The notes under the pieces were generated by a model. It did not search any database. It worked only from the letters and a program-made list of their open reading frames with translations, and had not been told where the DNA came from. From an uncultured Clostridia bacterium (GTDB taxonomy: Bacteria > Bacillota > Clostridia > TANB77 > CAG-508), in the NCBI GenBank assembly GCA_944386165.1, contig CALXAA010000014.1:1-42200 (forward strand): 42,200 nt of DNA, in the 5' to 3' direction. The position numbers and the translations under genes were made by a program. Shown here one piece after another: positions 1 to 42,200 of the stretch (its first letter is position 1; each line of letters starts with the position of its first letter).

Positions 1-2
1 AT

Positions 3-78
3 GGCTTGATAGCTCAGTTGGTAGAGCAAGGGACTGAAAATCCCTGTGTCAGTGGTTCGATTCCACTTCAAGCCACCA
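3..78 (+). tRNA. tRNA-Phe (GAA)
   Basis: Complete cloverleaf of 76 nt with encoded CCA. The acceptor arms GGCTTGA and TCAAGCC pair perfectly. The anticodon loop CTGAAAA is closed by AGGGA/TCCCT and gives anticodon GAA. The T-loop is TTCGATT. Only two bases precede it, so its promoter lies outside the window. Confidence 0.97.
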
Positions 79-83
79 AAGAG

Positions 84-108
84 AAGACTAACATAGAGTT
101 AGTCTTTT
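84..108 (+). terminator. Intrinsic terminator of the tRNA-Phe transcript
   Basis: A 9-bp stem AAGACTAAC/GTTAGTCTT with a 5-nt loop runs into TTTT, six bases after the tRNA CCA end. Confidence 0.8.
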
Positions 109-140
109 ATTAATTTATAATAAAAGGAATGATATTAAAA

Positions 141-863
141 TTGGAAAATAAAATCCAACAATTAAAACAACTAGTAAATGAAAGTAACAATATAGTATTT
201 TTCGGAGGTGCAGGAGTATCAACAGAAAGTGGCATACCAGACTTTAGAAGTAAAGACGGCTTATATAATCAAAAATACGATTATCCACCAGAAGAAATAC
301 TAAGTCACACATTTTTCATCAAACATACAGAAGAATTCTATAAATTTTATAAAGACAAAATGAATTCATTAAAATACGAACCAAATATAACTCATATAAA
401 ATTAGCACAACTTGAAAGTAAAGGAAAACTAAAAGCAATAATTACACAAAACATAGACGGATTACATCAAAAAGCAGGAGCAAAAAATGTTTATGAATTA
501 CATGGAAGTGTATTAAGAAATTATTGTATGAAATGTAAAAAATTCTATGATGCAGAATATGTATTTAATAGTAAAGGCATACCTACATGCACCTGTGGAG
601 GAATTGTTAAGCCAGATGTTGTGTTATATGAAGAAGGATTAGATGAAAATACATTAGAAAAATCAATCATTTCTATAATAAATGCTGATTTGCTAATAGT
701 AGCAGGAACATCACTAACAGTATATCCTGCAAGTGGATTAATAAATTATTTTAGAGGCAAAAATTTAGTATTAATCAATAGAGATGCAACACCTTTTGAT
801 AATAGAGCAAATTTAGTAATAAATGAAACACTAGGAAGAGTATTTAAAGAAATTGAAGTGTAG
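141..863 (+). CDS. Sirtuin, NAD-dependent protein deacylase (Sir2/CobB family)
   Basis: A 240-aa class III deacylase that removes acyl groups from lysines using NAD+. Visible are the Rossmann NAD motif GAGVSTESGIPDFRS (about residues 24-38), the TQNIDGLHQKAG motif and the catalytic histidine in ELHGS (His121). A zinc ribbon has Cys129, Cys132, Cys150 and Cys152, with the second pair spaced C-X-C. The length is normal for a minimal bacterial sirtuin. Start choice: an ATG at 129 directly abuts the GGA of the ribosome site, which leaves no spacer. The in-frame TTG at 141 gives the usual N-terminus, so I prefer it. A GIY-YIG gene follows after 11 bases and is probably co-transcribed. The protein target is not apparent from the neighbourhood. 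Confidence 0.93.
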   Translation: MENKIQQLKQLVNESNNIVFFGGAGVSTESGIPDFRSKDGLYNQKYDYPPEEILSHTFFIKHTEEFYKFYKDKMNSLKYEPNITHIKLAQLESKGKLKAIITQNIDGLHQKAGAKNVYELHGSVLRNYCMKCKKFYDAEYVFNSKGIPTCTCGGIVKPDVVLYEEGLDENTLEKSIISIINADLLIVAGTSLTVYPASGLINYFRGKNLVLINRDATPFDNRANLVINETLGRVFKEIEV

Positions 864-874
864 GAGAAAATAAA

Positions 875-1177
875 ATGTATTACACATATATGTTAAGATG
901 TTCAGACAACTCTATTTATACAGGCATGACAAACAATCTAGAAAAAAGAATAAATGAACATTTATCTAAAGATAAAAATGGAGCTAAATATACAAAGTCA
1001 CATAATGCAATAAAATTAGAAATAGCATGGAAAAGTAAAGAAAAATCATTAGCTTGTAAATTGGAATATTATATAAAAACACTTAATAAACAGCAAAAAG
1101 AAAACTTGATATGTGGCGAAAAATTAGTTACATATTTAAGAGGAAAAGTAGATTGTAGAAGATATAAAAAAATATAG
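875..1177 (+). CDS. GIY-YIG domain protein (YhbQ/YazA, UPF0213-like)
   Basis: A 100-aa stand-alone GIY-YIG nuclease-fold protein. The N-terminus has the YTYML and IYTGMT half-motifs of the GIY-YIG core, followed by N-LEKRINEH with the conserved Arg/His region. Lysine-rich helices fill the C-terminal half. The size matches the YhbQ/YazA family, whose members are small proteins with weak or uncertain DNA-cleaving activity. It lies 11 bases downstream of the sirtuin gene with ribosome site AGGAG, so the two form a small operon. No DNA-binding domain or mobile-element gene accompanies it, so a homing-endonuclease role is unlikely. Confidence 0.88.
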   Translation: MYYTYMLRCSDNSIYTGMTNNLEKRINEHLSKDKNGAKYTKSHNAIKLEIAWKSKEKSLACKLEYYIKTLNKQQKENLICGEKLVTYLRGKVDCRRYKKI

Positions 1178-1209
1178 AAAGTTAATTTTCTGTAAAAAAC
1201 AAGTAACAT

Positions 1210-1238
1210 TTGTAAAAATTATGTAAATATGATATAAT
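1210..1238 (+). promoter_or_regulatory. Sigma-A promoter of the 1373 gene
   Basis: TTGTAA (1210-1215), 17-bp spacer, TATAAT (1233-1238). It implies a 5' leader of about 125 nt before the ATG at 1373. Confidence 0.7.
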
Positions 1239-1281
1239 TAAATAGATATAGGTATATCCTGTGTCATGTTTTTCCTTTTTT

Positions 1282-1318
1282 TCACTAATTAGTGAGAGGA
1301 AAGATCCTCTAACTTTTT
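1282..1318 (+). promoter_or_regulatory. Leader hairpins, possible attenuator
   Basis: Two adjacent inverted repeats lie in the leader of the 1373 gene: the palindrome TCACTAATTAGTGA (1282-1295) and AGAGGA-aaga-TCCTCT (1295-1310). The second is followed after AAC by a run of five T. This resembles a weak intrinsic terminator inside the leader. Function is inferred only. Confidence 0.45.
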
Positions 1319-1372
1319 AGTTTTAACATATTATTCGCTTTATCAACCAAAAAAGAATTCGGGAGGATTAAA

Positions 1373-1732
1373 ATGGACAAAAAGAATGTTGCGTACAATA
1401 TCTGTAATGTAATGCAATTGATAGCAACAGTGTTCTTCTTTATCTTGGTCGTAATAGCCTTCAAGAGTAGTACGGAAGCGACACTGGGAACGTTGATAGG
1501 AATAGTTATAATCCAGATTTTAATAGAAACTGGATGCTTGGTTCTAGAAACAATAAAGATTGCAATTGGAGGCATAAGTATCATTGATGTAATTCAAATA
1601 TTCATATTCGTAATTGCTATAGCAATTTTGTGTTGGGTGCTATGGCAATATATGGACTCAATTACAACTGCCTTGGACCTGTATGAACAGGTTTTAGGCC
1701 TGAAGGAGATAGTACAAAAAGTGATAATCTGA
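1373..1732 (+). CDS. Small integral membrane protein, unknown function
   Basis: A 119-aa very hydrophobic protein that I do not recognise. Three membrane segments are likely at about residues 15-32, 39-65 and 72-93. The first is followed by the polar turn FKSSTEAT and the last by a short amphipathic tail. Ribosome site GGGAGG and the ATG are well placed. It is a lone gene with its own promoter and terminator. Its codons (CTG, GTC, ACG, GCG) are richer in G+C than the AT-rich genes around it, which suggests acquisition or a different selection regime. Its first bases are complementary to the sequence just after its stop codon. A bacteriocin-immunity or holin-like role is possible for such a protein, but nothing in the sequence supports one. 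Confidence 0.7.
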   Translation: MDKKNVAYNICNVMQLIATVFFFILVVIAFKSSTEATLGTLIGIVIIQILIETGCLVLETIKIAIGGISIIDVIQIFIFVIAIAILCWVLWQYMDSITTALDLYEQVLGLKEIVQKVII

Positions 1733-1748
1733 AACATCCTTTTTGTCC
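1375..1748. repeat. Inverted repeat joining gene start and 3' end
   Basis: Bases 1375-1390 (starting at the G of ATG) and 1733-1748 (the first 16 bases after the stop) are reverse complements at 15 of 16 positions. Pairing in the mRNA would close the whole coding region and cover the start codon edge. Confidence 0.6.
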
Positions 1749-1768
1749 AAAAAGAAAATTATTTCTTT

Positions 1769-1793
1769 CCCTCAAAAGAGGGTTCTTTTTTTA
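1769..1793 (+). terminator. Intrinsic terminator of the 1373 gene
   Basis: CCCTC-aaaa-GAGGG followed by TTCTTTTTTT. Confidence 0.85.
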
Positions 1794-1859
1794 TCTTTTT
1801 TGCAGAAAAAAATAACATATTTTACAAATAAAATTAATAAACATTAATCAAAATGATAT

Positions 1860-1884
1860 AAGGAAAAATAATAATATTTTCCTT
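1860..1884 (+). promoter_or_regulatory. 5' leader hairpin of the 1907 gene
   Basis: AAGGAAAATA-like arm and TATTTTCCTT form a stem ending 22 bases before the start codon, just upstream of the ribosome site AAGGAA. It could stabilise the leader or mask ribosome access. I see no convincing promoter here. Confidence 0.4.
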
Positions 1885-1906
1885 AAGAAAGGAACAATTA
1901 TTAAAA

Positions 1907-2512
1907 ATGAAGAAAAAATATTGGTTAATATTATTAATTTTAATAATAATTTTAGTATGTGGATTAATTTTTTTCAAAAAAAGTGTTAAAAATGACAAAG
2001 TTGGTAATAATAAAAACAGTCAAGAAATCGTAGATTATATTTTAAATCTTAGTTCTTATGAAACACAAATAACAGTAACAGTCACAAGTAACAAAAACAG
2101 TAATAAATATATATTAAAACAAAATTATCAAGCACCTAATATAAGCTCGCAAGAAGTAATTGAACCAAGTAACATAGCAGGAGTTAAAATAGAAAACGAT
2201 GGAACAAATTTAAAAATAGAAAATAGTAGTTTAAACATAAATAAAATATTAGAAAACTATAGTTATCTTGGTAATAACTGTTTAGATTTATCAACATTTA
2301 TATCAGATTACAAAGAAAACAATGAATCAACTTTTGAAGAAAAAGACACAGAAATAATTATGAACACAATAAGCAATACAGAAAATATTTATACTCATGA
2401 AAAAACATTACATATAGATAAAAATACCGCAAAACCTACACAAATGGAAATAAAAGATAATAAACAAAATACAACAATTTACATATTATATAATGAGGTA
2501 AAGATTAAATAA
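1907..2512 (+). CDS. Membrane-anchored LolA/GerS-like protein
   Basis: A 201-aa protein with a lysine-rich start and one N-terminal membrane segment (about residues 5-24), followed by an extracytoplasmic domain. The single Cys in that segment lacks a proper lipobox (Val at -1), so it is probably anchored by the helix. The soluble part has features of clostridial germination-protein GerS-related LolA-fold proteins: repeated beta-strand pairs, the stretch QEVIEPSNIAGVKIENDG, then IENSSLNINKILENY, and a C-terminal KPTQMEIKDNKQNTTIYILYNEV. In Clostridioides difficile GerS is needed for cortex hydrolysis during germination. The next gene is a MazF toxin, which fits the gerS-alr-mazEF neighbourhood seen in clostridia with alr and mazE missing. 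The family call is moderate and the exact function is inferred. Confidence 0.65.
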   Translation: MKKKYWLILLILIIILVCGLIFFKKSVKNDKVGNNKNSQEIVDYILNLSSYETQITVTVTSNKNSNKYILKQNYQAPNISSQEVIEPSNIAGVKIENDGTNLKIENSSLNINKILENYSYLGNNCLDLSTFISDYKENNESTFEEKDTEIIMNTISNTENIYTHEKTLHIDKNTAKPTQMEIKDNKQNTTIYILYNEVKIK

Positions 2513-2604
2513 TATGTAAATTGAAGAATATCTTTACTTCGAACTAAGAAAATAAAAATACGAATATACAAACTTGATATATAGTAATTTAAGGAGTGAA
2601 GAAA

Positions 2605-2952
2605 ATGATAGTTAAAAGAGGAGATATGTTTTATGCAGATTTAAGTCCAGTTGTAGGCTCAGAACAAGGTGGAGTTAGACCTGTTTTAATAATACAAAAT
2701 GATTTAGGAAACAAGTATAGTCCAACTGTAATAACTGCAGCGATAACCTCTCAAACTAATAAAACAAAATTACCAACACATATAGAAATTGGAGAAAACA
2801 CAAGTGGACTTAAGAGTAATTCTGTTGTATTAACAGAACAAATTCGTACAATAGATAAAAGTAGATTAAAGGAAAAAATAGGCCATATTGATGATATTAG
2901 CATATTAAATAAATTAAATGATGCTTTAGAAGTTAGCTTTGGCTTAGAATAA
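2605..2952 (+). CDS. MazF/PemK-family endoribonuclease toxin (EndoA-like)
   Basis: A 115-aa protein with the full PemK/MazF pattern: RGDMFYADLSPVVGSEQGGVRPVLI at the N-terminus with the conserved catalytic-site Arg in VRPV, then TVITAAITSQ, PTHIEI and the SVVLTEQIRTIDKSRL block. It matches chromosomal EndoA (NdoA) of Bacillota, which cuts single-stranded mRNA at short U-rich motifs. Start: ATG 2605 has AAGGAG eight bases upstream. An in-frame GTG at 2596 overlaps the ribosome site and is rejected. No MazE-type antitoxin gene lies in the 92 bases upstream or directly downstream, whereas B. subtilis endoA follows its antitoxin gene and alr. Either the antitoxin is elsewhere or the toxin is controlled differently. 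Confidence 0.9.
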   Translation: MIVKRGDMFYADLSPVVGSEQGGVRPVLIIQNDLGNKYSPTVITAAITSQTNKTKLPTHIEIGENTSGLKSNSVVLTEQIRTIDKSRLKEKIGHIDDISILNKLNDALEVSFGLE

Positions 2953-3052
2953 TAAATACATCTCTTTTTATTTAAAAAATATATTCAGATAGAGTAACTA
3001 AAATATAAAATGTAGTATAACAATATAAAAGAAATAAAATTAATTAAAGTAC

Positions 3053-3081
3053 TTGATTTTTTTTATCTAAAACAATATAAT
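3053..3081 (+). promoter_or_regulatory. Sigma-A promoter of the HD-GYP gene
   Basis: TTGATT (3053-3058), 17 bp, TATAAT (3076-3081), about 30 bases before the coding start. Confidence 0.75.
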
Positions 3082-3113
3082 GTCGATATAAATAAAAAGA
3101 GGTGTGATTGTAA

Positions 3114-4184
3114 ATGAGAAAAGCAATTCAAGAGCAATTAAAAACAGAAAACAAAGAAAAATATAAAATAATAGCTATAGATGATGAAGCAGGAATAATA
3201 GATTCATTATCTATATTTTTAAAAAGAACAAACTATGATTTTGTTGGAATAACAGATCCTATAGAAGGAATTGAAAGAATAAGAAATGAGCACTTTGATT
3301 TATTATTATTAGATTTCATGATGACACCATTACATGGTGATGATGTTGTTGAAGAAATAAGAAAATTCAATAAAGAATTATATATTTTATTGTTAACTGG
3401 TCATAAAGATTTAGCTCCACCATTGGAGACAATCAAAAGACTTGATATACAAGGATATTGTGAAAAAAGTGATAAATTTGAACAATTGCTTTTATTAATT
3501 GAGTCTGGAATTAAATCAATAGAACAAATGCATGAAATTAAAAGAATTAATGAAATGCTTAAAGAATCAAAAGAACAATTAGAAAGAGCTTATTTAGATA
3601 CAATTCAATCTCTAAGGTATGCTGTTGAAGCAAAGGATCCATATACAAGAGGCCATTCAGATAGAGTTTCTGAATATGCTGTTTTAATAGGTAGAAAAAT
3701 GGGATTATCAGAAGATGAAATAAAAACTTTACAAATTGGAGGATTATTTCATGATATTGGAAAAATAGGTGTTCCAGATACTATTTTACAAAAGGAAGCT
3801 AAATTAACAGATGATGAATATTCTCAAATAAAAAATCACCCATCAATAGGAGCACATATTCTTGGAGAAGCAGAAGCTTTTAAAGATATAATTCCTATTG
3901 TAAAATACCATCATGAAAGATTTGATGGTAGAGGATATCCTTCAAGATTAAGTGGTGAAAAAATTCCACTATTAGCTAGAATTACTGCTGTTGCAGATAC
4001 TTTTGATGCAATGACAAGTAAAAGAAGTTATAGAAATGCTTTAGATATACAATATGTAAAAGAAGAAATTGAGAGATGTAAGGGTACTCAATTCGATCCA
4101 AAAATAGCAGAGGTCTTTTTGGAAATATTGAATAATGATTTTGGCAAAATACAAGAAATTCAAAAAAAATATATTAGTAATTAA
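3114..4184 (+). CDS. Response regulator with HD-GYP phosphodiesterase domain
   Basis: A 356-aa two-domain signalling protein. A receiver domain (about 18-140) has the acidic pair in IDDE and the phospho-acceptor Asp67 in LLLDFMM. A short coiled coil (about 140-160) leads into an HD-GYP domain with HD at 213-214 (HDIGKIG), the following HH and the GYP triad at 274-276 (GRGYP). All metal ligands of the family appear intact, so it should hydrolyse cyclic di-GMP (or cGAMP-type signals) in response to phosphorylation, like RpfG. No partner histidine kinase is adjacent. It stands alone with its own promoter and a terminator shared with the convergent tex gene. Ribosome site GAGGTG precedes ATG 3114. 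Confidence 0.93.
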   Translation: MRKAIQEQLKTENKEKYKIIAIDDEAGIIDSLSIFLKRTNYDFVGITDPIEGIERIRNEHFDLLLLDFMMTPLHGDDVVEEIRKFNKELYILLLTGHKDLAPPLETIKRLDIQGYCEKSDKFEQLLLLIESGIKSIEQMHEIKRINEMLKESKEQLERAYLDTIQSLRYAVEAKDPYTRGHSDRVSEYAVLIGRKMGLSEDEIKTLQIGGLFHDIGKIGVPDTILQKEAKLTDDEYSQIKNHPSIGAHILGEAEAFKDIIPIVKYHHERFDGRGYPSRLSGEKIPLLARITAVADTFDAMTSKRSYRNALDIQYVKEEIERCKGTQFDPKIAEVFLEILNNDFGKIQEIQKKYISN

Positions 4185-4188
4185 ATAG

Positions 4189-4231
4189 AAAAAGGACATT
4201 TTGTAAAATTAATCAAAAAATGTCCTTTTTT
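4189..4231. terminator. Bidirectional terminator between HD-GYP gene and tex
   Basis: A 14-bp perfect stem, AAAAAGGACATTTT (4189-4202) with AAAATGTCCTTTTT (4217-4230), gives A/T runs on both sides and so serves both convergent genes. Confidence 0.85.
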
Positions 4232-4246
4232 ATATGAAAAATTATT

Positions 4247-6436
4247 TTAAGCAATACCTTTCATACTTAATCCAACTTTTTTCTTTTCTGGGTCAATTTT
4301 TATAACTTTAACTTTTATAACATCCCCAACAGAAACAACTTCAGAAGGAGACTTAATATATTTTTCACTCATTTCAGAAAGATGAACTAATCCATCATAT
4401 TTTACTCCAATATCAACAAATGCACCAAAGTCAATAACATTTCTAACAGTTCCAGTAAGTATCATACCAATTGTTAAATCTTCAAATTTTAAAACATCAT
4501 TTCTAAGAACTGGTTTTGGCATATCTTCTCTAGGGTCTCTTCCTGGCTTAGAAAGTTCTTCAATAATATCTGTTAAAGTCATTTCACCAATATTTAATTC
4601 TTTAGAAAGTTGAGAAACATTTACTGTAGCCAATTTTTCTTTTAAAGAATTTAATTTTTCTCTGTTTTTTAAATCGTTTTTATTAAATCCTAATTTTGAT
4701 AAAAGCTTTTCTGTTTGTTCATAATTTTCAGGGTGAACAGCAGTGTTTTCTAATGGATTTATTCCGTCTGGAATTCTAATAAATCCAGCACATTGTTCAT
4801 ATGCTACTTTTCCTAATTTAGGAACTTTTAAAAGTTCTTTTCTTTCTTTTAATTTTCCATTTTCATCTCTGTATTTTACTATATTTTTAGCAATTGTATT
4901 ATTAATACCAGATACATAAGATAGTAGAGAAGGGGTAGCAGTATTTACATCTACACCAACTTTATTAACACTGTCTTCAACAACACCAGTTAAACTTTCT
5001 GATAATTTTTTTTGATTAACATCATGTTGATATTGACCAACACCTATTGCTTTTGGGTCAATTTTTACAAGTTCTGCAAGAGGGTCTTGAAGTCTACGAG
5101 CAATTGAAATAGCACCTCTAATTGAAACATTTATATCTGGATATTCTTCTGTTGCAAGTTTTGAAGCAGAATATACAGAAGCACCAGCTTCACTAACTAT
5201 TGCGTAACAAATATCACGTTTTACTTCTTTTATTAAATCTGCAACAAACATTTCAGATTCTCTTGAAGCAGTACCATTTCCAATTGCAATCATATCTACA
5301 TGGTCTTTATTTATTAAATCAAGTAAAACTTTTTTTGCACTTTCTACGTCATTTTGTGGTTCGGTAGGGTATACTGTTGCAATATCTAAAACTTTTCCTG
5401 TTTCATCTATTACGGCAATTTTACAGCCAGTTCTATATGCAGGGTCAAATCCCATAACTGTTTTTCCTTTAATTGGGCTAGCAAGTAGTAATTGTTTTGC
5501 ATTTTTGCCAAATACTTTTATTGCTTTTTCTTCTGCTTTTTCTGTTAAATCAGAACGAATTTCTCTTTCTATAGAGGCTTCGATTAATCTTGTATATGCA
5601 TCAGAGATTGTAGAAACAAGCATATCAGTAAATTGAGTTTTTCCTTTTATTATATCTTTTTGCATGTAATATAAAATTTTTTCTTCAGGTTTTACTAAAG
5701 AAACTTTTAGAAATTCTTCTTTTTCGCCTCTATTTATTGCTAATATTCTGTGACTTGGAAGTTTACTTACTTGTTCAGAAAAATCATAATACATTTCATA
5801 ATTTGATTTTTCGTCAGGTTTTGTTGCTTTTGTTACAATTGTTCCTTCATGATAGCATACTTTTTTGATGTATTTTCTGTATTTTGCATTATCTGATATA
5901 TCTTCAGCAATAATATCTAAGGCTCCTTGAATAGCATCTTCTACAGAAGCTACAACTTTATCTTTATTTTTCATATCTTCATCTGATAATTTGTCAATAT
6001 TTACATATTCTTTTGCTATTTCATTAATATCTTTTGTTTCTTTTTGTTCATATATAATTTTTGCAAGTGGTTCTAATCCTTTTGCTTTTGCAACAGTTGC
6101 TCTTGTTTTTTTCTTTTGTTTAAAAGGTCTATATAAATCTTCAACTTCTGCAAGTGTTTCTGCTGATGCAATGGCAATAGTAAGTTCATCTGTTAATTTG
6201 CCTTGTTCATCAATAGATTTTATAACTTCTTGTTTACGAGTTTCAAGATTTCTTAAATAATTTAATCTTTCTCCTAAATTTCTTAAAACCTCATCACTTA
6301 ATCCTCCAGTAACTTCTTTTCTGTAACGTGCAATAAAAGGTATAGTATTTCCTTCATCAATTAATTTTACTGCATTTTCAACTTGAGTATTTTTTACATT
6401 TAATTCTTCTGCAATTTTATTTATAATTTTATCCAT
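4247..6436 (-). CDS. tex: Tex family RNA-binding transcription accessory protein
   Basis: A 729-aa Tex/YhgF protein of normal length. In order it has the helical N-terminal region with TIPFIARYRKEVTGGLSDEVLR (about 31-52), the YqgF/RNase-H-like domain (GFDPAYRTGCKIAVID, GNGTASRESE), tandem helix-hairpin-helix motifs (GVDVNTATPSLL, GKLKERKELLKVPKLG) and a C-terminal S1 RNA-binding domain (GMILTGTVRNVIDFGAFVDIGV, about 650-725). Tex proteins bind nucleic acid and associate with transcription. The start codon ATG has AGAAAGGA about 10 bases upstream and a promoter near 6500. It converges on the HD-GYP gene. Nothing unusual is seen. Confidence 0.95.
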   Translation of the reverse strand: MDKIINKIAEELNVKNTQVENAVKLIDEGNTIPFIARYRKEVTGGLSDEVLRNLGERLNYLRNLETRKQEVIKSIDEQGKLTDELTIAIASAETLAEVEDLYRPFKQKKKTRATVAKAKGLEPLAKIIYEQKETKDINEIAKEYVNIDKLSDEDMKNKDKVVASVEDAIQGALDIIAEDISDNAKYRKYIKKVCYHEGTIVTKATKPDEKSNYEMYYDFSEQVSKLPSHRILAINRGEKEEFLKVSLVKPEEKILYYMQKDIIKGKTQFTDMLVSTISDAYTRLIEASIEREIRSDLTEKAEEKAIKVFGKNAKQLLLASPIKGKTVMGFDPAYRTGCKIAVIDETGKVLDIATVYPTEPQNDVESAKKVLLDLINKDHVDMIAIGNGTASRESEMFVADLIKEVKRDICYAIVSEAGASVYSASKLATEEYPDINVSIRGAISIARRLQDPLAELVKIDPKAIGVGQYQHDVNQKKLSESLTGVVEDSVNKVGVDVNTATPSLLSYVSGINNTIAKNIVKYRDENGKLKERKELLKVPKLGKVAYEQCAGFIRIPDGINPLENTAVHPENYEQTEKLLSKLGFNKNDLKNREKLNSLKEKLATVNVSQLSKELNIGEMTLTDIIEELSKPGRDPREDMPKPVLRNDVLKFEDLTIGMILTGTVRNVIDFGAFVDIGVKYDGLVHLSEMSEKYIKSPSEVVSVGDVIKVKVIKIDPEKKKVGLSMKGIA

Positions 6437-6491
6437 ACTTTAATATTATCCTTTCTCATATAATAAGTTTAAGATTTTTTACAACAGAAAG

Positions 6492-6520
6492 ATTATATAA
6501 TTAAATTCTTCAAAAATCAA
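6492..6520 (-). promoter_or_regulatory. Sigma-A promoter of tex
   Basis: Read on the minus strand: TTGATT (6520-6515), 17 bp, TATAAT (6497-6492). Confidence 0.75.
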
Positions 6521-6547
6521 GAAAATTCTTAATAAATTGGAAATTGT

Positions 6548-6576
6548 TTGACATAAATCTTAAAACATATTATAAT
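6548..6576 (+). promoter_or_regulatory. Consensus sigma-A promoter of the lipoprotein gene
   Basis: TTGACA (6548-6553), 17 bp, TATAAT (6571-6576): an exact consensus match with optimal spacing, so expression is probably strong and constitutive. It diverges from the tex promoter 28 bp away. Confidence 0.9.
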
Positions 6577-6603
6577 ATAAGTGTAGGCAAATCGCTTATG
6601 TTG

Positions 6604-7089
6604 AAACTTTAGCTATCACTAACATCAGGAGGTAAGAAAGTATGAAAAAAACTATCGTTTCGTTGATTTTGGCCATTGTTATGGTCATGTCCTTTGCCGG
6701 ATGCTCTGTTTCGAGCAATGGCAATGGTGGAGTCACCATTAGTCCAAGTTTCGAAATCGGAAATTCCGATTATAATCGGAATGAGTGGACTGTAAAACTT
6801 GAAGGAGACGAGTGGAGCCGGTACGGCATTGGTACAGGCTCGACAGTCAATTTCAAGGTGAACAGTTACGGAGTAACTGCCACTTTTGACTTGAGACTTG
6901 ATTTGTCCAAGACGACCCAGGACAAGGTTGTCGATGACTTAAGTAGTTTCATGAAAAATTACTTGGGTGTGACTGGGGATACAGTTGTATCCTCGATGCA
7001 GAGCTGGAGCAACAGCTCTCGCCTGAAGTTCACCTTGAACTTCAGGTTCTAAGTTCTAATAAGTAAAACAAAATAGATAGCTAAAGTTT
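6604..7089. repeat. 14-bp inverted repeat around the lipoprotein gene
   Basis: AAACTTTAGCTATC (about 6604-6617, in the 5' UTR) and GATAGCTAAAGTTT (7076-7089, between stop codon and terminator) are perfect reverse complements. Both lie inside the predicted transcript. Confidence 0.75.
6642..7052 (+). CDS. Secreted lipoprotein, unknown function
   Basis: A 136-aa protein with a clear lipoprotein signal peptide: MKK, a hydrophobic stretch and the lipobox SFAGC, so Cys20 should be lipidated. The mature part starts with a Ser/Gly/Asn-rich linker and continues as an apparently all-beta domain with alternating polar and hydrophobic residues (WTVKLEGDEWSRYGIG, VNFKVNSYGVTATFDLRLDL) and ends in LKFTLNFRF. 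I do not recognise the family. Expression signals are excellent: a consensus promoter, AGGAGG nine bases before the ATG, and a strong terminator. The gene is markedly richer in G+C than its neighbours, with codons such as CTG, CGC, CGG and GTC, so transfer or atypical selection is likely. Confidence 0.75.
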   Translation: MKKTIVSLILAIVMVMSFAGCSVSSNGNGGVTISPSFEIGNSDYNRNEWTVKLEGDEWSRYGIGTGSTVNFKVNSYGVTATFDLRLDLSKTTQDKVVDDLSSFMKNYLGVTGDTVVSSMQSWSNSSRLKFTLNFRF

Positions 7090-7093
7090 TTCA

Positions 7094-7145
7094 GGCCGTT
7101 GCTACCGGAATCAATTGTTTCTGGTGGCAACGGCTTATTTATTTT
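7094..7145 (+). terminator. Strong terminator of the lipoprotein gene
   Basis: GCCGTTGC (7095-7102) pairs with GCAACGGC (7127-7134). The stem continues inward with ACC/GGT, and TTATTTATTTT follows. Its G+C content is unusual for this genome. Confidence 0.85.
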
Positions 7146-7185
7146 CAAAATCCACTAATTTACAACAAAAAGTAACAATAATGTC

Positions 7186-7214
7186 TTGATATTTTCACAT
7201 TCATAGAGTAAAAT
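7186..7214 (+). promoter_or_regulatory. Sigma-A promoter of pflA
   Basis: TTGATA (7186-7191), 17 bp, TAAAAT (7209-7214). Confidence 0.7.
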
Positions 7215-7265
7215 ATAAATTGGTCTAATAAGATAAAAACAAAATTAAAGAAAGGGTGAAACTTT

Positions 7266-7997
7266 ATGGATAAAGACTTAAGCAAAATTGCAAGAATACA
7301 TTCCATGGAAAGCTTCGGAACAGTAGATGGACCAGGAATAAGATTTGTATTATTTTTACAAGGATGTCATTTAAAATGCAAATATTGTCACAACAGAGAC
7401 ACATGGGACATAAAAGGTGGAGAAGAAAAAACTTTAGAAGAAATAATAGAAAAAATAAAAAATTATAAAAATTATATAACAATATCAGGAGGAGGAGTTA
7501 CTGTAACAGGAGGAGAACCTCTTTTACAAGTAAAATTTTTAATAGAACTATTTAAAGAATTAAAAAAGGAAAATATTCACACATGTATAGATACATCTGG
7601 AATGGTAAATATCACTGATGATATTAAAGAATTATTACAATACACAGATTTAGTATTATTAGATATTAAACATATTGATGATGAAAAGTGCAAAAACTTA
7701 GTTGGAGTATCAAACAAAAAAGAATTAGAATTTGCAAGATACTTAAGTGATAATAACATAAAAATGTGGATTAGACAAGTTTTAGTTCCAGGTTATACAG
7801 ATGATGAAAAAGATTTACAAAAATTAAAAGAATTTATAGGAACACTAAAAACAGTTGAAAAAATACAGATTTTAAAATACCATAGTATGGGAAAATATAA
7901 ATGGGAAAAATTGGGATTAAAATATAGTCTAGAAGGAGTAAGAGATGCTACAGCAGAAGATGAAGAAATAGCAAAAAAAATTTTACAAATTAATTAA
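7266..7997 (+). CDS. pflA: Pyruvate formate-lyase activating enzyme (radical SAM)
   Basis: A 243-aa cytosolic radical-SAM enzyme that installs the glycyl radical on pyruvate formate-lyase. The start RIHSMESFGTVDGPGIRFV is typical of PflA. The 4Fe-4S cluster ligands are Cys34, Cys38 and Cys41 in GCHLKCKYCHN, and the SAM motif is VTGGEPLLQ followed by IDTSG. Length is normal, and the eight-iron insert seen in activases of other glycyl-radical enzymes is absent, which supports PflA proper. No pflB gene is adjacent, so the substrate enzyme must be encoded elsewhere. It points to anaerobic mixed-acid metabolism. Ribosome site GAAAGGGTG precedes the ATG. Confidence 0.93.
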   Translation: MDKDLSKIARIHSMESFGTVDGPGIRFVLFLQGCHLKCKYCHNRDTWDIKGGEEKTLEEIIEKIKNYKNYITISGGGVTVTGGEPLLQVKFLIELFKELKKENIHTCIDTSGMVNITDDIKELLQYTDLVLLDIKHIDDEKCKNLVGVSNKKELEFARYLSDNNIKMWIRQVLVPGYTDDEKDLQKLKEFIGTLKTVEKIQILKYHSMGKYKWEKLGLKYSLEGVRDATAEDEEIAKKILQIN

Positions 7998-8015
7998 ATT
8001 TTAATAACTAAAATC

Positions 8016-8044
8016 TTGTTATTTTTCGAAATTTGTAGTAAAAT
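8016..8044 (+). promoter_or_regulatory. Sigma-A promoter of the divIB cluster
   Basis: TTGTTA (8016-8021), 17 bp, TAAAAT (8039-8044), 26 bases before the chosen divIB start. Confidence 0.65.
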
Positions 8045-8069
8045 ACAGCATATAAAAAGGAGAAAAAAT

Positions 8070-8861
8070 ATGCCATCAAAAAAGATAAGTGGTAGAATGA
8101 GTAAACAAAGAGAATTAGAATTAAAAAAACGTAAGAAGAGAAAAATTAGATTAATAGTTCTTTTACTATTAATTATAATAAGTGGAATAACTATATTTTT
8201 AATAAAATCACCATATTTTGCACTAGCAGATGTAGAAATAAAAGGAAATAGTCAATTAACAAATGAAGAAATATATACACAATCAGGACTAGAATTAGGA
8301 AAAAGTATATTCTCTAGTTTAGACATAGTAACAAAAGTAAGATTAAAGCAAAATGGATATATAGAAGATGCAAAAGTAAGTAAAAAACTTCCTAATATTA
8401 TTCAAATAGAAGTTAAAGAAAGACAAAAATCATTCCAAATAAAAACACCAACTAATTATTATATATACATAGATGAACAAGGGTATATAATAGACTGCTT
8501 ACAAGAAAAAGAGAATTTAATTGTAATAACAGGAATGGAAATAACAGAAGAAAATATTGATCAAAAGAAGAGACTAGAAAATGACGACTTAAACACAAAA
8601 ATGGAAAATATTTTACATATAAAACAAGAAACTGAACAAATAGGAATATATGAAAAAATAACAGAAATTGATGTTGAAAATGAATATATACTTAAACTAG
8701 AAAATGATGGAATTACCATAAATTTGGGAGATTGTACAGACTTAAAAAATAAAATGTATTATGTAAAAACAATTTTAGAAAAAGAAGCAGGAAATACAGG
8801 AACAATAAATATTAATGGTAATTTAAATGAAGGATTTTTACCATATTTTACAGCAAATTGA
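8070..8861 (+). CDS. divIB: Cell division protein DivIB/FtsQ
   Basis: A 263-aa bitopic division protein. It has a basic cytoplasmic N-terminus (about 30 residues rich in Lys/Arg), one membrane helix (IVLLLLIIISGITIFLI) and a POTRA domain beginning YFALADVEIKGNSQLTNEEI, followed by the beta domain with KLPNIIQIEVKERQKSF. It acts in the septal DivIB-DivIC-FtsL complex. ATG 8070 is chosen because AAGGAG lies just upstream; a longer in-frame reading from 8016 starts inside the promoter. Two DUF881 genes, sbp, ftsA and ftsZ follow, as in the B. subtilis order. The mur/ftsW genes that often precede divIB are missing here, and pflA is the upstream neighbour. Confidence 0.88.
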   Translation: MPSKKISGRMSKQRELELKKRKKRKIRLIVLLLLIIISGITIFLIKSPYFALADVEIKGNSQLTNEEIYTQSGLELGKSIFSSLDIVTKVRLKQNGYIEDAKVSKKLPNIIQIEVKERQKSFQIKTPTNYYIYIDEQGYIIDCLQEKENLIVITGMEITEENIDQKKRLENDDLNTKMENILHIKQETEQIGIYEKITEIDVENEYILKLENDGITINLGDCTDLKNKMYYVKTILEKEAGNTGTININGNLNEGFLPYFTAN

Positions 8862-8888
8862 AATAAAACTTAAGAAAGGAATATATTA

Positions 8889-9620
8889 ATGAATAATAAG
8901 AACAAAATAAGTCTAGTAATAGGTGGTATGTGTATTTTACTATCATGTGGAATAGCAATACAAGTAAGAACAATAACAGGAATTGGTTCAACAACAGGAT
9001 CAAATAATACTGAAAATACTTTAAGAGATTCTGTTTTAAGAACAAAGGAAGATTATGATAACTTGTATGAAGATCTTGACAAAGCAGAAAAATTACTTGA
9101 GCAAGAAAGAAATAATGCAACAGAAAATAATACAGAACTATCTGAATTACAAGAAGAAATAAAAACCAAAAATACACAATTAGGATTAACAGATGTAACA
9201 GGAAAAGGAGTAATTATTGAATTAGATGACAATCATTCTGTATCTGCTAACTCTATTGGATTATTAACAGACCCAAATTCAATGATTGTACACGATTCTG
9301 ACATTTTATATGTAGTAAATGAACTTAAAAATGCAGGAGCAGAAGCAATTTCTGTTAATGATCAAAGAATAGTTGCAAACACTGTTATAGAGTGTGATGG
9401 CTCTGTAATAAAAATAAATGGAGTAAAAGTAGGAGCACCATTTACAATAAAAGCAATAGGGATGCCAGAAACTTTGAAAAATGTATATAGAACACAAGGA
9501 TATCTTTGGAATTTAAAATATTATTATCTTTTAGAAGTAGATTTTCAAACATCTGAAAATATAACAATTCCAAAATATACAGGAACTTATAAATTTGAGT
9601 ATGCACAAGCTAATAATTAA
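8889..9620 (+). CDS. DUF881 family protein (YlxW/YlxX-like), first copy
   Basis: A 243-aa membrane-anchored protein with an N-terminal helix (about 7-25), a coiled coil (about 45-100, rich in Glu/Lys) and the DUF881 domain starting GLTDVTGKGVIIELDD. The domain contains the conserved NELKNAGAEAISVNDQRIV motif and INGVKVGAPFTIKAIG. B. subtilis carries two such genes between divIB and sbp, with a minor or unclear role in division and envelope function. The cell-surface placement of the domain is inferred from the single N-terminal helix. Spacing from divIB is 27 bases. Confidence 0.9.
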   Translation: MNNKNKISLVIGGMCILLSCGIAIQVRTITGIGSTTGSNNTENTLRDSVLRTKEDYDNLYEDLDKAEKLLEQERNNATENNTELSELQEEIKTKNTQLGLTDVTGKGVIIELDDNHSVSANSIGLLTDPNSMIVHDSDILYVVNELKNAGAEAISVNDQRIVANTVIECDGSVIKINGVKVGAPFTIKAIGMPETLKNVYRTQGYLWNLKYYYLLEVDFQTSENITIPKYTGTYKFEYAQANN

Positions 9621-9627
9621 GTTTTTA

Positions 9628-9651
9628 TAGGCCAAACATTTAAAAGGCCTA
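9628..9651 (+). promoter_or_regulatory. Small hairpin between the two DUF881 genes
   Basis: TAGGCC (9628-9633) pairs with GGCCTA (9646-9651). No T-run follows and the ribosome site of the next gene begins shortly after, so a transcript-stability or translation role is more likely than termination. Confidence 0.4.
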
Positions 9652-9667
9652 AATATAGGAGTAAGGA

Positions 9668-10438
9668 ATGAAAACTAAAATGCCAAAAATAAAAATGAGC
9701 AAAACAAAAATAGTTATGTCAATAACAATTGGAATTGCATGTTTTTCTTTAATGCTAGTAATGTTTATGCAATTTAAAGTAGTAAAACAAACAGACATAA
9801 CATCAATTGAAACTATGAGGGAAGAAGACTTACGAACTGAACTTGCAGATTGGAAAGAAAAGTATACAGAACTAACAGAAAGATATAATGATGTCATGGC
9901 TAAAATTACAGAATATCAATCAGAAAAAGAATCAGATGAAAAAACAGCAGAACTATTACAAAGTGAGTTAAATCAACTAAATTTAGCATTAGGAACAACA
10001 GATATTCAAGGTGAAGGAATAACAATAATTTTAGAAGATAAAAAAGACACAGAATTATCAGAAGGAATAATAGTAAGCCAAATTACTGATTATGATTTAT
10101 TAATTGTAGTAAGGGAATTATTTGCTGCAGGAGCAGAGGCGATATCAATAAATGATAATCGAATCGTAGCAATGACAGATATATTCCTAAGGGAAAGCAA
10201 TGAAATTTCTATTATGCAAATTGATAGTCAAAGAATTACTTCACCATATGTTATAAAAGCAATAGGAAATCGAGCTTATCTAGAAAGTGCTGCAAATAGT
10301 AAAGATGGAAAACTAAAACAGTTACAAAATGCAGGACATGGATTAGAAGTACAAACATCAAGTGCAAATAAACCAATAATTATAAATGCATATACTGGTA
10401 CAATAGATAGTAAATATATGCAAGATAAAGAAAATTAG
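9668..10438 (+). CDS. DUF881 family protein (YlxW/YlxX-like), second copy
   Basis: A 256-aa paralogue of the preceding gene with the same architecture: basic start, membrane helix (about 15-32), coiled coil (about 45-105) and DUF881 domain (GTTDIQGEGITIILEDKKD, then ELFAAGAEAISINDNRIVAMTDI). The C-terminus is longer and Ser/Asn/Gln-rich. Ribosome site TAGGAG lies before ATG 9668. It is co-directional with 47 bases to the first copy and 16 to sbp, so the set is one operon. The function in division is inferred from synteny. Confidence 0.9.
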   Translation: MKTKMPKIKMSKTKIVMSITIGIACFSLMLVMFMQFKVVKQTDITSIETMREEDLRTELADWKEKYTELTERYNDVMAKITEYQSEKESDEKTAELLQSELNQLNLALGTTDIQGEGITIILEDKKDTELSEGIIVSQITDYDLLIVVRELFAAGAEAISINDNRIVAMTDIFLRESNEISIMQIDSQRITSPYVIKAIGNRAYLESAANSKDGKLKQLQNAGHGLEVQTSSANKPIIINAYTGTIDSKYMQDKEN

Positions 10439-10454
10439 GAAAGGATGTTAAAAA

Positions 10455-10838
10455 ATGATAATAATAGCAATAATTTTAGGATGTGTTATAGGAGCAATAA
10501 TAGGAGTAAATGCACCAATAATTCCATACACATACTCAACATTTTTAGCAATAGCTGTTGTTGCAGCATTAGACTCTGTATTTGGAGGAATAACATCTGT
10601 TATAAAGAAAAATTTTGACTTAACAATTTTTATTACAGGATTTTTCTGTAATAGTATTTTATCAATTGCATTAACATATTTAGGACAAAGATTAAACATT
10701 GATATATATTTAGCTGCATTAGTTGTATTTGTAGGAAGGATGTTCACAAATTTAACAATAATCAGGAGATATTATGTAGATTTGTGGAAGAGTAAAATAA
10801 CCCAAAAAGTAAAATCAGGGAAAAAAGCAGAAGAATAG
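10455..10838 (+). CDS. sbp: Small basic protein Sbp (DUF1290)
   Basis: A 127-aa membrane protein with three or four hydrophobic segments and the family signature ALDSVFGGITSVIKKNFD (about 36-53). It ends in a Lys/Arg-rich cytoplasmic tail. Sbp lies directly before ftsA in many Bacillota, as here, and its biochemical role is unknown. Ribosome site GGAAAGGATG fits ATG 10455. ftsA follows after a 176-bp gap with its own promoter. Confidence 0.88.
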   Translation: MIIIAIILGCVIGAIIGVNAPIIPYTYSTFLAIAVVAALDSVFGGITSVIKKNFDLTIFITGFFCNSILSIALTYLGQRLNIDIYLAALVVFVGRMFTNLTIIRRYYVDLWKSKITQKVKSGKKAEE

Positions 10839-10878
10839 AATAATAAAAAAATATATTACAAATATATTACGTACATGT

Positions 10879-10911
10879 CAAAAATATTACAAAAATATTT
10901 CAAAAATATTT
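10879..10911. repeat. Three tandem 11-bp AT repeats before the ftsA promoter
   Basis: Units CAAAAATATTA, CAAAAATATTT and CAAAAATATTT run head to tail at 10879, 10890 and 10901, ending 9 bp before the -35 box. The A-tracts recur once per helical turn, so they could bend DNA, act as an UP element or bind a regulator. Confidence 0.7.
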
Positions 10912-10920
10912 CGAATTATA

Positions 10921-10949
10921 TTGACTTTTTTTTCAAAATGTAATATATA
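10921..10949 (+). promoter_or_regulatory. Sigma-A promoter of ftsA-ftsZ
   Basis: TTGACT (10921-10926), 17 bp, TATATA (10944-10949). Confidence 0.75.
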
Positions 10950-11014
10950 TAACAAAGAAGAAAAATTTATCTATAAACATATAGAAATTCAAACATAAAA
11001 ATGGAGGAATCATT

Positions 11015-12244
11015 TTGGCAATAGGTGATATCATAGTTGGTATTGATATTGGTACATCTAAAGTTTGCACAGTTGTGGGAGAAGTAAACAACTTTGGACA
11101 AATAGAAACACTATGTAGCACATCTTGTAAATGTAGTGGAATAAAAAAAGGCAAAATAATTAATGAAGAAGAAGTAAGCTTAAGTGTTGCAAAAACTATA
11201 AAAGATGCTGAAGAAACAGCAGATTTCAAAATAAATTCAGCATATGTAACAATTCCAGGAAAAGAAGTTACAATAGTTCAAAATAGCATTTTAAAAGAAT
11301 TAAAAGACAAGTTTGCTGGTATATCATTAAAAGATGTTCAAAGTGCAATTATGCAAGCTAAAGATATAGAAATACCAGAAGGGAAAACAATAATAGATAT
11401 AGTACCATCAGAAGTAATACTTGATAATGGAAAAATTGTCACAGATCCAGTAGGCAATTTAAGTTCAAACTTTACATTAAAAGCACAAGTTATTTTAGCA
11501 AATAAAGATTATGTAAGACAATTAACATCTATTTTCAAAAGAGTTGGAATTGAAATAGATGGAATAGTTCCAACAGCATTAGCAGAAAGAAATTTAATGT
11601 TAGATACTAATGAATTATATGATAATGTAATGTTACTTGACATAGGAGCAGGAAATACAGAAATAGGTGTGTTTGAAGGAAATAATTTTTCTTACACAAA
11701 CACAATACCATTAGGAGGAGATAACATTACACATGATATTTCATTAGTATTGAATATTTCTGAGGAAGAAGCAGAAAAACTAAAAAAACAATATGGATTA
11801 GCTTTAAAGTCATTTATAGATAATGATAATGAAATAATGTTAAATACATGTAAAGATGAAAGTAGAAACAAAGTTATAAAAAGTTCTGAATTAATTGAAA
11901 TAATTGAAGCAAGAATAGAAGAAATATTTACATTAATCAATAAAGACATAACAAAAAATAATGTAAAGTCAATTATTAATACAGTAATATTAACAGGTAG
12001 AGGAATTTCTACAATAAACAAAAGTGATGTAGCAGGAAAAATAAACTTAAATATACCTGTTAAAATGTCAACAGGAAGACTAATTAGTACAATAAAACCA
12101 GAATTTAGAACTAGTTATGCACTTGTTAGATATATTGCTGCAAGACCATTTGCTAAATCCGTATCAAGCAGTATAGATGAACAATCAAATGAAAGTGTAT
12201 TTAAAACAATAATGAACAGAATAAAAGAGTTCTTTTATTCTTAA
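11015..12244 (+). CDS. ftsA: Cell division protein FtsA
   Basis: A 409-aa actin-like ATPase that ties FtsZ filaments to the membrane. Seen are the phosphate-1 loop VGIDIGTSKVCTVVGE at the N-terminus, the 1C domain insert (residues about 85-165), phosphate-2 LLDIGAGNTEIGVFEG and the C-terminal amphipathic helix FKTIMNRIKEFFYS that acts as membrane anchor. The start is TTG 11015, seven bases after GGAGG, and no in-frame ATG lies nearby. ftsZ follows after 39 bases. It has its own promoter preceded by the 11-bp repeats. Confidence 0.95.
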   Translation: MAIGDIIVGIDIGTSKVCTVVGEVNNFGQIETLCSTSCKCSGIKKGKIINEEEVSLSVAKTIKDAEETADFKINSAYVTIPGKEVTIVQNSILKELKDKFAGISLKDVQSAIMQAKDIEIPEGKTIIDIVPSEVILDNGKIVTDPVGNLSSNFTLKAQVILANKDYVRQLTSIFKRVGIEIDGIVPTALAERNLMLDTNELYDNVMLLDIGAGNTEIGVFEGNNFSYTNTIPLGGDNITHDISLVLNISEEEAEKLKKQYGLALKSFIDNDNEIMLNTCKDESRNKVIKSSELIEIIEARIEEIFTLINKDITKNNVKSIINTVILTGRGISTINKSDVAGKINLNIPVKMSTGRLISTIKPEFRTSYALVRYIAARPFAKSVSSSIDEQSNESVFKTIMNRIKEFFYS

Positions 12245-12283
12245 AAAATTAATATAGTTAATTTTATGGGGAGGAAAAACTTG

Positions 12284-13396
12284 ATGAAAGAGTATGAAGA
12301 AGTAACAATGATGGATGGAGCAGCCACAATAAAAGTAATAGGTGTTGGAGGAGCTGGAAACAATGCTGTAAATAGAATGATTGAGGCTGGAATTAAAGGG
12401 GTAGATTTTATTGCAGTAAATACAGATAGACAAGCTCTACAAAAATCAAAAGCAGGTGCAAAAATTCAAATAGGAGAAAAAATTACAAGAGGATTAGGAG
12501 CTGGTGCCAATCCAGACATTGGAGCGCAATCAGCTGAAGAAAATAAATCAGAAATAGCAGAAACATTAAGAGGAGCAGATATGGTATTTGTTACAGCCGG
12601 AATGGGTGGAGGAACAGGTACAGGAGCAGCTCCAATAGTAGCACAAGCAGCAAAAGAAATGGGAATATTAACAATTGGTGTTGTTACAAAACCATTTACA
12701 TTTGAAGGAAAGAAAAGACTTTCACAAGCAGAACGCGGAATTGAAAGCCTAAAAGGAAAAGTTGATGCATTAGTAGTAATACCAAATGATAAATTACTAC
12801 AAATAATAGATAGAAAAACATCAATAAATGAAGCATTCAGAATGGCTGATGATGTTTTAAGACAAGGTGTACAAGGTATATCAGACTTAATAGCTGTTAC
12901 AGGAACAGTAAACTTAGACTTTGCAGATGTAAAAACAATAATGAAAGACACTGGAATGGCACATATGGGAATTGGTAGAGCATCTGGAGAAAATAGAGCA
13001 GAAGATGCAGCAAAACAAGCAGTACAAAGTCCATTACTTGAAACATCAATAGAAGGAGCAAGAGGAGTAATAATAAATATTACTGGTGGAGATGATTTAG
13101 GACTACATGAAGTAAATACTGCAGCAGAACTAGTTCAACGCAGTGTTGACCCAGAAGCAAATATCATCTTTGGTACAGTTACAGATCCAGAAATGGGAGA
13201 CGAAATTCAAATTACAGTTATTGCAACAGGATTTGAAAAACCAGAAGCAAGAGTAGCTTCAAGTGTAGATAGTTTTGTAAATAAACAATGGGAAAACAAA
13301 ATAAATTCAATTCCAAAATCTACAGATGTAAACTCAAATTCAGGAGACCTAGACATACCAGCATTTTTACGTAAAAATAAAGGAAAAAATTTATAA
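12284..13396 (+). CDS. ftsZ: Cell division protein FtsZ
   Basis: A 370-aa tubulin-like GTPase that forms the division ring. Motifs include [16 protein letters not shown] (near residue 15), the tubulin signature [12 protein letters not shown] and the synergy loop with [12 protein letters not shown] short Ser/Asn linker and the conserved tail [12 protein letters not shown] follow; the tail binds FtsA and SepF. ATG 12284 is chosen because GGGGAGG ends nine bases before it. An ATG at 12266 lies upstream of and partly overlaps that ribosome site; TTG 12281 is an alternative. A terminator follows, so ftsA-ftsZ form one unit. Confidence 0.96.
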
Positions 13397-13410
13397 TAAA
13401 TTGATAAAAA

Positions 13411-13448
13411 TTAGGTGGAAAATTTCAAAATTTCTACCTTATTTTTTT
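13411..13448 (+). terminator. Terminator after ftsZ
   Basis: TAGGT-G-GAAAATTT pairs with AAATTTC-T-ACCTTA (one mismatch) and is followed by ATTTTTTT. Confidence 0.75.
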
Positions 13449-13468
13449 ACTCAAGATGCTCCTAATAA

Positions 13469-13501
13469 ATGACAGTTTTTGCAATAAAAAAAGAGTATAA
13501 T
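13469..13501 (+). promoter_or_regulatory. spoIIGA promoter with long spacer
   Basis: TATAAT (13496-13501) lies 21 bp after ATGACA (13469-13474). No -35 box exists at the normal 17-bp distance. The B. subtilis spoIIG promoter also has an over-long spacer and needs Spo0A. The same GACAG-25 bp-TAxAAT layout recurs before sigE. Confidence 0.6.
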
Positions 13502-13540
13502 ATATAACTAATAAAAATATATTATACTGGAGGTATGCAG

Positions 13541-14428
13541 ATGACAATATATATAGATTTAATATTTTTTGAAAACATAATTATGAATTCTATAATAATT
13601 TATGCAACTTCTATAATTATAAAGCAAAAACCAAAAATATTAAGAGTACTAATATCATCAATAATTGGAGCAATTTATTCTATTGCATTATACATAACAA
13701 ACTATAAGATTTATACATCAATATTTTCAAAAATAATGTTATCTATAATAATGATGTATGTAGCATTTAAGCCATCAAATCTAAAAAAGTTGTTTAAACA
13801 AGTATTAATATTATATTTAACATCATTTGTCTTTGGAGGAGTAGCACTTAATTTGATTTATTTTTTAAAACCAGAAAATATATCAATAAAAAATGGATTG
13901 TTCACAGGAGAATATGCTTTAAAAGTTATAATGTTAGGAGCATTAGTTGCACTTATAATTGTAAAAATATCAATAAAAATAATAAAATCAAAAATTACTA
14001 CAAAAGATATGTATTGTAAAATAAAAATGAAAATAAATGAAAAACAAATAGAAACAAATGCAATGATAGATACTGGCAACCTAGTAAAAGAGCCAATTAC
14101 AAATACACCTGTAGTTATTGTAGAAAGTAGTTTGCTAGAAGGAATAATTCCAAAAGAAATTTTAAATAATTTAGAGAATATACTATGTGGAAATTTAAAC
14201 AATATTCCTCAAGAAATTCAAGAAGAATATTTTACAAGATTAAGATGTATTCCATTTTCATCATTAGGAAAAGAAAATGGAATGTTAGTTGGAATAAAGA
14301 TACCAGAAATAATAGCTCAAAACGAAGAAGAAGAAAAGAAAACATCAAATATTATAATAGGTATTTATGATAAAAGCTTAACAAAAAGGGGTGAATATAG
14401 AGCATTAATTGGTGTAGAATTAATATAA
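13541..14428 (+). CDS. spoIIGA: Sporulation sigma-E processing peptidase SpoIIGA
   Basis: A 295-aa membrane-bound aspartic protease that cleaves pro-sigma-E at the sporulation septum after signalling from the forespore. The N-terminal half has about five membrane helices, beginning IYIDLIFFENIIMNS as usual for the family. The C-terminal half is a pepsin-like cytosolic domain with the catalytic motif MIDTGNLVKEP (Asp177). ATG 13541 is preferred because GGAGG ends seven bases before it; ATG 13535 is one base from the site. sigE, its substrate gene, follows 146 bases later but is separated by a terminator and has its own promoter. Confidence 0.92.
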   Translation: MTIYIDLIFFENIIMNSIIIYATSIIIKQKPKILRVLISSIIGAIYSIALYITNYKIYTSIFSKIMLSIIMMYVAFKPSNLKKLFKQVLILYLTSFVFGGVALNLIYFLKPENISIKNGLFTGEYALKVIMLGALVALIIVKISIKIIKSKITTKDMYCKIKMKINEKQIETNAMIDTGNLVKEPITNTPVVIVESSLLEGIIPKEILNNLENILCGNLNNIPQEIQEEYFTRLRCIPFSSLGKENGMLVGIKIPEIIAQNEEEEKKTSNIIIGIYDKSLTKRGEYRALIGVELI

Positions 14429-14435
14429 AAATTAA

Positions 14436-14472
14436 AGAAATAATCGAAAAATACCGATTATTTCTTTTTTTC
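14436..14472 (+). terminator. Terminator between spoIIGA and sigE
   Basis: An 11-bp stem, AGAAATAATCG (14436-14446) with CGATTATTTCT (14455-14465), followed by TTTTTTC. It uncouples the protease gene from sigE. Confidence 0.85.
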
Positions 14473-14483
14473 TACAATAAGAA

Positions 14484-14516
14484 TAGACAGTATTTTTAAA
14501 ATAAAAGTTGTACAAT
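14484..14516 (+). promoter_or_regulatory. sigE promoter with long spacer
   Basis: TACAAT (14511-14516) lies 21 bp after TAGACA (14484-14489). The GACAG core and 25-bp distance to the -10 box are the same as at spoIIGA, which suggests shared control, probably Spo0A with sigma-A. Confidence 0.55.
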
Positions 14517-14574
14517 ATTTTTAAAGAAAAGAGGTGATGAATTTATAGTTGAATAACTAGAAAGGATATAAAAA

Positions 14575-15312
14575 ATGAATTTTTTAGAGATTATAAAAAA
14601 AAGTATAAGCAGTTTATGTGCAAAATATATTGAAAGAAATCTAGATGAAGAAATTCTCCCAATATTTTATGTAGCAGGAAGTCAAACATTACCAGCACCA
14701 CTTTCTCCAGAAGAAGAGGAGGAAGTAATAAGTAAACTTGATTCTGAAGAAAGAGAAACTGCCAGAAAAATATTAGTAGAAAGAAATTTAAGACTAGTAG
14801 TTTATATTGCCAAAAAATTTGAAAACACAGGAATAGGCATAGAGGATTTAGTTTCAATAGGAACAATAGGTCTAATGAAAAGTGTTAATACTTTTAATTC
14901 AGAAAAAAAGATAAAACTTGCTACATATGCTTCAAGATGCATTGAAAATGAAATTTTAATGTACTTAAGAAGAAATAATAAGATAAAAACAGAAATTTCT
15001 ATTGATGAGCCATTAAATAAAGATAGTGATGGAAATGAACTTTTGCTATCAGACATTTTAGGTACAGAACCAGATATTACATATAGAAATCTAGAAGATG
15101 AAGTAGATATGAAACTTTTAAAAGAAGCAATTAGAAAGTTAAATGATAGAGAAAAAAATATAATGGAAATGCGTTTTGGATTTATTAGTGGAAGGGAAAA
15201 GACACAAAAAGAGGTAGCAGATGAACTTGGAATTTCTCAGAGTTATATTTCACGATTAGAAAAAAAGATTATAGGAAAAATGAAAAAAGAAATTACAAGC
15301 AAAACAGGCTAG
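14575..15312 (+). CDS. sigE: Sporulation sigma factor pro-sigma-E
   Basis: A 245-aa mother-cell sigma factor. An N-terminal pro-sequence (about 31 residues with a hydrophobic face) ends at [18 protein letters not shown], which matches the B. subtilis processing region YYIGGSEALPPPL, so cleavage is expected between Phe31 and Tyr32. Region 2 ([31 protein letters not shown]), and region 4 ([33 protein letters not shown]) are intact. Ribosome site AAAGGA precedes ATG 14575. sigG, which usually follows sigE in spore-formers, is absent: the next gene is a PLP enzyme. Confidence 0.95.
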
Positions 15313-15370
15313 CTTTTTTACAATACAAGTGATATAATAATAAAAGTTAAATATATGGAGGAAAGAATAA

Positions 15371-16624
15371 ATGTATCAAGAATTTGGAATAAAAAAAGAA
15401 ATATTAGATCTAGCTAAAGAAGTAGAAAGAGAAATAGAACCAATTTTTAAAGAGATTGAAAAAATTAAAGAAATTAATAGTTTAAAAGTATTAAATGCAT
15501 TTCAAAAAAGTGGACTATCAGAAATGCATTTACATTCATCAACAGGATATGGAATAGATGAAATAGGAAGAAATAAAATAGAAGAAATTTATGCAAAAGT
15601 TTTTGGGGCAGAAGATGCTTTAGTAAGAGCGCAACTAATATCAGGAACACATGCTCTAGCAGTTACCTTATTTGGAATTTTGCGTCCAGGTGATATAATG
15701 CTAAGTATTTCAGGAGCACCATATGACACACTACAAACAGCGATAGGAATTAGTAAAGAGGAAAGTAAAAGCTCACTAAAATCATTTGGAGTAAAATATG
15801 AACAAATAGAATTAGTTAATAATGATTTTGATATTGAAAAAATAAAAGATAGAGCATCAAAAAAAGATATTAAATTAATTGAAATTCAAAGATCAAGAGG
15901 ATATTCTACAAGAAAAAGTTTAACAATTGATAAAATTGAAAAAGTAATAAAAGCAATAAGAGAAGTAAATAATGAAGTAATTATAATGGTAGACAATTGT
16001 TATGGAGAATTTGTAGAAGATAGAGAACCAACAGATGTTGGAGCAGATATAGCAGTTGGATCTTTGATGAAAAACTTAGGAGCTGGTATTGCAACAAGTG
16101 GAGCATATATTGTAGGTAAAAAAGAATTAATAAAATTATGTGCAGAAAGATTAACAGCTCCAGGTGTAGGAAAAGAAATAGGACCATCACTAAATCAAAA
16201 TATTCCATTTATAAAAGGACTATTTTTTGCACCAAGTGTTGTTTGTAGTAGTGTAAAAACAGCAATATTTGCAAGTAGAATTTTAGAAAGACTAGGATAT
16301 AATGTTGATCCAAAATATGATGAAAAGAGAGCAGATATTGTTCAAACAATTGAATTAGGTGAAGCAGATAAATTAATAAAATTCTGCCAAGGAATTCAAA
16401 TGGGATCTCCAATAGATTCGAATGTAATACCAGAACCAAGTGATATGGGTGGGTATGATGACAAAATAATAATGGCAGCAGGTACTTTTACAGAAGGCTC
16501 TACAATAGAATTAAGTTGTGATGGGCCAATTAGATCACCATATATTGCATACATGCAAGGTGGACTTACATATGAATATGGTAAATTAGGTATAATGAAA
16601 GCATTATCTATTTTAAATAAATAA
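15371..16624 (+). CDS. Methionine gamma-lyase family PLP protein (YnbB-like)
   Basis: A 417-aa fold-type I PLP enzyme of the group annotated as methionine gamma-lyase family or aluminium-resistance protein (B. subtilis YnbB). Seen are the start FGI-KE-LDLAKEVE, the substrate region LHSSTGYGIDEIGRNKIEEIYAKVFGAEDALVR, the cofactor region VMVDNCYGEFVE and the PLP lysine Lys234 in GSLMKNLGAG. The true substrate is not known for this subgroup. TATAAT occurs at 15333-15338 but no good -35 box pairs with it, so read-through from sigE is possible. A strong terminator follows. Confidence 0.88.
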   Translation: MYQEFGIKKEILDLAKEVEREIEPIFKEIEKIKEINSLKVLNAFQKSGLSEMHLHSSTGYGIDEIGRNKIEEIYAKVFGAEDALVRAQLISGTHALAVTLFGILRPGDIMLSISGAPYDTLQTAIGISKEESKSSLKSFGVKYEQIELVNNDFDIEKIKDRASKKDIKLIEIQRSRGYSTRKSLTIDKIEKVIKAIREVNNEVIIMVDNCYGEFVEDREPTDVGADIAVGSLMKNLGAGIATSGAYIVGKKELIKLCAERLTAPGVGKEIGPSLNQNIPFIKGLFFAPSVVCSSVKTAIFASRILERLGYNVDPKYDEKRADIVQTIELGEADKLIKFCQGIQMGSPIDSNVIPEPSDMGGYDDKIIMAAGTFTEGSTIELSCDGPIRSPYIAYMQGGLTYEYGKLGIMKALSILNK

Positions 16625-16637
16625 ATATAATAAAAAA

Positions 16638-16676
16638 CCTTCTAGAGATAAAAATATCACTAGGAGGCTTTTTTTT
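16638..16676. terminator. Bidirectional terminator
   Basis: Arms 16638-16650 and 16655-16667 form a stem with a few mismatches (CCTTCTAG/CTAGGAGG, GATA/TATC) and an AAAA loop, with T-run 16669-16676 on one side and A-run on the other. It serves the PLP gene and the convergent regulator. Confidence 0.8.
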
Positions 16677-16683
16677 GTTGCTT

Positions 16684-17442
16684 TTATTTATCAAAACTTG
16701 GAATATAATATCCAATTCCTCTTTTGGTAATTAAATATTGTGGACTAGAAGTATCTTTTTCAATTCTTTCTCTAATTCTTCTAACAGTAACATCAACAGT
16801 TCTAATATCTCCATAATATTCATAACCCCAAACTTGTTCAAGAAGAGCTTCTCTTGTAACAACTTGACCTTGTTGTTGTGCTAAATATTTTAATACTTCA
16901 AATTCTCTAAGAGTAAGATTTACAATTGTTCCATCAACATTAACTTCATATTTTTCTAAGTCCAAAATTAAATTACCTATTTTTATTAAATTTGTTTTTT
17001 TAGTTTCTTGTGGCTTTTCAGCTTCATGTGATATTCTAGTAGTATCATAATGAGGTTCAGATTTTCTTAAATTAGCTTTAACTCTTGCAACTACTTCTCT
17101 AACACTAAATGGTTTTGTTATATAGTCATCTGCTCCAATTTCTAGCCCAACAATTTTATCTAATTCTTCATCTTTTGCGGAAACCATTAAAATTGGTACA
17201 TTATAATAGTTTTTTATTTTTTTACAAACAGTAAGTCCATCAACACGTGGTATCATTATATCAAGTAAAATTAAATCTGGGTGCTTTTCAATAGCTATAT
17301 CAATAGCAGTTTGCCCATCATTAGCTTGTAAAGTATTATAACCTTCTCTTCCTAAATTATGAACTAATAAATCTACTATTTTTTGTTCATCATCTACAAT
17401 TAATATTGTTTTCTTTTCATCATCATAATTATTGTTTTCCAT
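16684..17442 (-). CDS. OmpR/PhoB-family response regulator (WalR-like), orphan
   Basis: A 252-aa transcription regulator. The receiver domain has ILIVDDEQKIVDLL, the phosphorylated Asp in LILLDIMIPRVDG, SAKDEE and the KPFSVREVVARV switch region. The winged-helix DNA-binding domain ends with YGDIRTVDVTVRRIRERIEKD and TKRGIGYYI, close to WalR/YycF. Between them lies a charged linker (about 122-155). ATG 17442 follows GGAGG by seven bases; an upstream in-frame ATG at 17457 overlaps the ribosome site. No histidine kinase gene is adjacent, while walR is normally followed by walK. No clear promoter was found in the 90 bases upstream. Confidence 0.9.
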   Translation of the reverse strand: MENNNYDDEKKTILIVDDEQKIVDLLVHNLGREGYNTLQANDGQTAIDIAIEKHPDLILLDIMIPRVDGLTVCKKIKNYYNVPILMVSAKDEELDKIVGLEIGADDYITKPFSVREVVARVKANLRKSEPHYDTTRISHEAEKPQETKKTNLIKIGNLILDLEKYEVNVDGTIVNLTLREFEVLKYLAQQQGQVVTREALLEQVWGYEYYGDIRTVDVTVRRIRERIEKDTSSPQYLITKRGIGYYIPSFDK

Positions 17443-17524
17443 AAGTGTAACCTCCATACAGAATTATATATATTTTATATCACAATTTTTTCCATTATAC
17501 AAGAATAATTTGAAATTTTTTATA

Positions 17525-17564
17525 ATTTAATAAAACAGGGGAGTATCATTTGAAACTCCCCTGT
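17525..17564 (-). terminator. Terminator of the 17590-18573 gene
   Basis: On the minus strand, ACAGGGGAGT pairs perfectly with ACTCCCCTGT over a 10-base loop and TTTTATTAAA follows. Confidence 0.85.
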
Positions 17565-18603
17565 AAAATAATGTTATAAACCCCCTTAATTATTCAACTT
17601 TAAGTAGAGACCATAAATCATATATTCCAAAAGACTCTATAACTCCATTTCTTGTGTAAATTACAAAAACAATGTTTTGAATATCTTCATATGTGAGTTT
17701 TTTTAAAGTACTTTGGTTGGAAAAAACTAACTTGTCGGAAATAGATCTTGAACGTTTTTCTGCTACTTTAGTCCATACTTGCTCCTTTTTTATTTTTACA
17801 TGGATATCAAGCTTATTTTTGATAAGCTCATAATACAAAGCTTGATAATCAGCAATTTCACTACATTTAGCTCTATCATATGCTTTGCAAAAAATTAAAA
17901 ACCGATTTTTTTCTTGAACTTTACCATAATCAATAAAGCAAAGCATTGCTTTATTGTAAAGTCTTTTGATGTGATTAATTTCTATGGAACCATAAGAACT
18001 AAGTCCCATAGAATACAGCACATTCCATAATGCAAATTCAATTTTCTCTTTCATTTCCAGTTCTTTGTCTTTATTTTTGCTTAAAGAACTTGGAAAGTCT
18101 AATAAAAATTTAGTTTCTGCATTTCTTATAGCACTTTTAATTAAATCAATTCCAAATTGCTTTTCACGAGAAGATAGATTAACTTCTTTACATGTATAAT
18201 TAGGTCTACTGCGCTTTCTAGCTGCAATTTCACTACACTTAAATGTGAAAATTAACTCATGAGAATCTGCTTGTATAATATATAAATGTTCAAGAACATT
18301 ATTTTTTGTGGATTTAATTGTTCTTATCGCCTCCGCATCGTATAGTTTTGTTTTTTCGTTATAAGAAAAAGATCCTAATCTAATAGTTTTGTTTACACTA
18401 TTCCAAGAAAACCGGAATAATTCCAAACAGACTTTATCAAAAAGTACTTCCTGCTTTTGAACTGTGACGTCCTGTAAGTTTTCAAGAATAGTGGAAATAA
18501 TAGGAAATCTATTTTGATTTGGATCCTTAACTGAATCAAGGACTTCAATCAAATGGTCATTAATAAGTATCATTATAATACCTCCAGTTTAAAACATTAT
18601 TTT
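17565..18603. repeat. 17-bp inverted repeat around the 17590-18573 gene
   Basis: Bases 17565-17581 (3' UTR) and 18587-18603 (5' UTR, abutting the ribosome site) are reverse complements at 16 of 17 positions. Pairing would join the mRNA ends and could occlude ribosome loading. Confidence 0.7.
17590..18573 (-). CDS. Hypothetical protein, 327 aa
   Basis: I do not recognise this protein. It is soluble, with no signal peptide or membrane segment, and mixed alpha/beta in character. Features seen are a basic Arg/Lys patch AARKRSRPN (about 117-125), a charged helix rich in Lys/Glu (about 165-182) and a Tyr/Phe-rich second half with YNKAMLCFIDYG and CKAYDRAKCSEIADYQALYYELI. No nuclease, kinase or transposase signature stands out. 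It is a lone gene with its own sigma-A promoter, GGAGG ribosome site and strong terminator. It shows the same paired 5' and 3' UTR segments as the other orphan genes in this window, although its base composition is closer to the host. Confidence 0.7.
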   Translation of the reverse strand: MILINDHLIEVLDSVKDPNQNRFPIISTILENLQDVTVQKQEVLFDKVCLELFRFSWNSVNKTIRLGSFSYNEKTKLYDAEAIRTIKSTKNNVLEHLYIIQADSHELIFTFKCSEIAARKRSRPNYTCKEVNLSSREKQFGIDLIKSAIRNAETKFLLDFPSSLSKNKDKELEMKEKIEFALWNVLYSMGLSSYGSIEINHIKRLYNKAMLCFIDYGKVQEKNRFLIFCKAYDRAKCSEIADYQALYYELIKNKLDIHVKIKKEQVWTKVAEKRSRSISDKLVFSNQSTLKKLTYEDIQNIVFVIYTRNGVIESFGIYDLWSLLKVE

Positions 18604-18625
18604 TGGTGAAAAACGAACATATTAT

Positions 18626-18654
18626 AATATATCATATTTTACATAATTTGTCAA
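18626..18654 (-). promoter_or_regulatory. Sigma-A promoter of the 18573 gene
   Basis: Minus strand: TTGACA (18654-18649), 17 bp, TATATT (18631-18626). The -35 box lies directly beside a REP-like repeat. Confidence 0.75.
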
Positions 18655-18679
18655 TGTCAATGGGGACGGAGTTTTGACA
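18655..18679. repeat. REP-like palindromic remnant with GGGGACGG core
   Basis: TGTCAA (18655-18660) and TTGACA (18674-18679) flank a G-rich core containing GGGGACGGAG. This resembles the short palindromes that accompany REP-associated tyrosine transposases in Bacillota. No transposase is present, so it would be a solitary copy. Confidence 0.45.
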
Positions 18680-18685
18680 TTAAAA

Positions 18686-18761
18686 TGGAGCCACTAAGCA
18701 GAATCGAACTGCTGGCCTACGGGTTACGAATCCGTTGCTCTACCAACTGAGCTATAGTGGC
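18686..18761 (-). tRNA. tRNA-Thr (CGT)
   Basis: Full cloverleaf on the minus strand with encoded CCA: acceptor GCCACTA/TAGTGGC, anticodon loop TTCGTAA giving CGT, T arm AGCAG-TTCGATT-CTGCT. The closing pair of the anticodon stem is A31-C39, a mismatch. Confidence 0.93.
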
Positions 18762-18784
18762 AATTAATATTTAAATCCAAAAAA

Positions 18785-18813
18785 ATTATAACATATAAAA
18801 GTAAAAAAAACAA
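18785..18813 (-). promoter_or_regulatory. Probable tRNA-Thr promoter
   Basis: Minus strand: TTGTTT (18813-18808), 17 bp, TATAAT (18790-18785), 23 bases before the tRNA. It lies within the T-run side of the preceding terminator. Confidence 0.6.
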
Positions 18814-18850
18814 TAGAAAGGTAGGCTAATTATAACCATAAGACCTTTCT
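18803..18850 (-). terminator. Terminator of the RluA-family gene
   Basis: Minus strand: AGAAAGGT (18850-18843) pairs with ACCTTTCT (18822-18815), with imperfect inner pairing, followed after ATTG by eight T. Confidence 0.75.
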
Positions 18851-18868
18851 AACTCAAATCCAAAATAA

Positions 18869-19714
18869 TTAAATATTTATAATCATATTATTCAAATAAT
18901 TCAAAATTCCACTATCAGATTCAAAACAAAATTGTAACTTATAACTACAAAGCTGTTGATATTTAAATCCAAGTTCTTTATTAACAGAATTTATTCCATA
19001 TTTACCATCACCAACAATAGGGTAGCCAATATGAGCTAAATGAGCTCTAATTTGATGAGTTTTACCTGTTTCAATTTCAACATCTAATAAAGAAGTATTA
19101 TTATCATACTCTTCTAAAACATTATATGATGTTACAATTTTTTGATAACCTTTTTTTGATGTATCAGAAATATATACAACAGATTCTTTTTTATCTTTAA
19201 ACAAATATGCTTCTAGACGAGCTTTTTTTATTTTTGGAATTCCATAAACTAACGCCTTATAAAATTTTCTTATTTCATGATTTTTAAACTTATTAAGAAG
19301 AATATTTAAAGACTGCTCATTTTTTGCAAATAACACTAATCCAGTAGTATTTCTATCAAGTCTATGACATGGCATTATATTTTGTGATGGATAAATTTGT
19401 TTAACAATACTTGTTAAGCTGTTTTCACCAGTTACTTCAATATTTACTGGTTTATTTACAACTAAAATATTATCATCTTCATAAACAATATTTAAATTCA
19501 TTTTTGGAAATAGTAATGAATCTGTAATATAAATAGACAATTCATCACCTACAAAAATTGTACAATCTTTATTAACACGTTTTCCATTTATTTTTATATC
19601 TTTCTGCCTTAAAGCTTTGTATAGAGTATTTTGAGAAAGATTAGGAAAACTATCTAAAATAAATTTACTAATTTTTTTACCATCATATTTATCTGTAACA
19701 ATTAAATTTTTCAA
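18869..19714 (-). CDS. RluA-family rRNA/tRNA pseudouridine synthase
   Basis: A 281-aa enzyme that isomerises uridine to pseudouridine in RNA. An S4 RNA-binding domain occupies about residues 12-62 (QNTLYKALRQKDIKINGKRV), followed by the catalytic domain with Asp120 in HRLDRNTTGLVLFAK and the downstream TGKTHQIRAHLAHIGYPIVGD signature. It resembles RluD/RluC subgroup members, but the exact RNA target cannot be told from sequence. The start is TTG 19714 with AAGGAGGTC five bases upstream. It is a single-gene unit. Confidence 0.93.
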   Translation of the reverse strand: MKNLIVTDKYDGKKISKFILDSFPNLSQNTLYKALRQKDIKINGKRVNKDCTIFVGDELSIYITDSLLFPKMNLNIVYEDDNILVVNKPVNIEVTGENSLTSIVKQIYPSQNIMPCHRLDRNTTGLVLFAKNEQSLNILLNKFKNHEIRKFYKALVYGIPKIKKARLEAYLFKDKKESVVYISDTSKKGYQKIVTSYNVLEEYDNNTSLLDVEIETGKTHQIRAHLAHIGYPIVGDGKYGINSVNKELGFKYQQLCSYKLQFCFESDSGILNYLNNMIINI

Positions 19715-19741
19715 TTTGACCTCCTTAAATATACAAGGTTG

Positions 19742-19770
19742 ATTTTAACATAATTTAAAGGAATTTTCAA
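19742..19770 (-). promoter_or_regulatory. Sigma-A promoter of the RluA-family gene
   Basis: Minus strand: TTGAAA (19770-19765), 17 bp, TAAAAT (19747-19742). Confidence 0.7.
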
Positions 19771-19904
19771 CCAAATAACAAAGAAAAATAAAGAAAAAAT
19801 GAATAAAAAGGAGAAAAAAAGAGTAATATATAAATAAAAAAGCATATTTTAAAACTCAAAAAAGACTGAAAAAGACTCAAAACAGTCAAATGTGAATATT
19901 TGAT

Positions 19905-19933
19905 TTGAAAAATGAATAAAAATATGATATAAT
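19905..19933 (+). promoter_or_regulatory. Sigma-A promoter of the M23 peptidase gene
   Basis: TTGAAA (19905-19910), 17 bp, TATAAT (19928-19933). The stretch from 19771 to this promoter is A-rich and holds no recognisable gene. Confidence 0.75.
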
Positions 19934-19989
19934 ATTATTCGGTCGCTAAAAACAGTCTATGTAAATAGACAAAAAAGGAGAGGATATAT

Positions 19990-20967
19990 ATTTTAAAAAA
20001 GAAGCTAAAATACTATACGAAAGAGAGCTGTAAATTTTTTACCGTAATGGCGTTAGGATTAGGCTTAATATTAGCGATTATTTTATTAAAATATAAGCCA
20101 ACATATGTAGTAAGTTTGTCAGGAGAACAAATAGGCTATGTAGATAGTGCAACAGAATTAAATAATAAAATTCAATCAGAAATAATAAACATGGAAGGAA
20201 ATAACATAGATTTTGTTGCATTGGATAATATGCCAAGTTATGAAATTAAATTAGTAGAAAAAAGTCAAGAAACAAACGAAGATGAAATATTACTTGCATT
20301 AAAAGAAGAAGCAACTGTAATGTATAAATATTATGCAGTAATATTAAATAATGAAACAGTAAGCTGTGTAGACAATATGGAAGAAGCAGAGCAAGCTGTA
20401 AATCAGATAAAAGAAGAACATAAAGACGATTCTATTGAATTAGATTTAGTTGTTACTACAAATTATACTGAAAATATAGATGAAATAGGAATAGAATCAG
20501 TTTCAGTTGCAAAAGAAGAAGTTGAACAAAAAGTTGAAGTTTTAATAGAAGAAGATAAGAAAACAAAACTTCCTTCAATTAATGGTGTACTTTTAGCAGT
20601 TTCACCTGTTAGTGGATATGTTAGCTCAAGATATGGTTCTGTAAGTAGTGTTAGATCTGGAGCACATACTGGAACAGATATAGCTTGTGCTTTTGGAACA
20701 CCCATTAAAGCTGTAGCTGATGGAACAGTAATATTTTCTGCGTACAATGGTTCTTATGGAAACCTTATTAAAATAGATCATGGCAATGGTGTAGAAACAT
20801 GGTATGCTCATTGTAATAAGTTATATAAGGATGTTGGAGAAAAAGTAAAAGCAGGAGATAAGATTGCAGAAGTAGGATTAACAGGAAATACTACTGGTGC
20901 ACATTTACACTTAGAAATAAGAGTAAATGGAAAAACAATAAATCCACAAAAATATTTATATAAATAA
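19990..20967 (+). CDS. Membrane-anchored M23 (LytM) peptidoglycan endopeptidase
   Basis: A 325-aa cell-wall hydrolase, counted from an inferred AUU start. Residues 1-19 are basic, 20-36 form a membrane helix, about 40-190 are an extracellular alpha/beta region rich in Glu, and the C-terminal M23 domain has the zinc ligands His226 and Asp230 (HTGTD) and the HLHLE motif (His305, His307). All are intact, so it should cut peptide cross-links. Start choice: the first ATG (20047) has no ribosome site and sits at the edge of the helix. AAGGAGAGG at 19975-19983 is instead well placed for ATT 19990, whose reading supplies the expected basic anchor KKKLKYYTKESCK. No ATG, GTG or TTG lies between. Confidence 0.88.
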   Translation: MLKKKLKYYTKESCKFFTVMALGLGLILAIILLKYKPTYVVSLSGEQIGYVDSATELNNKIQSEIINMEGNNIDFVALDNMPSYEIKLVEKSQETNEDEILLALKEEATVMYKYYAVILNNETVSCVDNMEEAEQAVNQIKEEHKDDSIELDLVVTTNYTENIDEIGIESVSVAKEEVEQKVEVLIEEDKKTKLPSINGVLLAVSPVSGYVSSRYGSVSSVRSGAHTGTDIACAFGTPIKAVADGTVIFSAYNGSYGNLIKIDHGNGVETWYAHCNKLYKDVGEKVKAGDKIAEVGLTGNTTGAHLHLEIRVNGKTINPQKYLYK

Positions 20968-21006
20968 ACAACACTATAGCAATTAATTTTGCTATAGTGT
21001 TGTTTT
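20967..21006. terminator. Bidirectional terminator, 16-bp perfect stem
   Basis: AACAACACTATAGCAA (20967-20982) pairs with TTGCTATAGTGTTGTT (20989-21004). It ends both the M23 gene and the convergent 21010-21498 gene. Confidence 0.9.
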
Positions 21007-21007
21007 G

Positions 21008-21541
21008 CTTTAACCACCTGTAAACTGAAACTGTTCAATTATGCTCCCTTCAGGAACATAAATATTGTAAGAAATTCTTGAAGGCTTTTGTTTTATGTCA
21101 TGTTCGGAAGTTTTCCGATCAATTCCATTGCAGTCATAGAAACTTGTAATTTTTAAATAAGGTACTTCATCATTTTCAATGTAGTATATTGAGGCTTCAT
21201 TAACGGGAATTTCATATTGTTTAATTCCACCATCAGTTAGCTGATAAAACACATTGTAAAATTTTTGGTTATCTAATTCACCATTAGCAGAGTAAAAAAC
21301 AAAAAATCCAGATGCATTATATTGTCCTGTAATGTTTTTGGTGTCAACAGCTGAAACTAATTGATAAGTTTCAGTAGTTGAATGTTCTGTGTAACATTCT
21401 AATGGTCCACAAAAATAATACGGTACACAAAAAACTACAACATTGAATGCAAACAGTAATAGTCCGATTTTACCAAGCATCGATTCAAATTCATCCATAA
21501 TGATTTCTCCTTTGCTTTTTAGATGTTTTCGATGGTTAAAA
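21008..21541. repeat. Weak inverted repeat around the 21010-21498 gene
   Basis: Bases 21008-21018 (over the stop codon) and 21531-21541 (5' UTR) can pair over 11 consecutive positions including two G-U pairs. This is weaker than at the other three orphan genes. Confidence 0.4.
21010..21498 (-). CDS. Hypothetical membrane-anchored protein, 162 aa
   Basis: Not recognised. MDEFESMLGKIG is followed by one membrane helix (about residues 12-32), then FCGPLECYTEHSTTETYQLVSAVD and a mostly beta outer domain. That domain contains ITGQYNASGFFVFYSANGELDN, an aromatic-rich block, EIPVNEASIYYIENDEVPYLKI, a basic stretch and a C-terminal PEGSIIEQFQFTGG. The pattern resembles phage-type or accessory envelope proteins of Bacillota with a single anchor, but no family is claimed. 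ATG 21498 is chosen because AAGGAG lies eight bases upstream; a longer in-frame reading to 21582 runs into the promoter. It is a lone gene with its own promoter and terminator. Confidence 0.7.
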   Translation of the reverse strand: MDEFESMLGKIGLLLFAFNVVVFCVPYYFCGPLECYTEHSTTETYQLVSAVDTKNITGQYNASGFFVFYSANGELDNQKFYNVFYQLTDGGIKQYEIPVNEASIYYIENDEVPYLKITSFYDCNGIDRKTSEHDIKQKPSRISYNIYVPEGSIIEQFQFTGG

Positions 21542-21572
21542 ATATTCAAAGTGTTCATTTGAACATATAAGT

Positions 21573-21601
21573 ATATTAACATAATTTTATAAATAAGTCA
21601 A
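21573..21601 (-). promoter_or_regulatory. Sigma-A promoter of the 21498 gene
   Basis: Minus strand: TTGACT (21601-21596), 17 bp, TAATAT (21578-21573). A palindrome GTTCAAATGAAC lies just downstream. Confidence 0.65.
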
Positions 21602-21691
21602 TGTGAATACATTAATTTCCATACTAAATTTCATGTTTTATAAAGAAATTTATATAAACAAAAATACTTATTATATTTTTTATAAAAAGTA

Positions 21692-21720
21692 TTGACAAAA
21701 AAGATAAATGATAATATAAT
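21692..21720 (+). promoter_or_regulatory. Consensus promoter of the nucleotide-biosynthesis operon
   Basis: TTGACA (21692-21697), 17 bp, TATAAT (21715-21720). The palindrome GTAGCTAC (21727-21734) falls at the expected transcript start and could be an operator. It drives the six genes up to the terminator at 27574. Confidence 0.85.
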
Positions 21721-21774
21721 CCAATTGTAGCTACTTAATATAAAAAAAACAATAAGTAAAAGGAGGAAATATTT

Positions 21775-22467
21775 ATGAACAATAAAACAGCATTAATAAC
21801 AGGATGTAATAGAGGGCTTGGAGAAGGAATTAGAAATATTTTATTAAAACAAGGATACACAGTAATAGGGTTAAATAGAACATTAAGTAATCAAAAATTA
21901 AAAAATTATATTGAAATAAAATGTGATATTTCAAATAGTGAAAATATTGAAAAAGCTAAAGAAAAGTTTAATAAAAAAATAGACTTATTGATAATAAATG
22001 CAGGAATAAGAAGATTTGAAAAAATAGAAAGTATGAAAAAACAAGACTGGGAAGATTCAGTAAATATCAATTTAAATGGAGCATTTTACACTTTAAATTC
22101 ATTTATAGAAAATGTAAAAAAATCTAAAGGAGATATCATCATAATAGGTTCACATTCAGAAAAATATACATTTGAAGAAGGAGGAGCATATTGTTCAACC
22201 AAACTAGCATTAAGGGGAATGGCAGAGTGTTTAAGAGAAGAACTAAGATATGAAGATGTAAGAATATCATATTTATCACTAGGAAGTATAAAAAATCGAA
22301 ATCACAACATATATGAAGAATGGAAATTGATGCCAGAAGAAGTAGGAATAACAATATTAAATATAATAAATTTACCTAAAAGAATTTTTATCCCTTATTT
22401 AGATATAAGACCATTACAACCCCTAAAAGATGAGAAGAAAGGAATTGAAAAATTACAATATGTTTAA
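21775..22467 (+). CDS. Short-chain dehydrogenase/reductase (PenB/CofA-like role)
   Basis: A 230-aa cytosolic SDR. The NAD(P)-binding motif is TGCNRGLG (about 9-16), followed by NAG in IINAGIRR and the catalytic set Ser126 (IIGSHSEKY), Tyr139 and Lys143 (YCSTK). It is short and compact, and the region after SLGSIKNR is truncated relative to fatty-acid SDRs. It is the first gene of the operon, with AGGAGG seven bases before the ATG. SDRs PenB and CofA reduce the 8-keto group in pentostatin and coformycin biosynthesis. Given the HisG/PurC/HisA context, I infer the same role here. The SDR family call is secure; the substrate is inference. Confidence 0.88.
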   Translation: MNNKTALITGCNRGLGEGIRNILLKQGYTVIGLNRTLSNQKLKNYIEIKCDISNSENIEKAKEKFNKKIDLLIINAGIRRFEKIESMKKQDWEDSVNINLNGAFYTLNSFIENVKKSKGDIIIIGSHSEKYTFEEGGAYCSTKLALRGMAECLREELRYEDVRISYLSLGSIKNRNHNIYEEWKLMPEEVGITILNIINLPKRIFIPYLDIRPLQPLKDEKKGIEKLQYV

Positions 22468-23485
22468 TATAGAATGCAATTATCAAACAAAAATAAATAA
22501 AGAAAATGAATTTATAGCAAGAGTTAAAACAAACCAAAAAGTTTGTATAAAGACTATAAATGCTTATGGAGATAAGTTTAAAGACTTAAATGAATTAATG
22601 ACATTAATAAACTGTAAAGATGGAAAAACACATCATCATCCATTAACAGGACCAATCTATATAAATGAAGCAATACCTGGAGATGTATTAAAAGTACATA
22701 TATATAAAATAGAAGTAAAAGAAATGGCTCAAAGCCTTTCTAAAACTGCAGGAATAGAACCATTAACAAATCTTGGAATTGCTGAAAGAATTCCAGTTAT
22801 TTCACAGAAATGTTCTGAAAGAGAAATTAGTTATACTAATGGAATAAATCTACCATATAAACCAATGATAGGAATGATTGCAGTTTCTTCTGCTATAGAA
22901 AATATAAAAACTGGTCATGCACAAAAAAGAAATGGAGGAAATCTTGATATTCCGTTTGTTACAGAAGAAACAGATATATATCTTCCGGTAGACATAGAAG
23001 GTGCTGGTTTGTATTTAGGAGATGTACACGGATTACAAGGATATGGTGAATTAAGTGGAATAGCTATGGAAGCTTCTAGTAAAGTAATTATAGATGTTGA
23101 AGTATTAAAACCAAGAAAAAAACTAGACAATATTATTATTATAGGAAAAGAACCATTTTCTAAAAAAGAATGTATAGGAATAGTTGGAATAGGAAGCAAA
23201 ATGAATTTAGAAGAAGCTATTTTAGATGCTTTTCAAGGAAGTTATAATTTGCTACAACAATGTATTCCTACGATGTCTCAAAACATGGTAAAATCACTTA
23301 TAACATTAATAGGAAATTCGTTTAATGGTCAGGCATTTTCAAAAACATCAGAATCTACAAATATTATTGTAATTTCAAAAGATGATTTACAAAAAATAAC
23401 AAAAAATAAATATGAGAAACTATCAAAAGAAATAGAAAAAATTTTATTTGAAGAGAAAAATAATAGAAAGGAAAATAAAAAATGA
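22460..23485 (+). CDS. Acetamidase/formamidase family hydrolase
   Basis: A 341-aa FmdA/AmdA-type protein. Family features are GPIYINEAIPGDVLKVHI near residue 70, AQKRNGGNLDIPFVTEETDIYLPVDIEGAGLYLGDVHGLQGYGELSG in the middle, and the later ASSKVIIDVEVLKP. These enzymes hydrolyse short amides to acid and ammonia. Start: ATG 22460 overlaps the stop of the SDR gene, which suggests reinitiation; ATG 22430 and TTG 22445 are in-frame alternatives with poor ribosome spacing. It overlaps the next gene by four bases (ATGA). No amidase is known to be needed in the coformycin route, so its job here is open: it may act on a formamide or amidine intermediate or on a carboxamide. Written positions use the 22460 start. 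Confidence 0.85.
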   Translation: MFNIECNYQTKINKENEFIARVKTNQKVCIKTINAYGDKFKDLNELMTLINCKDGKTHHHPLTGPIYINEAIPGDVLKVHIYKIEVKEMAQSLSKTAGIEPLTNLGIAERIPVISQKCSEREISYTNGINLPYKPMIGMIAVSSAIENIKTGHAQKRNGGNLDIPFVTEETDIYLPVDIEGAGLYLGDVHGLQGYGELSGIAMEASSKVIIDVEVLKPRKKLDNIIIIGKEPFSKKECIGIVGIGSKMNLEEAILDAFQGSYNLLQQCIPTMSQNMVKSLITLIGNSFNGQAFSKTSESTNIIVISKDDLQKITKNKYEKLSKEIEKILFEEKNNRKENKK

Positions 23486-24651
23486 GAGAAAAACCAGTAA
23501 TAAAATTAGGTGCAGGAAAAGGAAAACTTTTACCAGTTTTACAACAATATTTAAAACAATTAGAAATACCAGAAATAGAAAATTCAAGAAAATTAGTACA
23601 TAGATTTGAAAAAGATAATTATATATTGGAAGTTACATTATTAAGATGGGAAGATATAAAAAGATATGCACATGAATTTGATATGATTATATATGGAAGT
23701 GATCAATGGTTAGAAAGTGGTCATAAATCAATGATTTCATTACAATATTTTGAACAAAAAAATTGTAGAATAAGTTTAATGGTAAGAAAAGAACAAAAAG
23801 ATATGCCAATTCAATATTTTAGAGAAAGAAAAGTTGCAACAAGTTATACTAATTTAGCAAAAGAATATTTAGGAATAAAAGAAGGAAATATAGTAAAAAT
23901 TTCTGGAAGTGTAGAAGCGGCAGTAACATTAGGGTGGGCTGATAGTATATTTGATGTCATAGAAACGGGAAAGAGTGCAGAAGATAATGGATTAGTAGAA
24001 TATAAACCTTTTGTAAAATTTGGAGCAATATTAGCAACAAAAAAGGCAGAAAAAATACCTTTGTTTGAAGATGTGGGACTAATTAAAAAACAGAAAAAAG
24101 GAAAAATAATAGCATTTGATGGATTAGATGGTTCTGGAAAATCAACACTTGCAAAATATTTAGTGCAAAATCCAATACTAAATTCAAATTCGACAGTATT
24201 AATTACGCCATATTCAGGTTCAATAGGAAGTCAAGCAAAATCATTATGGAATGCAGGTAAATATTTTGAATGGGCAACAATTATTGGAAAAAATCATTGG
24301 AAAGCACCAGAGAATGTAAATAGTATATTTGATAGGTCAATTTTAACATTTTTGACAGATTTGATTGATGAAGGATTACCAGAAGAAAAAATATTAGAAG
24401 CAATAATGTCATGGAAACCATTACCAGATATATTATTTTTCTGTGATATTCCACCACAAATATCATTAGAAAGAAGAACACAAGATAAAGATCAATTTGA
24501 TGAATTAAAATCATTAGAAAAATATTATGTTTTATATAAAAAGGCTATTAATTTTGTAGAAACACACAATTTAGTGAAAATTATAAATTTAGATACAAAT
24601 ATGCCAATAGAAGACTGTATAAAACAAGTGGAAAAAAGTATAAAAAAATAG
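23482..24651 (+). CDS. HisG (ATP phosphoribosyltransferase) - thymidylate-kinase-like fusion
   Basis: A 389-aa two-domain enzyme. Residues 1-195 are a short-form HisG domain: IKLGAGKGKLLPVLQQ, VTLLRWEDIKRYAHEFDMIIYG, KVATSYTNLAKEYL and the PRPP-binding stretch SGSVEAAVTLGWADSIFDVIETG (about 141-163). HisG joins ATP and PRPP to give N1-phosphoribosyl-ATP. Residues 208-389 are a P-loop kinase of thymidylate-kinase type, with DGLDGSGKST at 213-222, DRS near 280 and the lid-like ERRTQDKDQFDE. Short-form HisG needs HisZ in histidine synthesis, and no hisZ is here. PenA of the pentostatin cluster is also a HisG homologue. The kinase could phosphorylate the product nucleotide or provide resistance; that is inference. 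Four-base overlap with the upstream gene implies coupling. Confidence 0.87.
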   Translation: MREKPVIKLGAGKGKLLPVLQQYLKQLEIPEIENSRKLVHRFEKDNYILEVTLLRWEDIKRYAHEFDMIIYGSDQWLESGHKSMISLQYFEQKNCRISLMVRKEQKDMPIQYFRERKVATSYTNLAKEYLGIKEGNIVKISGSVEAAVTLGWADSIFDVIETGKSAEDNGLVEYKPFVKFGAILATKKAEKIPLFEDVGLIKKQKKGKIIAFDGLDGSGKSTLAKYLVQNPILNSNSTVLITPYSGSIGSQAKSLWNAGKYFEWATIIGKNHWKAPENVNSIFDRSILTFLTDLIDEGLPEEKILEAIMSWKPLPDILFFCDIPPQISLERRTQDKDQFDELKSLEKYYVLYKKAINFVETHNLVKIINLDTNMPIEDCIKQVEKSIKK

Positions 24652-24672
24652 AAAAGGAGAAAAAGTGGAAAA

Positions 24673-25827
24673 ATGTATAAAAAAATAGTAGTTGAAGGAA
24701 AATCAAAAAAAATATATGAAATAAATGAAAATACATATTTTATGTGTTTCAAACCACATCTAAGATCAATAACTTCAAAAAGAGAAGAAAATATAAAAGA
24801 AACTGATAAAGAAAGATTAATAAGTAATATGTATTTTATGAATCTGTTGGAAAAAAATGGGATAAAAACACAAATAAAAAGTAATAAAATTGAAGAAATT
24901 GATGGGGAAAAAGGTATATTAGTTGAAAAGGTAAAAACAATACCAATTGAATTCATATGCAGATATTATGCTGCAGGAAGTATTGTACGATTATATCCAA
25001 GTTTGGTAAAAGAAGGTCAAAAATTAAAAACACCATTATACAAATTTGATTTAAAACAAGATATAAAAGTTGCAGGAGTTGATGATCCAACTTTAAATGA
25101 AAATTATATTATAGGTTTAGAAATTTTAACCAAAGAACAATTTGAAAAAGCTAAAACAATATTAATAAAAGTAGGAGAAATAATAAGAAAAGATTTAGAA
25201 AGAAAAAGTATAAAATTAATAGATATGAAAATGGAAATGGGATTTGATCAAAATGGAGATATAATAGTAATTGATGAAATTTCACAAGATTGCATTAGAG
25301 CAAATGATATGCAAACAGGAAAATCACTTACAAAAGATACATTTAGACAATTAAAAAGTGATGAAGTGGTACTTGAATGTTATAAAGAATTTAATAGTCG
25401 ATTAAGAAATTTAGAGTACATATATGAATATATAAGAGATAATAATTCAATCACAAAAGAAATGTCAAATACAAAGAAAATAATACAAGAATTAATCCAA
25501 AAAGAACAAAATACAATAGATTTTTGCAATAAGAAAATTGAGGCAGAAAAACAAGAAATTGAAGAAGCAAAAATAGGAAAACATTTTCATGAAAATATGA
25601 CTAAAAGAAAAATTTTAGTAAATGAAATATCACAATATATATATTGGAAAATAATAGTTGCTGTTTCAAATTACAAATATTTTAACGTAGAAAAAGAAAT
25701 TGTTAAAATTTTAAAAGATATAGATATTACAAAAATTGGAGAAAAAGAACCAATAACAGTAGAAGAAATAATTCAACATGAAATAGAAAAAATGAAAGAA
25801 AAAGAATATTTAAAAGAGGTGATATAG
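24673..25827 (+). CDS. SAICAR-synthetase (PurC) - HisE-like fusion (PenC/CofB-like role)
   Basis: A 384-aa fusion. Residues 1-240 are a PurC domain: VVEGKSKKIYEI, VKTIPIEFICRYYAAGSIVRL, GVDDPTLNENYIIGLEI, IKLIDMKMEMGFDQNGDIIVIDEIS and DCIRANDMQTGKSLTKD. The usual FKDDATAFNGEK loop is replaced (FKPHLRSITSKREEN) and SPDTCR reads SQDCIR, so it is not a housekeeping SAICAR synthetase. Residues 255-384 are helical and resemble the HisE/MazG fold, with acidic KIEAEKQEIEEAKIG and NEISQYIYWKIIVAVSN. HisE removes pyrophosphate from phosphoribosyl-ATP. In coformycin biosynthesis the PurC homologue CofB converts the histidine branch-point intermediate to 8-ketocoformycin phosphate. The PurC call is strong, HisE moderate, function inferred. 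Confidence 0.83.
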   Translation: MYKKIVVEGKSKKIYEINENTYFMCFKPHLRSITSKREENIKETDKERLISNMYFMNLLEKNGIKTQIKSNKIEEIDGEKGILVEKVKTIPIEFICRYYAAGSIVRLYPSLVKEGQKLKTPLYKFDLKQDIKVAGVDDPTLNENYIIGLEILTKEQFEKAKTILIKVGEIIRKDLERKSIKLIDMKMEMGFDQNGDIIVIDEISQDCIRANDMQTGKSLTKDTFRQLKSDEVVLECYKEFNSRLRNLEYIYEYIRDNNSITKEMSNTKKIIQELIQKEQNTIDFCNKKIEAEKQEIEEAKIGKHFHENMTKRKILVNEISQYIYWKIIVAVSNYKYFNVEKEIVKILKDIDITKIGEKEPITVEEIIQHEIEKMKEKEYLKEVI

Positions 25828-25829
25828 TT

Positions 25830-26789
25830 ATGATAATACCTTCAATTGATATAATGGGAGGAAAAGCCGTTCAATTAATACAAGGAAAAGAAAAGGTTTA
25901 CGAGAATGAGAATATAGATGATATGCTAGAACAATATAGATTATTTCCAGAGATAAATGTAATAGACATTGATTCTGCAATGGGAAAAGGAGATAATAAA
26001 GAGCTAATAAAAAAGATGTGCCAAAAAGTAGATTGTAACATAGGAGGAGGAATTCGAAGTATTGAACTAGCTGAAGAATATATTGAAGCAGGAGCTAAAA
26101 GAATAATAATAGGAACGAAAGCAAGTAAAGAATTTCTTGAACAACTTCCAAAAGAAAAAGTCATTGTAGCACTTGATACAAAGAATGGAAAATTAGCAAC
26201 ACATGGATGGCAAAAATTAGAAAATGAAGATATATACAAAAAAATGCAGGAACTTGAAAGTTATTGTGAAAAATATTTGATTACTAATGTAAATGTTGAA
26301 GGTTTAAATTCAGGAACAGATTTGCATTTTTTTCAAACATTAGTTGGAAAAACAAAAAATGATATTATGGTAGCAGGAGGAATAACAACATTAGAAGAAA
26401 TAAAGGCAATACATGAATTAGGATTTAACCAAGTTCTTGGAATGGCAATAACATCAGGAAAATTAAATTTAGTAGATTGTTATATAAAAATTATGAATTT
26501 TCAAAAACAATATGGATTAATTCCAACAATTGTACAAGACATTGAAACAAAAGAAGTATTAATGCTTGCATACTCAAATGAAGATAGTATAAAAAAGACA
26601 TTCGAATTAAAATTAGCAACATATTATAGTAGAAGTAGAAAACAATTATGGACAAAAGGAGAAAAAAGTGGTAATATACAAAAAATAGAAAAAATTTATT
26701 TAGACTGTGACACAGATACATTATTATTTTTGGTAAAACAAAAGGGAGTAGCATGCCACAGAAATAAGAGAACCTGTTTTGATGTGTAG
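25830..26789 (+). CDS. HisA-HisI fusion (ProFAR isomerase and PR-AMP cyclohydrolase)
   Basis: A 319-aa bifunctional enzyme. Residues 1-225 form a HisA TIM barrel: IPSIDIMGGKAVQL with Asp7, NIGGGIRSIELAEEYIEAGAKRIIIGT, VALDTKNG with Asp116 followed by THGWQ (HisA rather than HisF), and VAGGITTLEEI. Residues 228-319 are HisI: GLIPTIVQDIETKEVLMLAYSNEDS, YYSRSRKQLWTKGEKSGN, the Mg site D292-C-D-T-D296 and zinc Cys309/Cys316. Together they convert phosphoribosyl-AMP to ProFAR and then PRFAR. HisI is usually fused to HisE, so a HisA-HisI fusion is unusual. All catalytic residues appear intact. It starts two bases after the PurC-HisE stop. Confidence 0.9.
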   Translation: MIIPSIDIMGGKAVQLIQGKEKVYENENIDDMLEQYRLFPEINVIDIDSAMGKGDNKELIKKMCQKVDCNIGGGIRSIELAEEYIEAGAKRIIIGTKASKEFLEQLPKEKVIVALDTKNGKLATHGWQKLENEDIYKKMQELESYCEKYLITNVNVEGLNSGTDLHFFQTLVGKTKNDIMVAGGITTLEEIKAIHELGFNQVLGMAITSGKLNLVDCYIKIMNFQKQYGLIPTIVQDIETKEVLMLAYSNEDSIKKTFELKLATYYSRSRKQLWTKGEKSGNIQKIEKIYLDCDTDTLLFLVKQKGVACHRNKRTCFDV

Positions 26790-26805
26790 AAAGGAAAGTT
26801 TAAGA

Positions 26806-27561
26806 ATGAATGTCAAAATTAATGTGGTTATATTTACTACAGATAATAAAGAAAGAAAAGATGTAAGAAAATTAAGAGAAAAAAAATTACAAATAGTTTT
26901 AGATGAAAACAATAATTTACCAACATTTGATATTAATAATAAAGAAGAAGCTAAAATTACAGCATGTAATAAAATAATAGAAATGTTTGGAATTTCAAAA
27001 TTTTATATAGAACAATTATATACTTGGGCAGATCCTCAATATTATGATGAAACTCATGAAATATTAATTACATATCTAGTAATAATAAACAAAAATAATA
27101 TTCAAAAAAATATAGAAAATTTAAGTTTTTATGATATAACAATTAAAGATGAAGATGTAAATTTTCAAAAAGTTACTCTAGAAAGTGAAAAGAAAAATAT
27201 AGAATATAAAATAGAAACTTATACAAGAAAAGAAAGGGATAGTATAGAATATATGAATAAATTATTTGGAGATTCAGAAATCTGTGAACTAAATGCAATT
27301 ATAATTCATACAGGTTTAAAAAGATTGAGAAATAGAATTGATAATACAAATATTGCTTTTAGTTTTTTAGAAGAAGAATTTACTATTTCAGAATTACAAC
27401 AAGTTTATGAAATAATTTTGGATAAAAAATTAGTATCAGCTAATTTTAGAAAAAAGATTGAACCTATGATAAAAAAGACAGACCAAATAGTTAAAGAATC
27501 AGCATATAGACCATCTGCTAGATATAAATTTAATGAAAACTATTTGAAAAATTGGGTATAA
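26806..27561 (+). CDS. NrtR-like regulator, degenerate Nudix plus winged helix
   Basis: A 251-aa protein with the layout of NrtR-type regulators. The N-terminal Nudix-fold part has FYIEQLYTWADPQYYDETHEILITYLVII (about residues 63-91). The C-terminal winged-helix domain is ELNAIIIHTGLKRLRNRIDN, FTISELQQVYEIILDKKLVSANFRKKI and SARYKFNENY. The Nudix box is not conserved: the region expected to hold GX5EX7REUXEEXGU reads as a plain Lys/Glu helix, so hydrolysis is unlikely and ligand sensing more likely. ATG 26806 is chosen because AAAGGA lies ten bases upstream; readings from 26779/26782 start inside the HisI coding end. As last gene of the operon it may regulate it by binding a product nucleotide. 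That role is inference. Confidence 0.78.
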   Translation: MNVKINVVIFTTDNKERKDVRKLREKKLQIVLDENNNLPTFDINNKEEAKITACNKIIEMFGISKFYIEQLYTWADPQYYDETHEILITYLVIINKNNIQKNIENLSFYDITIKDEDVNFQKVTLESEKKNIEYKIETYTRKERDSIEYMNKLFGDSEICELNAIIIHTGLKRLRNRIDNTNIAFSFLEEEFTISELQQVYEIILDKKLVSANFRKKIEPMIKKTDQIVKESAYRPSARYKFNENYLKNWV

Positions 27562-27573
27562 AATAAAAGTCAG

Positions 27574-27608
27574 AGAGAGTTTCAATGTATGAAACTCTCT
27601 TGAATTTT
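27574..27608. terminator. Bidirectional terminator, operon and glmS
   Basis: AGAGAGTTTCA (27574-27584) pairs perfectly with TGAAACTCTCT (27590-27600) over a 5-base loop, with TGAATTTTTC after it. Confidence 0.88.
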
Positions 27609-27609
27609 T

Positions 27610-29451
27610 CTATTCAACTGTTACAGATTTTGCTAAATTTCTTGGTTTATCAACATCTAATCCTTTTTCTTTAGAAATGTAGTATGAAAGTAATTGTAAA
27701 GGAATAATTGAAAGTATTGGTGATAATAAAACATTTACATCAGGAACAGTAATAATAGTATCAAAATTATTAGCAGGTAATTCTTGGTTTGTAATAACTA
27801 ATGTTTTTGCACCACGAGTTATAACTTCTTGAATATTACTAATTGTTTTTTCAACTAATTTAGGGTCAGTAATAATACTTATAACTGTAATTCCATTTTC
27901 AATTAAAGCAATTGGACCATGTTTTAATTCACCTGCAGCATATGCTTCTGAATGAATATAAGAAATTTCTTTTAACTTTAAAGAAGCTTCTAATGCTGTA
28001 TTATAATCAACACCTCTTCCTAAGAAAAATACATCTTTTTCTTGATATATTTTTTTTGCAAATTCTTGAATTCTTTTTGAGCTTTTTAATGCAATTTCTA
28101 TTTTGTTTGGAAGGTCTAATAATTCCTTTTTCAAATCTTTTAATTCAAAAACTGAAGCTGTTTCTAATATTTCTGCAAAATATATAGCTAATAAACTTAA
28201 TAAAACTATTTGAGAAGTATATGCTTTTGTTGAAGCCACAGCTATTTCTGGACCTGCATGTGTATAAATAGAATAGTCTGCTTCTCTTGTAATAGAACTG
28301 CCAATTACATTAGAAACTGCAAGAGTTGTAGCACCTTTTGATTTTGATAATTTTAATGCTGCAATTGTATCTGCTGTTTCTCCAGATTGTGAAATGAAAA
28401 TACATAAAGTATTTTTATCTATAATAGGATCTCTATATCTAAATTCTGAAGCAATATCAACTGTTACAGGAATTCTGCAAAGTTTTTCAATTGCAATTTT
28501 TCCAGATAGTCCTGCATGCATTGCAGTGCCACAGGCTATAATATATATTTTGTTAATACTTGTAAGAAATTTTTTTGTAAATTTTAAATCATCAAAATTA
28601 CATTGCTCATTTTCTGGTAAGCGAGAGCCTATAGTTTCTCTTATAGCAGTTGGTTGTTCATGTATTTCTTTTAACATATAATCTTCAAAACCATTTTTAT
28701 CAGCAGAACTTGCAGACCATTCAATATTTTTAACATTTTTATTAATTTTATTTAAATCAATATCATAAAAATCTACTTTATCTCTTGATAGAACAGCAAA
28801 TTCATTATCATTTAAAAGATAAAAATCTTTAGTAAATGATAAAATCGCAGGTATATCAGAAGATACATAACATTCTCCATCACCTTTTCCGATTACAAGA
28901 GGACTGTCTTTTCTAACAACAATCATATTATCTGGCATATATTTTGAAATTACTTGAATTGCATAACTTCCTTTTAAATCTTTGCATGTATGTTGAACAG
29001 CTCTTAAAATTCTATCTTTATCATTGTTTTTATCTTTAGTGTAATAATAATGTATCAAATTTGGGATAACTTCAGTATCTGTTTGAGAATAAAAAGTATA
29101 TCCATTTTTCTCCAAAAATTCTTTTAAATCACTATAATTTTCTATGATTCCATTATGAACAACAGCAAAATTTTTACTGTTATCTAAATGAGGGTGAGAG
29201 TTTTCTTTAGATGGTTTTCCATGGGTAGCCCATCTAGTATGAGCAATTCCTATTGTTCCTTGTAAATCATCAATACCTTTTAAATTATATAAATTTTTTA
29301 CTCTTCCTTTATCTTTCATAACAGAAAGACCATCTTTTTCAATTGTAGCAATTCCTGCTGAATCATAACCTCTGTATTCTAGTCTTAAAAGACCATTAAT
29401 TAATATAGGTGTAGCTTTTTTGCTTCCTATATATCCAATAATTCCACACAT
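27610..29451 (-). CDS. glmS: Glutamine-fructose-6-phosphate aminotransferase GlmS
   Basis: A 613-aa enzyme making glucosamine-6-phosphate for cell-wall synthesis. It begins MCGIIGYIG with the N-terminal nucleophile Cys, has the glutaminase motifs HTRWATHGKPS and HNGIIENY, then two SIS sugar-binding domains (ACGTAMHAGLSGK, FISQSGETADTIAALK, ASTKAYTSQ) and the conserved end KPRNLAKSVTVE. Length is normal. AGGAGG precedes the ATG. The leader carries a glmS ribozyme, so the mRNA is cleaved when the product accumulates. Confidence 0.97.
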   Translation of the reverse strand: MCGIIGYIGSKKATPILINGLLRLEYRGYDSAGIATIEKDGLSVMKDKGRVKNLYNLKGIDDLQGTIGIAHTRWATHGKPSKENSHPHLDNSKNFAVVHNGIIENYSDLKEFLEKNGYTFYSQTDTEVIPNLIHYYYTKDKNNDKDRILRAVQHTCKDLKGSYAIQVISKYMPDNMIVVRKDSPLVIGKGDGECYVSSDIPAILSFTKDFYLLNDNEFAVLSRDKVDFYDIDLNKINKNVKNIEWSASSADKNGFEDYMLKEIHEQPTAIRETIGSRLPENEQCNFDDLKFTKKFLTSINKIYIIACGTAMHAGLSGKIAIEKLCRIPVTVDIASEFRYRDPIIDKNTLCIFISQSGETADTIAALKLSKSKGATTLAVSNVIGSSITREADYSIYTHAGPEIAVASTKAYTSQIVLLSLLAIYFAEILETASVFELKDLKKELLDLPNKIEIALKSSKRIQEFAKKIYQEKDVFFLGRGVDYNTALEASLKLKEISYIHSEAYAAGELKHGPIALIENGITVISIITDPKLVEKTISNIQEVITRGAKTLVITNQELPANNFDTIITVPDVNVLLSPILSIIPLQLLSYYISKEKGLDVDKPRNLAKSVTVE

Positions 29452-29539
29452 TGTGAATACCTCCTAAAAAATTTTAAATTGTGGAATTGAAATATACAGC
29501 TTATGCATTAATGTCTGTTATAATATTTCTACTATTTTT

Positions 29540-29652
29540 TGTTTAATGCTTTGGACTAAGCAATCCACTAGAGCATCCGCCGAAAAATTCGATAAACTCT
29601 AGACCTCGTCAACTATTTCTATTAATATATATATTATTAGTTCTGGCGCTTG
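29540..29652 (-). ncRNA. glmS ribozyme/riboswitch
   Basis: On the minus strand the leader shows the ribozyme core in order: the cleavage site before GCGCCAGAAC (cut expected between 29650 and 29649), the P2 loop, GTTGACGAGGTC, TTTATCGAA, TTCGGCGGATGC and the P3/P4 helix GGATTGCTTAGTCC. Glucosamine-6-phosphate acts as cofactor for self-cleavage and shuts down glmS. Confidence 0.95.
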
Positions 29653-29710
29653 ATTTACTACAATACTCCTTTCTTTATAAATTTGATATGAATATTTCAA
29701 TTTCTATATT

Positions 29711-29739
29711 ATATTACAACATTTTTTCTTTTGTAGCAA
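29711..29739 (-). promoter_or_regulatory. Probable glmS promoter
   Basis: Minus strand: TTGCTA (29739-29734), 17 bp, TAATAT (29716-29711). TATAAT lies three bases further on as an alternative -10. Confidence 0.55.
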
Positions 29740-29799
29740 GTACTTTTTTATTATCATAATAAATAACAATAAATTTTTTGCAAAATTATGCAAAATCAG

Positions 29800-29829
29800 T
29801 TGACAAGCTAAAGATAAATGTGGTAAAAT
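29800..29829 (+). promoter_or_regulatory. Promoter of rpoB-rpoC
   Basis: TTGACA (29800-29805), 18 bp, TAAAAT (29824-29829). The resulting leader is about 290 nt and contains no ribosomal-protein gene. Confidence 0.75.
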
Positions 29830-29994
29830 TATATGCGTATAAATTTGCAAAATGGTAATTTGTTACATTTCACATAATAATTTTTTGGGATACCAAAGTA
29901 TAGTAAAATGTATATTTTGAATCAAAAACAAATTACTAAAAAATTAATTCAAAACGGATAAAATTTAGAAAAATAAGAATTAAATATAAAAGAG

Positions 29995-30040
29995 GCAAAG
30001 CAGAGAAAATTGTAGGAGCAGACAATTATCGAAACTTTGC
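29995..30040 (+). promoter_or_regulatory. Structured RNA element in the rpoB leader
   Basis: Outer stem GCAAAG (29995-30000)/CTTTGC (30035-30040), a purine-rich 7 x 7 internal loop, and inner stem AATTGT/ACAATT with loop AGGAGCAG. It could be a protein-binding site such as a ribosomal-protein autoregulatory leader. I cannot match it to a known class. Confidence 0.5.
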
Positions 30041-30126
30041 TAAATTATATTATAAGAGGGGATTTTTCTAATTTAAATATTTATCAACATTTTAACTGCT
30101 TAATATTTTATAAGGAGTGATTTTTT

Positions 30127-33100
30127 TTGGAAATCAAAGATGTTAAATTCGGAAGAACAACCCGTAAAGATTTTTCAAAAGTTGGCGATTATATTGAAAT
30201 GCCAAATTTAATCAAAGTTCAAAAAGATTCTTATGACTGGTTTGTAGAAGAAGGACTAGGAGAAGTATTAAGAGACATTTCACCAATTGTAGACTACACA
30301 GGAAATTTAGTATTAGAATTCTTTGACTATTATATGGAAGACAAAACAAAATATACAGAAGAAGAAGCAAAAGAAAGAGATGCAACATATTCTACAAGAC
30401 TACATGTAAAAGTAAGACTAATAAACCGTGAATCTGGAGAAATAAAAGAACAAGAAATCTACTTAGGAGACTTTCCTCTAATGACAGAAAGTGGAACATT
30501 TATTATAAATGGTGCAGAAAGAGTTGTTGTAAGTCAGTTAGTACGTTCACCAGGATGTTACTATGATGAAATATTTGACACAAAAACAGGAAGGAAAACA
30601 TACACATCAACAATTATGCCATTAAGAGGAGCATGGCTTGAATATGAAACAGATGGAAATGACATGATGTGGGTACGTGTAGACAGAACAAGAAAAATTC
30701 CAATAACAACACTACTAAGAGCAATAGGGTTAGTATCAGATGACCAAATAAGATCATTATTTGGAGAAGAAACATTATTAGAGACAACAATACAAAAAGA
30801 CCCAATCAAAACAGGAGAAGATGCTTTAATAGAAATATACAAAAAACTAAGACCTGGAGAATTACCAACAGTAGAAGCTGCAAAAAGTTTATTTAATGGA
30901 TTATTCTTTGATAACAGAAGATATGACTTAGCAAAAGTAGGAAGATATAAATTCAACCAAAAATTAAGTTTATCAAATAGAATCAAAAATCAAGTAGCAT
31001 TTGAAGATATTGTAAACAAAGAAACAGGTGAAGTACTTGTTACATCAGGAGAAATCATTACACCAGAAGTAGCTGAAGAAATTCAAAATGCAGGAATAAA
31101 TGTAGTTGACATTAAATTTAATGAAAAAAGATTAAGAATAATAGGTAATGGAGTAGTAAATATTCATGCAGTATTACCAAATGTTGATTTAAGTAGTTTA
31201 CACATAAAAGAATATGTTAATTATGAAGTATTAAAAAATATAATGGATAATAGTTCAGACGAAGAATTAGTAACAATACTAAAACAAAGAATGGATGAAC
31301 TAGTTCCAAAATATATAACAACAGAAGACATGATTGCATCAGTAAATTTTTTACTAAATATGTATCATGGCTATGGAAAAGCAGACGATATAGACCATTT
31401 AGCAAATCGTAGAATCAGATGTGTAGGAGAACTATTACAAAATCAATTCAGAATTGGATTAGCAAGACTTGAGAGAGTAGTACGTGAAAGAATGACAATT
31501 CAGGATTTAGATGTTATAACACCACAAACATTAATTAACACAAAACCAATAACATCATCAATTAGAGAATTCTTTGGTAGTTCACAATTATCACAATTTA
31601 TGGATCAAACAAACCCACTTTCAGAACTAACACATAAAAGAAGAATTTCAGCATTAGGACCTGGAGGACTTTCAAGAGAAAGAGCTGGATTCGAAGTACG
31701 TGATATTCATTATACACATTATGGTAGACTATGTCCAATAGAATCACCAGAAGGACCAAATATAGGATTAATTTCAGCATTATCATCATTTGCAAATATA
31801 AATGAATATGGATTTATTGAAACACCATATAGAAAAATAGATCCAGAAACACATAGAGTAACAGATATTGTTGAATACATGAGTGCAGATGTAGAAGATA
31901 ATTATATGATTGCACAAGCATCAGAACCTATGAACGAAAATGGAGAATTTATTAATCAACGTGTACGTGTAAGACATAGAAATGAAATTATTGAGGTAGA
32001 CAAAGATTTAGTTCAATACATAGATGTATCACCAAAACAATTAGTATCAATAGCAGCTGCAATGATACCATTCTTGGAAAATGATGATGCAAAACGTTCT
32101 CTAATGGGTTCAAACATGCAACGTCAAGCAGTTCCATTAATGACATCAGAAGCACCAATAATAGCAACAGGTATAGAATACAGAGCTGCCAAAGACTCAG
32201 GAATATTAGTATTAGCAGAAGAAGACGGAATTGTAGAAAAAGTTACTGGTGATAGCATTACAATGAAATATGATAATGGAAAAACAGTAATTCATAAATT
32301 ACGTAAATTCAAGAGAACAAATGGTGGAACATGTATTAATCAAAGACCAATTGTTGTGAAAGGAGAAAAAGTTAAAAAAGGTGATGCACTAGCAGATGGA
32401 CCTGCAACAAAAGATGGAGAAATGGCACTAGGAAAAAATATGTTAGTTGCATTCTCTACATGGGAAGGTTACAACTACGAAGACGCTATTCTTTTAAATG
32501 AAAGACTAGTACAAGAAGATATATTTACATCAATTCATATTGAAGAATATGACTGCGAATGTCGTGATACAAAACTAGGTCCAGAAGAAATAACAAGAGA
32601 TATACCAAATATTGGTGATGATGCATTAAAAGACCTAGATGAAAATGGAATTATAAGAATAGGAGCAGAAGTAAGACCAGGAGATATATTAGTTGGAAAA
32701 GTTACTCCAAAAGGAGAAACAGATTTAACAGCAGAAGAAAGATTATTACGTGCAATATTTGGTGAAAAAGCAAGAGAAGTAAGAGATACTTCACTTCGTG
32801 TACCACATGGAGAAGCAGGAACAATAGTTGATGTAAAAATCTTTACAAGAGACAATTCAGAAGAATTAGGACCTGGAGTAAATCAAGTAATTAGATGTTA
32901 TATAGCAACAAAAAGAAAAATTTCAGTTGGAGACAAAATGGCTGGACGTCATGGTAATAAAGGTGTTATTTCTAGAATTTTACCAGCTGAAGATATGCCA
33001 TTCTTACCAGATGGAACACCAATAGATATATTATTAAACCCACTAGGAATTCCATCACGTATGAATTTAGGACAAATTCTTGAAGTTCACTTAGGTGCTG

Positions 33101-33867
33101 CAGCAAGAGCACTAGGATGGAAAGTATCTACACCTGTATTTGATGGAGCATCAGATCAAGAAATAGAAGAATTACTAAAAGAAGCAGGATTATCACCTGA
33201 TGGAAAACAAACACTATATGATGGAAGAACAGGAGAACCATTTGCAAGTCCAATCACAGTTGGAGTTATGTATATGTTAAAATTACATCACTTAGTAGAT
33301 GATAAAATACATGCTCGTTCTACAGGTCCATACTCATTAGTAACACAACAACCTTTAGGAGGAAAAGCACAATTTGGAGGACAACGTTTTGGAGAAATGG
33401 AAGTTTGGGCACTTGAAGCATATGGTGCAGCATATACATTACAAGAAATATTAACAATAAAATCAGATGATGTTGTAGGACGTGTTAAAGCATATGAAGC
33501 AATTGTAAAAGGTGAAAACATTCCAGAACCAGGAGTTCCAGAAAGCTTCAAAGTACTTGTAAAAGAATTACAAGCATTAGGATTAGATGTAAGACTATTC
33601 TCAGAAGACAATCAAGAACTTGAACTTAAAGAACACATTGATGAAGGTATAGATTATGAAGAAGTTGGAAAAGAAAAAATCCTTACAGAAGAAGATGTTT
33701 TAAATTTAGAAGATTTAGAAGACGGCTATAAAGAAGACGAGATGGTAGATGATGAAGAAGAAAGTGATGAGCTTTTTGATGAAGAAAATATTGATGACGA
33801 AGAAGATATTTATGATAGTGATTTAGCTGATGATAATCTTGACAATGATAAAGACATTATAGAATAA
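30127..33867 (+). CDS. rpoB: RNA polymerase subunit beta RpoB
   Basis: A 1246-aa core polymerase subunit. The rifampicin region [34 protein letters not shown] is wild type at the usual resistance positions (Asp, His, Ser intact). The catalytic region has [20 protein letters not shown] and [13 protein letters not shown], and the C-terminal part has [28 protein letters not shown]. After about residue 1190 comes a very acidic tail of about 50 residues, nearly all Asp/Glu. The start is TTG 30127 with AAGGAGTGA upstream. rplJ-rplL, the usual upstream genes, are missing and glmS lies divergently instead. Confidence 0.98.
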
Positions 33868-33885
33868 AAAATAATCAATTAAATA

Positions 33886-33957
33886 AATTTTCAAAAGCTC
33901 TTGTATGACATAAAATTTTGCAGGTGCAGTGGATATACAATGAGCTGTTTGAAAATT
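33886..33957 (+). promoter_or_regulatory. Long hairpin between rpoB and rpoC
   Basis: Arms 33886-33906 and 33935-33957 pair over 21 bp with two single-base bulges. The 28-base loop contains GCAGGTGCAG. No T-run follows, so it is not a terminator. It looks like a double-strand-specific RNase (RNase III) processing or stability element. Confidence 0.7.
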
Positions 33958-33994
33958 ACCCAAAAAAATTTAAGAAGGGGGACATCTAATAAAG

Positions 33995-36900
33995 ATGGAA
34001 GAAGACGAATTAGAGATATTTAATAAATTAAAAATAGGAATAGCATCAGATGAAAAAATAAGAGAATGGTCAAAAGGAGAAGTAAAAAAACCAGAGACAA
34101 TTAATTATAGAACACTAAAACCAGAAAAAGATGGTTTATTTTGCGAAAAAATATTTGGACCAGTTAAAGACTGGGAATGCCATTGTGGAAAATATAAGAG
34201 AGTAAGATATAAAGGAATAGTCTGTGATAGATGTGGTGTTGAAGTTACAAAATCAAAAGTAAGACGTGAGAGAATGGGGCACATAGAACTAGCAGCTCCA
34301 GTAGCACACATTTGGTATTTTAAAGGAATTCCAAGTAGAATAGCTTTAATGTTAGATATTTCGCCAAGAAATCTTGAAAAAGTTATATATTTTGCATCAT
34401 ATATAGTAACAGACAAAGGAACATCAGGATTAGAAAAATGCCAAATATTAACAGAAAAAGAATACCATGAAGCAGAAGAAAAATATGGAAAACAATCATT
34501 CAAAGCTGAAATGGGAGCTGAAGCAATTAGAAAATTATTAGAAGAAATAGATTTAAAAAAACTAACAGAACAAATAGAAAAAGATATTGAAAATGCAAGT
34601 GAACAAAGAAAAGCAAAACTAATAAAAAGACTAGATACAGTTGAAGCATTTTATCAATCAGGAAATAGACCTGAATGGATGGTAATGAATGTAGTACCAG
34701 TAATTCCACCAGACTTAAGACCAATGGTACAATTAGATGGTGGTAGATTTGCAACATCAGATTTAAATGATTTATATAGAAGAGTTATAAATAGAAATAA
34801 CAGATTAAAAAGACTACTTGAACTTGGTGCACCAGAAATAATTGTAAGAAATGAAAAAAGAATGTTACAAGAATCAGTAGATGCATTAATAGATAACTCA
34901 AGAAGAGGAAGACCTGTTACAGGAGCTGGAAACAGACCACTTAAATCTTTATCAGATTTATTAAAAGGAAAACAAGGAAGATTCCGTCAAAACCTATTAG
35001 GAAAAAGAGTTGACTATTCAGGACGTTCAGTAATAGTAGTAGGACCAGAATTAAAAATCTATCAATGTGGTCTACCAAAAGAAATGGCAATTGAATTATT
35101 CAAACCATTTGTTATGAAAGAATTAGTTGGAAGACATATAGCACATAATATAAAAAATGCAAAAAGAATGGTAGAAAGATTAAGTCCAGAAGTATGGGGG
35201 ATACTTGAAGATGTAATAAAAGATCACCCAGTAATGCTAAACAGAGCTCCAACACTACACAGATTAGGTATACAAGCATTTGAACCAGTTTTAGTAGAAG
35301 GTAGAGCAATAAAATTACATGCACTTGTATGTGAAGCATTTAATGCTGACTTTGACGGTGACCAAATGGCAGTACACTTACCATTAACACCAGAAGCACA
35401 AGCAGAATCAAGATATTTAATGATTGCAACAAATAACCTTTTGAAACCTCAAGATGGTAAACCAGTTGCTGTACCAAGACTAGACATGATTTTAGGAAGT
35501 TACTATTTAACAATGACATTAGATGGAGAATTAGGAGAAGGAAAATATTTTAAAGATCCTGATGAAGCATTACTTGCATACCAAAATGAAGCAGTATCAA
35601 TTCATGCAAAAATATTTGTAAGAATTACAAAAGAAATAGATGGAGTAATGAAATCTAAAAAGATCCAAACAAGTGTAGGAAGGATAATATTCAACCAAGG
35701 AATTCCACAAGATTTAGGATTTATTGATAGAAAAGAAGATCCATTCCAATATGAAATAGATTTCCCTGTTATGAAAAAATCAATGGGAACAATAATAGAA
35801 AGAACAATTGATAAACATGGATTAATAGAATCTGCTGAAGTAATAGATTATATTAAAGCACTTGGATTTAAATATTCAACACTTGCTGGTATAACATTCT
35901 CAGTTGCAGATGTTAAAGTTCCAGAAGCTAAAAAAGATATATTAGCAAATGCAGACCAAGAAGTAGAAAAAGTTAGAAAACAATATAGAAGAGGTTTAAT
36001 AACTGATGATGAAAGATATCAATCAATAGTAAATATTTGGGAAAAAGCAACAAATGATGTAAGTAAAGCAATGGAAGAAAACTTTGATGACTTAAACCCA
36101 ATATATATGATGGTAAAATCAGGAGCCCGTGGTAATATGAACCAATTAAGACAAATTGCTGGTATGAGAGGACTTATGGCAAGTACAACAGGTAAAGCAG
36201 TAGAAATACCAATTAGATCATGTTTCCGTGAAGGTCTAGATGCATTGGAATACTTTATATCATCACATGGTGCACGTAAAGGACTTTCAGATACAGCTTT
36301 AAGAACAGCAGACTCAGGATATTTAACAAGAAGACTTGTAGATGTATCACAAGATATAATAGTAAGAGAATATGATTGTGGAACAAAAGATGGATTAACA
36401 ATAGAAGATATTAAAGATGGAAATCAAATTGTTGAAGGATTACAAGAAAGACTTGAAGGAAGATTCCCATTAGACGATATTTTAGACCCTCAAACAAATG
36501 AAGTAATTGTAGACAAAAATACAATGATTAATAAAGATATTGCAAAACGTATAGTAGATGCAGGTATAACAAAAGTAGTAGTACGTTCTGTAATTGCTTG
36601 TAGAGGAAAACACGGTGTATGTCAAAAATGTTATGGAATGGGATTAGCAAGAAGAGACTTAGTATCAATTGGTGAATCTGTAGGTATTATAGCAGCTCAA
36701 TCAATTGGTGAACCTGGAACACAGCTTACAATGAGAACAATACATTCTGGTGGTGTAGCAGGTGTAGCAGACATCACACAAGGTCTTCCAAGAGTTGAAG
36801 AAATATTTGAAGCAAGAAAACCAAAGGGTGTTGCAGTAATAACAGAAATAGATGGAAAAGTAAAAATATCAGAATCAAAGAAAAAATTAGAAGTAATTGT

Positions 36901-37570
36901 TACATCTAAAGATGATTCTAGAACATATGTAATACCATTTGGATCAAAACTAAAAGTAAAAGATGGAGATGAAGTTAAAGCTGCAGATCCATTAATAGAA
37001 GGGTCAATAAACCCATCTGAAATATTAGCAATAAAAGGACCAGAAGGCGTTTACGAATATGTTATTTCAGAAATTCAAAAAGCATACAGAAATCAAGGTG
37101 TTGATATAAATGACAAACATATTGAAGTAATTGCAAGACAAATGCTTCGTAAAGTAAGAGTGGATGATGGAGGAGACACAGATATGTTCCCAGGATCATT
37201 AGTTGATATGTATGAATTTGAAGACAAGAATAAAGATGCCGTAGAACAAGGTAAACGTCCAGCTATAGGAAAGAGAGCATTATTAGGTATTACAAAAGCT
37301 TCTCTTGCAACAGACAGTTTCTTATCAGCAGCTTCATTCCAAGAAACAACAAGAGTATTAACAGAAGCTGCAATAAAAGGAAAAGAAGACAACTTAATTG
37401 GACTAAAAGAAAATGTTATAATTGGTAAATTAATTCCAGCAGGTACTGGTATGAAGAGATACCAAGAAATTAAAATTGAAGTTGAAGGAGAAGACGAACC
37501 AAAACAAGAAGAACAACAACAAGAAAATGAAGACAAAGAAAATAAAGAAGAAGTAAACGCTGAAGCATAA
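33995..37570 (+). CDS. rpoC: RNA polymerase subunit beta' RpoC
   Basis: A 1191-aa core subunit. The N-terminal zinc site is [23 protein letters not shown], the active-site magnesium motif NADFDGDQM is present, and the second zinc site is [13 protein letters not shown]. Bridge-helix and trigger-loop sequences ([20 protein letters not shown]) follow the expected order. The C-terminus is a Glu/Gln/Lys-rich tail. ATG 33995 follows a purine-rich AAGGGGGA site about 12 bases upstream. It is downstream of rpoB, 127 bases away, with the hairpin between. Confidence 0.98.
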
Positions 37571-37600
37571 AAAAGATGGAATAAAATCCATCTTTTTTTA
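37570..37600. terminator. Bidirectional terminator of rpoC and pgsA
   Basis: AAAAAGATGGA and TCCATCTTTTT form an 11-bp stem with loop ATAAAA and T-runs in both directions. It overlaps the pgsA stop codon. Confidence 0.85.
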
Positions 37601-38161
37601 TTTAGAGTTAGAGAATGTATCTTGTACTTTTTGCTTAATTTTAAATTGTATAGCATACATAATAAGTGAAAAAATCGTTGAAAGTATAGCTAAATAATAT
37701 ATATATAAATCAAATCTAAAAGGTAAATTAATATGAAATTGATTTATTACAAGAGAACATACTATAGCTAAATAAAATAATGAAGTTGCAAGTTTTCCAT
37801 ACCATTTACTATAAACAACAACATCATCTTTTTTATAAAGGACAGAAGCAGTAATTACAATAGCACACTCCTTTACAAAAACAACAGCTAAAATCCACCA
37901 AGGTAATATATTCAAAATAGTTAATGCTAGTAATAAAGATAACTGTGTTAGTTTATCAGCAAGAGGATCGATTAATTTTCCAATATCTGAGATATAGTTA
38001 TATTTACGAGCAATATATCCATCTAAAATGTCTGTAAAAGCTGAAATTGTAAATATAACTATACCAACAAAATAGTGACGAGAAATTACTGAACCAAAAA
38101 TAAATGGTATTAATATAAATCTTATTATAGTTAACATATTTGGAATGTTTTCTTTTCTCAT
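37598..38161 (-). CDS. pgsA: Phosphatidylglycerophosphate synthase PgsA
   Basis: A 187-aa CDP-alcohol phosphatidyltransferase that joins CDP-diacylglycerol and glycerol-3-phosphate. It starts NIPNMLTIIRFILIPFIF and contains the catalytic motif DILDGYIARKYNYISDIGKLIDPLADK, which has the DG-AR-G-D-D pattern intact. Five or six membrane helices are seen. It lies 36 bases after clpE in the same direction with AGGAAGGA upstream, so they probably form an operon. Closely related CDP-alcohol transferases (cardiolipin or PgsA2 type) cannot be fully excluded. Confidence 0.9.
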   Translation of the reverse strand: MRKENIPNMLTIIRFILIPFIFGSVISRHYFVGIVIFTISAFTDILDGYIARKYNYISDIGKLIDPLADKLTQLSLLLALTILNILPWWILAVVFVKECAIVITASVLYKKDDVVVYSKWYGKLATSLFYLAIVCSLVINQFHINLPFRFDLYIYYLAILSTIFSLIMYAIQFKIKQKVQDTFSNSK

Positions 38162-38197
38162 ATTTATATAAATCCTTCCTAATTACAAGATGTCAAT

Positions 38198-40552
38198 TTA
38201 AAATACATTAATTTTCAATTCATCATTTTCAACATCAACAACAACTTTTTGACCATCTTTAACATCGCCTTTTAAAATCATCTCAGAAATTTCATCTTCA
38301 ATATATCTTTGAATAGCTCTTCTTAAAGGCCTTGCACCATATTTTAAATTAGTACCTTTAGACAATATAAATTCTTTAGCTGCTTCAGAAACTATTAAGG
38401 AAATATTTCTGTCATTTAAGGCCTTAATTGTATCTTTTAACATTAGATCTACAATTTGAAGAAGTTCGTCTTTTGTTAAAGGATCAAATACTATAATTTC
38501 ATCTATTCTATTTAAAAACTCTGGTCTAAAAACTTGTTTTAAGTTTTCTTCAATTTTATTATTATCAACAGTTCTCTTATCAAAACCTATTGAATTATTA
38601 TTTAAATTTGAACCTGCATTTGATGTCATAATAATAATTGTATTTTGAAAACTAACTACATTTCCTTGAGAATCAGTAAGTTTTCCATCATCTAAAACTT
38701 GTAACAAAATATTAAAAACATCTGAATGAGCTTTTTCAATTTCATCAAAAAGAATAATTGAATAAGGTTTTCTCTTTACTTTTTCTGTTAATTGACCAGC
38801 ATCATCATATCCTACATAACCTGGAGGTGCACCTATAAGTTTTGCTGTAGAATGACTTTCCATATATTCAGACATATCAACTCTAATTATAGAATCTTCT
38901 GAACCAAACATTTCATAAGCTAAACTTTTTGCAAGTTCAGTTTTTCCAACACCTGTAGGGCCGACAAATATGAAAGATGGTGGACGTTTTGTACTTTGAA
39001 GTCCTGCACGTTTTCTTCTAATTGCACGAGATACAGCACTTACTGCTTTATCTTGACCAATTACCCTTTTGTGAAGATTTGTTTCAAGATTTAACAACTT
39101 TTGTGTTTCGGCTTCAGTTATTTTTTTTACTGGAATTTTAGTCCAATTTTCAATAACTTGAGCAACATCTTGAATTGTTAAATATTTTGGTTGAATTATA
39201 CTATTTAAATGATCAATTTCCTCAATTAATTGACATTCTTTTGTTTTTAAATCAGCAGCTTTTTGATAATCCTCTGTAGAGTCAGCTAAGGCAGCATCTT
39301 CTTTTTGAGCTTGAACTTTTGCAAGTTCTTGTTTTAACATTTCTAATCTAAACAATTCTTTATTTTCAAGATTAATTCTAGAACATGCTTCATCTAATAT
39401 ATCAATTGCTTTATCTGGTAAAAATCTATCATGAATGTATTTTTCAGACATAATAACAGTTTGTTTAATAACATCATTAGAAATTTTTACTTTATGATAA
39501 TCTTCATAATATTTTTTAATACCTGTTAAAATTGAAATGGTATCATCAATATTTGGTTCTTCAACTAAAACTTGTTGAAATCTTCTTTCTAATGCAGAAT
39601 CTTTTTCAATATATTTTCTATATTCTCTTAATGTTGTAGTACCAATTAATTGAATTTCACCATTTGCAAGAGATGGTTTTAAAATATTTGCAGCATTCAT
39701 TGAATGTTCTCCATCACCAGCACCAATAATATTGTGAATTTCGTCTATTACTAAAATTATATTTTTTAGTTCTTTACATTCATCTATAATTCCCTTCATA
39801 CGAGCTTCAAACTGACCTCTAAATTGAGTACCAGCAATAACAGCTGTCATATCTAATAAATAAACTTCTTTATTTAAAAGCTTAGCAGGAACATTATTAT
39901 TAGCAATTTTAATAGCTAATCCTTGAGCAATTGCAGTTTTACCAACACCAGGTTCACCTATTAAACATGGGTTATTTTTTGTACGTCTATTTAAAATTTG
40001 AATTACTCTTTGAATTTCTTTATCACGTCCAATAACCATATCAAGCTCATTATTTTTAGCCTTTAAAGTTAAATTAGTTCCAAAAGTATCAAGAAATTTC
40101 TTTTTCTTTTTAGCCTTTTTTTGCTCAACTTTTACTTTTTGTCTTCCATTATTTGAAGAATTATCTTCCTCTGAATTCTTTGAATTTTTTGGTACAAAAT
40201 TTGCAAAAATAGAGCCAATAGGAATGCCCATAGCAATACCTTCTGAAGAATTTTCATCATCTAAATCATCTTCAGCATTCTCAAAGTTATCTAAATCTAC
40301 ACTTTCAATATTATCTAATTTCAAATTTGAAGATAAATCTTTAAATAAAGATTCTAATTGTTTAGACATATTATTCATATCTATATTATTAACTGAATTA
40401 GAATTATTTGGGTTAGCATTTGTATTTTCAGGAACATCTAATCCACGTTTTTTTGCACATTCTTTACATAGCCCCTCCATAGAAGAAACGCCATTTTCTA
40501 TTTTGTTTATAAATACTACTGCTGTATTTTTTTTACATTGTGAACATATCAT
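38198..40552 (-). CDS. clpE: ClpE-like Clp ATPase with N-terminal zinc finger
   Basis: A 784-aa AAA+ unfoldase for ClpP. The N-terminus has a zinc finger (MICSQCKKNTA ... LCKECAKKRG) in place of the paired Clp_N repeats of ClpC. A low-complexity Asn/Ser/Asp and Lys-rich linker covers about 45-150. The first AAA domain has GEPGVGKTAIAQG and IDEIHNIIGAGD. A UVR-like coiled coil (TEDYQKAADLKTKECQLIEEID) follows. The second AAA domain has GPTGVGKTELAKS and ILFDEIEKAHSDVFNI, and the D2 C-terminal domain follows. Length exceeds B. subtilis ClpE (699 aa) because of the linker. No CtsR-type heptad repeat is visible near the promoter. Confidence 0.88.
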   Translation of the reverse strand: MICSQCKKNTAVVFINKIENGVSSMEGLCKECAKKRGLDVPENTNANPNNSNSVNNIDMNNMSKQLESLFKDLSSNLKLDNIESVDLDNFENAEDDLDDENSSEGIAMGIPIGSIFANFVPKNSKNSEEDNSSNNGRQKVKVEQKKAKKKKKFLDTFGTNLTLKAKNNELDMVIGRDKEIQRVIQILNRRTKNNPCLIGEPGVGKTAIAQGLAIKIANNNVPAKLLNKEVYLLDMTAVIAGTQFRGQFEARMKGIIDECKELKNIILVIDEIHNIIGAGDGEHSMNAANILKPSLANGEIQLIGTTTLREYRKYIEKDSALERRFQQVLVEEPNIDDTISILTGIKKYYEDYHKVKISNDVIKQTVIMSEKYIHDRFLPDKAIDILDEACSRINLENKELFRLEMLKQELAKVQAQKEDAALADSTEDYQKAADLKTKECQLIEEIDHLNSIIQPKYLTIQDVAQVIENWTKIPVKKITEAETQKLLNLETNLHKRVIGQDKAVSAVSRAIRRKRAGLQSTKRPPSFIFVGPTGVGKTELAKSLAYEMFGSEDSIIRVDMSEYMESHSTAKLIGAPPGYVGYDDAGQLTEKVKRKPYSIILFDEIEKAHSDVFNILLQVLDDGKLTDSQGNVVSFQNTIIIMTSNAGSNLNNNSIGFDKRTVDNNKIEENLKQVFRPEFLNRIDEIIVFDPLTKDELLQIVDLMLKDTIKALNDRNISLIVSEAAKEFILSKGTNLKYGARPLRRAIQRYIEDEISEMILKGDVKDGQKVVVDVENDELKINVF

Positions 40553-40597
40553 ATATTATTATTCCTCTTTTCCTCTTATAATATTTAAATATTATAT

Positions 40598-40626
40598 ATT
40601 CTACATTAATTTTTCCAAATAGTCAA
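40598..40626 (-). promoter_or_regulatory. Sigma-A promoter of clpE-pgsA
   Basis: Minus strand: TTGACT (40626-40621), 17 bp, TAGAAT (40603-40598). Confidence 0.65.
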
Positions 40627-40646
40627 GAGAAAATACATTTTAGGAC

Positions 40647-40675
40647 TAGACAAAGGAAAAAAAATATGCTATATT
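40647..40675 (+). promoter_or_regulatory. Promoter of tRNA-Leu
   Basis: TAGACA (40647-40652), 17 bp, TATATT (40670-40675), ten bases before the tRNA. Confidence 0.65.
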
Positions 40676-40684
40676 ATTTAATAT

Positions 40685-40767
40685 GCTGATGTGGCGGAAC
40701 TGGCAGACGCACTGGACTCAAAATCCAGCGGGAAACCATGTGGGTTCGAGTCCCACCATCAGCACCA
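40685..40767 (+). tRNA. tRNA-Leu (CAA)
   Basis: An 83-nt type II tRNA with a long variable arm (CGGGAAACCATG region) and encoded CCA. Acceptor GCTGATG/CATCAGC, anticodon stem CTGGA/TCCAG, loop CTCAAAA giving anticodon CAA, T arm GTGGG-TTCGAGT-CCCAC. Confidence 0.96.
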
Positions 40768-40775
40768 ATGACGTT

Positions 40776-40798
40776 TCTGTTCGAACTAATAGAACAGA
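40776..40798 (+). terminator. Hairpin after tRNA-Leu
   Basis: TCTGTTC (40776-40782) pairs with GAACAGA (40792-40798). No T-run follows, so it may serve 3'-end maturation or weak termination only. Confidence 0.35.
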
Positions 40799-40866
40799 TA
40801 GATACAAATATCATTCAGAAATGGATGAAATTTTTTTGTTGTAAAAAATTATCTCAATAAATTTTA

Positions 40867-40953
40867 TTGCCTCGTAGAGCACTGAGTTTTGATATAATGT
40901 CAAAACTCATAGGGGGTTAGTTAGGAGTTATGACAAGGTCAAAGTCCTGTGCT
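40867..40953 (+). promoter_or_regulatory. Palindrome around a -10 box, candidate operator or structured RNA
   Basis: TGAGTTTTGA (40883-40892) and TCAAAACTCA (40900-40909) are perfect complements, and the 7-base loop contains TATAAT (40893-40898). A TTGCCT lies 20 bp upstream. AGCAC (40878-40882) also pairs with GTGCT (40949-40953), and AACTC (40904-40908) could instead pair with GAGTT (40925-40929). It may be a repressor operator over a promoter, or a switching RNA. It matches no riboswitch class I know. Confidence 0.45.
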
Positions 40954-40982
40954 ATGAAGAACATTCAAGGAGTTAAAAAGTT

Positions 40983-41021
40983 ATGAAAGAAAATAAAGTT
41001 GAGAATGTTTGTAATGGCTAG
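40983..41021 (+). CDS. Possible 12-codon leader peptide
   Basis: ATG through TAG encodes MKENKVENVCNG. AAGGAG (40968-40973 region) lies about ten bases upstream, which is a good ribosome site in a region with no other gene. A terminator-like stem begins directly after its stop codon, as in attenuation leaders. The amino acids show no run of a single type that would suggest the controlling tRNA. It may be a chance ORF. Confidence 0.35.
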   Translation: MKENKVENVCNG

Positions 41022-41075
41022 AATAAAGCAAATGGAGCAATTTGAAAAGAATAAGGTCGCTTTATTTCTATTTAA
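41022..41075 (+). terminator. Terminator-like hairpin after the mini-ORF
   Basis: AATAAAGC (41022-41029) pairs with GCTTTATT (41059-41066), followed by TCTATTTAA. The loop is long (29 bases), so termination would be weak. Confidence 0.45.
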
Positions 41076-41163
41076 TGCAATAAATTCATAATTTATCAGT
41101 TCTTGCGATAATTGAATTTGACAATTTTATAAAGAATTACAGGCAATTGTTTTAGAATATAGC

Positions 41164-41192
41164 TTGAATAATAATATATTTAATTGTATAAT
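41164..41192 (+). promoter_or_regulatory. Sigma-A promoter of the reductase gene
   Basis: TTGAAT (41164-41169), 17 bp, TATAAT (41187-41192), 34 bases before the start codon. Confidence 0.75.
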
Positions 41193-41226
41193 AAAGTCAA
41201 ATTAAGTATTGAAGGGAGTTAATCAA

Positions 41227-41922
41227 ATGAGAAATAAACCAATAACTACCTTATTTATGTTACAGTCATTAGATGGAAAAATTACTAGTGGAAATAATGA
41301 TAAGCTTGATGCAGACAAAGATTGGTGCAAAATAGATGGTGTAAAAGAAGGGTTACAACAATATTATGATATTGAACAAACAACAGATTTGTTCTCATTG
41401 AATACAGGTAGAGTTATGGCAAAGATAGGAGTTAATGATAGAACAGAAGATCCTAATAAAACACCTTGTAGTTTTATAATTATAGATAATAAACCACATT
41501 TAAATAAAAAAGGAATAGACTATTTATGCAAATGGGTGAATACATTATATCTTGTAACAACAAACAAAAATCATATAGCATACACTTTACAACAAGAATA
41601 TCCAAATTTAGTAATATTAAACTATGAAAAATTAGATTTAAATGTTTTATTAGAAGATTTATCAGAAAAATATAATGTTGACCATCTAACAATTCAGTCA
41701 GGTGGAAATTTAAATTGTCTATTTTTAAGAGAAAACTTAATAGACTATGTAAATATAGTTATTGCACCATTATTAGTAGGTGGAAAAGAAACCTCTACTT
41801 TAATTGATGGAGAGGCAATCACTTCTCAAAGCGAATTAAATAAACTAAAAGCATTGAAGTTAATGGAATGTAATCAACTAAACAATTCATATATACAATT
41901 AAAATATAAGGTTATAAAATGA
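41227..41922 (+). CDS. RibD C-terminal/dihydrofolate-reductase-like protein
   Basis: A 231-aa reductase-fold protein. It begins KPITTLFMLQSLDGKITSGNNDKLD, typical of RibD-C domains (SLDGKI substrate motif), and has TLYLVTTNKN, a middle Rossmann-like part and the late NADPH-binding motif LTIQSGGNLNCLFLRENLIDYVNIVIAPLLVGG. The deaminase half of RibD is absent. Such stand-alone proteins reduce pterin-like or riboflavin-precursor substrates, but the substrate is unknown. ATG 41227 follows AAGGGAG by eight bases; TTG 41209 precedes that site and is rejected. It is a lone gene with its own promoter, and no FMN riboswitch is seen upstream. Confidence 0.85.
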   Translation: MRNKPITTLFMLQSLDGKITSGNNDKLDADKDWCKIDGVKEGLQQYYDIEQTTDLFSLNTGRVMAKIGVNDRTEDPNKTPCSFIIIDNKPHLNKKGIDYLCKWVNTLYLVTTNKNHIAYTLQQEYPNLVILNYEKLDLNVLLEDLSEKYNVDHLTIQSGGNLNCLFLRENLIDYVNIVIAPLLVGGKETSTLIDGEAITSQSELNKLKALKLMECNQLNNSYIQLKYKVIK

Positions 41923-42020
41923 GAGACTTGATAGAACTAAAATAAATATATTAAGAAAAGCACTCTTTAGAAGGTTAAGGAGTGTTAGAAAAAATTTAAA
42001 AAAAATAATATGAGTTTTAT

Positions 42021-42049
42021 TTGACTTTTCTGTATAATCTGTGTATAAT
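42021..42049 (+). promoter_or_regulatory. Sigma-A promoter facing the insertion sequence
   Basis: TTGACT (42021-42026), 17 bp, TATAAT (42044-42049). The gene it once served may have been interrupted by the insertion sequence at 42124. Only a 17-codon reading frame (42061-42114) follows before the element. Confidence 0.7.
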
Positions 42050-42123
42050 AAATATAGGAAATGACAAATCCACAAACGTGGTTTTGCCGAGATAGAATAA
42101 AAATTCACATCTAAATCGCCAAA

Positions 42124-42200
42124 TGTACTGAACCCAAAAAATTGGACTTTTTTTGATTTAGTATTAAGCAACTTCTAAGGAATGAATTCTGTATTGTACA
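42124..42200 (-). mobile_element. IS3-family (IS150-type) insertion sequence, one end
   Basis: The terminal sequence TGTACTGAACCC followed by a run of A and TTGGAC matches the ends of IS150-group elements. The minus-strand frame next to it reads as the last residues of a transposase OrfB. The rest lies beyond the window. Confidence 0.7.
42164..42200 (-). CDS. IS3-family transposase OrfB, C-terminal fragment at window edge
   Basis: The last 11 codons and stop are visible, reading VQYRIHSLEVA. IS150-type OrfB integrases typically end with a P-VQYR stretch just before the terminal repeat, which is the situation here. The catalytic DDE core is outside the window, so intactness cannot be judged. 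Confidence 0.6.
   Translation of the reverse strand, partial: VQYRIHSLEVA

Follow-up and report, generated by a model that had tools for sequence, protein, structure and literature searches.

Organization of the operon

The window, i.e. the whole stretch of 42,200 nucleotides analysed here, comes from an uncultured Clostridia bacterium and carries six co-directional genes at positions 21775-27561. The features of this region are listed below.

21665..21691, unstranded: operator 1, imperfect palindrome TACTTA-N15-AAAGTA, ending at the -35 box
21692..21720, + strand: promoter TTGACA-17-TATAAT, 12/12 consensus matches
21732..21758, unstranded: operator 2, TACTTA-N15-TAAGTA, just behind the -10 box
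21775..22467, + strand: SDR-family oxidoreductase, TGxxxGxG and YxxxK motifs present in the sequence
22460..23485, + strand: acetamidase/formamidase-family protein, ORF open from 22430
23482..24087, + strand: HisG domain, short form, PRPP loop kept
24097..24651, + strand: thymidylate-kinase-fold nucleotide kinase domain, fused to HisG
24673..25407, + strand: PurC (SAICAR synthetase) homologue, replaced loop KPHLRSIT
25408..25827, + strand: HisE-like domain, fused to the PurC homologue, three Glu kept, Asp changed to Gln
25830..26477, + strand: HisA domain, fused to HisI, E. coli D7 and D129 kept, D176 changed to Glu
26484..26789, + strand: HisI domain, DCDxD, CH and CF residues kept
26806..27561, + strand: NrtR-type winged-helix regulator, Pfam domain match
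27573..27601, both strands: terminator-like hairpin

The first-pass annotation, made from the sequence alone, placed all six genes between one promoter and one terminator, and this arrangement holds, with a perfect promoter and the hairpin at 27573..27601. As a bare count, promoter-like sites show no excess over shuffled sequences, and no Rfam family reaches threshold in 20000-29500. Neither a transporter nor a phosphatase is found among the six genes.

Domains and residues also bear out that the operon encodes homologues of HisG, HisE, HisI and HisA, the enzymes that take ATP and PRPP to PRFAR. The metal residues of HisI are intact in three operon sequences, whilst HisA, in five sequences, keeps the equivalents of E. 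coli D7 and D129 and has Glu for D176, and the HisE-like domain, in three sequences, retains three of its acidic residues, the Asp being replaced by Gln. The SDR reading frame is shifted in two related loci, L039 and L040. The regulator matches the NrtR winged-helix domain (PF21906, 65.7 bits); its N-terminal sensor part has no Pfam match, Nudix included, and the motifs there were read by eye.

Histidine and purine genes of the host

The genome to which the window belongs (G000) is 1.68 Mb in size and 99.7% complete. A profile search of it yields a single PF00977 match, which is the operon HisA, and HisF is thus absent; likewise, the only PurC match is the operon PurC. HisD, the PurM/PurL (AIRS) family and PurA are not found in G000. 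Within the relatives sample of 30 genomes, G000 included, HisD occurs in one, which is listed with 6% contamination, and the AIRS family in four. The PF00977, PurC, HisD, AIRS and PurA searches were positive in 14, 14, 13, 14 and 14 of the 14 control genomes, respectively. The absence of the histidine pathway from G000 rests on the searches for HisF and HisD. Since HisF, HisD, PurM/PurL, PurA and a second PurC are all missing, no host pathway is found to which the operon enzymes could belong, and the histidine-type steps are, as first proposed, dedicated and self-contained.

Two types of related systems

Ten genomes with such systems were examined, seven of type A and three of type B. Type A comprises G000 and loci L035-L040 and follows the order SDR, amidase, HisG-kinase, PurC, HisE-like, HisA-HisI, NrtR; the six-gene order of the window, whose presence elsewhere had been suggested as a check, is thus found again in other genomes. 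L038 is truncated at the end of its contig; its genome carries HisA-HisI and NrtR on a different contig, L066. Type B (loci L041, L064 and L065; genomes G043, G071 and G114) consists of an SDR, a triple fusion of amidase, HisG and kinase, and PurC. Loci L035, L038 and L041 are the systems of G074, G138 and G043.

The two types differ in their histidine-type enzymes, with HisI present in 7/7 type A and 0/3 type B genomes. As for HisA/HisF, G071 has no match; G043 has a partial one that stays below threshold, and the single partial match of G114 barely passes, with 27.1 bits against a cut-off of 23.6, and covers profile positions 102-222 only. Since similar partial PF00977 matches occur beside a true HisA in G203, G205 and G206, we take those of G043 and G114 to be other TIM barrels and not HisA. 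Lacking HisI and a convincing HisA, type B systems can therefore probably not make PRFAR by known enzymes.

Operon-type PurC (at least 51% identity) occurs in 6 of 191 genomes at the level of the order, and the HisG-kinase, at E 1e-20, in 1 of 398 genomes at the level of the phylum, which is G000 itself. A named genome collection contains seven loci in uncultured Clostridia MAGs as well as three other PurCs of 25-30% identity. Some MAG names point to animal guts. In metagenomes, there are 220 PurC matches, at least 64% identical to the query in all 120 listed, and 199 HisG-kinase matches, with at least 69% identity in all 120 listed. The type B fusion has 46 metagenome matches, 36 of which are the triple fusion and six an amidase-family match without HisG. 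Among the matches listed, three metagenome proteins (P0045, P0102 and P0114) fuse HisG-kinase to PurC, so that the domains tied by fusions are amidase with HisG-kinase, HisG-kinase with PurC, PurC with HisE, and HisA with HisI. PurC matches in phage records and in plasmid records are all below 60% identity, and the HisG matches of Nocardia plasmids are to full-length HisG, with no PurC or SDR annotated beside them.

Two further associations were considered and rejected. For an anti-phage system, PADLOC gives weak P-loop matches to the HisG-kinase only and none to the other five proteins. An 828-aa protein of the adenosine-deaminase family accompanies the operon in 5 of the 10 operon genomes, but it also matches 47 of the 191 genomes of the order and is absent from G138, G114, G043, G071 and G204, and the link was dropped for these reasons.

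An apparently re-tooled PurC homologue

In a tree of 17 type A, three type B and 26 other PurC sequences, all 20 operon PurCs form one clade (support 100/100) apart from the other 26, with type A (95/82) and type B (99/93) separate within it, although the program flagged long branches. Two odd PurCs, L014 and L042, are nearest to this clade. A tree against housekeeping PurC had been named as a check, and in it the operon PurC stands apart from the ordinary SAICAR synthetases compared. Equivalents of E. coli K11, E90, R94, S100, K123, D129, D175, K177, E179, D191, E192, R199, K211 and R215 are kept in 20/20 operon PurCs; these are, presumably, the contacts to ATP, metal and phosphate. At E. coli position 30, on the other hand, all 20 have P where 24 of the 26 others have D, and at position 34 all have S where 23 of the 26 others have A; E. 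coli P195 is replaced by Q, again in 20/20. The P and S substitutions fall within KPHLRS in the aligned operon rows printed, and the operon PurC thus lacks D/N at 30 together with A at 34, the loop mark of de novo SAICAR synthetase. We take the replaced loop to lie at the aspartate/CAIR site. With the residues assigned these roles, the operon PurC appears altered on its substrate side and unchanged on its ATP, metal and phosphate side. In the predicted structure, the replaced loop is among the least confident parts (residues 31-40, mean pLDDT 55).

Operators and the link to PurA

Two 27-bp palindromes flank the promoter at a spacing of 67 bp. Allowing at most one mismatch, a pair with the same spacing is found in the window, L038, L039 and L040, a single copy in L035, L036 and L037, and none in the type B loci L041, L064 and L065; 20 random sequences give a background of 0.65 matches per 42 kb on average. 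A third match in L039 falls within NrtR. The bare count is hardly above that of the reversed control (24 versus 20 in the ten genomes, 4 versus 4 in G000), and what is informative is the pair and its position alone. The NrtR-type protein, acting at the two palindromes, would serve as a repressor of the operon and as a sensor of a nucleotide.

In L036-L040, the operator precedes an extra first gene, which encodes a divergent PurA in L038 and L039 and a P-loop protein in L036, L037 and L040. A CYTH-like reading of the latter was considered and discarded: Pfam gives just a weak P-loop match. For L036, the protein has no good match to solved structures. In the type B genome G114, an operator pair, again 67 bp apart, lies ahead of a PurA operon, the rest of which was read by eye as PurB, a PLC-like protein, a piece of NrtR (134-aa ORF) and an RdgB-like protein; the regulon may thus concern adenylate metabolism. 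The PurA copies of L038, L039 and L065 have replaced loops in common, one of which we take to be the aspartate loop. Judging from their replaced loops, PurC and PurA, both of which use aspartate in purine synthesis, thus seem to have been re-tooled in these systems.

Proposed pathway and product

That the operon encodes a dedicated and conserved nucleotide pathway is near certain. For its product, the best single reading is a coformycin-type (1,3-diazepine) nucleotide derived from ATP and PRPP, which would probably inhibit enzymes that deaminate adenosine or AMP; we regard the case for it as about evenly balanced. We infer the reactions, the product and the regulation from the genes and their order, the genes missing from the host, the PurC clade, the residues and the palindromes.

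In coformycin, the carboxamide carbon of the PRFAR imidazole becomes C8, with a bond to C1 of the ribulosyl arm. That carboxamide carbon is also where SAICAR synthetases activate a carboxylate; PRFAR carries an amide there, a mismatch that the operon amidase (part of a fusion with HisG in type B) would remove. HisG would join PRPP to an adenine nucleotide, with the fused kinase perhaps feeding HisG or phosphorylating the product, and the HisE-like, HisI and HisA domains would carry the HisG product to PRFAR or a close relative. The amidase would then hydrolyse the imidazole carboxamide to a carboxylate, which the PurC homologue would convert, in the manner of PurC enzymes, to an acyl phosphate at the expense of ATP. 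With PurC altered, the attacking group would be a carbon of the ribulosyl arm instead of aspartate, and a seven-membered ring would close; loss of the C2-C5 part of the sugar would leave an 8-keto compound, and reduction of the ring ketone by the SDR is the predicted last step. This scheme draws on coformycin biosynthesis as CofA and CofB are said to carry it out. To the first-pass annotation, which had already proposed a coformycin/pentostatin-like pathway, it adds the logic of ring closure by amidase and PurC, together with the operator pair, the purA-purB regulon link and the divergent PurA partner. Of that proposal, the enzyme set, its dedication and its self-containment are borne out, and the three type B systems, without HisI or a convincing HisA, speak against a simple version of it. 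These systems, and a comparison with CofB and PenC by description only, hold back our confidence in the coformycin-type reading. Also counting against it are the changes of Asp to Gln in the HisE-like domain and of D176 to Glu in HisA, the frame-shifted SDRs, the lack of an amidase, a kinase and a divergent PurA from the pen and cof sets as described, the window operon without a transporter or phosphatase, and the low pLDDT of the model where the PurC loop is replaced.

A broader proposal, which we put forward tentatively and consider rather doubtful, concerns the role of the product. Small-genome, likely gut Clostridia that have lost purine synthesis (here even PurA) may make a coformycin-type nucleotide, a transition-state inhibitor that would protect adenine compounds in short supply against deamination, either inside the cell or around it. 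The pathway would be complete and fused, with an amidase from outside the known actinomycete sets unmasking the carboxylate for C-C ring closure by a re-tooled PurC.

Alternative explanations

There is a considerable chance, somewhat short of even, that the dedicated pathway is of another kind and leads to a different HisG-derived nucleotide (a signal, a cofactor or a product of adenylate salvage), the altered PurC coupling another amine or closing another ring with no diazepine formed. Type B systems, without HisI and a convincing HisA, speak for such a product, as do the kinase and the divergent PurA with its replaced aspartate loop, both of which belong to the system, and the operator pair shared with the purA-purB operon of G114. 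Type A, on the other hand, has homologues of exactly the four enzymes from ATP to PRFAR together with PurC and SDR, which matches coformycin and pentostatin logic. A humbler role, as a shunt that recycles PRFAR or ATP to AICAR or free imidazole nucleotides and serves as a scavenging by-pass with no special end product, would suit HisG-E-I-A without HisF and HisD and an adjoining amidase-family hydrolase; it is nevertheless improbable, for G000 lacks PurM/PurL and PurA, and the SDR and the PurC with its changed loop would be left unexplained.

The first-pass annotation also named two findings that would overturn its reading, a dispersed histidine pathway and an ordinary PurC of a complete purine operon, and neither is found in G000. 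The HisG, HisA and HisI domains are of histidine type and the fourth is HisE-like, yet HisF and HisD are absent from G000 and HisD occurs only in the one contaminated genome of the relatives sample, which makes membership of a dispersed histidine pathway extremely improbable; a mere histidine remnant was rejected on the same grounds. Equally, the operon PurC is the only one in G000 and might be its ordinary SAICAR synthetase in a mixed operon, but this is very unlikely: the PurM/PurL family is missing, the operon PurCs form a separate clade with the loop replaced in 20/20, and G043 carries a further PurC with 31% identity to the query.

Should the coformycin-type reading be correct, uncultured Clostridia would join actinomycetes and fungi, the producers known from the literature consulted, as makers of adenosine-deaminase-type inhibitors, with a possible bearing on adenosine signalling in animal guts, which some of the MAG names suggest. 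It would also provide a compact set of genes for ring closure, a step so far unsolved, and a testable role in it for the amidase. Even with another product, a conserved operon that combines half of the steps of histidine synthesis with a re-tooled PurC, in a host where neither pathway is found, would amount to a new nucleotide pathway.

Comparison with known systems

Among the literature matches listed for coformycin-type clusters in Clostridia or a gut-made deaminase inhibitor, nothing concerns this system, most subscription papers being outside the scope. Histidine biosynthesis (hisG-E-I-A) has the same four enzymes by homology; the window genome, however, lacks hisF and hisD, HisG is a short form with no HisZ in the operon, and residues of the HisE-like and HisA domains are changed. 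The regulator resembles NrtR/AraR proteins in its winged-helix domain and in the palindromes at the promoter, but its N-terminal sensor is not Nudix by Pfam and its target operon does not consist of NAD genes.

The fungal protein Cns3 of Cordyceps militaris, a kinase-HisG fusion, is given as responsible for pentostatin in the accessible parts of PMC8719641 and PMC8869658. It shares with the window a nucleotide kinase fused to HisG, although the kinase is N-terminal in Cns3 and the order is reversed here; the cns cluster, as described in those parts, encodes an oxidoreductase together with a phosphohydrolase and a transporter, and no PurC or HisE/I/A. The ade clusters, according to the available text of PMC13055916, recruited homologues of HisG (AdeC/AdeL), HisA (AdeK) and SAICAR synthetase (AdeA), and AdeC/AdeL fail to complement hisG of E. 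coli. The adechlorin clusters ade/ada (Nonomuraea, Streptosporangiaceae) are thus similar in these three homologues; they differ in that the available text does not mention a dedicated HisI or HisE, and the six genes of the window include no halogenase. In the record of a large actinomycete, Nonomuraea gerenzanensis, the single PurC match has 22% identity, and no AdeA/CofB-like PurC is found there.

By description, the operon is also close to the pentostatin cluster pen (Streptomyces antibioticus) and the coformycin clusters cof (S. kaniharaensis) and mac (Micromonospora). The available text of PMC12648386 gives PenA, PenB and PenC as HisG, SDR and SAICAR-synthetase homologues and calls the function of PenC unclear. 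As in these clusters, the window brings HisG, SDR and SAICAR-synthetase homologues together, the last distinct from housekeeping PurC, with starting substrates of the ATP/PRPP type. In contrast to pen, cof and mac, the window operon has no recognised companion nucleoside genes, its host belongs to a small-genome Clostridia lineage, and its HisE-like, HisI and HisA domains are dedicated and fused; furthermore, the amidase, the kinase and the divergent PurA (L038, L039 and L065) lie outside the pen and cof sets as described in the accessible sources.

Operator-linked and divergent PurA genes

An operator pair of the kind found around the window operon's promoter also precedes an operon in G114, a genome that carries a type B system, in which PurA comes first and is followed by genes identified by eye as PurB, PLC-like, a piece of NrtR and RdgB-like.

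L074 (G114:C2:68000-86000), 12733-8070, - strand: PurA-led operon

Since a window-type operator pair thus stands ahead of PurA and PurB, the regulator of window-type operons may be tied to adenylate synthesis through this operon. Furthermore, a divergent PurA paralogue with replaced loops is found within the operon systems themselves, as the opening gene of two type A operons (L038 and L039) and immediately after PurC in one type B system (L065).

L038, about 2816-4105: divergent PurA paralogue
L039:5695-6999: divergent PurA paralogue
L065:59-1351: divergent PurA paralogue

A further candidate operon partner, a protein of 828 aa with an adenosine-deaminase domain in its centre, was dropped, as it has matches in 47 of the 191 genomes of the order and no tie to the operon.

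L057:559-3045 (G000:C18, the window's own genome): 828-aa adenosine-deaminase-domain protein

HisG and PurC-like genes elsewhere

In another member of the Clostridia, Monoglobus pectinilyticus (L071, NZ_OY725736.1), a hisZ-annotated gene that also matches HisG is followed by adjacent hisA and hisIE, and hisF/H/B/C/D annotations are absent within the 13 kb inspected. Mobilizable plasmids of two Nocardia species (L060, L061) carry a full-length HisG close to a dGTP triphosphohydrolase. Short PurC-like proteins form an additional lineage, one gene of which (L042) adjoins xanthine-dehydrogenase-like and FdhD-like genes, both identified by eye.

L042:9983-10672: short PurC-like protein
L014:1441-2136: short PurC-like protein

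Reading frame of the SDR gene

The SDR genes of two different species, in type A loci L039 and L040, contain one additional base at an identical site, which moves the frame by +1, and the part 3' of the shift retains 73% identity to the window SDR.

L039:7530-7552: SDR frame-shift site, CTT-CGG-A
L040:7257-7294: SDR frame-shift site, ATT-CGG-A

CGG is absent from selected genes of the window (ten genes, 0/6301 codons), L040 (0/3246) and L039 (0/3535). It is rare yet found when all non-overlapping ORFs of at least 100 aa are counted, frame-shift sites included (window 5/12484, L040 6/5620, L039 2/5876 codons). It is possible that these SDR genes undergo a programmed +1 frameshift at a rare CGG codon, or else that they have decayed in parallel.
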